DNA of 64,000 bases from Ipomoea triloba (taxonomy: Eukaryota; Streptophyta; Magnoliopsida; Solanales; Convolvulaceae), in NCBI RefSeq assembly GCF_003576645.1, contig NC_044916.1, positions 18,921,892 through 18,985,891 on the forward strand. The letters are read 5' to 3'. Positions 1 through 64,000 of this stretch are shown one piece after another; within the stretch, counting starts at the first letter, position 1; each line of letters starts with the position of its first letter. The position numbers and the translations under genes were made by a program. The notes under the pieces are model-generated. The model was not told where the DNA came from. It saw only the letters and a program-made list of their open reading frames with translations, and did no database searches.

Positions 1-8
1 CTGATGTT

Positions 9-142
9 TTCGGCGTGTCGAGTTCCATTCTCGACACGTCGAAAACTTGCCGTAAGATGTTCTAAAAATTCTGATGATTCTCGACACGTCGAGAATGGGC
101 CGTAGATTTTTCATGAAAATCTGGCAGGCTCGACGCGTCGAG
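9..142 (+). promoter_or_regulatory. Palindrome cassette inside element A
   Basis: Four 14-bp palindrome-like sites start at 9, 30, 80 and 129, so the steps are 21, 50 and 49 bp. The fourth is a perfect CTCGACGCGTCGAG; the others have the core CACGT or its partner. The same sites with the same steps occur in the U3 of the LTRs at 4063-4167 and 5063-5147. I infer a duplicated enhancer or promoter module; binding by CGCG-box factors is possible but not shown. Confidence 0.6.
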
Positions 143-159
143 CCCCCGTAGTCAGACGT

Positions 160-840
160 TAACCGACGGTTTTTAAACCCAACTTTTTCCCCAAATTCTT
201 TATTTCTTCTTCTTCGAACAACAGTATTTCCACACGCGTTCTTCACCATTTCTTCATCATTTGGTCTCAAAATTCACTCATTTTCACTCCAAACTCTTCC
301 TAAAGCATCAAGGTATCATCCTTATTCATTTTCTCCATCAATTTCTTTAGTTTTGTTCTTAATTTCATAGTTTTTGGGCATGAAACCTAACCCACGAATT
401 TTGCCTAATTTTCGAATTTCTTGGATTAAATTGCTTTGGGTTAGTGTTTCTTTGATTGATTTTGCTTTATATGTTGCTCTTACATGTTCATAACACTCCA
501 TACTTGAATTTTGAATGAAAACTATAGTTTTACACTCTTTATTTGCTTATGTTTTCACATGTTAAATGCCCATAGTTTTCTTGCATTATTAGTGTTGTTT
601 TAGCTTGCTTTTGATATTGGTGTATTGTCTTGTTGGTGGTATCCATTGTTGAACACAAATGGGATGGATTGTCATGCTAATTAATTCAAATTCTCATGCT
701 TTAAATGGTGCACATGAAGTGTTCGACAAAATGCCTAAATGAGAATTTTTGAAGTCCTTGTATTGTTTGCTTGCTTTATGCTTTTAATTCTATAATTCTT
801 TGAACTTTTGCAAGTAATGTGTTTTGGTTTTGATTTGTAG
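160..840 (+). promoter_or_regulatory. Untranslated leader with a putative intron ahead of the 3' ORF
   Basis: After the palindrome cassette comes a pyrimidine-rich stretch that resembles a 5' leader. A good donor follows at about 310 (CAAG then GTATC). A T-rich stretch ends in TTTGTAG at 834-840, just before the ORF's ATG at 850. Element B keeps the same donor at 9438-9442 and the same acceptor context near 9970. The conserved pair suggests the downstream ORF is expressed from a spliced transcript. This is inference from motifs only. Confidence 0.45.
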
Positions 841-849
841 TTGCTAAAT

Positions 850-2055
850 ATGGCCCCGAAAACTAGAAATCCCAAGAGGAATAGGGGTGAATCATCCCAA
901 CAACCTCAAGAACAACCTCATGCGCCGCAATATGCAACTTTCAACACCCCTGGGGCTAGAGAAAGATACGAAGCATGTATTTCTAAGCGGCCAATCAAAC
1001 CAGAAAGGGGAATAGAAATAGTAGCACCCAACGCTTGGAATTGGGGGACTAGTTTCTTGGCTCAACCGGGTGATGCTTTTGACTCCATAGTTCGTGAATT
1101 CTATGCCAATGCCAAAGATGGGGTGGAGACACATCAATGCATTGTAAGGGGTGTCGCGGTCGATTTTTCTCCCGTAGCCATCAATGCCTACTATGGTACG
1201 ATCAACCATGGAGAATTTGACTACTACCATTGAGACTTGAGGCCGGGTAGAATAACTCAAGCAGATTTGGATAACATCGCACACTCTTTTCATCATGACG
1301 CTGAGTGGAATATTCGGAATGGAGTTGCGACCCACATGGATTATAGATTCTTTCTCGCACTGGATAGGGACATCATTGACTTCATTCGGGCAAAGCTCAT
1401 CCCCAATTCACATAGGGGAAATGTGAAAAGAGATCTGGTCTTCGTGACCTACTACATTAAAGAGCACAGAACCATTGATATAGGGAGGCTTATTTCTCGG
1501 AGCATTAGTGAAATTGCCCAAACCGAGGCAAAGACATGCTGCTATCTTGGCCACCCCTCCCTCATCACAGAGCTTTGCAAGCTTGCCGGAGTACCGATAA
1601 TAGAAAATCAAGAAGTTCGGCTACCACCTTAGCTTTATCTCTCCCAGCACCATATCCAGACCCGGTATGGCTAACGCCATGTTCCCGTTCCTGACCCCGA
1701 GGATGCAGAAAATGAGGACCAAGCTCATGACGAAGCAATGGAGGATCCTGCACCTGCCGCACACGCACCGAATCAATTCCCTCCCCAGTACAACATGGAG
1801 CAATTTTTTGCCAGACAGGAGGCGTTTATGACCCGGCAGGAGGAATTCATGACGAGACATGAGGGTTACATGACGAGGAATGATGACATCAATTGGTTTG
1901 TTGGTACGTCTGCGCACCAACATAATCTAGCAGCTCAAGGCTTTACCCCTCAGTACCCACCACCACCTCCATGGCTTCAGGATCCCCAATTCATCCCCCC
2001 ATACTACTCTGCTCAGTTCCCACCACCACCACCACCTGAAGGCGATCATCCATAG
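850..2055 (+). pseudogene. Env-position ORF with plant transposon-protein domain, broken by three stops
   Basis: One reading frame runs from the ATG at 850 to the TAG that ends at 2055, about 400 codons. It is cut by TGA at 1231, TAG at 1630 and TAA at 1672. The first two thirds resemble the 'putative plant transposon protein' domain (Transposase_32 type) found downstream of pol in Athila-like elements, with segments such as RYEACISKR, EFYANA and VRGVAVDFSP. The last third is rich in Gln and Pro, with Met-Thr-Arg repeats (EAFMTRQEEFMTRHEGYMTR) and proline runs. The molecular role of this family is not established; it sits where env-like genes lie in other retroelements. The TGA replaces what is probably a Trp codon. 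The protein is not expressible full length. Confidence 0.7.
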
Positions 2056-3734
2056 AAGGTCAAGGGATGCCTTTCAATCCCTTTCCCCCGGTTTATTTTA
2101 TTGCATTGGGACAATGCAATTCTTTAAGTGTGGGGGGAAGAGGTTGAATTGATTTTCCCTCTTTATATTTCCAGCTTTGTTTTTATTATTTAGTTTTATT
2201 TTGCTTTTTAAAACTTCTCCTGAATCGAATTTGAACTCTTACTCCTTTGTCTTACTTTTCGGGTTTCTTTGAAATGAAAAATTGTGCTTTTATGTTGACA
2301 TATATGCTCATGAGTTTGTTAGTTTCCCCACTTGAATTCTTGAAAATATGTCATGTTTTGCTTGGATGACTCATGTGCTTAAGGTTGGATTAATTACTTG
2401 TCATGGCATCTAGTTGCAATTATTCTCTCTTGCCGGTTTGTGGTTTGATTGGTTGAACTTGTTGCATTCCAATGTGTCATAGATGAAATCAAAGTGAAGC
2501 ATATGATTGAACTATTATCTTGCCAATGTCCTCGTTAACCACTTAATAATTGAAATAACTCTTAATCTAGTGGTTTGTGCTTCGCTAGTGAAAGTTTATG
2601 CGAAATTCCGACATTGCCTCATTAGTTGGCTTTATGGAACTTGCCTCAATACTCCTCCAAAATGTAGTCTAATTGCTTGCATGCTTAGAAATGATTTAGG
2701 CCATTTTTGTTCACCCTTAGCCTTTAAACCTACCCATATCATTATGTTTTTATCCCTTGTGTCCCCTTTGAGCCTTTTTCTTTGTTTAATAAGTGCTAAG
2801 CACTTAACCTCTCTTCGTGAATTTTTCTTGTTTAACCCTTATCATCAAACCCTTAGCCATTAGCCAAATATGTTCCCTTCCACCGTAGAGAGAATTTAGC
2901 ATTTATCTTTGATATTCTTAGAAGAGATCTTTATGGAGCTTATAGTTTGAAAGCAACATGTACTTTGAAATGTCTAAGTGTGGAGGTCTTGATCCTTTGT
3001 GTATAGTCATTCACTACTTGGATAGTTTGCTAGCATTCGAATAAAGTTTGCTTCTTTGAAAAAATTAAAAAAAAAATCAAAAAAATCAAAAATCAAAAAT
3101 TCCAAAGTTCCTTCTTTGAAAAGTTGTTGCGTATCTTGAGAAAATCAAAAAGAAAAGAAATGAAGAATAAGAGTTTGATTAGTTTGAAGTTTGTAAATAG
3201 TTATTTGGAAAGTTTGTATTCGACCCCCACTTTATTAGAATGTTGCCTTGATTCTCAAAGTTACATTTGGCTCCTTTGGTCATATTTTTCCCATCTCTTC
3301 TAGGATTTTATAAGGTAGATATTTGTGACATTCTCTCTCTTTTGTTAATTTTTCCATACCCCTTCTTTGTTAGCCTAAACCCTTAGCCCCGTTACAAGCT
3401 AATAAAAGACCTATTTGATCTTTGCATGCAACTTTAGATCTATACAAGGAGGAGTACAAAAGGCAAGCCTTTGGGATCTATTTCTAATGCCAAGTTTTGC
3501 ATAAACCTAACTGAGTATGTGTGCACACTAGATTTCTCACTATAAATAATTTTTGTGCTTGGATATTGGCTTGCGAATGGATCTTGTGTGCTAATATGAG
3601 ATGATTCTTGAAGCATGTTGTCGTGTGACAAGTTGGCTAGTGGATGTTTGGTTGTTGCAAGAGAGGTATGCGCGACTTGTGTGCTTGACTTGAATTTACC
3701 CATTTGTTTGCTTGAGGACAAGCAAAGACTCAAG
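2056..3734 (+). other. 3' untranslated internal region of element A
   Basis: No ORF is supported here. The sequence is AT-rich. PPT-like GTGTGGGGGG or GTGTGGAGG motifs after TTTAAG or TCTAAG occur at about 2110-2128 and 2972-2986, in addition to the true PPT. A poly-A-rich patch lies at 3061-3110. The region aligns by eye with 10067-10639 plus 14765-15930 of element B. Confidence 0.65.
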
Positions 3735-3747
3735 TATGGGGGGAATT
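3735..3747 (+). promoter_or_regulatory. Polypurine tract of element A
   Basis: TATGGGGGGAATT lies directly against the LTR start TGATATG at 3748. It is the expected plus-strand primer site for reverse transcription. Element B has TGGGGGAGTT in the same position (15931-15940). Confidence 0.75.
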
Positions 3748-4759
3748 TGATATGACCTCATTTGTGCATAATTATCTAAGTGTTTTAGATCATCTTTGAA
3801 GCTTAAATGTATTAAATTGTCGCCTCGAATTCATGTTTCCTTGCTTTTTAGTGTAGACATGATTTGTTATTGAATTTGGTGCTTTTAAGGCGTTTGTTGG
3901 TATTTTGAAGCAATTTTAGATCAAACGCAAAGCAAAGGGATGATGGAAGGCATGATTGGGGTCAAAACGAACGAAGAATGCTGATTTTAGAGCTACACGC
4001 ATCCGGAATCCCGCCCGTTGCGACAAAACTCTTCAATGCGCGAAGAATTGAGCCAACACAGGCTCGACGCGTCGAGCTCCAGGCTCGACGTGTCGAGAGT
4101 CTACCGTATGAAATTTCGGAAAATCACTCAGGCTCGACGCGTCGAGCCCCTGTCTCGACGCGTCGAGAATTCAGCGCAGTACAGTGGCGGAAAAGCCTAT
4201 TTTGCCCCTATTTTTGATCCCACTATAAAAGGCTCTTTTTCCCAAAACCCTAAGGGACCCCAGGCTGCGTTTTTGAGAGGCAAAAAAGAGTGAGAGCAAG
4301 GTGTTGTCTCTTCCGTGGAGCGAAGGAGGGATCCACCATTCTTGGAGAAGAAGATAGTCATCTCAAGGAGATATCAAGGCTTTGGGAGGAAGAAGGAAAG
4401 CTTGGAAAGCTACATTTGGGAGAATTTCTTTCCCTTTCCTTTACTTGCTAGTCTTTGTAAACTCCTCGTTAACATTGAGCTTTAATTTTCTATCATAGCC
4501 ATGATTGGCTAAAGTATTTTGGGATTTTTGGGTGAAAGGTGTTGATGAATCCTTTGCCTTTGTTCTTCATGTTTAATGTTATATTTACATTTGGGGTTTA
4601 TGACTTGTTATGCAATTTGTGTTTAATGTTGATGATGCTTGTGATTAAGGATCCAATTGCTTGTTTCATTTGCCACATTTGTATCTTGATGGAAGTTAGG
4701 ATATAATCTAGGGCACACACAATTGCACCTTGCTTGCACCTCTTGGGAAAGAGTGTTTA
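3748..4759 (+). mobile_element. 3' LTR of element A, first part (split by element B)
   Basis: It begins TGATATGACC after a polypurine tract. It shares its layout with the LTR of element B: a leading segment with AGATCAAA and GCAAAG, then palindromes, a TATA box and an A-rich leader. It stops at 4759, where element B is inserted. The remainder lies at 17257-17615, so the whole LTR is about 1.37 kb, close to the 1364 bp of the B LTR. Position 4755-4759 is GTTTA, the target duplication made by B. Confidence 0.85.
4063..4230 (+). promoter_or_regulatory. U3 promoter of LTR A: four palindromes and TATA box
   Basis: CTCGACGCGTCGAG-type sites start at 4063, 4084, 4133 and 4154 (steps 21, 49, 21 bp). 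The second has GACGTGTC in the middle. TATAAAA follows at 4224-4230, about 57 bp after the last palindrome. Three sites carry the ACGCGT (CGCG-box) core. The function as an LTR promoter is inferred from position. Confidence 0.65.
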
Positions 4760-6123
4760 TGATATAATTTCAATTGTGCATATTTTTCTAATGATTTTTG
4801 AATCAACTTGTGAGCTTAGATGGATTAAATTGCTAGCTTCTATGCATTTTCCTTGCTTTCTCAATTAGATATGGTTTCATCCTTGATTTGAGTGTTTTAT
4901 GGTGTTTGTTAGTGTTTTGAAACCATTTTAGATCAAATGCAAAGCAAGGGAACATTTAAGGGCATGTTTGGGAGTCAAAATGGATGAAGAATGCTTACAT
5001 TGAGGCCGCAACGCGTCCAGGATCAAATTAGACATGTCCAGAATTTTGAGCCAAGGTCAGGGCTCGACGCGTCGAGAATGTGCTGTAGCAATTTCTGAAA
5101 AAATAACCGAGGCTCGACGCGTCGAGCCCCATTCTCGACGCGTCGAGAATCCTGTGACAACACAAAAATCTGCTACACGGAATTGCCTATTTTGCCCCTA
5201 TTTTTGGCTCCCACTATATAAAGCTCATTTTCCCAAAACCCTAGAGCTAACCTGTATTTTTGGAGGCAAGAGGAGTGAGAGTAAAGGGTGTCTTCCTCCC
5301 CAAGGAGGCAAGGAGGGATCCACCACTTTTGGAAAAGATATTCACCATCAAGGAGCTACAAGAGCTTTGGAGGAACAAGGAGAGGCTAGGAAGACTACAT
5401 TCGGGAGAATCTCTTCCCCTTTTCCTTTACTTTGATAGCTTTTGTAAACTCTTTAATATTTTTGCTTTAAATTCTATACTAGCCATGAGTGGCTAAATCT
5501 TATTATGGATTTTTGGGTGATAGGTGTTTATGAATCCTATTTGCCTTGTTCTTCATGATTAATGATATGTTTATATTTGGGTTTTATACTTATGATGCAA
5601 TTGTGATTTCTATTGTGATGCTTGTGATTAAAGGCCTAAATTACTTGTATCTTGCTATAGTTTTGTCTTGATGGGAGTTAGGGCATAGACTAGAGCACTC
5701 ACTTTTGCACTTGACTTTTGCACCTTGGGATAGGGCAAACTTGTTAAGGGATTTTATCTAGGTTGCTTGTTCTTGATCAGTTCTTTATTGTGGGTTTGAA
5801 TTATGGGAGTAATTCCTTCCCCTTTGTGAATGCAATCATCCTCTTTTGTTAGAACCCGAATTACATATCTCACCTTAGTATGGCATTAGGAGATTAAACA
5901 CTTAAACCCGGAAATCCCATCTCTTCCTCTATTTGTTTCCATCATTTAAGCTTTCTTATTTCTTGTTTATTACAATATATCCTATCGTTCGAACACCAAT
6001 TTCGTTAGGATTAGCTTCACAAGAATATGTTAGTAACTAGTGTTCGGTACGCCCCGCTTCCCAGTGGATCGATACCCCGGAATACTCCGGGTATTTGAAT
6101 TGTTATAAAATATGCTGCAATCA
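4760..6123 (+). repeat. 5' LTR of element B
   Basis: It begins TGATATAATT and ends GCTGCAATCA, and is 1364 bp long. It is followed after three bases by the primer binding site. The end carries GATCGATACCCCGG and CTCCGGGTATTT, typical of Athila-like LTR ends. The 3' copy at 15941-17251 is about 53 bp shorter because of a deletion close to its start. Confidence 0.88.
5063..5222 (+). promoter_or_regulatory. U3 promoter of 5' LTR B: three palindromes and TATA box
   Basis: Perfect CTCGACGCGTCGAG sites start at 5063, 5113 and 5134 (steps 50 and 21 bp). A TATATAAA box is at 5215-5222. In the 3' LTR the same sites are at 16192, 16242 and 16263, with TATATAAA at 16343-16350; two of those three palindromes carry point changes while the spacing is unchanged. 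Confidence 0.65.
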
Positions 6124-6126
6124 AAT

Positions 6127-6144
6127 TGGCGCCGTTGCCGGGGA
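6127..6144 (+). promoter_or_regulatory. Primer binding site of element B (tRNA-Asp type)
   Basis: TGGCGCCGTTGCCGGGGA lies three bases after the 5' LTR. This is the usual PBS of plant Athila/Tat-like elements, complementary to the 3' end of a tRNA-Asp. It fixes the element's orientation and LTR boundary. Confidence 0.9.
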
Positions 6145-6277
6145 AGTGGCGTTTTAGTATTGAGATTAGTGAAGTTTTATTCTGGGAGTCTAATCCTTTT
6201 TTTTTCTTTTATTTCTACTTACCCGTAACAAATTTTTCTTTGTTTAGTTGTGATCTCGTGTTCTAGGTACTTGTTGC

Positions 6278-8872
6278 ATGCAAACACAGTCATCGGGGAA
6301 AAAAGGATTGCTACCTTTGGACCTTGAGATTGAAAAGAGAGCAAAGTACTTTAGAAAGCAAAGAAAGATGGCACAAGCTCAAGGAAATATCAATGTAAAT
6401 CTTAATGGAGGTGGAAATGGAAATGGCAATGGAAATGGAAAAGGTGATGGGAATGGAGTTAATCAACCCCCACCGGTTAGGAGAGCTATGTCCGATTATA
6501 TTGCACCCGATTTGGAAGAACGTGATAGTATCAACATTCCGGGTGTTGAGGCCAACAATTTCGAAATCAATCCGGCGATAATACAAATGGTTGCATCGGA
6601 TCAATTCGGAGGATCACCCATGGAAGATCCAAATGCTCATATTACAAAATTCCTCCGAATTTGTAGTACTTTTAAGATGAACGGAGTTCCTGCTGAAGCA
6701 ATCAAACTCCGACTCTTTCCATTTTCAGTGAGGGATAAAGCTCACGGTTGGCTCATCTCCTTTCCGGCTAATTATTTTGATAGTTGGGACCAGCTTCACC
6801 GGGAATTCTTGAAGAAGTTCTACCCAATCTCAAAGACTCAAAGGATGAGAAGAGCAATCCAAAACTTCAAGCAATTGCCGAATGAGTCCTTAGCCGAGTC
6901 ATGGGAAAGATTTAAAGATTTAAGAAGACAATGTCCACACCATGGTATACAAAGTTGGGATCTAATGATGGCCTTCTATGAGGGATTATTTGAAACTTCA
7001 AGGACTTTGGTGGATGCATCTTCGGGAGGTTCATTCAAGGTCTTGGAACCTATTCAAGCCGAAGAATTGTTAGAAAAAATTGCAATGAACGGTTCTACTT
7101 GGTACTCCAATAGATCTTCACAAAGATTGGGAGGAGGTATTCGTGAAGTGGAGCAAATATCCGCTTTATCGGCTAAAGTGGATAATGTTGCAACAATGGT
7201 GCAAAAGCTAGCTCAAATCACTCTTCAAAAGTGAAATGTGAGCTATGTTTCTACTCCTTCTCCCTCAAGACAAGTGATGATTTGTGATCTTTGCGGTGGA
7301 GGGCACAATTTGGGTGAATGCCTTAATGAAGACACCAATTCTCAATCTTCCGTGGAACATATTGACTTGGTGGGATATAATAGGCCACAACAATCTTTTC
7401 AACCTCAAGGAGCCTATAATCCTAATACCTCAAGGAATCATCCCGGTTTTTCTTGGAGCAACCCAATGGGGGTGGCAAATCCCCAACATTTTGGTAATAG
7501 AGGATCTCCACCGGGGTTTCAAGGGCAATCAAATTATAGAGGAGCCCCACCACAACAATTTAGGCCAACTCAAGGATTTCAACCCCAAGTTCCGACTATT
7601 CAACCAAGTCCACCACTACCTACTTTGGAAGCTCCACCTCCACCAAATTGGGAAGCTATGATGCAAATGATGCTTAAATCTCAATTGCAAAGTGAGGAGA
7701 GATACAAACAAATGTCCGAAAAGCTAGATCAATTGAGTGCTCACAACAAGATGCTAGAAAGACAAATTGCAAATCAAGCTTCTACTTCTACCACCAAAGT
7801 AATGGGGAAGTTGCCCGCTTGTCCCGAGAATCTAAGAGAGCATGTCAATGCCAATGTAACAAGAAGTGGCAAGAAACTTGAAGAACCAACTCTTCCGATT
7901 GACAAACCAAGGCCAAGCAAAATCGTTGATGTTGAAATTGAAGAGAGACTTGAGGAAGAAGAGGCTAACCATCCTGTTTTGAATGCGAGCCCTCAAAGTC
8001 ACGAAAAATATGAAAAAGAGAAGCCCGAGAGAAAGTATGTGCCACCACTTCCATTCCCTCAAAAATTTCAAAAGCAAGCCAAAGATAGTAGATGGAAAAA
8101 ATTCTTGGATATTGTTGAAAATTTGAAAGTCTCTATCCCGTTGCTCGATTTGCTCACCCAAACACCTTCTTATGAGAAGTTTTTAAGGGAGATTATATCT
8201 AAAAAGAGAAAGTTTGGTGATCAAGAAATGATTGCAATGACACAAGAGTACCGGGCCTTAACATGTGAAGAGGGAAGGTTTCCAACAAAGCATAGAGATC
8301 CGGGAAGATTTACAATTCCATGTGTTATTGGTGGCTCCACAATCAATAGATCACTTTGTGATTTAGGAGCAAGTGTTAATGTCATGCCTTTATCTCTTTG
8401 CAAGAAGCTCAATTTGGGAGAGCCACAACCGGTCGAATGCACACTTCAATTTGCCGACCAGTCAACCAAAAATCCTATTGGAATTCTTGAGGATGTTCCC
8501 GTTCGTGTTGACAAGTATTTTGTGCCTTGTGACTTCGTGGTAATGGATATTCGAGAAGATCCCTACACTCCAATCATTTTAGGGAGACCTTTCTTGGCCA
8601 CAACGGGAGCAATAATTGATGCACGGAAAGGATCAATGATCTTTGATTTTGGAGAAGAGAAAGTGTCGTTCAATGTTCTTGAAGATCCTAATTCTCGTGT
8701 TATTGAAAGGTGTTATAGGGCCGATGTTATGGGTGGCAAGACTCGTGATGGAGATGCTAATTTTACACATGTGGAGAAAGTCGACAAAGGATGTCTTTTG
8801 GGATGCAAAGCTTGTGTTGGGAACTTCAATGAGGCTAGTGATGGTGGTAGCCTCAAGGATCAACCCGGATGA
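6278..8872 (+). pseudogene. Gag-protease polyprotein of element B, one internal stop
   Basis: Two ORFs in the same frame (6278-7234 and 7238-8872) are separated by one TGA at 7232-7234. Together they encode about 864 residues. The N-terminal part has an Asn-Gly repeat, then the retrotransposon capsid domain (region with PMEDPNAHITKFLRI, GWLISFP, WERFKDLRRQCP). A zinc knuckle of the form CX2CX3HX4C is at nucleotides 7284-7321. A Pro/Gln-rich linker and a charged segment follow. The aspartic protease comes last, with DLGAS at 8360-8374 and the flap-side ILGRPFL. Protease is normally followed by reverse transcriptase, but here the frame ends at 8872 and the post-pol region follows at once. The start is the ATG in GCATGCAAACACAG, about 130 bp after the PBS. 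Gag coats the RNA in virus-like particles; the protease cuts the polyprotein. Confidence 0.85.
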
Positions 8873-8940
8873 ATTATGAAAAAGGGGTCGAGCTTATGAC
8901 CTTAAACAAGCGCTTCTTGGGAGGTAACCCAAGCCTTTTA
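8873..8940 (+). other. Conserved post-pol motif of Athila-type elements
   Basis: The segment contains GTCGAGCTTATGACC and AAACAAGCGCTTCTTGGGAG, followed by GTAACCCAAG. I know this motif from plant Athila-like elements, where it lies after the integrase end. Its position right behind the protease shows where pol was removed. Confidence 0.5.
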
Positions 8941-9188
8941 ATTTCTTGCATTTTAATTTTTGCTAGTTTAATTTGCATGATGGATTGTGAATAATGAATT
9001 TGGGTGTTACTTGCTTTATTTTGAAATTGCATGATCCTAAATGAATTTTTGAAAATCTTTGAGCCTTTAGTTCTTGGTGTTTATATGGTTTTGGAGTTGA
9101 ATCTTTGCTTGTTGAGTGTTGTTTCGGTGTTGGATGTTAGCTTGGTATGTTACAGTTGAAATCTGTGGATTTTTGCACTCTGAACAGT

Positions 9189-9273
9189 TTCGATGCGTCG
9201 AGAACCATTCTCGACGCGTCGAAGATCTGCCGAATGAATTTTACGAAATACCTGTAGGGCTCGACGCGTCGAG
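9189..9273 (+). promoter_or_regulatory. Palindrome cassette inside element B
   Basis: Sites start at 9189, 9210 and 9260 (steps 21 and 50 bp), with sequences TTCGATGCGTCGAG, CTCGACGCGTCGAA and CTCGACGCGTCGAG. The spacer words (CTGCCG, AATTTTACGAAAT) resemble those in the LTR cassettes. The equivalent in element A is at 9-142. Confidence 0.6.
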
Positions 9274-9289
9274 ACCCCGTGGTCAACTC

Positions 9290-10066
9290 TTGACCGAGTG
9301 TTTTAGACCCTTTTCCCCCATAAATTTTTCATTTGGTTTTCTTCGAACAGCAGCTCCTACACGCGTTTTCTTTGCATTATCTTCATCTTTTGCTCTCAAA
9401 ACACACTCACATTCACTCCAACTCTATTCCTAAGGCTTCAAGGTAGCATGCTCACCCTTTTTCTCCATCAGTTTCTCTTATTTTTGTTCAAAATTTTCAT
9501 AGTTTTTGGGCATGAAACCTAACCCAAGAATTTTGGCTAATTTTCGAATTTCTTGGATTAAAATGCTTTGGGTTAGTGTTTCTTTGTTTGATTTTGTTCT
9601 AAGTGTTGCTCTTACATGTTCATATTACATTACACTTGAATTTCAAATGATGAAAATAGATTCACTCTCTTTACTTGCTTATGAATTTCCATGCTCAATA
9701 CTATAGTTTTGTTTCATGATTAGTGTAGGTTTATGTTGCAAAATGCTCATGATTGATTGTTTTTGGGGTGTTGATATTTGTTGTGTTGTAATGGGTTGAA
9801 TGGGGACACCAATTGCACTAAACTTCTTTGTTCACATTCTTGCACACAAGGTGTTTGATGAAATGCTCCAATAAAGTTCTTGAAATTTCTTGCATCGTTT
9901 GCTTGCATATCGTTCTATGTTTCACATTAATCAATGCTTGCAAGTATATATTGTCCTCACTTTATGATATTGTAGATAAGAAATGTTTCCAAGAGCTACG
10001 CTCCCAAACAAAAGCCAAAGAGGAGAGTCATAACAACAAACTCAAGAGCCTCCTCCTCTTATTTTC
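9290..10066 (+). other. Leader with putative intron; 3' ORF deleted in element B
   Basis: The stretch matches 160-840 of element A: pyrimidine-rich leader, donor CAAGGTAGC at 9438, acceptor-like TTGTAG near 9975. Only a short piece of coding sequence follows before the join to the ORF's last proline codons at about 10067 (compare 2027). Roughly 1.1 kb of the ORF seen in A is missing, so no protein is encoded. Confidence 0.6.
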
Positions 10067-10639
10067 CACCACCACCTGAAGGCGATCATCATTACCAGGT
10101 CAAAGGATGCCCTTCAATCCCTTTCCCCCGATTTATTTTGTTGCATTGGGACAATGCAACTCTTTAAGTGTGGGGGGAAGTGTGATTGAATTGATTTTCC
10201 CTTTTATATTTTTATATTTTTAGTTTTGCTTTTAATATTTAGTTTTAACCGCTTTTGGATCTTCTCTTGAGCTAATTTTGAACTCTTACTCCTTGTTCTC
10301 TTGCTGTTTAGGGTTTTTATGAAAAAAAATTTGAGCTTTAAATGTTGAAAAATATGCTCTTTAGCTTGTTGGTTCCCCACGTGAATTTTTGAAAATATGT
10401 CATGTTTTGCTTGGATGACTCATGTGCTTAATGTTGGATAATAAATTACTTGTCATGGCACCTAGTTGCAATTATTCTCTCTTGCCGGTTTGTGGATTGA
10501 TTGATTGAACTTGTTGCATTCCAATGTGCCATTGATGAAATCAAAGTGAAGCATATGATTGAACTATTCTCTTGCCAATGCCCTTGTTAACCGCTTAATA
10601 AATGAAATAATTACTAATCTAGTAGTTGTGCTTCGCTAG
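10067..10639 (+). other. 3' untranslated region of element B, left of the solo LTR
   Basis: It aligns by eye with 2027-2590 of element A, including a GTGTGGGGGG tract at about 10170-10180. It continues at 14765 after the solo LTR insertion. No ORF is supported. Confidence 0.65.
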
Positions 10640-13600
10640 TGTAACACCCCAATTTTCACATCTAGGATTTATTACAAAATCCCTAATAATACATTGCGGA
10701 AGCATCTAACAAGCAGAAAACTGGGTGTTACCGCCACGTTTAGGTATCTCTCCTATACCCAAACGCTAAGGCTAAACTTACAACATCAAATAACCACATC
10801 AATATTCCAACTTAATACATATGGAAATAATTCTTCCAGGGTGTCTATTCTAGGATAGAGTAGACCTCAACCTCAACTTCCATCCTATTCAGAGCTCACG
10901 CTAGACAATATCTGTTAAAAGAAAAACACATTGAAGTGTAGTTAGCATGACGGCTAAGTAAGAGAATCCATGGTCACACAAGATTCAACAAAGGGTTTTA
11001 AAACACGTCTCTTGAAACAAAATCATTTCCTTCTCAGGGTCGTTACAGAGTAACCCTTTTCTCATCTTTAAAACCTCCTTAGTTTCATATTACCAAGCGT
11101 GAGGCCTTTGGAGCATTCTCATAACTCCCTCTCTGACCACTTGGACCATCGAACTCGGGTTCAGTGGTCATCACCCGGTCTAACACTGATCTCATAATTC
11201 CTAGCTGGCCTAGCCAAGTCCATTAAAACAACATCTACCCGGACTTCTGGAGTAACTATACTTTAAGTGTGCACACCCCCATAGGAATACCTCATCCTAC
11301 GAGTTATATAATACCCGGCGAATAGACTTCGCCCTGCAGTATGAACTAGTCATACAATATAACACAACGACCACTGGGCAATGGCACTTAAAGCCACCCG
11401 TGGGTCAATCAAGGTCCTCCTCAACTTACTTTAGAAACTAAGGTTTTGAAAACATGTTCCTCCCTTCAGTTTTCTTTCTCAAATCATTTCTTTTGGGCAT
11501 ATTTCTCATTCGAGCCCAATACTTGAAATTGGCTACCTCATTAGCCCCTAAAGGATTTTCAAAATACTTTCAGTACCCGCAGGCTTTTCAAACATCATTT
11601 TCTCATCATTCTCACGTAAGGTACACACATTAAAAGTGGTGTTTTCCTCAAAAATAAGGTTTTGACAACCAAAATAGCATACGTTCTTCAACGTAAGTTT
11701 TTATAAACATTTTGGATATACTTCACGTCTCATACTTGAAATCCATCCACCTAGGTATACATTTATATATTCTACTAACTATCCATTCTCAATACTATTA
11801 TTATAATAGTACGAACCCATAGTCAACCATTTATGAATCAACCGATTCATAGCACCATTAATATCAACATCCTTAACCTTGTTCCTTATCATGAATTTCA
11901 GTCCCTATTACAATCCAATCCTCATCGGTAATCCATAATCATGGTTTCCACCATTAACTAATAATAGATAGTTATTCTTGCCCTTATCGTCCTCAACGAC
12001 TTCCACCATCATCAACACCATTAGATCATCATATTCATATCTCTAACCCTCAAATCATATTCACCATTTAATTTATTCATCCAGTCATTCAACATTAATA
12101 ACTATCATCAGTCCTTAATCACTATAATTAAAGCTTAATTACCTCCTGAACTCCACTGTTAATCCATATTTTATCTATTTCGTGCCCTCATCATCAACAG
12201 CAACCTAACATCAACAACTTTAGGCCTCTTTTTGACACATAGTTGGATCTCACGTCCGCTCCATTGGACTTACGGTGGACGCACGTCCAATCCCCGTGTC
12301 CGCACCAATATAAATTTCTAAGAGGTAAAGTCATTGCCTAACCATAATCCAAAATCATTCAACAACTATTTCCTCAATAATATCACAATATCATCACTAC
12401 TCAAAATTCCTTTAAATCATAACTTATTCACTAATAGAGAGATTTCCAACTCTCATCATCATAATCATAATAATCCTATCATTAACAATAATCAAGGCTT
12501 ACACCATTTAATCTGTCATAGCTTATATCTATAACCTTCATATCCATAATCACCAATTAATCATAGCTTATGTCTATAACCTTCATATCCATAATCACCA
12601 ATTAATCATAGCTTATGTCTATAACCTTCATATCCATAATCACCAATTAATCATAGCTTATGTCTATAACCTTCATATCCATAATCACCAATTAATCATA
12701 GCTTATGTCTATAACCTTCATATCCATAATCACCAATTAATCATAGCTTATGTCTATAACCTTCATATCCATAATCACCAATTAATCATAGCTTATATCT
12801 ATAACCTTCATATCCATAATCACCAATTAATCATAGCTTATGTCTATAACCTTCATATCCATAATCACCAATTAATCATAGCTTATGTCTATAACCTTCA
12901 TATCCATAATCACCAATTAATCATAGCTTATGTCTATAACCTTCATATCCATAATCACCAATTAATCATAGCTTATGTCTATAACCTTCATATCCATAAT
13001 CACCAATTAATCATAGCTTATGTCTATAACCTTCATATCCATAATCACCAATTAATCATAGCTTATGTCTATAACCTTCATATCCATAATCACCAATTAA
13101 TCATAGCTTATGTCTATAACCTTCATATCCATAATCACCAATTAATCATAGCTTATGTCTATAACCTTCATATCCATAATCACCAATTAATCATAGCTTA
13201 TGTCTATAACCTTCATATCCATAATCACCAATTAATCATAGCTTATGTCTATAACCTTCATATCCATAATCACCAATTAATCATAGCTTATGTCTATAAC
13301 CTTCATATCCATAATCACCAATTAATCATAGCTTATGTCTATAACCTTCATATCCATAATCACCAATTAATCATAGCTTATGTCTATAACCTTCATATCC
13401 ATGATAATCTCTTAGGATCATTACAACCCTATCATCTCCATAATTATTATGAGTACACATATATAAGTATATCCATATTTTTCAACACAAGGCTCATAAA
13501 TCCCTATTTCAACTATCAATCATCAAATCTTAAGTGACAAAACCAACTTAAGGGATTTCTTACCTTCCAAGTAGCTTTTAAAACCGTAGGAATCATTGTG

Positions 13601-14759
13601 ATCCTTTCCTCCAAATTTCCACCAAAGATCCTAAGTAATTTCCACCATAATAACAATATTTTCAAGAATTCTTAGCTTAAAACTAAGTTCTAGGAAAGGA
13701 TTCTACTCTTCTTAACCGAATAAAATCAAAATGTTACCTAGTATGGAAGAACTTGTGTACGAAAATGGCTATGGAGCTCCTTGAACACAAATATGAAGAT
13801 GAAATCTTTCTCTCTCTTTCCTCTCAATATTTCGGCCAAGATGGGAATGAATGGGAAATGGAAGATCAAAGCTCTATTTATAGCAACTTGTAAGATAGGG
13901 ATGAAGAAGCTTGGAGAGTAAGTTTATATGTTATATCTTGTAAGATAAGGAAGATGATGCTTGGAGATCAAGTCTCAATTTGGAGCTTGGAGAGTAAGTT
14001 TCTATCAAGACTTATCCTATAATCTTCCTTGCAAGACTTATTCCACAATCCATCCTAATTAATTTATTATTACCATATGGTAAATAATTGTGACACTTGT
14101 CACAATTTCCATGGTAAATCTTGAAGGATAAGTTTGCCTTGCCAGTTTGGGATTAAATCATATAAAAGTTCGATGGAATATAATTTAGGGACAATAGGGT
14201 GGCTGCCTAGGTTCTAGAAGAGACAAAATAAAATTAAAACATAGATGATATCAGTCAAATAATTGGTATCAAATTGAAGAATACATGTGCTGGCAGAAAG
14301 AAATTGGCAGAACACTGGATCCGGATTAAAAATATTATTGGAAGTATTTGGTAAGGTATTTTGATACCATTTTCTTCAAATATGTAGTTAAGCAAGTCTA
14401 GAACCTACATATAAAATTTCATAGAAATCTAAGGAGTAGAAGTATGGTTTTTGAATTTCTTTCCAAAACTAGCCCAGAGAGAAAAATTCTGGACAGCACA
14501 CTGCCAAGAGCAAAAACGTAATTTTCTGTGTTTACTCAAATATCCAAATGACCAAAACTTTTTAAGGATATCAAGTACTATAGGTTGGGGTTCTAAAATA
14601 AAAATTTCAGGTAAAACGGAGTTCGGGAAGTATGTTTACCAAATAAATCTTTCGGACTGAGCCGAGTTGAAATTTTCTGAAAAAAAAGAATAGTTAGAAA
14701 CATTTTTGGCTAAAAAACATTTTGTAACAAAAATGGTGAATAAATTTCGGGGTGTCACA
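10640..14759 (-). mobile_element. 4.1-kb solo LTR inserted in element B
   Basis: The ends are TGTAACACCCC and GGGGTGTCACA, and GCTAG is duplicated at 10635-10639 and 14760-14764. Removing the insert restores a sequence matching 2580-2600 of element A. No PBS, PPT or coding region is visible inside, so a solo LTR is the simplest reading. On the minus strand CTATAAATAGAG lies near 13880-13870 followed by a leader-like stretch, which favours minus orientation. The ends resemble the LTRs at 40107-42229 and 44399-45500. A non-coding internal element with ends of this type is an alternative. Confidence 0.78.
12516..13401. repeat. 45-bp tandem repeat, about 20 copies, inside the solo LTR
   Basis: The unit starts TCATAGCTTATGTCTATAAC and continues through CTTCATATCCATAATCACC to AATTAA. 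Copies are almost identical; a few have TATATCT in place of TATGTCT. No spacers occur between units. The array lies downstream of the putative minus-strand TATA box, so it would be transcribed as part of R-U5. Confidence 0.95.
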
Positions 14760-14764
14760 GCTAG

Positions 14765-15930
14765 TGAAAGTTTATGCGAAATTCCGGCATTGCCTCTTTA
14801 GTTGGCTTTATGGAACTTGCCTCATTACTCCTCCAAAATCTAGTCTAATTGTTTGCATGCTTAGAAATGATTTAGGCCATTTTTGTTCACCCTTAGCCTT
14901 TAAACCTACCCATATCATTATGTTTTTATCCTTTGTGTCCCCTTTGAGCATTTTCTTTGTTTAATAAGTGCTAAGCACTTAACCCCTCTTCGTGAATTTT
15001 TCTTGTTTAACCCTCATTATCAAACTCTTAGCCATTAGCCAAATATATTCCCTTCTACCCTTGAGAGAATTTAGCATTTATCTTTGATATTCTTAGAAGA
15101 GATTTTTATGGAGCTTATAGTTAGAAAGCAACATGTACTTTGAAATGTCTAAGTGTGGGGGTCTAGATCCTTTGTATATAGTCATTTACTACTTGGGTAG
15201 TTTGCGAGCATTCGAATAAAGTTTGCCTCTATATTTAAAAAAAAAAAAGAAAAAAAAAATCAAAAATCAAAATCGAAATCAAAATCCCAAAGTTCCTTCT
15301 TTGAAAAGTAGTTGCGTATCTGGAGAAATATCAAAAAAAAAAAGAAAAGAAAAGAAATGAAGAATAATAGCTCGAATAGTTTGAAGTTTGTAAATAACTT
15401 TGGAAAGTTTGTATTCGACCCCCACTTCATTAGAATGTTGCTTTGATTCTTAAAGTTACGTTTAGCTCCTTTGGTCATATTTTTCTCATCTCTTCTAGGA
15501 TTTTATAAGTTAGATATTTGTGACATTCTCTTTCTTTTGTTAATTTTTCGATACCCCTTCTTTGTTAGCCTAAACCCTTAGCCCCATTACAAGCTAATAA
15601 AAGACCTATTTGATCTTTGCATACAACTTTAGGTCTATACTAGGAGGAGTACAAAAGGCAAGCCTTTGGAATCCATTTCTAATGCCAAGTTTTGCATAAA
15701 CCTAACTGAGTATGTGTGCACACTAGATTTCTCACTATAAATAATTTTGGTGCTTGGATATTGGCCTGCGAATGGATCTTGTGTGTCAATCTAAGATGAT
15801 TCTTGAAGCATGTTGTCGTGCGACAAGTTGGTTTGTGGATGTTTGGTTGTGCGAGAGAGGTATGCGCGACTTGTGTGCTTGACTTGAATTTACCCATTTG
15901 TTTGCTTGAGGACAAGCAAAGACTTTAGTG
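14765..15930 (+). other. 3' untranslated region of element B, right of the solo LTR
   Basis: It matches 2590-3734 of element A. It contains a poly-A-rich patch at 15236-15262, another at 15333-15360, and a GTGTGGGGGTC tract at about 15153. No gene is supported. Confidence 0.65.
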
Positions 15931-17251
15931 TGGGGGAGTTTGATATAATCTCATTTGTTTGCTAGCTTCTATGCATTTTCCTTGCTTTCTCAATTAGATA
16001 TGGTTTCATCCTTGATTTGAGTGTTTTATGGTGTTTGTTAGTGTTTTGAAACCATGTTAGATCAAATGCAAAGCAAGGGAACATTTAAAGGCATGTTTGG
16101 GAGTCAAAATGGATGAAGAATGCTTACATTGAGGCCGCAACGCGTCCAGGATCAAATTAGACATGTCCAGAATTTTGAGCCAAGGTCAGGGTTCGACGCG
16201 TTGAGAATGTGCCGTAGCAATTTCTGAAAAAATACCCGAGGCTCTACGCGTCGAGCCCCATTCTCGACGCGTCGAGAATCTTGTGACAGCACAAAAATCT
16301 ACTGCGCGGAATTGCCCATTTGCCCCTGTTTTTGGCTCCCACTATATAAAGCTCATTTTCCCAAAACCCTAAAGCTAACCTGTATTTTTGGAGGCAAGAG
16401 GAGTGAGAGTAAAGGGTGTCTTCCTCTCCAAGGAGGCAAGGAGGGATCCACCACTTTTGGAAAAGATATTCACCATCAAGGAGCTACAAGAGCTTTGGAG
16501 GAACAAGAAGAGGCTAGGAAGACTACATTCGGGAGAATCTCTTCCCCTTTTCCTTTACTTTGATAGCTTTTGTAAACTCTTTAATATTTTTGCTTTAAAT
16601 TCTATACTAGCCATGAGTGGCTAAATCTTATTATGGATTTTTGGGTGATAGGTGTTTATGAATCCTATTTGCCTTGTTCTTCATGATTAATGATATGTTT
16701 ATATTTGGGTTTTATACTTATGATGCAATTGTGATTTCTATTGTGATGCTTGTGATTAAAGGCCTAAATTACTTGTATCTTGCTATAGTTGTGTCTTGAT
16801 GGGAGTTAGGGAATAGACTAGAGCACTCACTTTTGCACTTAACTTTTGCATCTTGGGATAGGGCAAACTTGTTAAGGGATTTTATCTAGGTTGCTTGTTC
16901 TTGATTAATTCTTTATTGTGGGTTTGAATTATGGGAGTAATTCCTTCCCCTTTGTGAATGCAATCATCCTCTTTTGTTAGAACCCGAATTACATATCTCA
17001 CCTTAGTATGGCATTAGGAGATTAAACACTTAAACCCGGAAATCCCATCTCTTCCTCTATTTGTTTCCATCATTTAAGCTTTCTTATTTCTCGTTTATTA
17101 CAATATATCCTATCGTTCAAACACCAATTTCGTTAGGATTAGCTTCACAAGAATATGTTAGTAACTAGTGTTCGGTACGCCCCGCTTCCCTGTGGATCGA
17201 TACCCCGGAATACTCCGGGTATTTGAATTGTTATAAAATATGCTGCAATCA
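15931..17251 (+). repeat. PPT and 3' LTR of element B
   Basis: TGGGGGAGTT at 15931-15940 abuts the LTR start TGATATAATC. The LTR ends GCTGCAATCA at 17251 and is followed by the target duplication GTTTA. It is nearly identical to 4760-6123 except for the loss of about 55 bp after its first 17 bases. Confidence 0.87.
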
Positions 17252-17615
17252 GTTTAGTATTGTTGTTTATGATGCTTGTTCTATCCCTTGTCTTGTAGGA
17301 GTTACGGGAGTAATTCCCTTCTTTAAGTGCATCTAAACGCTTGTCTAACCCAAATTTGATATTTCACCTTAGCTTGGCATTAGGAGACTAGACACCTAAA
17401 CCCGGAAATCCCTTTTCTCCTCCTATTTGTTTTCATCAACTACGTTGTCTTTATTCTCGTTTAGTATTGTTTTTGCAATCGTCCAAACACCATTTTCGTT
17501 GGATTAGCTTCATAAGAATACATTAGTAACTAGTGTTTGGTGCGCCCCGCTTCCCTGTGGATCGATACCCCGGAATACTCCGGGTATTTGTTTGTGTTAA
17601 AATATGCTGCAATCA
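17252..17615 (+). mobile_element. 3' LTR of element A, second part
   Basis: The sequence resumes LTR A after the duplicated GTTTA and ends GCTGCAATCA. It carries GATCGATACCCCGG and CTCCGGGTATTT as in LTR B but differs at many positions, so it is the older, distinct LTR. The outer target duplication of A would be AGTAG at 17616-17620; its partner is outside the window. Confidence 0.8.
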
Positions 17616-17629
17616 AGTAGCTAAATATA

Positions 17630-17698
<69 letters not shown>

Positions 17699-17720
17699 GC
17701 TACTGCCAGTAGCTAAATGC
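17616..17720. repeat. TA microsatellite in the loop of a 14-bp inverted repeat
   Basis: AGTAGCTAAATATA at 17616-17629 is the exact inverse of 17691-17704. The bases between are almost pure TA (17633-17695). AGTAGCTAAAT appears once more at 17709. The rest up to 18063 is AT-rich with poly-A patches (17800-17824) and shows no gene. Confidence 0.85.
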
Positions 17721-18063
17721 CTAAATATAAGAATTTTTTTAATATTATTTTACGGTTCCGGTACCGGTTGTTGGGCTGGAAAAGGTTTAGAAGAAAACAA
17801 AAAAAAAATCAAAAAAAAAAAAAAGTCCAAGCCAGCATAGATTACCTATAACTTGTAGGTAACCTGTAAAAATTGCTAGATGAAAAAAAATTAATGGTTT
17901 GTGTATCGAAATAGATCTTATGAAAGTTCAAGGTGCTGCATGAATAATCCAATATAGTTCATGGTGCGAAATGACACTTTAGCCCAATTAATTGAATAAT
18001 ATATGACTTGTTTGTCTACAATTATCTTAAAAAGATCAATAGCTAATATGACTTATGTAATTA

Positions 18064-19654
18064 CTAGTTTTATACGCGCATTGCACGAATGGGTTAATGC
18101 CCAATGTTTATATTTAAATAAATATTTGAAAATATATCAATACAAGATTATATAGGAGAAGTTTATAGATGGGTAATTGAATGTTGAATTTTTTTATTTA
18201 AATATCTAACTCAAAGTATATGAATCCGAATTTTTTTATTTAAATATCTAACTCAAAGTATATGAATCCAAGATAATATAGAAAATTCATTATAATTTTT
18301 ACTAAAATAAATGTTTGCAACCTTGTAAAATCGATAGTCTAAGTATTTGGTCTAAAAATGATAGTCTAAATAAATACTACTTTTAGTTTGAATTTTTCTA
18401 AGTGTTCTTAATTCTCTTTTGAGTAACATTGTCATTGTCTTCATCTTTACTATTTGTTCTCTTCCTTTTTGTTGGTAGTGTGTTATTTGCAATTCAATTA
18501 TTGTAGGTAGCATAGATGACAACGTCATGCAATGAGATTATGATATAGGAGCTATTGACTTTCCTTTAGGTGTTCTGCTTGGGGTTCATTTGGTTCAACT
18601 ATTATTGTTGAATGAGTTATTGTGGATAAAGAAATCTCTAGTTTAAGAAAAAAGATTAAATAAATTAATAAAAATTTGAAATTTTAAAATATTATGTATT
18701 CCAAAAACATTAAAAGGTAGTTTCTCGCTTCAATTTGCTGGGTAATGAGTTATTTGAGTACTTTCATTGTCAACAAATTCCTCAAGTAGTTAATATGATT
18801 GGTTTCAAACTATTCTTTTTTTATTTTTTTCATGGTATTAAAGACACACATATGTATCATTTTTTGGTGTAACTACTAATTTATTTAATTCAATAAGAGT
18901 AAAATAGAGTGATTCCGCTTCAGTTTGTTGGGTTATTTGAGTACTCTCTTTGTCAACCAATCCACAAGTAGTTAATATAATTAGCACCAAATTATTTTAA
19001 AAAAAATTTCATAGTATTAACAAAATACTTGGTAAATAAATATATAACATTATTTTGTACTATAACTTTGATATTTAATTACAGGATATTGTAAAAATAA
19101 GATAATGGACAATGTAATGAATATCAATTGATAAATTTGAATGTAAAGAATCTTTGCATGAGAGAAAATAAAGACAATATAACTAATGAAATTATTTCTC
19201 TTATTTAATTTAATTTTTTGATAATGAATAATTTTTCAAATAAAGGTATTGTAGACACATAATTCTAAATTAAAGAAATACATATGTATCATTTTTTGTT
19301 GTAGCTACTAATTTTTTTAATTTAATAAGAGTAAAATAGAGTGAGAAACTTAATTATGTCAAATTTGATTGAAATGAGGTTCGAACCTATGACCTTTCTT
19401 ATAGAAATTAATGGGTAAGTTAAAAGTTAACGGAATATTAACGGAGAAGAGAATATTTAACGGAAAACTTAACGGATAATCATAAAAATAAGGTTAAATT
19501 AGGTAATCTCTATTAATAATATTAATCTGAATTATCTTAACCATCTATTTGATTAAATAATTCATCTGAACCATCCATTTGATTAAATAATTTGACCGCC
19601 ATTTTTTCTACCCATTTTAGGCTAACTCTCTTTGGCTCTTATTAGTATAGTAGA
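18064..19654 (-). mobile_element. Non-autonomous Helitron candidate
   Basis: Read on the minus strand it starts TCTACTATACTAATAAG after an A and ends in CTAG before a T. A GC-rich potential hairpin (CGTGCAATGCGCG) lies about 9 bases before the end. These are the usual Helitron end rules: TC start, CTRR end, insertion between A and T, subterminal hairpin. No Rep/helicase coding is present. Inside are a 41-bp tandem duplication (about 18187-18269) and further internal copies around 18720-19030 and 19275-19345. The hairpin is weak, so the call is moderate. Confidence 0.55.
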
Positions 19655-20188
19655 TATTATTACTAAAATAAATATGGGAAAAATTAGAAATAATTTAATT
19701 ATAATTATTATAAAAATAAATTTAACGATCAATGTTTAGTTTAATTATCATAATAATTATTAGGCAATTATTAATAGTCAATTACACTAATATATGTGTA
19801 ATTATACTTTTATAACTTAAGTATATTCATGTTCACTGTATCGCATTTAGTTTTTTCTTCCTCCTCGATATTTGAATGAATTAATTGTAATTATTATAAA
19901 TAATCTAACAACCTATGTTTAATTAATTTTTTTAAAGTTTAAATAATTTAAAGTTTTCAAAAGGAAAGTGTAATTAACTTTTTTAAAAGTTTTGTAAAAA
20001 TACTTTTCAGGCAATTAGTAATGTCATTTTCCTTTCCAATTTGCCTAATTTCTATTTCTTTTTTCGTTAGAATCTTTTTATATTTTCAATCAATTAGTAA
20101 AATCAATTTTCTTTTCCATTTACCTTTACTATTGTTTGGACGGGAATTTCACAAAGGATTATTTTATATTTATTAATAGTAGTATAGA
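19655..20188 (-). other. AT-rich stretch ending in a second Helitron-like 5' end
   Basis: On the minus strand TCTATACTACTATTAATAA begins at 20188 after an A, again like a Helitron start. No separate CTRR end with hairpin was found close to 19655. It could be an older element whose 3' end was lost or shared. No gene is visible. Confidence 0.3.
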
Positions 20189-21137
20189 TAAGTATTTGAA
20201 TTATTATTATTGGTGTAAATAATAATTAATAAATTATTTTTCTTATAAAATTAGGCTGAATTTGTTTTCATTATTCTCACAATTATAATGGTTTAATTAT
20301 TCTCATAATTTGGTAAATAAAATTTTGTTACCAATTAAACTTTATTAATTTTTTTACCAATTAATTAATAATATTAGTTTGTGCAATATAGAACACATCC
20401 AGAACAAAATTTTAAGAAAAATTTACCATTAGCTTATTGCTATCCACTCCTCCGGAGCCTTTAACGATCCAAAATCTTTGAATTTGAACATGTGTTTGTA
20501 AATGGATGCAATTTCCCTAAGGAAGATCATGAAATTTAAAACCAAGCAAAAAGTTGAAAAAACTCAAAAAAAATGCAGCATACTAACAACATAAAAAATG
20601 CATAACAATAAATACAAAATAAAGCAATATGACCAAACATGACCATGATTTTATTCCTATTAAATAAAACAATAAACAATTGAGAAATATTAAATAAAAC
20701 AATATCTTGACCGCAGCAACAGATTTTGCAGATTTGAAAGTGGAGAGGTCTGGAATAATTGCACTGCATTATGCGTTTCTCTTTTAAAGTTCACAATATA
20801 GATTAGGGATTTATATAAGGTTGTATCTTATTACGATAGAATTGTAGTATGATAGGAATTGTAATGTAGAATTGTGATACAATAGGAATTGTAATGTAGA
20901 ATTGTACAACGAATAGGAAAATAGGAAATAATTGCGTCGTAAATATTGTAGGACTGTTTTGGGATGGAAGTTTAAAGTGAGGATTTTGTTTTTATATATA
21001 GTAGTCTTATTACGATAGGATTGTAGTATGATATGAATTGTAATGTAGAATTGTACAATGAATAGGAAAATAGGAAATAATCGCATCCTAAATATTGTAA
21101 GAGTGCTTTGGGCGGGAAGCTTAAAGTGAGGATTTTT
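20189..21137. repeat. AT-rich region with a direct repeat beside the LINE
   Basis: 20189-20810 shows nothing recognisable. From about 20820 a unit with GTAATGTAGAATTGTAC, GAATAGGAAAATAGGAAATAA and AAGTGAGGATTTT occurs twice (to about 20985, and about 21003-21137). The second copy runs straight into the LINE 3' tail. Confidence 0.6.
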
Positions 21138-21267
21138 TTCTTATTTTATTTAAAGAGGGAGGGGGAAACCCATTTACATTCGTTTATTAACATCGATTGT
21201 ACATGAACCGCCAAATCGGGCATCCTAGTCTATCCAGGTCCAATAGGTTGACAACTTCCAGCGGTGG

Positions 21268-24200
21268 TTACGACAGTAGATGATATCCTTTGGGATAGTA
21301 TCTAAGGGATTTGGCCAACTGGTCAGCTACAGTATTAATCTCCCGAGGTACTGCTATCACTGTCCACGTCTCCACTGTGTGGAGCCCCTGTTTGCATGCT
21401 TTCAATATGTTGTGGATTGGTGACCTCTCTATTGAGTTTTCTCTGAATGCATCTATCAGTTGAGTTGAATCAGCTTCAAGGATTATGTTCTTACAGCCCA
21501 AATACTTAGCTAATTGGATGCTCTTCAGTAGGCCCCATGCCTCTGCTTGTAGTGGAGGGCAATAGCCTATATTGCTTATAAATCCACCCATCCATGCACC
21601 TGTCATATTCCTGATTACCCCACCACATCCAGTTGTTTTGCGTGGGTAGACTGAGGAACCGTCAAAGTTGATCTTGACTGTCCCTTCTTTTGGCTTTTCC
21701 CAGCATTTGCTCTCCCAATTAGGCGTCGATATTGACCATTGGTGTCTTTTATCATTCGCAAAGGCAGTTTCCATTTGTTCCTTCTGTAAGCTAATCCAGC
21801 TTCTTTTGGATTGTAAGTTTCGAAACACGTTGGAGAATATCGCCTCGTTTCTCCATTTCCATATCCACCATAGGGTGATTGCGAACAGTGAATTGTTTTC
21901 TTGAGAATTATGGCCATTACCCTTAGATGCCAGGCCTTTATCAATCTAGTTATGAAATGATAGGAGCCTAGATTCCGCATGTAGTTTAGGAAGTATCATT
22001 CTCCATACTTCATCGGCTGCTCTGCACTTGCGCAAAGCGTGATCAATATCCTCTGCATGGCCTCTGCATAACCAACATTCATTTGTGGTTGCCATGCCGT
22101 TTCGTTTGTCATTAGCCTCTCGTGCCGAGCTAACCACAGGAATATCTTGATTCTACTAGGTGTCTTTAGCTTCCATATAGCGTTCCATTTGGCTGCCTCT
22201 AGAGCATCAGCCCCCACATTTGACAGATTATATGCTGACCAAACTGAAAATGTACCTGTCTCGTCGTCTCTCCAGCCCATTAGATCTTCTGACTCTGCAT
22301 CTTCGTCAATTACAAACGCCGCCAGTTCATATAGAGTATTGGTTGGAAGGAACTGTTGTAGCAAGCTCTAGTCCCATCCATAACCAGCTCTCCAGTACTT
22401 GTCAACGGTTTTGTGCATCTCTGTGATGGGAATGTCCCTCATCGACTCATTCAGGAGTGGAGTCAGACCTAACCAATTGTCCAGCCAGAACTGCGTCTGT
22501 TTATCGTTTCTGACTCGTTTAACTAACCCTTTTTGCAACATTAGAACTGATTTCAATATCCCTTTTCCATATATTTGACATGTTTGGCTTCGGGCGCCAG
22601 GTAGCACAATCAGTCTTCGCAATATTGTACTTTGATCTCAGTACCTTGATCCACAGGCCTTCATCTTCGTGAAGGAGACGCCAAACAAGCTTAGCTAGGA
22701 ACGCTTCATTCATCGATTCTAATCTGCGTATTCCTAAACCCCCTTCATCTTTGCTCTTCGAGACTGTTTCCCACTTTACCAAATGACACTTCCTTTGGTT
22801 CGGCGAGCTGCCCCATAAGAAGTTTCGGATCAGACTCTCTATCTTTTCGATAACTCCCTTGGGCAACAGCGTAGATTGCATCGTGTAGTAAGGAATGGAT
22901 GAGAGCACTGACTGGGCTAGTGTTAGTCTGTCTACCATTGAAGGAGTTCTCGACTTCCAACCCGCGAGCCTTTGCTGCATCCTTTCTATGAGTCCTAAAT
23001 AAGAGTCCTTCTTGAGGCGTCCATGGATCGATGGAACCCCTTGGTATTTGCCCATATCTTCGACTCTAGGTATTTCCGTTATGTTCCTTATACTCTGTTG
23101 GAGCTCATCTAGTGTGTTTTTGGAGAAAAATAGTGATGATTTTTGCACATTGATCGTTTGCCCCGACTGGCTACAAAAGATTCTTAAACAGTTGATCATT
23201 TCTTGTGCCTGCTCTTCTGTGGCTTCTCCAAACAATACTATATCATCTGCAAAAAATAAGTGAGACAAATTAGGACCAGTTCTGCTTAGTCTAATTCCCT
23301 TCCATCTGCCTACTTGTACAGAATTATTTATCAAATGGCTTAGTCTTTCTATGCAAAGAACAAAAATTAAGGGTGAAATAGGGTCTCCCTATCTAATTCC
23401 CTTCTTCGGGTGGAACCATTCAGATGTGTGCCCCTCCCAATTAACTGCCAGTCTTGATGAGGTTAAGCACTCCATTATATTTCTTATCCAAGTTGCATTC
23501 AGGCCTATGTCAGTTCGAGAGTCCCTTATGAAATTCCAATTTAATTTGTCATACGCCTTCTCTAAGTCCACCTTCATAATCATCCACCCAACTTTCGCTT
23601 TTCTTGTCCTCATCGAGTTTAGTACCTCTTGAAATACAATTATGTTATCCGATATCTGTCTTCCGGGCACGAAACTAGTCTGATTCGGTCCAACTAATTT
23701 CATGGACACTTCTTTCAGTCTGGTAGCCATGACCTTTGTGACTATCTTATAGGAAATGTTGCATAAGCCTATCGGTCTTAGCTGCTTAACAGTCTCGGGA
23801 CAAGGTACTTTAGGTATCAGTGTTATAACCGTGTCGTTGCAGCCTAGAGGTAGCTTCCCTTCTGCGAAGAAATCCAATGCAAATTTGATTATGCTTTCGC
23901 CAACACTGTCCCAAGCTTTGTGATAAAACCCTACTGTGAAACCGTCGGGGCCGGGAGCCTTATAGGGATCCATGTCGAACAGGGCTTGTTTAATTTCCAT
24001 AGGTTCAAATGGCCGATTCACTTTCTGCCACTCGTCCGCTTCTAGTATAGGATATCTCCCATGTAGTGTGGGCTAGTGATTTACCTCCTGGTTCTCCGCG
24101 AAAAAGGTCACAATGTGATTTAGAATGTGGTTCCTAACTTGGGGCTCGTTGGTGATCTGGTGTCTCTCTTCTATTACCATGACCTTAACTTTTGCTCTAC

Positions 24201-25299
24201 TACCCTTCACCGCAGTTGCTAGATGAAAGTATCTGGTATTTCTGTCCCCAGACCTGATCCACTCCTCCCTTGATCTTTAGAACCATAATAGTTCCTCTTG
24301 TTGTAGCGTAGCTTCCAGTTCACTTCTCAGTTTCCTGTCCAACCTTAGCAGATTCTGGCTTACATGTTGAGCAAAACTCTTTTGCACTCCGTTTATTCTG
24401 GCCAGTAATTGCTTCTTCCTGTGAAAAACGTTTCCAAAAACATTTTTATTCCAGGCCACTAATGCCACAGTCATTTCTGATTTATTTTCTTCTATGCTCT
24501 TCTCCGGCTTCCAGGTTTGTTGGACACACCTCAAAAAATCTTTGTGTGTTGTCCATATAAAGTTGAATCTGAATTTTCTTACCCTGTTAATGGTCACATT
24601 GGGGTTATTTGTTATAAGTAGTGGCACATGATCTGAATTAATGATCGGGAGATGCTCTATCTTCGTATTTGGAAATCTCAGTTTCCAATCCTCATTGCCT
24701 AGTGCTCTGTCCAATCTCGCTGCTTTGAACTGTGCTGTGTTCTCTCCCGGCATCCAAGTAAACTTTGAGCCCTCGTATCCTAGATCCACTAGCCCTTCTT
24801 TAAAGATCCATTCTACAAAGTCAGCACTTCTGGCGGCATTAAAACACACTAGATTACTCACTTCTTCCCTACTTGTGACCGCATTGAAGTCCCCACAGAT
24901 TAACCAACACTGTTGTGATCTAAAGTTCGCAGCAGATAAGTCGGCGAATAATCTCCTTCGAAGCGATTGATTCGGACTGCTATACACCACTATTAGCATC
25001 CATTTTGGTAGCAGACCTTCTTGAACCTGCAAATTAACGAATTGAGGGTGAGTATTTATAACTTCTATCTTTACTGAGGACTTCCACAGGATCCAAATTC
25101 CCACGGAAAATCCCACAGCCTCAACCCGAACCCATTCATAAAAACCCAACTTATTACAAATAGAGTTAGCTTGTGAGCTCGATACTTTCGGCTCAATCGA
25201 ACAAATCACATCGGGCACATGGTCCCGACAAAATTGCATTAGGGTGCGCCGGAATTCATTGGAGGCGGCACCCTGACAGTTCCATGATAGACATATCAT
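21268..25299 (-). pseudogene. LINE ORF2: endonuclease, reverse transcriptase, zf-RVT, RNase H (broken)
   Basis: ORF2 makes the nick and copies the LINE RNA at the target. Endonuclease-like sequence is at 25299-24277 (start MICLSWNCQGA; CGDFNAV; final SDHVPLL). The reverse transcriptase follows, with APGPDGFTVGFY, LRPIGLCNISYK and the catalytic FFADD near 23250. A CCHC-type zf-RVT segment (CWLCRGHAEDIDHALRKC) is at about 22080-22000. RNase H with its acidic residues (NFDGS, QAEAWGL, LEADS, VADQLA) is at 21700-21290. In-frame stops occur at 24277-24279 (TAA), 24073-24075 (TAG) and 23389-23391 (TAG in place of Gln in GIRQGDP). Another stop is at about 22365, and frame changes occur near 22560, 22130 and 21900. 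Domain order and RNase H fit plant L1 elements. Confidence 0.88.
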
Positions 25300-25952
25300 T
25301 AAAAACAAAATCCCACAGCCTTAACCCGAACCCATTCATAAAAACCCAACTTATTACAAATAGAGTTAGCTTGTGAGCTCGATACTTTCGGCTCAATCGA
25401 ACAAATCACATCGGGCACATGGTCCCGACAAAATTGCATTAGGGTGCGCCGGAATTGCACATGGTCCCGACAAAATTGCATTAGGGTGCGCCGGAATTCA
25501 TTGGAGGCGGCACCCTGACAGTTCCATGATAGACATATCATTAAAAACAAAATCCCACAGCCTTAACCCGAACCCATTCATAAAAACCCAACTTATTACA
25601 AATAGAGTTAGCTTGTGAGCTCGATACTTTCGGCTCAATCGAACAAATCACATCGGGCACATGGTCCCGACAAAATTGCATTAGGGTGCGCCGGAATTCA
25701 TTGGAGGCGGCACCCTGACAGTTCCATGATAGACATATCATTAAAAACAAAATCCCACAGCCTTAACCCGAACCCATTCATAAAAACCCAACTTATTACA
25801 AATAGAGTTAGCTTGTGAGCTCGATACTTTCGGCTCAATCGAACAAATCACATCGGGCACATGGTCCCGACAAAATTGCATTAGGGTGCGCCGGAATTCA
25901 TTGGAGGCGGCACCCTGACAGTTCCATGATAGACATATCATTAAAAACAAAA
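25109..25952 (-). repeat. 200-bp tandem repeat of the LINE ORF2 start, four units
   Basis: Units begin at 25109, 25309, 25551 and 25751. Each contains the first 200 nt of ORF2, including the ATG and the UAAUG junction. The second unit is 242 bp because it holds an extra 42-bp duplication of its own (about 25457-25498). The three extra units share changes relative to the native one (for example Lys for Glu in VEAVGF). Since 200 is not a multiple of three, each extra unit encodes only a 60-80 residue peptide ending ...VGFCF. Confidence 0.93.
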
Positions 25953-27692
25953 TAAGCAAAGACAGAAGTGCTCAGGAGCACTGAAGACCCTCCATCGCCG
26001 CAACCCCAGGGTCGAATTGACCATCCTCATCGACCGTTTCATCGACAGGCACCTGTGGTGTGTTTTCAAATATCGTGGGGATATCAGGGGGTCACCAAGG
26101 AGTTCATAATCCATATCCATACGGCGGGACGACTCAGGTCTGTCATTCAAATGGTGAACCACAGAGCTAGAGATTCGTCCCCCGCGATTAGAACCTCTTA
26201 CCACAATGTGCTCAGATTTTGCTACGGCCCTTCTGGGTGGTGCCCCTCTTCCGCCTCTGCCCCTGGCAGTCCCTCTGTTCCTGGCGTACGATTGGTCCCC
26301 TTTGGCACCTCTTCCCTTTGTAGTCGTCTGAACCCCGGTTTGATGGGGGTTCTCAGTCTGCCTTCTTGGCAGGTTATGTGTTTGGTTGGTACGGATATTC
26401 GGTAGTGATGGTGGGACATTCTGGACCATTGGTGTGGTGGTCCTCTCCTCTGGTTGTAGTCCATTGAAGTTCTCCTCCAAACCTTCTAATGCAGCATAGC
26501 GAGACTGTAACTGAGGGTCTCCTGCTACCGCTGTGTGTAATTGAGCGTGATTTCTATTATTCGTGGCCGGAGCCTGAGCTCCACCCCTGCGATAACCCTT
26601 CTTTTCTTTCCTTGCAACTAACATCCACTCTCCGAAATTCTTACTAAAATCTCTTACTGGTTTTCTGGCTTGATGTGCTGCCCGTCCCCTGCTTTCTGTC
26701 TGGGGTATGTCTTTCTGCGCTTGTTCCGTATGCTCCTCTGCGGCGTTGCCTTCCTCGTTCTGGTCTTGAGTCCCACAATGACCCTGTTTGTGGCGATACA
26801 TGCTGCATTTGAAGCAGACCATCTGGATGCCTTCGTATTCAATAGGTACTATTTCACCCTCAATCATGAACTTGGACAGTAGCGGCCTAGAAAGATCAAG
26901 TTCGACACATACCCTTGCAAACTTTCTAATCGATACCAGACTGGTTGTGGTGTCCATTTTCACCGGCCGGCTTATGTTCTGACCAATTTTCCTCAAGAAT
27001 TCCTCTTCAAAGTATTCAATTGGGAGAGCGGGAAATCTTACCCATACCAGAAGTTTATCCAATTTGTTAGTGTGCAGGTAGAAGTTGGGTCGCCATTCTT
27101 GGACCGTCAGATAATGCCCAAGGATGATCCACGACCCTTCATATTTGGCGAATTCGTAGTCGCTCAGGGCGTCGAATCTTGCCAAGAAGAAATCTTGGTC
27201 TATCGCGATTAGGTCGAAATTGGCTTCCGGTTTCCAGAGCTTCTGGAGTCTCTGCAATAGGTATGCGTACCCTACTTTCCGACCCAAAACCTTGAGTATT
27301 AGCGTTCTTCTCCACGGGAGCCTTAATCGTTCCTTCTCCTCTTTAGTGACCTTAATTACCGGGCAATTAGGGTCCGAATCCCCTTGTTCCATTGATTCTT
27401 CGTCTGAAACCTCCACATCGTCCACTCTTGTGACGTTTTCTTTCCTTCCCCATGCGCTGCTCGGTGTTTCGACCGGTGTTCGCCACTGCGCGGAATCCGA
27501 CGACATAAAGCCGGCCGACGCTGGAACTCCTTGAACCCCGTCGTCAAATGACCCTGACCTTGCCTGCTCCGCCTGGGCTCGGTTTCTTTTCGTTTTCTTG
27601 GTGCTTCTTTTCAGTAGATCCTCATCTTCTGGTGACCGAGCGGTCGCCGCCGATGAGCTTTCCTCCGACAACGTTTCCGTCAACTGCTCCAT
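25941..27692 (-). CDS. LINE ORF1: DUF4283/zinc-knuckle nucleic-acid-binding protein
   Basis: The uninterrupted ORF encodes 583 residues. Residues about 130-300 form a DUF4283-like domain (LPWRRTLILKVLGRKVGYAYL, RPNFYLHTNKLDKLLVWVRF in shortened form). A zinc knuckle follows (CFKCSMYRHKQGHC, CX2CX4HX4C-like with the His at RHKQG). The rest is basic, Gln- and Gly/Arg-rich (GRGAKGDQ, ARGRGGRGAPPRR). Plant L1 ORF1 proteins of this build bind the LINE RNA in the RNP. The start is the ATG at 27692, close to the element's 5' end. The TAA stop overlaps the ORF2 ATG (TAATG). The ORF1 frame is intact although ORF2 is dead. Confidence 0.82.
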   Translation of the reverse strand: MEQLTETLSEESSSAATARSPEDEDLLKRSTKKTKRNRAQAEQARSGSFDDGVQGVPASAGFMSSDSAQWRTPVETPSSAWGRKENVTRVDDVEVSDEESMEQGDSDPNCPVIKVTKEEKERLRLPWRRTLILKVLGRKVGYAYLLQRLQKLWKPEANFDLIAIDQDFFLARFDALSDYEFAKYEGSWIILGHYLTVQEWRPNFYLHTNKLDKLLVWVRFPALPIEYFEEEFLRKIGQNISRPVKMDTTTSLVSIRKFARVCVELDLSRPLLSKFMIEGEIVPIEYEGIQMVCFKCSMYRHKQGHCGTQDQNEEGNAAEEHTEQAQKDIPQTESRGRAAHQARKPVRDFSKNFGEWMLVARKEKKGYRRGGAQAPATNNRNHAQLHTAVAGDPQLQSRYAALEGLEENFNGLQPEERTTTPMVQNVPPSLPNIRTNQTHNLPRRQTENPHQTGVQTTTKGRGAKGDQSYARNRGTARGRGGRGAPPRRAVAKSEHIVVRGSNRGGRISSSVVHHLNDRPESSRRMDMDYELLGDPLISPRYLKTHHRCLSMKRSMRMVNSTLGLRRWRVFSAPEHFCLCLFCF

Positions 27693-27693
27693 C

Positions 27694-27871
27694 AGAGATA
27701 TTCTTTATATATAGTATAAATTTTTAACTATTATTTTTTAGTTTATTACACGTTATAATTATATAGAAATACTCTTTAGTTTATCATAATTGAATATTAA
27801 AAATATAAATTCAAATAAAAAATAGAATAAACATAAATAACTAATAATAATTCACATAACGATTAACACAA

Positions 27872-27879
<8 letters not shown>
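27694..27879. other. AT-rich spacer
   Basis: Very AT-rich sequence right of the LINE, without a recognisable gene or repeat. It contains TTTATATATAGTA (27704-27716), also present at 20992-21004 in the direct repeat on the other side of the LINE. Confidence 0.4.
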
Positions 27880-27928
<49 letters not shown>

Positions 27929-28690
27929 GGAGTTCGGGTGAGATAAAAGTCGCAAGTAAGAAGTGAGATAGAATATCAGCCCTTTGATAACAAAAAATTC
28001 GCCACCTACGAACTTCAATAATGTGCACTGTAAGGCATAAAAATATGCACTGGAAGAATGGAAAATGTGCACTAGAAGGCAAAAAATGCACACTGTACTG
28101 GGGGCACAAAAATGTGAAACAATTATTGAAAAATTAAATTTAATATATGATCTTCAACACAATCATAAACAACTATAAATAATAAACAAACAAACAATTT
28201 TCAACTCAAATTAGTAATTAGTCATCAAGATTAATTGATCTTTAAAAAAAAATTCGTCATTTACAATTTTTTTTTTTTTAAAAAAAAAGGCTCTCGAAGG
28301 CACACCATCCAATGTGTATTGAAAGAAAGTACAATGTGCACCGTATGACACAACAATGCGCTATGATAGAAGGAAGACTGTGCACTGGAAGAAGGAACAA
28401 TGTGGACTGTATGTCATAAAAATGTGCACTAGAATAAGGAAAAATGTGCACTGTATGGCATAACAATGTATGCAATGGAAGAAGGAACAATGTGCACTGT
28501 ATGACATAACAATGTGCACTGTATGGCATGAAAATGTGCACTGGAAGAAGGAAAAATGTGCATTGAATGGCAAAAAAAATTTAACTTATACAAAATTACA
28601 ATAATGCCACTGCTTTTTTTTTTTGTTAATCTCCAATTTGGACCCTTGATCTGGACTCAATCTACGGATATAATTTCATCATATTTCTCA
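27880..28690. repeat. Microsatellite-headed repeat with 22-bp minisatellite arrays
   Basis: A TA run (27880-27925) is followed by GAAGGAGTTCGGGTGAGA. Two blocks of 22-bp units lie at about 28018-28120 and 28328-28572. The larger block alternates AATGTGCACTGTATGGCATA and AATGTGCACTGGAAGAAGGA types, giving a 44-bp higher-order period. T- and A-rich patches separate the blocks. The tail near 28635-28665 (CCTTGATCTGGACTCAATC) may be the end of the element. No protein is supported. Confidence 0.7.
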
Positions 28691-28935
28691 CCTAAGGCAA
28701 TTGTTTCACATGATCCTGTGTGTGTGTGTTTCTTGAGCCGATAGGGAATGTAAAATGTTGTCGGACTCTATGCGGGTTATGATTTCGATATTATTAAAAA
28801 TGTAATTTTGAATAAAAATTAAATAAATATGAACACTACAATAACCAACAACTATAAAGAGTAAATAAGACTTTGAAAAATGAAAATGTAATCAATTTAT
28901 ATTAATAAGATACTGAAAGTAGTTTTCTTATTTTT
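28686..28935 (+). repeat. Partial copy of the segment at 30893-31108
   Basis: Both stretches run TCACCTAAG, CAATTGTTTCACATGATCC, GAGCCGATAGGGAATG and on through AAGATACTGAAAG or AAGATACAG with few differences. This copy lacks the SINE head present at 31110-31255. It reads as a duplicated piece of the LINE-plus-SINE locus about 2.2 kb away. 28936-29223 beyond it is AT-rich without features. Confidence 0.75.
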
Positions 28936-29223
28936 TTTTTTTCACTTTCAGCTTATTAATATCACTAAATTAATGCAAAAAAGCATTTACTAAACACTTA
29001 ATTTAACGGTTTGACTTGGTCAAATACCTAAAATTAGTCAAATAAGTTAAACATCAGTTGATATGCAAAATTTTTAACACCATTTTATGTTTGTAATGGG
29101 GGTACTGTGGAGACAATGTCCTTACAATCCTAATACAAACGCAAAGACTTTTCATTGCAATATTGAGTAAAAAAGACATGTCAAAACTTTTTGAAGAACA
29201 AATTAAACGTCAATATATAAATA

Positions 29224-29472
29224 CTACCTCCGTCCCATTTTGGTTGTCTGATTCGTTTAACGAGGCTTGACTGAAGTTATTTTTAATCTAATTTTTCATA
29301 ATATTAAGTTTAACATTAATATATTATATATTTAGAAACTACATTAAAAGTACTATTAAACACTAAAAATTAAAATTAAAATAATTTAAAATTACCAAAG
29401 AAAATAAGCAATAAATAGAGAGTTGATTTGACCAATGAATACTAAATAGGACAGATAAAATGGAACAGGGAG
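29224..29472. mobile_element. Stowaway-like MITE (Tc1/mariner type)
   Basis: It starts CTACCTCCGTCCCATTTTGG and ends AAAATGGAACAGGGAG, imperfect inverted ends of the Stowaway kind. TA flanks it on both sides (29222-29223 and 29473-29474). It is 249 bp long, AT-rich and non-coding. Confidence 0.88.
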
Positions 29473-29474
29473 TA

Positions 29475-30190
29475 CTTAATTAAAAGTGATATATATAAAC
29501 CCGGCCTCCAGCACAGTGTCGCCACCCGGATGACGTATATAGCTTTGTCTCCATATACATAAGGAAATTTGGCATAGAAATAGAAGGGTAAGGTGTAGAA
29601 TGGGCAATAAAATCTGCAGCTGAATCAAAAGAAAGAACCCCACCATTGATTCCCTAGCCAGCAAAGCTCGTGGATCCCATGCAAAATGAATTTTAATAAT
29701 ATGGTGTTGGCAACATCATCGAACTTGCCCAATGTCTTACGGTTGTACCTCAAGGTCCCAGCCTCAGGCTGTAACCCACTCATACATACTATACCTTCTA
29801 TGGGAGGTTTTATTCTTATTTTGATTTTGATTTTGCATTTTTTATTTTGTATTTTTAATATCCTTTTTGTCTTGTAATAGCATGTGATGTGGAACATGTT
29901 ATATGTCCTATGTGTTATGTAAAATTTAAAGTATAATGTATGGAATATTAGATTTTGAATTAACTCAATTCAATTAACCCAATTCATCATTATTATTAGT
30001 TAAATGGAGCTATTCAATACTTAGAAGCCCACTAAATCATTTGTATACATGTTTTTTGACGGGTGTGAATAGCGGCAAATTATGCTATGGATCCGGATAC
30101 ACCTTACTTTCAAAATTTTAGAAATTTTATGTTCACAATTTTAAAAATTTATGTTTACAATTTTAGATCTCAATATAAAAAAATTCAATA
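29475..30190. other. Unassigned region
   Basis: On the minus strand 29780-29490 a stretch of coding-like composition can be read in shifting frames (LRYNRKTLGKFDDVANTIL). I do not recognise it and cannot support a gene. The remainder is AT-rich. Confidence 0.25.
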
Positions 30191-30194
30191 TTCA

Positions 30195-30480
30195 CAATTT
30201 TTGAACTCTATATTCACAACTTTGTTATATAGATTCAGAAATTGTGTTATACAGTTGAATATAAAGTTATGAAATTGTGAATATATAGAGTTCAAAACTT
30301 TGTTATATAGATTCAGAAATTGTGTTATACAGTTGAATATAAAGTTATGAAATTGTGAATATATAGAGTTTTTGAACTCTATATTCACAACTTTGTTATA
30401 TAGATTCAGAAATTGTGTTATACAGTTGAATATAAAGCTATGAAATTGTGAATATATATATAGAGTTTTGTAATTGTGAA
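30195..30480. repeat. Three-copy array of a small foldback unit
   Basis: The unit has GAACTCTATATTCACAA at one end and its imperfect inverse TTGTGAATATATAGAGTTC at the other. Between them is ACTTTGTTATATAGATTCAG plus AAATTGTGTTATACAGTTG. ACTTTGTTATATAG recurs at about 30219, 30297 and 30391. Neighbouring units share or abut their ends, so the array can fold into several alternative hairpins. Confidence 0.8.
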
Positions 30481-30539
30481 TATTGAGTTATGTAATTGTG
30501 AATGTAGAGTTCTAAAATTGTGAACATAGAGTATGGCTG

Positions 30540-31447
30540 CCGGGGAGGACTGGTTATGCGGCTATGCGTCTGTTTCATGAATGGGTTGATGGTTTGCATG
30601 GTAATAATCATACGGCTCCGGCCCGTTCATAGTCCAGCTGTGCATTCTGTTTTATCCGATGAAAGTGTGGTGTTGGTTTATGTTGATGCGCTGGTTTTAA
30701 TGATGTTGATTGGCCAGGGTTTCTATAATATTTTGATTAGACGAAGAAATGGAGAGTTTGTGGCGGTGAAAAATGGACATATTCGTTGTTTGAATGATGC
30801 TCATTTGGCGGAAGCTATGGCAGATTTCACTAAGGCTATTATTCATTCGGATTGTCAGATGGTCTGCAGTTTGATTAATAATGGTGTTTCAACAGATTTT
30901 TCACCTAAGACAATTGTTTCACATGATCCTGTGTGTGTCTTGAGCCGATAGGGAATGTAAAATGTTGTCGGACTCTATGCGGGTTCTGATATTATTAAAA
31001 ATGTAAATTTGAATAAAAATTAAATAAAATATGAACACTACAATAACCAACAACTATAAAGGAGACTTTGAAAAATGAAAATGTAATGAATTTATATTAA
31101 TAAGATACAGTTTTTTTAGTAGAGTCACGGGGTCACTCCAAAAGGCACAGGAGCTGGCTCAGGGAGAATCGTCACTTGTGGGAATTGAACCCAAGTTCTC
31201 CCGGAATTCTTCCCCACAAAGAGAGCTCATTTGCCACTTGAGCTACCCTATTGGGTTCACATGGACACTTTGAAGTAGTGTCTATTCAGTTTATTTCTCG
31301 ATTAGTGAATAAGCTTCTTCATGCGGTTCTTGCTAGGACGGTTCGTTCTCAATCTGGTCATTTTAGTTGGTTTACTTCTTTACCTCGGTGTATTGAACAT
31401 TTGATTTAATAAAGTTATGTTGAGTTGGTTTAAAAATAAAAAAGAAA
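30540..31447 (+). pseudogene. 5'-truncated LINE: RNase H domain and 3' tail, split by a SINE
   Basis: Plus-strand coding resembles the RNase H end of plant L1-type ORF2: VLVYVDA, IRRRNGEFVAVKNG, HLAEAMADF, IHSDCQMVCSLINNGVS. A non-homologous insert lies at 30926-31255. After it the frame resumes with HFEVVSIQFISRLVNKLLHA and ends FTSLPRCIEHLI then TAA. AATAAAGTTATG and an A-rich tail follow (31432-31456). The acidic residues are partly lost. This is a dead fragment of a different LINE family from the one at 21-27 kb. Confidence 0.72.
30926..31255 (-). mobile_element. tRNA-derived SINE-like insertion
   Basis: TTCACATG is repeated at 30918-30925 and 31256-31263. On the minus strand a box A-like TAGCTCAAGTGG (31245-31234) and box B-like GGTTCAATTCC (31191-31181) are spaced as in a tRNA-derived Pol III promoter. 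The body then runs to the left flank. Removing the insert restores the LINE reading frame. No long A tail is evident at the far end, and a related body exists without the head at 28686-28935, so the right boundary of the SINE proper could be near 31110. Confidence 0.55.
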
Positions 31448-31456
31448 AAAAAAATC

Positions 31457-32285
31457 AAAAGCTGTATACTTAGAAGCTGAGTGCAGAGTATTGATGACAA
31501 TACATTAAAGGCAATAGAAACCGAAAGTGAAATTAAATATCATTGAAAGTGAATTTCGTAATCGTAGCTTTATTATTATTTCTACTAATTGTCGGTGTTG
31601 CCAAAAATCAACGACATATGAAAAATGCATGTCAGTATTCCACCTAATTCTCGTATTTGGAAGGTGCATGCATGCTAATTGCCAGAACAGTTTGTTAGCC
31701 TTTTCACCAAATATCTATCAATCTGACCTTGTAAAATGACTCGCACTTGTATGAGACTGTCTCACGAATTATTACTTGTGAGACGGGTTGGATCGGGTTG
31801 AATTAACATGCAAATATCTAAAAACATAATAAGTCTCAATTAAGATTATATCCTCTATTTAGTTCCCTCTTTTTTTTTTTTTTATGCTAATAAATGTATA
31901 CATTTTACTTTAAATGTTGTACAATTCAATGTTATTAGACAAAATTGTCCCTACTATATTCTTGTTATACAAAATTACCCTTACACCGTTATAACATCGT
32001 TACTTTTTAAATCCACCATTATTACCATACCCTTATATCTATCATATCTTTTTCATATTCTTTAATTATCATTTTATTAAAATCATTAGATAATTAATTT
32101 AATGGTTGATTATATTTTAATTAAATTCTATGAATGGTAAATCATGTATGTGTGTATAAAATACATATATTATTTGTGTATATATAATTCGAATGATATA
32201 TTTTAATTATTTGTATTTATTAATTTTTTAATATTGGGCATAAATTTTCGCGCATCGCTCGTACAAAATACTAGTCATACTTATA
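31457..32285 (+). other. AT-rich region ending in a Helitron-like 3' end
   Basis: No gene is visible. TGAGACTGTCTCAC and TGAGACGGGTTGG at 31751-31791 belong to a common plant repeat word. At 32240-32277, CGCGCATCGCTCG followed by ATACTAG and then T looks like a Helitron hairpin and CTAG end on the plus strand. No matching TC start was identified upstream. Confidence 0.3.
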
Positions 32286-32672
32286 TGTGCAAATATCATC
32301 CTTATATGCTCAAATGTAATACTAATAAGGAATAAAATTTTTGTCATTTATAATGAAAAATGTATAATAATAATAATTTTGAATTTTGATGTAAAAGTAT
32401 TATATTTTCCATCAAAAGTATTACATTTTCCTTAATAAGTAATGTTGACCTTATTTCTCAAAAAAAAAAAAAGAAAAGAAAAAAAAAAGTAATGTTCACC
32501 TTACTTATAATATTACTTATAAGAAAAAAATGTAATATTTTTAAATCAAAATGTAAAAGTATTACATATTCCCTTAAAAGTATTACATATATCATTATAA
32601 GTAACAAAAATTTTATTCCTTATTAGTATTACATTTGAGCATATAAGTATGACATTTGTGCGTAGTAATGTC
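32286..32672. mobile_element. Foldback element with inverted ends of about 70 bp
   Basis: TATGCTCAAATGTAATACTA and AATAAGGAATAAAATTTTTGT on the left (about 32297-32345) recur inverted at 32595-32650. The centre is rich in AAGTATTACAT words and a poly-A patch (32459-32488). Length and ends suggest a MITE; the superfamily is unclear because the target duplication is not obvious. Confidence 0.65.
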
Positions 32673-32820
32673 AAAGCGGGCCGGCTCGCCCCATTAGGCC
32701 CGCAACAAACGCGGGCCTGATTTCTTGCGGGCCGGCCTGCGGGATAGGGTTCATACAACCCTAGCCTGCCCCATGCGGTTGGCGGGCCCCGCGAGCCGGG
32801 CCGCAGACCTTTTTTTTCTT
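32673..32820. other. GC-rich island with GGGCCGGC palindromic words
   Basis: The stretch is strongly GC-rich in an AT-rich setting, with repeated CGGGCCGGC, GGCCCGC and GCGGGCC. It looks like the end of a known kind of plant repeat rather than a gene or CpG promoter. Confidence 0.35.
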
Positions 32821-32845
32821 TTTCATTTTGTGAATATAGATAGAT

Positions 32846-32850
32846 TATAT

Positions 32851-32899
<49 letters not shown>

Positions 32900-33540
32900 A
32901 TGGCGTTCAAGTGCGTACGGGCAGCTTAGGAGAGAACTGTGGACGAATCGCAGCGCTCCACGTGTCCAGCATGTAGTTGCACCTAACGTTATAACTAGCT
33001 AGGTGCACGTAATATTATAACTAGATGCACCTAGGTGCATAAATGTTAACAAGGTAAATTACTTGCACTTGTAAGTGACAATAGGTGCACACGTGCAAGT
33101 AAAATGTAGTACAAGTGCAAATAAATTGTACACTGAGCATCAATACTTAGTGCGCCTAGTGTTATAACTAGGTGCACCTAGGTTGCACCCAGATGAATGA
33201 TTGTCAACAAAGTAAATTACTTGCACAAGTGCAAGTAAAATGTATTGCATGGGTGCGCTCAGGTGCGAACTATCGCCCAGGAGAGAACTGAGAATGCTTC
33301 GCAGCCGTCCACATGTCTAGATCAACAGATCAGATGTAATTTAAAAAAAAAAAACGACGCTGTGGTATTTTCGTAAATCACTTGAACTTTGGTGCAAGTA
33401 ATTGTGTTATAAGTGGACCTAGTTTCACTTAAAAGTGCACCTATTTTTCACTTACAAGTGCAAGTAATTTACCTTGTTAACATTCATGCACACCCACTTA
33501 TAACGTTAGATCCAACTAGTTATAACATTAGGTGCACTTA
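32846..33540. mobile_element. Microsatellite-headed repeat with inverted AGGTGCA blocks
   Basis: A TA run (32846-32896) leads into GTAATGGCGTTCAAGTGCG. That head plus GGAGAGAACTG and CGCAGC recurs at about 33252-33320. A block of about 120 bp at 32984-33110 (CCTAACGTTATAACTAG, AACAAGGTAAATTACTTGCA) appears inverted at 33410-33545 and once more directly at 33160-33245. There is no coding. Confidence 0.65.
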
Positions 33541-33893
33541 GGCCATTCCCATTTGTGGCTTTTAGTGGGATTTTTAAACAATAAAAGTTTTAGGGATAAT
33601 TTTTTAACAAATGGGATGGGAGGACTTTGTTGGTTTCTTTCTCCTGCAAGAAAGGAGTTCTTTGCAGTTTGTTGGGCCCCAGCTAGGCCCCACAATAATT
33701 AAGAGAAGCACCCAGGCTGGCGCGTGCACTGCACGCGCTTGCCTGGGTGCATATTAACATTTTTTTTTAAAAAAAAATTTATTCTGTTTTTTATTTTGCT
33801 ATATTTTTAAATTTTTTTTTCTTCCAATTCTATTTTCTCTTTCCTAATCACACTTACTAAAACTCCTCAAAATCCACACTATTGAGGAATGCC
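33541..33893. mobile_element. PIF/Harbinger-like MITE, copy 1
   Basis: The ends are GGCCATTCCC and GAGGAATGCC, and TTA flanks it on both sides (33538-33540 and 33894-33896). The 3-bp TTA duplication and GGC ends fit Tourist/Harbinger MITEs. It shares ACAAATGGGA, CCTGCAA and GGGCCC words with the copy at 55411-55712. Confidence 0.75.
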
Positions 33894-33896
33894 TTA

Positions 33897-34716
33897 GCTT
33901 GCACTTCTGCACCTATAAGTGCAAGTAACATCATGTACGGTTTTGAGATGGAAAAGTAGCCCGCAAGGCCAAGGTCAACAAATTTTTCAGACGACATTCG
34001 TGCCCGCGTACACGAGTCAAGCCTGTTCAGGCTTAGTTTGGGATTTGATTTGCACTCCGTTTGTGCGCGAGAGAGAGCATCTATGCTATAAAAGTTACTT
34101 AGTCATAAAAAGACTCTTGTATATATAGTGGGGCAAATGTTCATTCCCAACCAATGTGGGACAAAAAGCTACATAAGCTTATTTCCCACCCAAATTCCAT
34201 CTCAAATGGATGGGTCTACTTTGAGAATCAATTTCTCATTCATCCATTATCCATTTTGATGTATAATATATCGATCTCTTCGTCTAACTACGAAGAACCC
34301 GAATCCACTGTGACCCGACCCAAATCGGAAGTGGACCCCACATATATTTATACCACAAAATGGCCACTTAAAATGTCATTTTTAGTGCAATTTTCCAACA
34401 AGATACTTGTACTAACAAGATGAATATTTTAATTCGTACTTTGATTATTTTCTTCATTCTAGACATTTTGACAATTTTATTACTCAACTTTAGTTGTTTC
34501 ATTAGTTTAAAAAATATTTTTATTTTTTTATTGGTTATATTTAGTGAAAATTGATTATATTTTCTTTATGTAAATAATATACTCTATTTTTGTGACAATC
34601 AATAATTATTTTTTAATTTTATTGCAAATCCATTAATTTATTTATGATTTATATAAATATATTTTTGTCAAAAAAATTATAAATAGTGTATTAATCGAAG
34701 TTATGAAATGTTTGTA
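33897..34716. other. Unassigned AT-rich region
   Basis: A mixed-composition stretch (33900-34400) contains no ORF that I recognise; the rest is very AT-rich. A TATA-like word lies at 34087-34093, without an associated gene. Confidence 0.3.
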
Positions 34717-34914
34717 AGAATGCATTCGATCATTTTAGAGTTTTAATGACTTTTGTACACTTTTTAATATGACAAAATTTTAAAAGTGTATAAATGTTTG
34801 TCCTACGAATTTTTATAAAATTGATGAAAATTTAAAAGATTCTAAAAAAACTCTATAGAAATGGTACAAAAGTCATTTAAAATCCTATCATAAGTCTGAT
34901 TGAATGCATCCCCT
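34717..34914. mobile_element. MITE with inverted ends of about 45 bp
   Basis: GAATGCATTCGATC and TTTTAATGACTTTTGTAC on the left are matched by the inverse of GTACAAAAGTCATTTAAAAT and GATTGAATGCATCCCC on the right. This kind of end (ATGCATTCAATC, ATGACTTTT) is common among plant Mutator-like or hAT MITEs. The target duplication is not clear. Confidence 0.65.
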
Positions 34915-35619
34915 TAATATAATAAATTTACACATGTTTACCACTTTAATAGCTGTATGGCCACAATGTGATCTCCCTTCCTTCCAGATGAACTCTACTA
35001 TGCACTCAAGACTCAACTGCACAAGTTCGTCTATAACATTTAATTTCCCTTCCTCTAATTCACAGAATATATTCGCTTATATTTTGCATTTTTAGTTGAC
35101 ACAATGAAACTTATTTAGGCCTGACGATACATATACTTCAAACAACCATTGCCATCCAGGTTTTTATTTTTATTTTTTAAGAATAGGTTATAAAAGGGGA
35201 AAGGTTAACGCCATCTCGTTTTATTTTTTTTGAGTAATATTGACTCTGTTACAATATATTATCTGTTCATATCTATTTTCAGCTCAACCAAATGAAGCAC
35301 TGAGAGCCAATATCACCTCGAACCCGATGGGTGCCATCTTGTTTTATTAAAAAAAAATCTTTTATGTATGATAAAAAAGAGATAGATAGACATGCATAAT
35401 GACATTCAAATTATATATTTTCAATTAATATATTCTGTATTAGTTAACAGATTATGTACTTATAACTAAATAAAATGCACATAATTTATGAACTGCAATA
35501 ATATATTAGCTATAGTAACTAGGTACATAATTTATTTTAATTGTAGCAAGCACATAATTTATTGACTAATTGTATATAATATGTAAACTGGATGTACATA
35601 ATCTGAATGTCATTTTGGA
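34915..35619. other. Unassigned AT-rich region
   Basis: No gene, repeat or RNA can be supported. Poly-T patches lie at 35163-35176 and 35222-35232. Confidence 0.3.
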
Positions 35620-36610
35620 CTAGAATCCACAATGCAAGATGAACCATGGTCCATGGTATAACAATTTCTATCTCTAGGACTAATTTGTACACTATTTGTA
35701 GAGGCAAATTATTGTGTGGACCACGGTCCAAAACGATGTTCTTTTAATGTAAATTTTTTTATTCCTCTGCGCGAGTGTTAGAATAATACCATTTTGGGCA
35801 AGATAATGTATTTTATGAGTTAGAATAATGGACTCTATATGTGTTAGAATAATGAAATTTCTGGGATAAGGTAATATATTTTATGAGTTGGAATAATGTA
35901 CTTTATGTATTTGAATAATGTGTTTTATGAGTTAGAATAATGTATAATGTACTTTATGTATTACAATAATGAAACTTTTAAGATAAAATAATGTGTCTTA
36001 TGAGTTAGAATAATATACTTTATGCATTAAAATAATGTATAAATAATGTATTTTACGTACTTTTAGACAATGATCTACACAGTTGTGTGGATCACGATCC
36101 ACGCAATAATAATGGATTTATAGGACATTACATATATTCTGGGAGTCTCTTGTTGGATCTCTAAGTTAGAATAAGACTCTTAACTTCCGGTCCACCCAAG
36201 AAGTTCAATTAGTTCGCACGTACATGCAAGTTAACCGCAATTTATATCGTGGATCAGGATCTCTGGTCCAGTATAAAGAATTTGACTTTATAAAGTATAG
36301 AACTCATGTTCATAATGCAAAGAATTATATAGCTGCATACACATAAACATTTAACATAATACACATAATTTATGTCTATAATGCACAAAGTTCATGTTCA
36401 TTATATTGTGTTCATGTGTATGTGTATTATTAACATGAATTATGTGCATTATGAACATAAATTCTGTATGTTGTGAAGTCAAATTCTGTGTATTGGATCA
36501 GTAACGATTGAAGTTCAACGCTTAGTGAATCTTCTACAGTCGTTATACGGTGGACCGCAATCCACAATGCATTGTGGACCATGGTCACAAAACGACGTCG
36601 TTTTAATAAG
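35620..36610. mobile_element. Cluster of TGTGGACCATGGTCCA-ended MITE units
   Basis: The end motif (GTGGACCACGGTCCAAAACG or its inverse) occurs near 35635, 35716, 36078, 36250, 36550 and 36575. The unit 35705-36107 has inverted ends (GTGTGGACCACGGTCCA and GTGTGGATCACGATCCACGC) around tandem words GTTAGAATAATG and ACTTTATGTATT. A second unit spans 36240-36605. A related copy is at 52388-52745. Confidence 0.65.
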
Positions 36611-36639
36611 TGGGGGAAACGGCTTCAGCAAATCTCTGT

Positions 36640-36835
36640 AACTGATACAACACTTCATCTCAAATGATACTACAGTTATGTTGAACTGATACTACAGTTG
36701 TGTTGAAAGGGAACTGCAGTTGTGCGGAACAGAGGTCGTTTCATCCGTCTAGAACTACAGTTGTGTTGAACTGATACTGCAGTTGTGTTGAGGCCATTTC
36801 ATCCGTCTGGAACTGCAGTTGGGAATCATTCAAAA
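36640..36835. repeat. Degenerate 22-bp-class minisatellite
   Basis: AACTGATACTACAGTTGTGT and variants (GGAACTGCAGTTGTG) recur about eight times. GTTTCATCCGTCTAGAAC or GGCCATTTCATCCGTCTGG are interspersed. There is no coding. Confidence 0.75.
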
Positions 36836-37057
36836 GAAGAAAGGGATTAGGAATTAGTTTTTGACTCAATTGCTTAGCCTTATACGTGTCCTTTTTTCCC
36901 TTCATTTGTGCTATATTTGCGCTGGTTTTGTGGCTGGTGAGAAGTGGGTTGCTACATGATTTACTATAAATAACAACCTTCCCCATTTAGAAAGAACACA
37001 CAAATCAAAAGTTCTCTTTCTCCCTTTTAATTCCTCTGTCCTATTGTCTAAGCAAAG

Positions 37058-38302
37058 TGAGGTTCGCCAGCGCTATAGTTGGTGTAAGCTTAGCGCAGTT
37101 AGTCTGTTAACCTATCGGAAGCGTGCCGGGATCCTTAACTACATCGTTACTGGGCAAATAACGCTTTTAAGGCAGTGTTATTGTAACACGGCACAGACTT
37201 CATTTTCTGCTTTAGTTGTTCTCCTCTTCCTAAAGAGTGTCAGGATTAGTTGACGTTGCCTCTATATTCCAGTAGTTAAAAGCGTTATTTGGGCAATACT
37301 CAACCTTTTGGTACGATGGCTCCTTCTGTCATACCCGATTTATCCAAAATAACCGCCCTTGATTGGAATAATTACAGGCGGTGGGCACAAAGAATGCTGA
37401 TACTCTTCGAACAACTGAAACTAGTCTATGTACTGTTCTGTGATCCACTCGAACCTGTTTCGCTAAGGTTCCCCTTTTAAGAACCAAGAGAAATCAGTCC
37501 TGAACCAGATTATACTCCTGGTCAAGAACCGGGTGTAACTTTGGTGCAATTTACATATGACAATATGGCAACCAGAGGATACCTTCTATCACAAATGAAT
37601 GACAAATTGTTTGACATCTATGTCAAACAAGACTTGGCAAAAGTTATTTGGAAAATGCTGTCAAAAAAGTATGGTGCCAATGATGCTGGAAATCAAAGTG
37701 ACAGAAACAACAACAATGAAAGGAGTGGAAAAGTTAAGAAACTCAAAGGAGGATGTTTCGTGTAAGCATGGACACCGAGCATACCAGTGCTATCATCTCA
37801 AGGGTAAAATTCATAGAGGTCAATCTAACCGAGCAAGATGAGTATAGCATCTCTCTAATTAGTAGTTATTTTGAGTTACTCTTATTTGCTCTAGTTTCTA
37901 AGAGCTCGCATACAATGAGATATTATTAGTACTGAATACTAGTTGATTTGTGTAAGTTTTAAATGCCTATTAGTGCTTGTCATTTCAATGTGTTGAATAC
38001 TGATAACCTTGTTGCATATTAATAGACACAATTAATAGTGACGTGAACAAAGATAAGTGAACTGTTTGATGAAATACAGTCACATAGTGAGGTTCGCATG
38101 CGCTATAGTTGGTGTAAGCTTAGCGCAGTTCGTTTGTGTAACTTGTTGGAAGCGTGTCGGGATCCTTAATTACATCGTTACTGGGCAAATAACGCTATTA
38201 AGGTAGCGCTATTATAACACGGCACAAACTTCAGTTTTTGCTTTAGTTGTTCTCCTTTTCCTAAAGAGTGTCAAGATTAGTTGACGTTGCCTCTATTTTC
38301 CA
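37058..38302 (+). mobile_element. Short Copia-derived element: direct repeats around a gag remnant
   Basis: A 214-bp segment (37058-37271) and a 215-bp segment (38088-38302) are direct repeats, each starting TGAGGTTCGC and ending TCCA. They enclose the gag remnant. They look like LTRs, but flanking bases do not give a clean target duplication and I see no PPT before the right copy. They could instead be duplicated leader sequence. Confidence 0.5.
37316..37841 (+). pseudogene. Copia-type gag remnant
   Basis: The start at the ATG of ATGGCTCC gives a peptide with DWNNYRRWAQRMLILFEQL and YVLFCDP, typical of the N-terminus of plant Copia gag (UBN2-like). After a stop the frame continues with TRGYLLSQMNDKLFDIYVKQ and AKVIWKMLSKKYGANDAG. 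A frameshift then leads to a zinc-knuckle remnant (CKHGHRAYQCYHLKG). Much of the middle of gag is deleted. Gag normally packages the element's RNA. Confidence 0.72.
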
Positions 38303-38740
38303 ACAGTTCTAATAGACGTTATAAATAAATTATACGATGTCGGTTTTTCAAAACCGATGTTGTATGACTAAGTTTCTATGAATTTATATTTAATATTGTA
38401 GGATTATATTTAAAAGTATTTTATTATTAGTATAAATATTGCTATATTATAAATAAAATAAATAAAATATTTAATTATACAATTATGCTAATTTTCTAGA
38501 AAATGAACCAAACATATCAATAAAGTTTTTGATAATGCAACCAAACATAGGAAAAAAAAATTTTTTGGAAAATAACTCATTTCTCAGAAAACTGGTTCGC
38601 TAAGGTTCAACTGACTATTTAAAATATAAAGCTACCTCCAAGTAAAGTATCTACATGCCAATGCAAACAGAGAATGAGTTCGAGAGTTGCTTCCATCTAC
38701 CTCATTAGCATCATCTTGAGTCCGACCTATCATGAAAATC
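38303..38740. other. Unassigned region with a CATCGGTTTT hairpin
   Basis: CGATGTCGGTTTT and AAAACCGATGTTG face each other at 38336-38366, a short hairpin known from subterminal regions of plant DNA transposons. The rest is AT-rich with no gene. Confidence 0.35.
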
Positions 38741-38766
38741 CCCCGACGCTGTAGTCCAGCCTGGGC

Positions 38767-39830
38767 ACTCTAACTACCCCTCAGTGTACTCCCATCCTTG
38801 CCTTCAGCTTCTTTCTGAGGCTGGGTCGAAGTTTGTGCTCCACCGGTCCCACCAGGTCTAGGATTAGACGGTCCTCCACTCCCGGATGCACACTCAAAGG
38901 CCCTATGACCCCTCTGGCCACAGCTGAAGCACTTAACCAAGAACCCGTTACAATCTCTCCCAATGTGATCCTTCCCGCACCTCCTACAATGAAAATGCCT
39001 CTCCTTAGCCCCATCACTTCTAGTCCCCTGCCCCACCGCAGATCGTGATGTACCTCCACCACTAGCACTACCTTTATGCAAGTTCCTCATAGGACCGGGA
39101 CCAACCAACCTATGCCTCTTGGAATCTGATGCGCCACCACCCTCACCAGGTCTATTGGCCCGATCTTGCACTGCCCGCCGGATCGACAACACCCGATAAT
39201 GGTCCATTGCGCTACTATATGCCTCGCTCAAGGTGCGAAACTTGAACAATACCAGCGCCATCTGAGTATCTAGGTTGAGCCCAGCCACAAACATCTCGAC
39301 CTTACTTACCTTGGTCAGAACTAGCACAGGGGCAAAGCGGGCTAACTCCATAAAGCGCTTGTGATAATCCTGCACCGACAGAGACCCCTGCTTGAGGTGC
39401 AAGAACTCCTCCTGCATCGCCGCCTTCACATGCGCGGGGTACAAATGAGCGCCCACCTGTCCTTAAAGAACTCACATCCAAACTCGGTCTCTTGCCTCAT
39501 GGCCGGGCCTTGTGGATCCACTAGAGGTTGGCCTCTTGATGCAGGTAAAAACTGGTCATCTCGACGTGCCGTCCTTGCGGACACTCCACCACCTCCAGGA
39601 TCTTGTCGAAGGCGCGGATCCAGTCTTCGAGCACTACGGGATCCTCCTGACCTGCAAAGAAGGGTGAGTGATGCCCTGCCACCCTCCGAACCATGTGTTG
39701 CTGCCCTCGCTAGTTATTGTTGACCATCTCGTTGCCAATAAACTGGGTGATTTGTGTCAACTGGTGGAGGTTCTGCATCAGCTACTCGCTAATCAGGATT
39801 TCGGGGACCTCTTTTCATCTTTAGGCGGCA
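38767..39830 (-). pseudogene. Ty3 gag with two CCHC knuckles, frameshifted
   Basis: The 3' half is a clean ORF (39456-38770, 228 residues). It has a capsid segment (EFLHLKQGSLSVQDYHKRFMEL), a Gly/Ser/Arg-rich linker, and two knuckles: CRRCGKDHIGRDC (CX2CX3HX4C) and CFSCGQRGHRAFEC (CX2CX4HX4C). The N-terminal half (39830-39460) shows DWIRAFDKILEVVECP and TSFYLHQEANLWW in shifted frames with stops. It binds and packages RNA in the intact element. Confidence 0.78.
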
Positions 39831-40092
39831 CCATTGCTGCTACAGAAGGGATACTTGTGCTATGGGTTGGCCTTCCCAATTCGCATAACCTAGAAGTGAG
39901 AGCACGGTCGAGGATAGAACAGATAACACAATAAAGGCAAGCACAAACAAATGTAAGTAAATAGAGCGCAACCTCACCGTGAGTCCTAGTTTTCACACAT
40001 TCTAGAACTCATGTTTACCTTAACTTCTACTGATCAGGTCCTAGAGTCTCAAATTTTCAAACCCTAGGGTCCCTACTTAAACCTCAACACAG

Positions 40093-40106
40093 GCGCTGAT
40101 ACCAAC
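40093..40106 (-). promoter_or_regulatory. Primer binding site, initiator-Met tRNA type
   Basis: On the minus strand GTTGGTATCAGCGC follows the LTR end (ends GGGGTGTTACA). It matches the usual TGGTATCAGAGC primer site with one change. Confidence 0.75.
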
Positions 40107-42229
40107 TGTAACACCCCTACCTTTCAGGCTGAGAGAAGCAATAAACTTAAGGCAAAAACTATCAAATCTCAACGCTAGATGGTATAAATGCAGAAGCGTT
40201 AACTAAACTAACAGAGGGTGCTACGCCACATCCAGGTCAAACATAACCTAGATGCTAAGGCAATTCAAACAGAAGTCTCCAAAAATCCTCAAGATCAACA
40301 GAATCTAAAACAAGTCAATACAAGCATATTGTCTAAGGCACGCATGCCCGAATGTCTAACCATCATCGAATAATCACTAAGCTAAACATAATAGAGGAAG
40401 TAGAACTACAGCTAGTGCTCTCACGTGCAGATTTACTCCATACTTGGAAAATAGTTAGAAATATTAGAGAAGAAATGCTAAGTAATCCTCCACTCACACT
40501 CGTGAGAAATACAATAATATAGCATAGCTTTGTAAATAGATTTTACACACGCATATAGAATATATGCCAATGAAACCATCCTTTGTTTAAAAACCAGAAG
40601 ACTCAACAATGAATCAAGCTGAATGAACCATAAACCTAGGACACCTCAACGAATTCAATATCCAGAAGTGAATCCATAATACCTTAGTTCCATAATAAGA
40701 CATTGAAACAAAGCACCAGCTCAACTGAAACAACACAAGTGAAACTAACCAATCAACAACCTCACATCACTCTCTTAGAGTGACACAATCCAAGCATCAT
40801 AGAATAAGTTCCAAACCAAGGCCTCCAAACCACTCAGGATCATTTCCAAAGGAAAATACTCATGCACGCAGTACTCAGATTCAGAACATGAATGATCAGG
40901 ACATCATGCTTAGAACATTAACCCAAGAATCAGACCAACAATACTCAATCAATAATCCAAGATAAATGATCAACAACCATGCACCAATACTCAATAATCA
41001 GGGTAGTATACTCAACAACATATTCAGAATATACTCCAGAAATCAAAGGTGAAACAATCGAGTCACTAGACCACAAAACAACCATTGGAACAGATAAGGA
41101 AAGCGACCTAGCGGAACAACCCGCACTGCTGATTCCTTCTGCAAGAAGGGGCGGAACGTTCCCACGGAACGCACCCTTCCGCCACACCCTACCGCCATAC
41201 ACTTACGGAGTACCTCAACGGGACACATTATACCGTTGAAATGCACAGCAAGAGCAATACCAACGAACAGAATGCAGACTTAGAATAGAATACACGATAG
41301 CTCATTCCAGTACCTAGAATATGATCAGATTACACATTTCAGAAGCCAAATAATACATGGAATCCATCAAAACAATGACAAATCATACCAAGATTCAAGA
41401 ATAGCTAACACAATCCAAAGATCTACAAGATAAGCTCAATAATGCAACAAATCACAAACTATACCAAAGAAATAATCCACAGGATTCCACAAAACATCAA
41501 ATCACATATATATGAGAGTGAAAGTATATTTAGTGAGACATGGAGGGTTACCTCTATGCTAGTTTCTCCAAACACAATCTCCTAACTCACCCAATCAAGC
41601 CTCCATCATCATCATGATCATCTTGACCCAAGAACACGCCAAAGAAATCATAATAAACCTATAAAGACTAAGGAAATGTAGAATAAAATTCAATCTAATA
41701 ATGATCTAACACTTACCCTAGCTAAGGAATCCCTGAAAGAGAAGTCTTGCTTTGAATCCTTGCTAGGAAGAAGAGATGATTTTGTGTAGGGCTTTTGGGA
41801 GTGAAAATGACGTGAATAGCATGTAGGAGAATGGAGAAGACTAGAACAATTAATTAATAGAAGGATTTTATATGAATCCCACAAAATCTATACATACATA
41901 ATGTATGTAGTATTAGGGTAATTAAATGAAATGTGGGCTCTTATAATAGGAATGGGCTAAGCCTCATCCAAGAATTAATTAAATAACATAAGGCTAGAAT
42001 CTTTAAAGAATTGGGCCAATCAAATTTACAATTTATTATAAGGGATGAAAGACTCCAATTAATATCCCTTACAAAATTAAATTAGTGAATTGGACTCTCT
42101 TAGAAATTAAATATGCTAGATTAGGAAATATATATTTATTTAAAAGAATCGGGCCCAATTAATTAAATTAACCCCACGAAAGAAAAAATTACCAGGGTTG
42201 AAGGCATGATTTAAATCCGGGGTACCACA
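40107..42229 (-). repeat. 5' LTR (2.1 kb) of the minus-strand Ty3 element
   Basis: On the minus strand it starts TGTGGTACCCCGG and ends GGGGTGTTACA, directly before the PBS. It has no coding of its own. CTAGATGCTAAGGCAA and CATCAATGAAACCA-like words are shared with 44399-45500. Confidence 0.75.
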
Positions 42230-44398
42230 ATTGGCAATTAGTGATCTTCAATTTCTTATGTCAATACATCGAGAAGGCAGTAGATAGGAAGATTAAATGG
42301 TTAACGCAGAATGTGGGTTTCGGTTTCCTAGTAATAGAACTGTTAAGATCGAAGGGTGTCAAGCTGAGAGATGGGGTGGAAGCACATAAAAATGCTTACT
42401 TACTCAGGACTAAGCCCTATGCATCGAAGGGTAAGGGTGCAACCCTCACCAAGTTGAAGGGTAAGGCGATCGAGCAGTCTATGAAGAAGGTGGTCGAAAG
42501 GTCACCTGTTGAGGGGGAACAAACTGTCCGAATAGTTACACCTCGAGAGGTTCATAAATCACCTATTAAAGAGGTTCGTTGAGACAACTGTTCGAGGAGA
42601 TGCTGAACAAATATCCCAAGGAGTACAAGGTTCGGCTACTATTCAAACACAACCCATCCCACAAGAACCTACGCATGTAGCATATGTGGTGAGCGAGAAT
42701 ATAACCGAGGTGATTGCTAGGATTGCAAAGGTAGTTGAAGCAAAAGGAGCTAAGAGGGCTGGCGGCGAAGCAATGGAAGATAATCCAAATATTCAGCAAG
42801 TTAGAGTTGATACACAACTCACTCTTCAAATGGCCAATGAAGCAGTTTATGAGGCCATGTATGCTAATACCACCATCTCCACTGATAAAGATCTACTTGC
42901 AAAGATAATACCAGCCATAGAATGGCAAAAGTGGAGAATGTCTAATTTGTACATTACTGAAGAAGGTCTTCAAAGAATTCGACCTGAAGAGGAATTTTCT
43001 CTCGAATGGTTAGGAACTATCTCTATTCCAATAGCCACACAAATTGAAGAAAGCAACAAAGTTTACTTGTGAAAGGTGGCTAAGAGAGAAGCGGAAAAGA
43101 GCAAGGCCAAGCTAATGGAGGAGGAAATTCAAAGCCTTGTCCATAAACAAACTAAGAAAGAGTTCAGGAAATAATTAGGGGAGGCCGAGGTGTTTTCACG
43201 CTTTGAAGCTGAATTTGGATTCAAACCCTCAAGTTAGACCGAGCCATACCACGAAGAGTCCTAAAAAGACACCATGAAATATCTAGCAGCTGAGAGACTG
43301 GGTAGTCCTAAAACTCAAGAACTAGATGTTGATTGTTTCGAATGGTTGACGAGCAAATTGCTCGAGATGTTTTTGAGGCTGATGCACTTGCTATAGATCT
43401 TAACAGTCAGGTCGGGGACGCACCAATTGAAGATGAGTAGATAACTAGAGTTGTTAATGAAGAAGTTCGTCGAATGGTTGACGAATTGTTGGCCCGAGTA
43501 GTTGTAGAAGTTGAGAGCTCGAAGAGTCAACTGGCTGCCAAAGTAAATATTCCAAAATCACTACCTACTTGAGATGCTTAAGTACCGAGTAGTGAGGTAG
43601 GTCAAGACATTGAGATTCTGAGCACTTTGCCTCAACCATCTACTATTTGAGAAGTTGAAGTACCGAATAGTGAGACTGAACAAGAGGTTGCTCTAGGAGT
43701 AGAACAAGCTGAACAATCAACAGCTCGAGAAGGAGAAGAAGGGATTATTTTGAAGTTTGATTCTAATGATACTCCAGCTCTTGTGGAAACAAGGAATCAC
43801 CAACTAGTATGAGTATTTACAATCTATTTTTTATTAACTTTGAACATGATTCCACTCCAAATACATCTCTAGAATATGATGAAGGCCAATGTTTTACTAC
43901 TTGTTATGAATACTTTTTAATAGACTTTGATGATATCAAATTTAGGAGTTTAGACTCCCCAATTCTTTTTATTTCTTAAACTTACTTAGTCTGCTCAACG
44001 TTTAAATCTAAACTGAATGGCTACCCAAGTGACCTAAATTTAATATCTGAACAAACACTCGAAGAGTCAGTCTCAACATCAAATCATAGAGTAGCCCAAG
44101 TAGTTAACTCTTAAGACAACAAGCTGAGATCAACCCGAGGGGTTATCTCTCAACAGCTCGAGACGAAGTGTAATTAGAGACGAATGACTACGAAGATAGA
44201 AGATTCGAAGAGTGGAGACTTTTAGGACTGAGAGGCTACAAAAACCAAATGATGGAGGGGTCTGCCTCTTGTGTATTATCAAGACTGAGTGATAAGAAAG
44301 ATCATTCGAGGAGTTAAGGGACAATTGGTAAAGTCAACCATCATATCCAAGAGGAACTACCATTCGAGGTGTTAGTTTAGTTAACGTCCTTATAGGAC
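42230..44398 (+). pseudogene. Unidentified broken coding remnant, probably from a transposon
   Basis: A plus-strand frame (42241-42579, QYIEKAVDRKIKWLTQNVG) shifts near 42580 into another (42586-43071, SENITEVIARIAKVVEAKG, FSLEWLGTISIPIATQ). It continues with a Lys/Glu-rich, coiled-coil-like stretch broken by stops (43072-43560). The first part faintly recalls the end of the plant transposon-protein domain. I do not recognise the family. 43560-44398 has many TTCGAAG/TCGAGG words and no ORF. The 2.1-kb LTR at 40107-42229 abuts it and another LTR begins at 44399. Confidence 0.4.
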
Positions 44399-45500
44399 TG
44401 TAACACCCCAATTCTATACCAAGATAAAGATAGAAAATAGCTGGAAATAACTCAAATACTATTAAAAGATAGCGGAAGCGAAAACAATCCTGATTGGGGT
44501 GGTATGCCACATCGAAACCCAAACACAGCCTAGATGCTAAGGCAATCTACAAATCTATAAATCCCCAAATCATCTAACCAAACATTCAATTATTACATCC
44601 ACAGGATATCAAACTAAGGCTCACAGGCCACACGTCTTAAACAAAGGCAATAAAGTGAATACTCAAAAGATGGCATGACTACAAGAACTAACATGTTGAC
44701 GAGCTGGTCCTACTCCATATCTGAAAACATTTTAGAATAATTTGCAAAGAACGCTAAGTAAAACCTCATTCTCCCTCATAAAGATACATAGATATACATT
44801 GATAATCAAAATAGGTTTTCACACAACACCTATAGATATATGTCAATGAAACCACCATCAATAGGACATCAAGATACTAAAACTCAACATGCTGAATAAG
44901 GTTCAAACCAAAGACTCCTTAATAGAACATAATGTCAAAGGGACAACTCCAATATACCACAAGACAAGAAACTCAATAGCTAAGTACTCAAGATAAGGAC
45001 ATAACCCCAGCAACTCAAGAAACAAGCGTAGCAGTCAAGCAAGAATATCTCAATGCTCATACACCAGGAAATACATATATACATGCATACACAATATAGG
45101 TTTATAGGCTTAGTTCTAATCTTACACCATTTCCAACCGAACACCAGTCCATCCGAAACACTAATCCAACCACAACACCATAAAATGGAGTCGGAGCTCA
45201 TGCTGCCTATCCAATAGAGCCGAAGCTCAATGTTGCCTATCCAATAGAGCCGAAGCTCAATGTCGCCTATCCAGTTAGTTAATATCCATATACCATATAT
45301 AGTTAGGAGACGGAGCTCAAATGCCGCCAATCCAAGGTTTCACACATAAATATAGAGTTCCAAGGAATATTTCTCAAGAATCCAAAGTTCATAATATATA
45401 CCAAGCTCATATCCAATACCAAAGGTGCATACTCATACACACGCACAATCCACGGTGAATACTCATACTCATACACACACACACACACACAATCCAAGGT
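44399..45500 (-). mobile_element. LTR fragment related to 40107-42229
   Basis: It starts TGTAACACCCC and shares CCTAGATGCTAAGGCAATC, GCCACATC and TATGTCAATGAAACCA in the same order as the LTR at 40107. The far end is not found; homology fades near 45500. Inside, 45186-45275 holds three copies of a 33-bp unit (GAGCCGAAGCTCAATGTTGCC, shortened) and a CA run lies at 45473-45491. Confidence 0.55.
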
Positions 45501-45764
45501 GAATACTCATATCTGCCTACTCGGGCATGTCTTCCTTGTCCTCGTCTACTTGTGCTCTTGGTCGATAGTTGGCGGCTCCGACTTCCTCTTAATCATCGGG
45601 TCAACCTAGGCACTGAGTCGCCACTTCGGTCGCCTAGCTTTTCAGGTCGCCAAGTATCTCGGTCTCTAGATTGATCGACTGCGATCCTTAGTCGGTCTTT
45701 AGTTTATTCAGTCCCGCCGCTTCAGGTCATCTTCCATTGGTCGTGATTTTATGACTTTGGGGTA
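45501..45764. other. Unassigned region left of a solo LTR
   Basis: Mixed composition with repeated TCGG/GGTCGCC words. No ORF or known motif is supported. Its last five bases, GGGTA, may be the target duplication of the LTR that follows. Confidence 0.3.
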
Positions 45765-47291
45765 TGTCAATCAAAAGATTTGTTTGGGGTTACCCCAGGT
45801 ATTATCGTTCTCTCGAGGAGGTCAAGTAGGAAGTATTGCTTAGCTCTTAGTCTAGGGAATGCCTTGTGAATCCATAATTCGCCATATCACGAACAAACAA
45901 TGAATAAAAGAATTGTTGTTGTAGTTTGAACAAAATAAAGAACCAATGAATGAAATCAAATAAAGAAAGATAGGGAATGAATTGTGAGCAATCATGATGC
46001 ATCATTGTGTATCTTTTCCATAGGAGAATTGGCTTGTGTGGTTGTTTATTCTCGGGTGACTTGCTATTACCGTTCACCTTTGGTCTACTAGGAACTCTCT
46101 AGCTTTGGAGTGTTTTTAGGCAACCAAGAGGCATAGAGGCATTTTCACAAACACTTTTCCTACATCACCTTGCCGAATCATACTTCTCTAGTCTAAACTA
46201 GGAAATCACAATTGATTAGAGCTATATTTGGCCTTTCATTTTTTAGCTGATGGCGTTTTTTTGTATAGTTTCTATCTTTCATAGGCATCGACTATATGTG
46301 GTCTCTTTTCTTTGCTACTTTGTATGGGCTTGGCCCTTTCTTTTTGATTAATAAAGTTGATCCTTTAAAAAAAAACAATTGATCAGAGCTACATCAAGCC
46401 TAGCAATATCTTCCCTAGCCTTGATGCCTTAGATCATTCAATGAGTTGCGAACCTCAAAGAAAACACATACAAATCATCAATCATGAACAAGAATAAATT
46501 CTCCAATCCACACAATCCAATCTCCAAATTAGGAATTAAGAATCCACACTTTGCATCATGAAATTCCATAACTCAATCCCTAATAGAAAATTACCTACTC
46601 ATGATAGAAAATGTAAAACCTAACTGCATAAATGGGAAATGGAAATTGAAATCTAAATTGCAAATAAGATGAAAATAGAAATAGAGATTTACTTAAACAA
46701 AAGCAATAGAATTCCAAATCAAAGCTTGAATGTATCTTCTCCAACAAGATTGCAAGGAAATGTAAATGTTTATCTCACTACAATCTAAGTGTGAGCTCTA
46801 CCTTCTTTCTAGAAAAAGCTAATTAAAATTGTAAAACTAAAGGAACCTCTTAAAATATCTAACATAATGCCTTAAATAGCTTCCTCCAATTTCCCTTGGT
46901 AAAATGCTTCACGCCATGACCCATCCACGCCATGTCCACACGTGGATGGCACATGGAAAACATCATTTAACAGCCATCTCTCCTTCTCCACATGTTGACT
47001 GGTGGCGTGGATGTTGCTGGATATTTTCCATGCTATGTCGATGCGTGGAAGTGTGTATTGACTTCCTCTGGCCTCTTCTCCTTTGTTTTCTTCACTTACC
47101 AAGTTCACATGCTTTCCTTTTAAGCCTAAAAAAACCTATAAAACCATCCAAAGTGTGCCAAGAGTGGAGCTTTGCAATTGATTAACACATTAGAGCATAA
47201 AATATCATAGATTAGCCACAAAACGATATGAAATAAGCACAATTGCACCCCTTAATTAGACCATTTTCCTAGGTATCTTTTGCAATTATCA
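45765..47291 (-). mobile_element. Solo LTR of Athila-like type, minus strand
   Basis: On the minus strand it starts TGATAATTGC and ends ATTGACA (1527 bp). It is flanked by GGGTA (45760-45764) and GGTTA (47292-47296), a one-mismatch target duplication. CGATAATACCTGGGGTAACC near its end parallels the GATCGATACC end of LTRs A and B. A TATTTAAGG box lies at about 46877-46869 (minus strand). Upstream of it are inverted CCATCCACG/CGTGGATGG and the G-box ACACGTGG (about 46918-46952). No PBS or internal region adjoins. Confidence 0.6.
46225..46375 (+). mobile_element. 5'-truncated LINE tail with target duplication
   Basis: About 151 bp ending AATAAAGTTGATCC and a poly-A run. It is flanked by CAATTGATTAGAGCTA (46209-46224) and CAATTGATCAGAGCTA (46376-46391), a 16-bp duplication with one mismatch. 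GGGCTTGGCCCTTTCTTTT before the tail is typical of plant LINE 3' ends. Confidence 0.82.
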
Positions 47292-47343
47292 GGTTACACC
47301 CTCTACTTTCGAGTAGTGGATCATGCTCTTTCCCCATCACCTA

Positions 47344-48005
47344 TGATAAGTGCCAAATTGAGGTCAAATTGAGGTTATTTTGTGCATATTTGGTGTTTAT
47401 TGTGCTTAGATATTGTGTTAATTGGTTTTAAATGGCATAAAGTTAGCACATAGACTTATGGTGAGTGTATATGGTGTTTTGTAGAACTTTAGGGCTGAAT
47501 TGCAAACACTTAGACAAGATTTGAGGCTTAAATGGAAGATATTCAATAGTAGCACATTGCAAGAGACCTTGCATGACTATGCAAGCAAAAATGGAAACAT
47601 TGGAAGAAAGTTGTACTGGCATTCGCATTAGTATATCTTCCTTGAATACCTATTAGCAAATGTTGTACTTTCTACCTAGGACTTTAATAGCACCTAAGCA
47701 AGGATGGGCTAATCCAAGTCTAACAATTCCTTTTATTGATTTCTCAATTGTTTACTTGCTTACTTGCTTTCTAGTGTGCTTAGTTTACTTGCTCTCTTGT
47801 GTTAGTTCACATGCTTCTATATAATGCTCTTCCGCATGCCTTGGTCTAGCTTCTTGTAGGGTTTTTGAAACTCTTGTGCTCAACCTCGCATCATTCACTC
47901 CTACGTGTCATCCGGTGAGAATGACATCCCGGAAAATCTTCATTACTCAACCTTCTTTCCATCCACCTCTCTTAATACGACTTGTCACCCATCCTCACTA
48001 AGGTA
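47344..48005 (+). mobile_element. Possible Athila-like LTR fragment
   Basis: TGATAAGTGCC followed by TTATTTTGTGCATATTTGG resembles the start of Athila-type LTRs in this window. No PBS, PPT or second end could be placed. Low confidence. Confidence 0.3.
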
Positions 48006-48009
48006 TGAT

Positions 48010-48222
48010 AATGGCTCTATTTGGCATTTATAGCTTATAAGCTAGCTTAAAGTTGAAAGCTTAGCTAATATCTACTAGCTTATTTTGAAATGCTACTTAT
48101 GGTAGCTTTTCAAATTAAGCTATTAATTTAAGCTCTCAAAGTTTTACCAAACTATAGTTTATAGCTTATTTGTAGTTTAAAATAAGCTAAAAGCTTTAAA
48201 ATAAGTTCTAGCAAACATAATC
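48010..48222. mobile_element. hAT-like MITE
   Basis: GGCTCTATTTGGC..TTATAGCTTA at the left is opposed by AAATAAGTTCTAGCAAACATAATC at the right. TATAGCTTATTTGTAGTTTAAAATAAGC fills the interior (given here as a merged description of 48150-48186). A diverged relative is at 54505-54660. The ends are imperfect. Confidence 0.5.
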
Positions 48223-49781
48223 AATATATTTTTATTTTATTTTTTCTAGTTTCATATGTGCGCAATCTCTTTTTTTTTTTTTCAACTCTATACGTTTGTA
48301 TATATGTATCTATTTCTTTCTTCCTTTTTTGTCCTCCAAATTTTGTGTTACTGTAAGTGTGCGTATATATGTTTGTGTATACATACACTGATACACATAC
48401 ACATACACATACAGTACAGAAACGGGAGAAACCCAGTTTGTGTGCAATAATGTATTATTTTGTTCTTCGTCAATATTGTTTTGTTTCTTTAATCTCTTTT
48501 TATTTAGAATTACTTTTGAAATAATATAATTACTTTTGTTATATGTTTTGTGGTTTTTATTTATTTATGGTTGGTGAGTATGTATATAACTTGTAAATCG
48601 AAAGGTTGCTTTATGTGTCAAATTTTCCAATCATTAGACCACCTTGTCAACTGAATTTTACTTTTTGTTCTAGTCCTTTTGTCTAGGTTTTTTAAGAAAA
48701 ATTTATTTTGGGATGTGTTACCTTGAACTCTCTTTGCCTTGGTCACATATTCTCATAAAACTCTTGTGTTTAAGGTTTTAAATTGTTTGCTCAGAGAATG
48801 TCTGAAGCAGTTCTTATGAACAGTTAACTCTTACCATCCAAGTTAATGTTTCGAACCTTAACATTCATAACATTTTGGTTTCGAGTAGTTTTCTCTACTA
48901 TGGTTTCGAGTAGTTTTCGTTACTATTCCACTTCTTATAATTCCCTTCTGCTCGAAAGGTAGGCACATCCATTATTCGGCGCCTTGTAACCTTATAGTCT
49001 TGAATTCTTTGATTCTTCAACTCATTGACTCTTTGTCTCGAACTCTTTGGTCTTCAATTCTTCGAAGCTTTGTCATCTGACTATCCGAAACATAACTATT
49101 CGAATTACTGTTCGAACTACTAGAAACGAATGGTAGAGTTCCTAACTCTAAGAATTAAAAGAAGTTTGGGACTAAAATTATTTCCCAACTTTTTGTATCA
49201 ACATAATCTAAATTACATTTGTTCATAACATTGATGGTAAATGTTGAATTTTTTCTTGAATGCTTGAAGTTCCCCTCAGTCATTTTCTAAAGAACTTAAT
49301 TGCTTTAAGAACTGCTTCTGAGCTTTGAAGGAGTCCTATTTTTTCTTAATAGGAATATGCTATGGCTACTGGACTTGAAAGGATTAGGCTAGTTTAACAT
49401 AGATTTATTATTCTAATAAGGATCTTGAGATAGATTATCAATTCAAGATACATCTACTCCCATAGCTTTAATATATTCCTACATATGTTATACACTATTT
49501 GCTATTCTATCCTTATACTTGGTAACGCTTACCCTATACTCCTATAGTTAGAAAATTGAGCTCCACCAAATTTACTAATGTAGTGTTTTTAAGTTATTAG
49601 CTAATAGCTAATTTTTAAGCATCTTATTTATCAAACTCTTTGTACAAATGATAAATGTATTACTTGTTAATTAAAATAATTAACAAAGTAAAAATTTATC
49701 AATTATATGCAAATGAAACAGGTACAATTTGCTATTAGCTATCAATTATTTATTAATTGCCCAACACTTCAGTGTCTAATA
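48223..49781. other. Unassigned region
   Basis: Contains a T run (48268-48282), CA/TA repeats (48380-48415) and, at 48880-49140, many TTCGAGTAG/TTCGAA words like those at 43300-44400 and 47300. That suggests remnants of one older element split by later insertions. No gene is visible. Confidence 0.35.
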
Positions 49782-49954
49782 GGGCGTTTGGTTGGAAAGG
49801 AAGGAATGAGTTGGAAAGCGGAATTGTAATTCGGTGGGAAAAAATAAGGTAGAATAAAGTATGAATTCAAATTACAGTGTTTGGTATGCATGAATAAAAT
49901 TAAGGAAATTGAAAGGAAATACTTTGATCCAATGACTTAAATGCCCTTAATTAT

Positions 49955-50000
<46 letters not shown>

Positions 50001-50190
50001 GACAAATTATTATTGGAGGGTTGCCCCTCTTAAACACCGAATTGCAATTGATGGGGTTACCGAATTGATGGAGTTACCCCATAAATTGCAATTCGGTGAA
50101 ATTACAATTCCTTCCAACCAAACAGCGTAATTTCGACATCTACGGAATTGCAATTCAACTACACTCAAATTACATCCAACCAAACGCCCC
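49782..50190. mobile_element. MITE with GGGCGTTTGGTTGGA ends
   Basis: GGGCGTTTGGTTGGA at 49782 is the exact inverse of TCCAACCAAACGCCC near 50175-50189. A second inner pair (GAATTGTAATTCGG and the inverse CCGAATTGCAATT) also exists. An AAT-type microsatellite of about 17 units sits in the middle (49946-50000). Ends of this kind are common in plant hAT/Harbinger MITEs. Confidence 0.8.
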
Positions 50191-50640
50191 CTAAATCTTT
50201 ATATAGTAAAATTCTTATGAAACTACTTAAAAAAAAAAAAAACAACCTTGTATCACCTTAAGACATATGTCAGCAAACAAATTTCCCTTGCAAAATCCAA
50301 AAGCTTAGAACAACTGCTTCTCGTTTAATAAGTTCGAATCGTGTATAACAAATAGAACAAAAAGAAGAAAGTAAAGTTATTCCCGGCCATAGTGTCCACA
50401 TTCCTTTGTATAGTACGAGTCACACGAGACGGACACTGCAATAAAGTTTGTATCATCATGCCAAAAGTAATGTTAACAACAAATTGATTGAATTATATTA
50501 AATGAATTTACAATTATTATCACCAATAGTGGACTATCTAAATACATAATTACTGCATTATTTAATTTCTTCTTTCTATTGGATAAAACTTTGGTGCATC
50601 AACAAGGTAAGAATCCCAACCTCAAGGAGTGATTTCCTTC
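50191..50640 (+). promoter_or_regulatory. Upstream region of the P450 gene
   Basis: AT-rich, with an A run at 50230-50241. No other gene or known element is visible. It separates the MITE at 49782-50190 from the TATA box of the P450 and is the likely promoter region. Confidence 0.4.
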
Positions 50641-50642
50641 TA

Positions 50643-50652
50643 TTTATATAAA
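50643..50652 (+). promoter_or_regulatory. TATA box of the P450 gene
   Basis: TTTATATAAA lies about 52 bp upstream of the ATG at 50705, leaving room for a short 5' UTR of roughly 25 nt. Confidence 0.65.
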
Positions 50653-50704
50653 CTAGAGAAGCATATAAACAACGACAAAAATTGAAAGCTTAATCTTCAC
50701 AGAG

Positions 50705-52322
50705 ATGGAGTCTCTTCTTTGGTTCACACTCCTTTCACTAACCACTGCTTTAATCTTCTTCTTCTTCTTCTTCCCTAGGAAGTCCAAGTCCTACAAGCTC
50801 CCTCCTGGGCCACCTGGACTGCCTTTTTTCGGCAACTTGTTTGACCTCGTCGGAGCCGAGCCTCACAAAAAAATTGCGGGCATGAAACACAAGTACGGCC
50901 CGATTGTTTGGCTTAGGATGGGTTCGGTAAAAACCATGGTAATCCAGACAGCCGAGACTGCTGGCGAGCTGTTCAAGAACCATGATGTCTCCTTCGCGGG
51001 CCGCCAGATTGTGGAGACTAGCCTGGTGCACGATTATGCGAGTGGGTCAGTGGCGTTAGCCCAGTACGGGACATACTGGCGGGTGTTACGGCGGATCTGC
51101 ACCGTTGAAATGTTCACGACCAAGAAGATCAATGAGACAGCCAGCATCAGGAGAAAGTGCGTGGACGATATGATTTCCTGGGTGGAGAAAGAGGCGAGAG
51201 AGAGCGAAAAAGGAAAAGGGGTTCACGTCGCACGTTTTGTTTTCTTGGCATCGTTTAATATGGTCGGGAACTTGGTCCTGTCGCGTGACTTGGTCGACCC
51301 TGAGTCTAAAACCGCAACGGACTTTTTTAATGCCATGATGGGAATAATACAGTGGTCAGGAAGCCCCAACGTTTCGGATATATTCCCGTGGTTCAAGTGG
51401 CTTGATGTTCAGGGATTGAAGAGGAAAATGGAGCGTGATATGGGAAAGGCCATAGAAATTGCCTCGGGTTTCTTGAGGGAACGAATAGAAGGAGAGCAGT
51501 TGGGTGGAGAGAAAAAGCAAGACTTCTTGAATGTGTTGTTGGAATTCAGGGGAAGTGGAAAGGATGAACCACCTATGCTATCTCAACACGAGATTCTCAT
51601 ATTTATCCTGGTAATTAATTACTATACATATATATATATATGTGTGTGTGTTCTAATTCCAGCTTACAATTAAGACTTATCTTTTGGATTCTTTCTTTAA
51701 TTTGCAGGAAATGTTTTTAGCAGGCTCAGAGACAAGTAGCAGCACCATTGAGTGGGCAATGACAGAACTTCTACGCAAACCAAAAACAATGGCTAAAGTG
51801 AAAGCAGAGATCTCAAAAGTTATAGGATCAACCAGAAAGCTTGAAGAAAGTGACATTGAAAATTTACCATATCTCCGAGCTGTGGTCAAAGAAACCTTCC
51901 GTTTACACCCTCCAGTTCCATTCTTGATTCCAAGAAATGGAGCTGAAGACATCAAATTCATGGGATATGACATACCCAAAGGCACTCAAGTTTACGTCAA
52001 CGCTTGGGCAATCGGAAGAGATCCCCAGTGCTGGGAATACCCATCAGAGTTCAAACCTGAAAGATTTCTGGATTCCAAGATTGATTTCAAGGGTCAGCAC
52101 TATGAGTTGATACCATTCGGTTCTGGGCGGAGGATTTGTGTTGGGCTTCCATTAGGGAACCGCATGGCACACTTTGTTCTGGGTTCACTGCTCCGGGAGT
52201 TTGACTGGGAATTGGACCATGCTATTGATCCCAAAAATATGGATATGCGTGACAAGATCGGCTCAGCCGTCAGAAAGCTACAACCACTGAAAGCAATACC
52301 AAGAAAATGCACAAAATTTTAA
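50705..52322 (+). CDS. Cytochrome P450, CYP76 family (CYP76A-like), two exons
   Basis: A haem monooxygenase of the endoplasmic reticulum that uses cytochrome P450 reductase. CYP76 members oxidise monoterpenoids, iridoids and some xenobiotics; the substrate here cannot be told from sequence. Exon 1 is 50705-51610 (302 codons), the intron 51611-51707 (GT..TTTGCAG, phase 0), and exon 2 51708-52322; the total is 506 residues, the family's usual length. Visible parts: hydrophobic anchor at residues 4-23 and proline hinge PPGPPGLP at 33-40. The I-helix AGSETSS starts at 307, just after the splice site. KETFR (ExxR, Glu364/Arg367), PERF at 419-422 and FGSGRRICVG at 439-448 with haem ligand Cys446 complete the set. 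No stops or frameshifts. Resemblance to solanaceous CYP76A proteins is from memory. Confidence 0.93.
51611..51707 (+). other. Intron of the P450 gene
   Basis: It begins GTAATTAATT and ends TTTAATTTGCAG, is 97 bp long, and falls between codons in front of the I-helix. A single intron here is common in CYP76-type genes. It contains a TA/TG microsatellite (51624-51650). Confidence 0.88.
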
Positions 52323-52387
52323 TTGGGCGTTATAAATAGTAAAGGGTCATAAGTTGATGAAACACCGAATTCTCAAATTGGGCAAAT

Positions 52388-52745
52388 TACGATCCACACC
52401 GCTGTCCTGGAGCACGGTCCAAAACGATATCATTTTGATGTTAAAAAAAAATTTACTTAGCTTTGCATGGATGTTAAAATAATGAACATTTTGGGATAAG
52501 ATAATGTATTTTAATTTATGAGTTAGACTACTGTACTTTATGTGTTAGAATAACGTATTTTTTTTTGTTAAAATAATATAGTTTGTGTTAGAATAGTAAA
52601 ATTTCAGGGATAAGATAATATATATTATGATTTAGAATAATGTATAATGTACTTTATGCATTAAAATAATGAAATTTGTTGTATAAGATGTATTTTATAA
52701 GTTAGAACAATTTACTTTATGTGTTTTCGTACCATGACCCACGCT
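52388..52745. mobile_element. MITE related to the 35.6-36.6 kb cluster
   Basis: It begins near ACGATCCACACCG and GCACGGTCCAAAACGATATC, and ends GACCCACGCTGTGG. TTAGAATAATG and ACTTTATGTGTT words fill it, as at 35705-36107. It starts about 65 bp after the P450 stop codon and so may supply part of that gene's 3' UTR or terminator. Confidence 0.6.
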
Positions 52746-54182
52746 GTGGAATGATTGCTCAAATTGATTTAGCTCTGAAGCTTATACAGTAGTAGTGGCG
52801 GTGGCTTCTTTATAATAGTAATTTGATTCTGAAAATCTCCAAATTTTTAAAATGTTGTCCAATAGAAGTTTGATAGACTCATCCCAAGTTGGTGACCAAT
52901 ACTTCGTTCCACTAGGTGAAATATTCATAATACACTCATCAAGAGCACCCGATCGAGCTCTATGTGTTGAAAAAACAAAAACCATGACAATAAGAACTAC
53001 ATTAATTATATGTGTACATAAAATACATATTATTTGAGTACTTATCAAATAATATTCATTCAATTTAATACACATATAATGTACTTTTAGTATATTAAAA
53101 ATGCATCTTGTATTTGGAAAAAAAAAACACATTATTTGAGTACCGAAAGTACATTATTTTGTATAAAGTATATTCAGTATACAAATAATGTAATTTTAAT
53201 ATATTTAAAATGTACTTTTTTATGATTCACACAGCACTTGGCGGACATGACCCTAATTTGCCATGTCAAAAAAAGAGGCCCTAATTCTAAGCTTGAACCC
53301 TAAACATGAGAGTGCAAGGCATGTATCTCAAGGTAAATTTGTTTTAATTTACGCTCCTCTTCTTTTTTCCTTTTTTTTTTTCTTGTCTATCTCAGTATTT
53401 CCTCTCATGTTCAATCATTCTTTTGTTTTTTTTTTAATCAATATTTATTTAACTTATTTTGATACGAAGATTACCTAATTTGGAAGCAGTCAACACATGC
53501 AACTCAATTAGTATTCAAGTAGTAAATTGAGGATGAGGACTCAAGATCAGATCATGTCCTGACAGTTGCAGTATTAAATTACTCTTAAAACTTAATGTGG
53601 TAGACTCATTATTCTAGGCCTTAAATATTGATCCTAAATCACAATAATTTAACCCTCTAAAATTATATCATGTCAGAATAGGTACCAGAGTTCTACCTAA
53701 GAACTTAAGAATTGAGTTACATGCAATTCTCTTGAATTGAGGTGTAAGAGCTTTAGGGTGAGAGACTTTGCTTCTTTTTATTGTTTTAATTTATTTTTAT
53801 TTTTGAGGGTGAGCAAGTTTGCAGGGAGACCGTATGTCGTGACTAGATTTCTCCAAGCAAATCTTTCAGAACCACAGCATGCAATGTTATCTGCAGCAAC
53901 TTGATGGCGTCATTATCAACATTAACATCATTTACTAAAAAAAAATTAAACACAATTTTTGTCCTTTTCACTCCACTTAGTTTACATTGTGGCCGGACAC
54001 GTCTAACATGTATAAAATTGTCAATCTTGCATTGTGTTGATAATATAAATTATTGAAAAAGATTTTTTAAAAAAGAAAAAGATTTTTAAGAAATTAATTG
54101 ATCTTCCTAATTTTTTTTTTTTTTTTTTGTATAAGCAAACATGAAATTTGGGTACAGTGAATTATTTTTCTAATTTCTGATA
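52746..54182. other. Unassigned region
   Basis: AT-rich with no gene. 53040-53220 has repeated AATGTAC/ATTATTTGAGTAC words in both orientations, perhaps part of another MITE. T runs lie at 53369-53381 and 54111-54130. Confidence 0.3.
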
Positions 54183-54190
54183 CGTCCAAT

Positions 54191-54438
54191 TGAAACATGT
54201 GTGCTCGATCTGCTAATAGTTGGATTAGCACATTTATGTGTTTGTCTTATATGTTCAACATTCACTTCACGTGTTAGTCTCTTTTTTTATTAGGTGACGC
54301 AGATCGAGATTCGAACCCATGATCTTTGACATGAGGTTGGCTCTGATATCAAATTGAAGCATGTGCGCTTCATCTCAACTAAAAATCTAAGCTGATGGTT
54401 GGATTACATATTTATGTTTTTATATTATATGCTCAACA
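54191..54438 (-). mobile_element. TRIM-like miniature LTR element
   Basis: On the minus strand two short direct repeats each begin TGTTGA and end TTCA: 54438-54355 (84 bp) and 54260-54191 (70 bp). Two bases after the first comes TTGATATCAGAGCC, close to the initiator-Met primer site. An internal stretch of about 94 bp follows, and GTGAAG lies before the second repeat. CGTCCAAT flanks the element on both sides (54183-54190 and 54439-54446). The layout is that of a terminal-repeat retrotransposon in miniature; it codes for nothing and would need another element's enzymes. The 8-bp duplication is longer than the usual 4-6. Confidence 0.6.
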
Positions 54439-55410
54439 CGTCCAATATACTACATTAATATTTCACCGTTTGCGTAAAAGATTTGTAAATTATGATAAAA
54501 AAAAAAAATTAAAAGCTAATAGCTTGTTTTGAAATGCTTTTTGAGATAGCATTTTAAAATAAACTGATACTTAAACTTCTAATGTTTACGAAATATATAT
54601 TATATCTTATTTATAGTTTAAAATAAGTTATAAGTTTTACTAAACAGAGTCATTAATTAGAGACGACAAATATAAACCTACAATTTTTATTTTTATCTTA
54701 ATTTTTTTATCCTACAAAGTAATATCCTTTCAATTTAATTACATAGCATATTACATGCATGAAATAATTTTATCCTTAAATAAGTACTTTGTGGGATATG
54801 TAATATTTTTTTAACTAAAATATGATACTTTTATCTAATTAAAAAAAGTTATTTTTATTAAAAAATATTTTACATTTTATTTGATACAGTATTATACAAG
54901 ATTTGTTATTTTATCCTTTGGCATTATCAGATAACGATCTCTTGGCTGGTGTCAGATAAAGGTGTAGTCACTATCTAGTTGAAATTTGGCACAAGAGGCG
55001 GCTTTGATAAGTGTTGGGGGCAGAAAGAGATTAAGAGATTCATGATTGAGGAAGGCACATCCAATTCCAGTATTCATCTTAATATTTCATGATGATTTGG
55101 TGTCTTATAGCAAAATACATAATGTTAGGTACTATATATATATACTTGGGTTTACGACAATAATGCCAAGTATATTATCTTTAAAAAAAAAGCTTCAGGT
55201 TTGAGTTACATCTTAATTAAAGTTGACATTCGGTTGAACAAATACTACTAATAAGTAATTTAGAGTATATCTTAAAGAAAATAAAGTATTAATAAAGCTA
55301 AGAGTGAAGGAAAAAATTAGATTTTATCCCTTCACATTGGGTTGTGTGGTCTAACCTTAATTGAGATCGGATTCGAACCCCTTCACATAAGCCGTGTGAT
55401 CTAGCACTAA
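54439..55410. mobile_element. Diverged hAT-like MITE (54505-54660) and AT-rich flank
   Basis: Within 54505-54660, AGCTAATAGCTTGTTTTGAAA, shortened, and TTATAGTTTAAAATAAGTTA match the MITE at 48010-48222, ending ACTAAACAGAGTCA. The left end is eroded. 54661-55410 is AT-rich with no gene. Confidence 0.45.
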
Positions 55411-55712
55411 GGCCTTCCCCATTTATTAATTTTGACACAAGTTTTTAGGCACAAAAACTAACTCACAAGGTTTTTCACAAATGGGAGATTGAGTTTTTTT
55501 TGAGTTCTTTTCCCTGCAAATATGGTGTTTTTGCAGGAAAAAATGTGGGCCCTGCCCAGGTTTGTGAGTGCAGGAGATTTTTTATTTTTTTTTTCCTTGT
55601 CAGTTTTCTTTCATTTGTTTTTTACTTTTCTTTTTCTTTTTTTCTTTTTCCTTTTTGTTTCCCTTTCTCTCCTAGGTGCTACTTGTGCAAAAAACTTAAC
55701 AATCGGAAGGCC
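55411..55712. mobile_element. PIF/Harbinger-like MITE, copy 2
   Basis: The ends are GGCCTTCCCC and CGGAAGGCC, and TAA flanks it on both sides (55408-55410 and 55713-55715). It shares CACAAATGGGA, CCCTGCAA and GGGCCC with copy 1 at 33541-33893. A T/C-rich stretch fills 55575-55670. Confidence 0.75.
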
Positions 55713-55715
55713 TAA

Positions 55716-56504
55716 ATGGAATGAGCTTCAAAGCTGAGACCTTTATGAAAAGTAACGTGATGCATCATATTACAAGCTAAAGTAATTAACATTAAAATTT
55801 GATATATGATAGTTGAACTAATGGTAATGATTTCCCCAATGTAATAGTTAGAACTAGATTGTTTGGGTTGATGGCTGAAGCAATCAATATATCATGAACC
55901 ATGCAGGTTCACCTTGTAAGGTGAATCATATTATTGACACAAGTCAAATTTTTATCGTACTAATAAAGATACATACATTTTAATACACTAGGAGGGTGTT
56001 TGGTAGCTTGGAGATTAGAGTTCAACTTTTTCTATTAATTTAAAAGGTGAGAAAACTATTCCTACGATTTTTTTTTTTTGGCAATTTTTAACTTAAAATA
56101 GTTCGGGTCAATGAGAATCGTCTAATTTCACGATATCAAAGAAAATAAATCTCACCTAAAGGGAGTATTAGGGTACGGTTATATATTTTCCCCCCGCTAA
56201 CTAGGAATCTATCAAATTTATTCAATTACGTATTTATTGTTTTTGGGGCTACACTAGAAGTTTATTATAAATATAAAAAAAATTATTTCTCCCACCATTA
56301 CAAAAAATAACATTGTTTATTGAAAAAATTTACATAAAGGTAGGTAGCCGATATTCTTGACTAGTTTTGTATCTCAAATATAATCCTCAATAGAGATGCA
56401 TATCTCTTCTTTTTAATTTCATTTATTATAATTATGCTAGAGTTTTCATGTTTTGTTCGTAATATGATTCCTTGCATCCAAGTACGTGTGTGTGCATACA
56501 TACA
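55716..56504. other. Unassigned AT-rich region
   Basis: No gene, RNA or clear repeat boundary is supported. A T run lies at 56071-56079 and CATA repeats lead into the next element. Confidence 0.3.
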
Positions 56505-57067
56505 TACATGGATGAGTTCTGGTGCAGAGATAGCTTCTCATGCGGTTGTGCGGTTAACACAAAATCACGCACCTTAAGCATTAAAATGACGTACCTTAAA
56601 TACACAAACTACGCACATTAAGCAAACCAACAAAAAACCTTAAGAACACAAAACACGTACCGTAAGCATTAAAATGGCGCACATTTAAGCACACAAACCA
56701 TGAACTTTAAGAACCTAAAGTTTCAACAACTCACGCATCTTAAGCATACAAATCACGCACCTTAAGAATGAAAGTCATGCACCTTGCGCTTCAAGTTGAC
56801 ACACCTTAAGTTTCAACAACTACTCACATTAAGCACACGACCCATGTACTTTAAGCACAAAACTCACGCCCTTTAAGCACAAAAGCCGCACAACTTAAGC
56901 ACAAAAGCCATTCATCTTAAATTTGACCTAGATGCAAAAATTACCAAATTGTCATCCCATTTTTTAAAATTATTTTGTTAATCCTGAATGTTGATTTAAA
57001 TAAGATCAATGGCTTAGATTTAACCGCACAACTGCACGGGACTTACCCAACCGCACGAGAAATGAAT
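56505..57067. mobile_element. Microsatellite-bracketed repeat with CACCTTAAGCACA minisatellite
   Basis: The head GGATGAGTTCTGGTGCAGAG follows a CATA run. GCGGTTGTGCGGTTAA at 56540 faces the inverse TTAACCGCACAACTGC at 57021, giving inverted ends. Between them about 18 degenerate units of 19-21 bp (CACGCACCTTAAGCAC type) fill 56562-56925. A TA/TG/CA microsatellite follows on the right. Confidence 0.65.
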
Positions 57068-57170
57068 TATATATATATATGTGTGTGTGTGTGTGTATAT
57101 ATACACACATATATATGTATATACACACACACACATGCAAACATACCGCACACATATATATATATGCATT
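57068..57170. repeat. TA/TG/CA compound microsatellite
   Basis: Runs of TA, TG and CA alternate, with short non-repeat words. It separates the element on its left from the MULE-like element on its right. Confidence 0.9.
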
Positions 57171-57682
57171 CACATGCAAACACCCTTAAAATAAAAATTG
57201 TGGACTAAATTTGGCCTTAGGATGAGTGTAGATGGACGGATTAGATGCAACTAAAGAAAGTAATTACAAAATCTGATTTAGTTTTTTTTTTTTTTTTTTT
57301 TTTGAAAACACAAAATCTGATTTAGTTAATAAAAGGGTAATTATGGGAATCCAATAACTAATTAATTTAGGATTATAATTGGCAAGAATTTCACGCCAAA
57401 ATTAAGGAAGTGTAAGTATGGTAGAAGTTGTCTACGACCGTGACAGTACGAACTCCTGGCAGATTAAGAATTTGCAAACAGTGCTCCGGCGATAAGCGAT
57501 ATGATGGAAACGAATCACGGTGACATGAAGGCGGCAAACGCAGGTTAGTATTCCGAACTGATCATCAACCTTATAAAACGACATGTGAGTGATCGTTTGT
57601 ATAGTGTGTTTAATGCAATCGGGTTTGTATTGTAATGTTGGGAAAATAAAGTATGGATATCCGACGGTGTGTTTAGTCTGAG

Positions 57683-57955
57683 CAGAATTGAATGAGCATG
57701 ATTAGGTTAGATGTATCAAATATGTTCTAGGCCTTAGGATGCTCTCTGCAGGAGTGAACTAAGAAGATAAATTGCATGCACACACTTGCGCGCAAGTGCA
57801 CACATGTGCTTACTGAATGGATTGAATGAATACGATTATGTTAAATGCACAAAATATGTTCTAGGCATTAGCATTCTTTTTGAAAGAGTCAACTAAGTAT
57901 ATAATTTGCATGCACACACACTTGTGCGCGAGTGCACACATGTGCGCTCAGAATG
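57683..57955. repeat. Tandem duplication of about 136 bp with a perfect 12-bp palindrome
   Basis: Two copies run from GAATGAGCATGATTAGG or GAATGAATACGATTATG to GTGCACACATGTGC. The first contains CTTGCGCGCAAG, a perfect palindrome; the second has CTTGTGCGCGAG. No coding is supported. Confidence 0.7.
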
Positions 57956-58102
57956 ACAAGTGTGCAACACAGTTATAAGTTATGTGCATCCTGATTTAAT
58001 GATTTATTTTAGAATGACACTACAAGTGGGGCAATTTCCTTCGAGTGAAGCTAATGATCGAAATTGTAATAATGGTGTGGTGATTAACAGGCAAAGAGCA
58101 TT

Positions 58103-58400
58103 ATGGAGGTGGGCACAACAAATGTGGCATGGATATATCACCCGACGGAACAAAACACTGGTTACCTACAATCAAAGATGAACATATAGTATGTTGGGCA
58201 AAGATTTGAGACAGTAGACCAAATAATTGAATTTTACCGGACATATGCGACTACGGTTGGATTAGATGTCAGAAACAACACGATGAGGAAGACTAGAGAG
58301 GGTGGAAGTGGGTATTAAATACATGGTATGCTCACGCGAAGGTTTCAAGCCCATCACTAAGGGAAAAAGCGTGACACTCGCAATTGCCCTGACAAAATAG
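58103..58400 (+). pseudogene. FAR1-like DNA-binding domain remnant
   Basis: From the ATG at 58103, right after an acceptor-like AACAG (58086-58090), the frame reads MEVGTTNVAWIYHP and on to a TAG. It continues with YVGQRFETVDQIIEFYRTYA, TTVGLDVRNNTMRKTREGG. After a one-base shift near 58315 it gives KYMVCSREGFKPITKG and ends at TAG 58398-58400. The pattern (GxRF..., EFYxxYA, GLDVR, VCSREG) is that of the FAR1/FRS DNA-binding domain. That domain occurs in light-signalling factors and is derived from MULE transposases. The stop and the frameshift make it a remnant. No MULE transposase core follows. Confidence 0.62.
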
Positions 58401-58435
58401 AAGCAGCTGAAGACTAGAATGCTATACTCTTAAGA

Positions 58436-59530
58436 GAAAAGAATGAGTAGTTTTTTAAAGTTGTTAGAAAGAATAATAAAAATACTGTGAAATGTTGTTT
58501 AATTGAACTATTTGTTCATTGATTAATTTTAATACTATAGTTGCAGCTTTGGTATTTAGTTCAGACAACGAGTGCTTCATGTAGTGGTTAACAGTGCACA
58601 CTGATATAAGTGTATGTGCACACAGGGACTAAAGTATGCCACCTCCTAGCCACAAACGTCCTAAATACTACATAGCTTATGCGTTGAACTAGGCAAACCA
58701 CATGCATATGGGGACTACAGAGGAAGAAAGGATGAAACACACGTATATTGCCTTGTGCACAGAAAAGTTAACTACAGGTCGGTGAGGGGGGAGAGAGAGA
58801 ATCACGTTGGAACGAAGTGCACACACCCGTCTGCCGTTTTGCACACGGGGCACACCAACACCAACCAGTGTGCACGCTCATGAAAAAGATGGTGCACACA
58901 CAATAAAAAACCCAAAACAACAATGCTAACAGAATTAAACAAATGGCCAGTAAACAAAAAATGATGTGTGTGCAAAAAAGACCACCACCACCAACCATGC
59001 TAACAACCAACAAAATGAAATAAGGGGAAACATCTATATAAAGCTACCGAGAAATGCACTGATATAAGAATGAGGACTTTTGTAAAGTTGTTAGAAAGAA
59101 TAATAAAAAGACTGTGAAATGTTGGTTAATTGAACTATTTGTTAATTGATTAATTTGAATACTACATTGCACCGTGATATGAGTGTCTGAGCAGGTAGGG
59201 ACAAAATAATACCATCACCTGGGTATAGACGCCCTAAATACTAAGTATGTAGCACACGTATATTGCCTAGAGTGCACAAAGAAGTTAACTACAGTTCAGG
59301 GGGTGGAATCACGTAGGAGCATAGTGCACACACCTGGTCTGCAGTTGTGCACACAGGCATGCCCCCCACAAAGCAGTGTGCACACACATGAAAAAACTGG
59401 TGGGCACACAGCATAAAAACCAAAACACCAAATACTCTGCTTAATCAGCCAACGAGTTATCATAATTATGGACAAAATCCAAGGTAAAAATTGCACAATA
59501 AAATGCCAAAAGTTCAGTAAACAAAAAACG
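58436..59530. repeat. Two diverged copies of a segment of about 600 bp
   Basis: AAAGTTGTTAGAAAGAATAA, GAACTATTTGTT, CACACGTATATTGCC, AAGTTAACTACAG and CAGTGTGCACRC appear in the same order at 58440-58985 and 59070-59420. GTGCACAC words are dense in both. The copies have no ORF of note; they look like a local duplication inside the MULE-like element. Confidence 0.65.
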
Positions 59531-59599
59531 ATGCTTGAGCAGGAAAGATCGTCACCATCTAAAATGCTAATAGTATTTATGTAAGTTGTATTTGGAAAC

Positions 59600-60033
59600 T
59601 GCGAGTTCCTTCATGTAGTCCAGCCTAAGTTTGTGCAGCTCCGTAGTGTCACTTTACAATCGTCATCATCCTCATGTAGTTCCTAAACGTCCTCGTCTGA
59701 CCATAAAAATTAAACAACAGCCCGCGCACAAGGTGAGGCGGATACACAGCCACCTTGAACTCCAACAAGGATCCAAACCCCATGCCTATAATATATCATT
59801 CTGTTGGGTTAACAAGTCTTTAAGTGCCTCAACCAAAATAGATGCCGGCGAACGAGTCTTGACCCTAGGAAACAGTACATCCTCTTCCACTATCAACTCA
59901 TCATCGGGAGCATCCCACACCGGGTTTTGGTGTAACCTCACAAGAAAGGCCTTAGGTGGCAAAACAAAGTCATCGTCTCTAACACAACTTTATGTGGCAC
60001 CCGGATCAGATCACACAACCTTGGACTTCTTAC
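59600..60033 (-). pseudogene. Remnant of an Ulp1-protease-associated transposon protein
   Basis: On the minus strand, after an acceptor-like TTCCCAG (60040-60034), the translation gives DDDFVLPPKAFLVRLHQNPV, EEDVLFPRVKTRSPASILVE and ALKDLLTQQND. After a frame change it gives GMGFGSLLEFKVAVYPPHLV and RGLLFNFYGQ. The 'RxxPxxLVEAL... MGFGSLL' pattern is one I associate with plant proteins that carry an Ulp1-type C-terminus and are encoded by MULE-like elements; the catalytic part itself is not seen. There are at least two stops and one frameshift. A possible upstream exon lies at about 60770-60670, with a donor-like GAGGTATT. Confidence 0.42.
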
Positions 60034-60115
60034 CTGGGAAAAAAACATGGAAAAACATCAAAAAGCAAATAACCAAACACACGACTTACCCACTGGACGA
60101 GGTGCAATGACCACA

Positions 60116-61000
60116 TTCAACACAAAGCAACCAAAATTTAGAAATAGACCCACAAAGCACAAACCAATATTAAAATGTGCACAAACCTACTCCAAATCCA
60201 ACGAACTACACCAATAAATAATGAATAAGAGAAACAAGAATATGCCATCTATACCAAATCACAACCCCCTACCATAACTAATTAAATCATCACAATACAA
60301 CAACATAGAACATATTGCACACACTAAAACCAAGTTATGCACCAGGTGGATTAAACACACAACTGCCAACAATACAAAAAGGGGCATAAAACAATACAAA
60401 ATTGAAATGTCGAAATTAAGCAGGAAGGAACAAAAATAAAGCCCTGATCAAACTCCTAAACAGATTTAAGGCAAAAAAAAAAAACGAAATAATCTCTATT
60501 CCAGGCAAAAAATGGGCAAGTCAACCACACCCCTAACACACAAGACGCCTAGATCTCGACAAACACGAATAACCCTAAACAAACTGACCAAACACACACA
60601 AAACACAAGAACACCAAAACAAAAAATTGAAAACCGACAAAATGGAAAAAATAAAATACCTCGACCGACACCCCGAGCGGGTGGTCTCGGACGCTTGGCT
60701 CCACTACAGTCCCCACCGTCCACTATCGTTATGCAGAGAATGACGCTTGAATGGAGAGAATTCCGGCGACACGCACAAAGAATGTGAAGAAAAAGCGACA
60801 CAAACGGGTGAAACCAAAATTATCCGTGTGTGAATACAATCTTTGTCTGGCTAGGTTACAATAGTAAAATCCCAAAATTACCCCACCCAAAAAATAAAAA
60901 TGCCCAGAAGGAAATAAAGAGCCTAAGATCAAGGACCAAATCATAACCATCCAAATCTAACATCAAACGGTCCCATTTAGTCCACACGTTTTTATTTTTA
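60116..61000. other. Right part of the MULE-like element
   Basis: A-rich and C-rich on the plus strand, without an ORF I trust. 60720-60785 has a short coding-like minus-strand stretch. The right inverted end is at about 60975-61018. Confidence 0.35.
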
Positions 61001-61027
61001 AGGAGTGTTTTTACATGAATGTAATTC

Positions 61028-61046
61028 TATATATATATATACATAC

Positions 61047-61080
<34 letters not shown>

Positions 61081-61291
61081 ATATGTATGTACGTATGTAT
61101 GTATGTATATACATACATACATACATACATACATATACATATATATATGTATATATATATATACATATACATATGTATGTATGTACATACATATACATAT
61201 ATGTGTACATACATATACATATACATATACATATATATATATAGATACGCACACACACACACACACATATATATGTGTGTGTTTGTGTGTG

Positions 61292-61359
<68 letters not shown>

Positions 61360-61362
61360 TAT
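61028..61362. repeat. Compound TA/CATA/TG microsatellite
   Basis: About 335 bp of TA, ATAC/GTAT, TG and CA repeats. Open frames here in all directions encode only Tyr-Ile/His-Thr/Cys-Val repeats and are not genes. Confidence 0.95.
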
Positions 61363-63177
61363 AGGGCTGAGCATCGGACGGGTTCGAACGGATCGGTTTT
61401 CCAATCCGTCCATCCGATCGATTTTCGATTTTAATTTTGGAAACCCAAACCATTATTTTTAACAAGTTAACCGTTCGGATATTGGAAAATCAGATTGCAG
61501 ATCATGAACTTCGGATTTCGGATGTTATTCGGATAAATATAAACTAATATTAAAACCATTTTATTAAAAAAATATAGAAAAAACGACTAAATAAAAAAAT
61601 TGAAACATAAATTCATAATACTACTTAACTAGTTAACTACTTTACAGAATTACAGAGCATAAACATAAAACACTGTATGAACTTAGAACTTAGAAGTTAC
61701 AATTTAAGTTAAACTTACAAAATTGCAACTTCTAACTTCAAGTCCAACAAAATAATAAGTTAACTTAGCAGTTAGCAGTTACCAACAGTCTACAGTCCAA
61801 GTGTCTAACACCAACTGTCTAATAATACAAAATTACAAAAATATAATTACACATTTACACAAAATTGACAAAAATCAACACAAAGTTTTCAGACATTTCA
61901 GCAATTGAGCATTCAACATTTCAGCACATCAACTGATCAACAGGAGCACTCTAGCAGACTGAATTTTTACTCTTCTTCCTGTTAATACGACAACTTAAAA
62001 CAATATTAGGGAAAACTAAACAGATAAGTGAGGCAGTGAGCTAACTAGATAAGTAACAAATATTAGGCTATAGCCATAAGACTATTAGGCTCAGATTGCA
62101 TATTTCCAGATCAAGTAAGGATATGGGGGCAAATTGCTAACAATGTATTTTACAAACACATGAGCAACATGCCAACTCCATTCCATTTGTTCAGTTAAAG
62201 GTGGAAGCATAATCATAGCCAGCCAAGAGAAGACACATTAATAACTTAGTTAACAAAATAAAGCATTAAAAGTATGTTCTTCCTTACCAGAATTCCAGAA
62301 GAGCTCAACTCAACTAAGGGCAGCAACATTTCACCAATAATACTCAGAAAGTTACCCAGCCACTTAGAGGTTAGAAACCTTACCAGCAGACCCAATAGGC
62401 AACAACAAACAATAATATAAGTATACAATATACATTATTGAAATAATCAAATAAATACATAAATACATTACAGGTATTGATGACAACATTGATGGAATAT
62501 TGCATCCAGTGGGCAATTCTGCAAAACAGAAAAAGAACAAGATCAAACAAGTATAAATAAGAAAAAAAAGAATAAAAAATAAAAAAACTAGGAAAAAAAT
62601 TAATAAAGAAGTTAGCTTTTTCTAATCTTTCAACCTCATCTAAGTTTTCCTCAATTGTGATTGGTTGATTTGGTAATCTCAACCAATCTTGGGTACAAAG
62701 TAAGGCTTCCACTATTTTAGGAGTCAAGGAACTCCTAAATGGATCATGCACCCTCCCACTTGTACTAAAAGCACTCTCAGATGCAACTGTGGAAATAGGA
62801 ACTGCAAGCACATCTTTAGCCATTTTAGAGAGAATAGGAAATCTCTCACTATTGCCCTTCCACCACTTTAAAACATCAAAAGTGGCAGATTCATCATCCT
62901 CAACTGTACTCTCACTCAAGTACACTTACAGCTCTGTTTGCTTACTGCTTCCACCACCACCCTCCATCCTCTTTTTTTTTTTTTTTTTTCAGTTGACTCT
63001 TCAACCTTGACTGAGGCCTACCAATTGAGGTAGCCTCAGACTTGACAGATTGAGTAGAGGATTCAGAGGTGGTTGAACTGACAGAATAGGTAGATGCATA
63101 ATCAGCATACAACACAGACATGGCAGATTGGACCTTGGCAAAAAAAGATTTGCCATTTTCTTCTCTGTAAAGCTAGA
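61363..63177 (-). mobile_element. hAT DNA transposon, 3' part
   Basis: The right-to-left element ends at AGGGCTGAGCATCGG (61363), a typical hAT end followed by CGG/TTCGG words. Its transposase is coded on the minus strand and is cut at 63177 by an inserted LTR element. Non-coding sequence fills 61400-62600. Confidence 0.75.
62596..63170 (-). pseudogene. hAT transposase, C-terminal part, broken
   Basis: The clean part (62925-62600) encodes the hAT dimerisation region: FDVLKWWKGNSERFPILSKM, AKDVLAVPISTVASESAFS, TSGRVHDPFRSSLTPKIVEA, LLCTQDWLR. Upstream a TAA at about 62928 replaces one residue before VYLSE. A long T tract (62971-62990) shifts the frame. Further upstream (63170-63000) FFAKVQSAMSVLYADYASTY and a Ser/Thr-rich stretch belong to the same protein. 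The catalytic core would lie beyond the inserted element. hAT transposase cuts and pastes DNA as a dimer or larger complex. Confidence 0.82.
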
Positions 63178-64000
63178 TGATAAGACTCCGAGATACCCTT
63201 ATTTCAGGCACATTTTAGGGTGTTTTATCGCGTCTATAGCATCCTTGTTTTAATTGTTTATCTACGAAAGGTTTTTATTTCCCGAAAATATTTCTTGAGT
63301 TGCTGACATCTGACCAAAATCCTTTGTAGATAACACAAATGATTTCCCCCGTTTCAACAGTCTTAGACACCCATTATTTTGACTTGCCAAAAGCTTTGTT
63401 TTGCATGAGAGAGTATCTCGGAGACTTATATGCTTAGAGAGTAAAATGTCTTGCTTCAGGACAAGCAAGAAACAAAGTGTGGAAAATTTGATAAGACTCC
63501 GAGATACCCTTATTTCAGGCACATTTTAGGGTGTTTTATCGCGTCTATAGCATCCTTACTTGGTAAATTATGTGCGTAAATGCTTGAAAATCACTAACTG
63601 GTGCACAAAAGCTACTTTTAGCTTAAAAGAAGTAAAACAGGAGCCCCAGGAGCAAATAGGACCAAAAGTTGAGCTTAAAGAGCAAACTAGGCAAGAGCGG
63701 AGCCCCGGAGGACCAAACTGGAAGGCCACACGCGTGTGAGCAGGCGTGAAAACTTTCCAGAAGCTTCCCACGCACACTCACACGCGTGTGAGAGGCGTGG
63801 AGACGGTGATGCGCGAATTTCAGCTAGGGTTGTCATTTCGGAGACTATTTAAACCCCTTTGATGAATTTTCAGGAAAGGAGCCCAGAAATTTAGTTTTCC
63901 TTTTCTTAGTTTTTCCTTTGGAGAACTTTCTCCAATTTTCTTAGTTTTTTAGATTAGATCAATCTCCATTGTAGAAGACAACAAGCTTGGATTGAAGATC
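63178..64000 (+). mobile_element. Athila-like element with a collapsed 5' LTR, continuing past the window
   Basis: TGATAAGACTCCGAGATACC starts at 63178 and again at 63489. The first copy matches the second for about 70 bp and then joins a typical pre-PPT region (CAGGACAAGCAAG, GTGTGGAAAATT at 63477-63488). The 63489 copy is therefore the 3' LTR start, and everything from inside the 5' LTR to near the PPT has been deleted. The LTR runs off the right edge. Confidence 0.65.
63727..63854 (+). promoter_or_regulatory. Paired ACGCGT palindromes and TATA box in the right-edge LTR
   Basis: CACACGCGTGTG occurs at 63727-63738 and 63779-63790 (step 52 bp). TATTTAAAC follows at 63846-63854. The layout copies that of LTRs A and B with a different palindrome flank, suggesting a shared promoter plan. 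Confidence 0.6.

What the first reader, a model, noticed from the sequence alone, without database searches (positions are those of the whole stretch)
4063..5147. Palindrome array with fixed 21- and 49/50-bp steps in LTR promoters
Seen: 14-bp sites close to CTCGACGCGTCGAG start at 4063/4084/4133/4154 (LTR A), 5063/5113/5134 (5' LTR B) and 16192/16242/16263 (3' LTR B). The steps are always 21 or 49-50 bp and a TATA box follows. Steps stay fixed even where the palindromes have mutated. Known: ACGCGT is a CGCG-box of the type bound by plant CAMTA factors. Inference: a phased array that binds a dimeric factor, perhaps making the LTR respond to calcium or stress. Each site also carries three CpGs, so it may be a methylation sensor.
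Basis: partly seen in the sequence, partly recalled or inferred. Interest (0 to 1): 0.75.

Follow-up and report, generated by a model that had tools for sequence, protein, structure and literature searches.

The report
Shared palindrome array at two retrotransposon promoters
A plant jumping gene carries the same evenly spaced palindromic DNA sites in front of its main genes and in front of an extra gene, which suggests that one paired DNA-binding protein controls both together.

Summary
The reported sites are real and at the stated positions. In the 462 Mb host genome (an Ipomoea, inferred) the 12-bp core occurs 1372 times against 12 for the reversed control. Of the 30 best aORF loci, 29 carry sites upstream. 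The 21-bp step holds across unrelated spacers; the longer step varies by subfamily (mostly 49-52). Some arrays carry a second version, TCGCCGCGGCGA, changed on both halves at once; of 113 otherwise perfect cores none is an A/G or C/T hybrid. In the ten elements typed, LTR and internal arrays mostly share a version. I read this as one regulatory module for a symmetric double-strand DNA binder, used at two promoters of an Athila-like element. Binding and transcription are inferred; CAMTA is not established. Closest precedent: palindromic boxes of copia Sireviruses, also in LTRs and before ENV; here site sequence, fixed spacing and switch differ.

The parts
9..142 (+). Internal array of element A: palindromes at 9, 30, 80, 129 (steps 21, 50, 49)
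313..840 (+). Predicted 5'UTR intron of the additional ORF, element A (AAG|GT ... TTGTAG|)
   Evidence: sequence; AAGGTA in 30 of 30 aORF loci; letters checked
850..2055 (+). Additional ORF (aORF) of element A, broken: open pieces 841-1233 and 1234-1632 match PF20167 (the first below cut-off), 1675-2055 matches no family; searched apart
3748..4759 (+). 3' LTR of element A, first part (interrupted by element B; its end is at 17257-17615)
4063..4167 (+). LTR A array: palindromes at 4063, 4084, 4133, 4154 (steps 21, 49, 21)
4223..4232 (+). TATA box of LTR A (CTATAAAAGG), 55 bp after the last palindrome
4760..6123 (+). 5' LTR of element B; target site duplication GTTTA at 4755-4759 and 17252-17256
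5063..5147 (+). LTR B 5' array: palindromes at 5063, 5113, 5134 (steps 50, 21)
5214..5223 (+). TATA box of LTR B 5' (CTATATAAAG)
6127..6143 (+). Primer binding site-like TGGCGCCGTTGCCGGGG right after the 5' LTR (Athila-type, recalled)
   Evidence: sequence
6254..8872 (+). gag (PF03732) and a protease-like region (Asp_protease_2 below cut-off) of element B; the internal array follows 317 bp later, leaving no room for RT or integrase
9189..9273 (+). Internal array of element B: palindromes at 9189, 9210, 9260 (steps 21, 50)
9443..9975 (+). Predicted 5'UTR intron before the truncated aORF of element B (ATG 9983; DNA match to A resumes only at 10066, beyond the aORF's coding part)
15941..17251 (+). 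3' LTR of element B (97.9% to the 5' LTR over 1294 columns)
16192..16276 (+). LTR B 3' array: palindromes at 16192, 16242, 16263, two of them decayed

Best explanation
The palindromes form one cis-regulatory module used twice by an Athila-like Ty3/gypsy retrotransposon family: upstream of the TATA box in the LTR (gag-pol and genomic RNA) and upstream of the family's sense 3' additional gene, which looks like a complete gene with its own promoter, 5'UTR and intron. A factor that binds double-stranded DNA symmetrically, most likely as a homodimer, recognises the 12-bp dyad TCGACGCGTCGA or its two-sided variant TCGCCGCGGCGA. Pairs of dyads two helical turns apart (21 bp) are bound on the same face, so both promoters fire together. 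Shown here: sites, spacing, place before both genes, symmetric switch, and a shared version in most of the few elements typed. Inferred: binding, the factor, splicing, transcription, lineage.
For: Core 1372 exact copies vs 12 for the reversed control; variant 298 vs 2. Of the 30 best aORF loci (46 matches in all), 29 have at least one site within 1.5 kb upstream, 1 has sites downstream, and Markov controls gave 0-1 of 30. AAGGTA 470-588 nt before the gene start in 30 of 30; GTAG or GCAG next to the start in 29 of 30 (no control run). CTATAWA 53-66 bp after the last core in 15 of 21 sampled clusters. Step 21 in 45 of 50 listed A/T pairs (of 370) and 43 of 50 listed C/G pairs (of 83). 31 distinct spacers in 15 clusters share step 21. 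Cores perfect at the other 10 positions: A/T 94, C/G 17, T/A 1, A/A 1 of 113. L056 (LTR and internal all C/G) against L062 (both all A/T) with homologous LTR flanks. Changes are strand-symmetric. LTR and internal long spacers are similar (six pairs, shuffle p 2e-4 to 0.035).
Against: No binding, expression or 5'-end data. Arrays are related by descent: the 30 aORF loci fall into 5 clusters at 85%. The absence of hybrids could mean that the variant arose once and spread by duplication; with up to 2 other mismatches, 3 of 181 sites are A/G hybrids. L026 has no array. Six of 21 sampled clusters lack CTATAWA and 5 of 21 gave no LTR A/B match of 60 bp. Internal promoters show at best a weak TATA-like TTTAAA (by eye). 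The shared-version test rests on 10 elements, five typed wholly or partly by position only; L044 has a mixed internal array with C/G sites at the LTR position; L042, L049 and L064 have internal C/G pairs but no other C/G pair within 10 kb's listing, so their LTRs give no support. Single copies decay (element B).
Confidence: 0.62

Rival explanations
1. Host CAMTA factors (CGCG-box binders) drive the array, making it calcium or stress responsive.
For: ACGCGT is in every intact A/T core, and the switched variant CCGCGG still fits VCGCGB (consensus recalled, papers listed).
Against: Constraint spans 12 bp and the long spacer also carries further motifs. Central G6/C7 changes (11 of 27 CpG transitions) are commoner than C5/G8 changes (3 of 27) in the same CGCG. 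The query that would have counted TCGTCGCGACGA and other variants genome-wide did not complete.
Confidence: 0.15
2. A protein made by the element, perhaps the aORF product, binds the palindromes at both promoters (activation or anti-silencing, VANC-like), and protein and motif evolve together.
For: LTR and internal arrays share the switched version in L056 by letters and in L048 and L051 by position; 29 of 30 aORF loci have the array; the sunflower Athila PF20167 ORF has a predicted NLS (PMC11728184, passages); VANC motifs evolve as tandem repeats with their protein (PMC5735166, passages).
Against: AlphaFold model weak (mean pLDDT 52.7) with no Foldseek match at E 0.001; only a sub-threshold HTH_38 hint in 2 of 4 proteins. 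Mixed arrays occur within one promoter, unlike a clean one-protein-one-motif pairing.
Confidence: 0.12
3. The palindromes act as RNA or single-strand hairpins in the genomic RNA, or attract small RNAs, and are not protein sites on double-stranded DNA.
For: Each site can form a 5-bp stem with a CGCG loop; the two-sided switch would also preserve a stem. Sirevirus palindromes are reported as small-RNA targets (Bousios 2016, recalled, not seen).
Against: No sense-strand bias towards G-U pairs: outer T..G 14 vs C..A 19 (p 0.49), core C>T 13 vs G>A 14. A fixed 21-bp step over unrelated spacers is not expected of hairpins.
Confidence: 0.08
4. The arrays are non-functional tandem repeats carried along by descent, with even spacing from duplication.
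For: Some loci show plain tandem amplification (L031, L014, L038). In element B the sites have decayed since insertion.
Against: Between families palindrome columns outlast flanks, 41/42 vs 222/324, despite CpG decay; 15 spacer clusters share one step; symmetric switch.
Confidence: 0.08

Closest known systems
Sirevirus repeated-motif (RM) boxes, Darzentas et al. 2010 (PMC2829016; passages and section 9 read)
   Same: CpG-rich palindromic boxes in many copies upstream of the LTR TATA box and again upstream of the ENV gene; proposed as support for an internal promoter.
   Different: Ty1/copia, boxes with a CGG-CCG core (all but Tnd-1 of the 13, by the paper); no fixed step is given in what I read. 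Here an Athila-like element (inferred), core TCGACGCGTCGA, 21-bp step kept over many spacers, two-sided switch, and a recurrent predicted 5'UTR intron.
Athila sense 3' aORF with PF20167 (sunflower Athila 14 ORF(+), PMC11728184, passages)
   Same: Same domain, same sense orientation, 3' of gag-pol.
   Different: No promoter array or 5'UTR intron is described in the passages I saw. A review (PMC7264820, passages) says that env-like genes are driven by the 5' LTR.
VANDAL/VANC anti-silencing motifs (PMC5735166, passages)
   Same: Short motif arrays in non-coding parts of a TE that evolve in concert and change version.
   Different: VANDAL is a DNA transposon (recalled); motif YAGTATTAY is not palindromic; the binder is element-encoded and tested by EMSA and ChIP. 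Here no binder is known.
Maize Grande gene23 own promoter (described in PMC7264820, passages)
   Same: An accessory gene in the 3' internal region with its own promoter.
   Different: Antisense gene in another lineage; no shared LTR and internal array mentioned in the passages seen.

Membership tests
Athila-lineage Ty3/gypsy element | Sense 3' additional ORF of the PF20167 type | tested here: met
   PF20167 4e-16 (59.9 bits, cut-off 45) for one piece and 7.7e-10 (39.4 bits, below cut-off) for another; third piece no family
Athila-lineage Ty3/gypsy element | RT/integrase phylogeny and domain order | not tested
   Element B holds gag and protease-like only before the internal array; element A is cut by the window edge
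Athila-lineage Ty3/gypsy element | Retrotrans_gag and PBS of Athila type | tested here: inconclusive
   PF03732 6.6e-24 is not lineage-specific; PBS letters seen but the Athila match is recalled
Sirevirus RM boxes | Ty1/copia Sirevirus host element | tested here: inconclusive
   PF20167 aORF and gag point to Athila, but no RT was available to settle the superfamily
Sirevirus RM boxes | CGG-CCG core palindrome | tested here: not met
   Core TCGACGCGTCGA / TCGCCGCGGCGA against Table 3 of PMC2829016
Sirevirus RM boxes | Boxes before the LTR TATA and before the 3' extra gene | tested here: met
   15 of 21 sampled clusters with TATA; 29 of 30 aORF loci
CAMTA CGCG-box | VCGCGB hexamer in the site | tested here: met
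   ACGCGT in A/T and CCGCGG in C/G cores; consensus recalled
CAMTA CGCG-box | Binding by a CAMTA protein | not testable with these tools
   no ChIP or DAP-seq data
VANC-type self-targeting system | Element-encoded protein binds the motif | not testable with these tools
   structure model too weak

The most novel reading that the evidence does not exclude
The element encodes (in the PF20167 additional gene) its own symmetric DNA-binding regulator, which recognises the palindromes at the LTR and at its own promoter. Protein and dyad co-evolve, so that both promoters switch site version together: a self-regulating, possibly anti-silencing circuit in an LTR retrotransposon.
Probability: 0.12. Interest if true: 0.85.

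Novelty: new variant of a known kind. Interest (0 to 1): 0.58.

Why it matters
How plant retrotransposons express the gene between pol and the 3' LTR is unsettled; a review assigns env-like genes to the 5' LTR promoter. A matched promoter array plus a predicted 5'UTR intron in front of that gene makes the internal-promoter hypothesis directly testable in an element family with many copies. A similar layout in copia Sireviruses suggests that dual palindromic arrays may be a recurrent solution. The two-sided site switch gives a natural series of variants for finding the factor.

Tried and rejected
Led nowhere: viral-contig scan for the paired palindrome (0); protein-level search for LTR arrays read as ORF (none); literature search for the 14-mer (0 papers); AlphaFold and Foldseek of the aORF protein. 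An RNA-hairpin reading was tested by strand bias and found unsupported. A chance reading is rejected. The first scan used only the A/T motif and missed C/G sites with T..A flanks; the rescan with both is, where the same 29 of 30 loci have two sites or more.

Never answered despite repeats (not completed): DNA search with window 1-850 (asked three times) and 3900-4330 (asked once); count of A/T pairs with steps 44-74; count of TCGNCGCGNCGA. So the genome-wide spectrum of the long step and the genome-wide frequency of one-sided hybrids are unknown.

Dropped before counts: L001-L004 (they duplicate L005); L013, L018, L019, L067 (orientation unclear); one search kept all held loci and removed repeats by 52-base context. 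Of 46 aORF matches only the best 30 became loci and were counted. Fetched regions L055-L067 (several overlap L025-L054: L055 L046, L056 L047, L057 L048, L058 L049, L059 L050, L060 L051, L061 L052, L062 L053) were used for typing and are not in the 29-of-30 count. The 21 clusters are those of the 50 sites listed, out of 1372, all from the first 17 Mb of contig C1.

Full report
What is there. Element B (5' LTR 4760-6123, 3' LTR 15941-17251, duplication GTTTA on both sides) is inserted in the 3' LTR of element A (3748-4759, continuing at 17257-17615). Both LTRs carry the array upstream of a TATA box. Two further arrays with the same steps lie inside the elements, at 9-142 (A) and 9189-9273 (B). 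In both, the array is followed by about 170 bp, a 5' splice site, a predicted intron of about 530 nt and, 7-9 nt after the 3' splice site, an ATG. In A this opens an extra gene; two of its three open pieces match PF20167, one of them below the cut-off. In B the gene is truncated.

Host. Of 38 relatives of the gene found with a second, longer copy (L028), 37 are from Ipomoea (batatas, trifida, nil) and one from Handroanthus; the first search gave three, all I. batatas. The host genome is 462 Mb in 17 contigs. I infer an Ipomoea; no call names it. The lineage (Athila-like) rests on PF20167, gag and the PBS; no RT or integrase was available in the window copies.

Genome-wide test. The core TCGACGCGTCGA occurs 1372 times exactly, against 12 for the pattern read backwards (that control holds fewer CpGs). 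The 50 sites listed there form 21 clusters in the first 17 Mb of contig C1; all 21 were fetched (L005-L024 and L068). Sixteen of 21 match LTR A or B over 60 bp or more; the five without are L012, L013, L018, L019, L024 (L024 lies where an LTR should begin). In 15 of 21 a CTATAWA box starts 53-66 bp after the last core.

The extra gene. A protein search gave 46 places. Of the 30 best, 29 have at least one palindrome (3 mismatches or fewer) in the 1.5 kb upstream, mostly 500-870 bp from the start. One of 30 has sites downstream, and first-order Markov controls gave 0 or 1 of 30. The exception is L026. All 30 have AAGGTA 470-588 nt before the gene start, and 29 of 30 have a GTAG or GCAG next to the start; L054 matches only from residue 23 (no control was run for the splice sites). 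A spliced subgenomic RNA from the LTR would need no local 5' splice site, so this anatomy favours a local start (inference). The 30 loci form 5 clusters at 85% identity, so they are not 30 independent cases.

Spacing. Exact A/T pairs with steps 13-43 number 370 (control 0); of the 50 listed, 45 have step 21, three 20 and two 42. C/G pairs number 83 (control 0); of the 50 listed, 43 have step 21, five 40, one 42 and one 20. Among 95 distinct spacers in held loci and window, 31 give step 21 and fall into 15 sequence clusters; 41 give 49-52; 23 give other values. So 21 bp is the constant. The long step differs by subfamily, for example 60 in the TTCGACGCGTCGAA LTRs. The long spacer often carries a second box: GCCGWA-type in 27 of 50 distinct spacers (shuffle mean 1.6) or CAGAATG in 11 of 50 (0.24).

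Two-sided switch. Some arrays read TCGCCGCGGCGA, 298 exact copies against 2 in the control. Of 113 context-unique sites perfect at the other ten positions, the pair is A/T in 94, C/G in 17, T/A in 1 and A/A in 1; no A/G or C/T hybrid was seen. Allowing two other mismatches, 3 of 181 are A/G hybrids and 13 more are of other kinds than A/T or C/G. One-sided changes elsewhere in the core are common: of 32 single changes 27 are CpG transitions. Some internal arrays mix both versions at fixed steps (C C, 50 bp, A A in L042 and L044), others are all C (L047, L048, L051, L064) or all A (L034-L039, L053). The variant may have arisen once and spread, so the missing hybrids are suggestive, not proof.

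LTR and internal arrays compared. L056 (the region of aORF locus L047) and L062 (of L053) are two shortened elements with homologous LTR flanks. In L056 all LTR and internal sites are C/G, in L062 all are A/T. By letters, window A, window B and L061 are A/A. L065 and L066 have A/T internal arrays by letters and A/T pairs at the LTR position. L048 and L051 have C/G internal arrays by letters and further C/G pairs 3.6-8.5 kb away, where LTRs should be. L044 has a mixed internal array and C/G sites 6.5 kb upstream. So, of ten elements typed, 3 of 3 all-C internal arrays go with C/G sites at the LTR position, 6 of 6 all-A with A/T, and one is mixed. Three more loci with internal C/G pairs (L042, L049, L064) show no other C/G pair within 10 kb's listing, which runs in order through their contigs; their LTR arrays are missing, decayed or of the other version, and could not be typed. 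Related elements and position-only typing limit the claim, and A/T sites in the LTRs of L048, L051 and L044 were not fully excluded.

Conservation and decay. Between families the palindromes outlast their flanks. Within element B, 3 of 42 palindrome bases differ between the two LTRs against 26 mismatches in 1294 columns. So any selection acts on the copies that multiply, not on each old insertion.

Double-stranded or RNA. Changes show no sense-strand bias: outer T..G 14, C..A 19; core C>T 13, G>A 14 (136 sites). This fits a double-stranded target and gives no support to an RNA hairpin that tolerates G-U.

Who binds. Unknown. CAMTA fits the central hexamer, yet the 12-bp conservation and the tolerant centre argue for something that reads more than CGCG. 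The aORF protein is a candidate on genetic grounds only: the model is weak, no fold match, and an HTH_38 hint below cut-off appears in 2 of 4 proteins.

Known context. Sirevirus RM boxes show a like layout in copia elements (PMC2829016), so the layout is known in kind. In ten literature searches (an open-licence library only, mostly listings) I found no report of such arrays in Athila elements or of this motif.

Noticed in passing
window 12516-13402: A 45-bp unit repeated 19.7 times at 99% makes a 341-aa repetitive ORF; it lies in a stretch of element B (about 10644-14760) that has no counterpart in element A.
   Followed up: no
window 5007-5020 and 16136-16149: A further near-palindrome CGCAACGCGTCCAG 56 bp upstream of the LTR B arrays; L008 has a more symmetric CTGGACGCGTCCGG upstream of its array, perhaps an older decayed site class.
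   Followed up: partly
spacers of the array, e.g. window 5077-5112, 44-79; L009 1553-1588: Second conserved box between palindromes: GCCGWA-type in 27 of 50 distinct spacers or CAGAATG (in some as inverted repeat GGCAGAATGCC) in 11 of 50.
   Followed up: partly
L031: Sixteen palindromes, most at 51/52-bp steps, upstream of one aORF, with spacers in alternating orientation: a local amplification of the module.
   Followed up: no
window about 375-470 and 9500-9600: A stretch inside the predicted 5'UTR intron looks more conserved between elements than the promoter (alignment, by eye), possibly an enhancing intron or captured host sequence.
   Followed up: no
proteins P0005, P0020, P0029-P0031, P0036, P0038: Database proteins named as P450, snRNP, tRNA ligase, kinase or kinesin carry the PF20167 domain: probably gene models fused to this retrotransposon.
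   Followed up: no
window 25107-25953: Direct repeats: aligned stretches of 205, 447 and 689 bp at 99.5, 90.4 and 87.7% identity.
   Followed up: no
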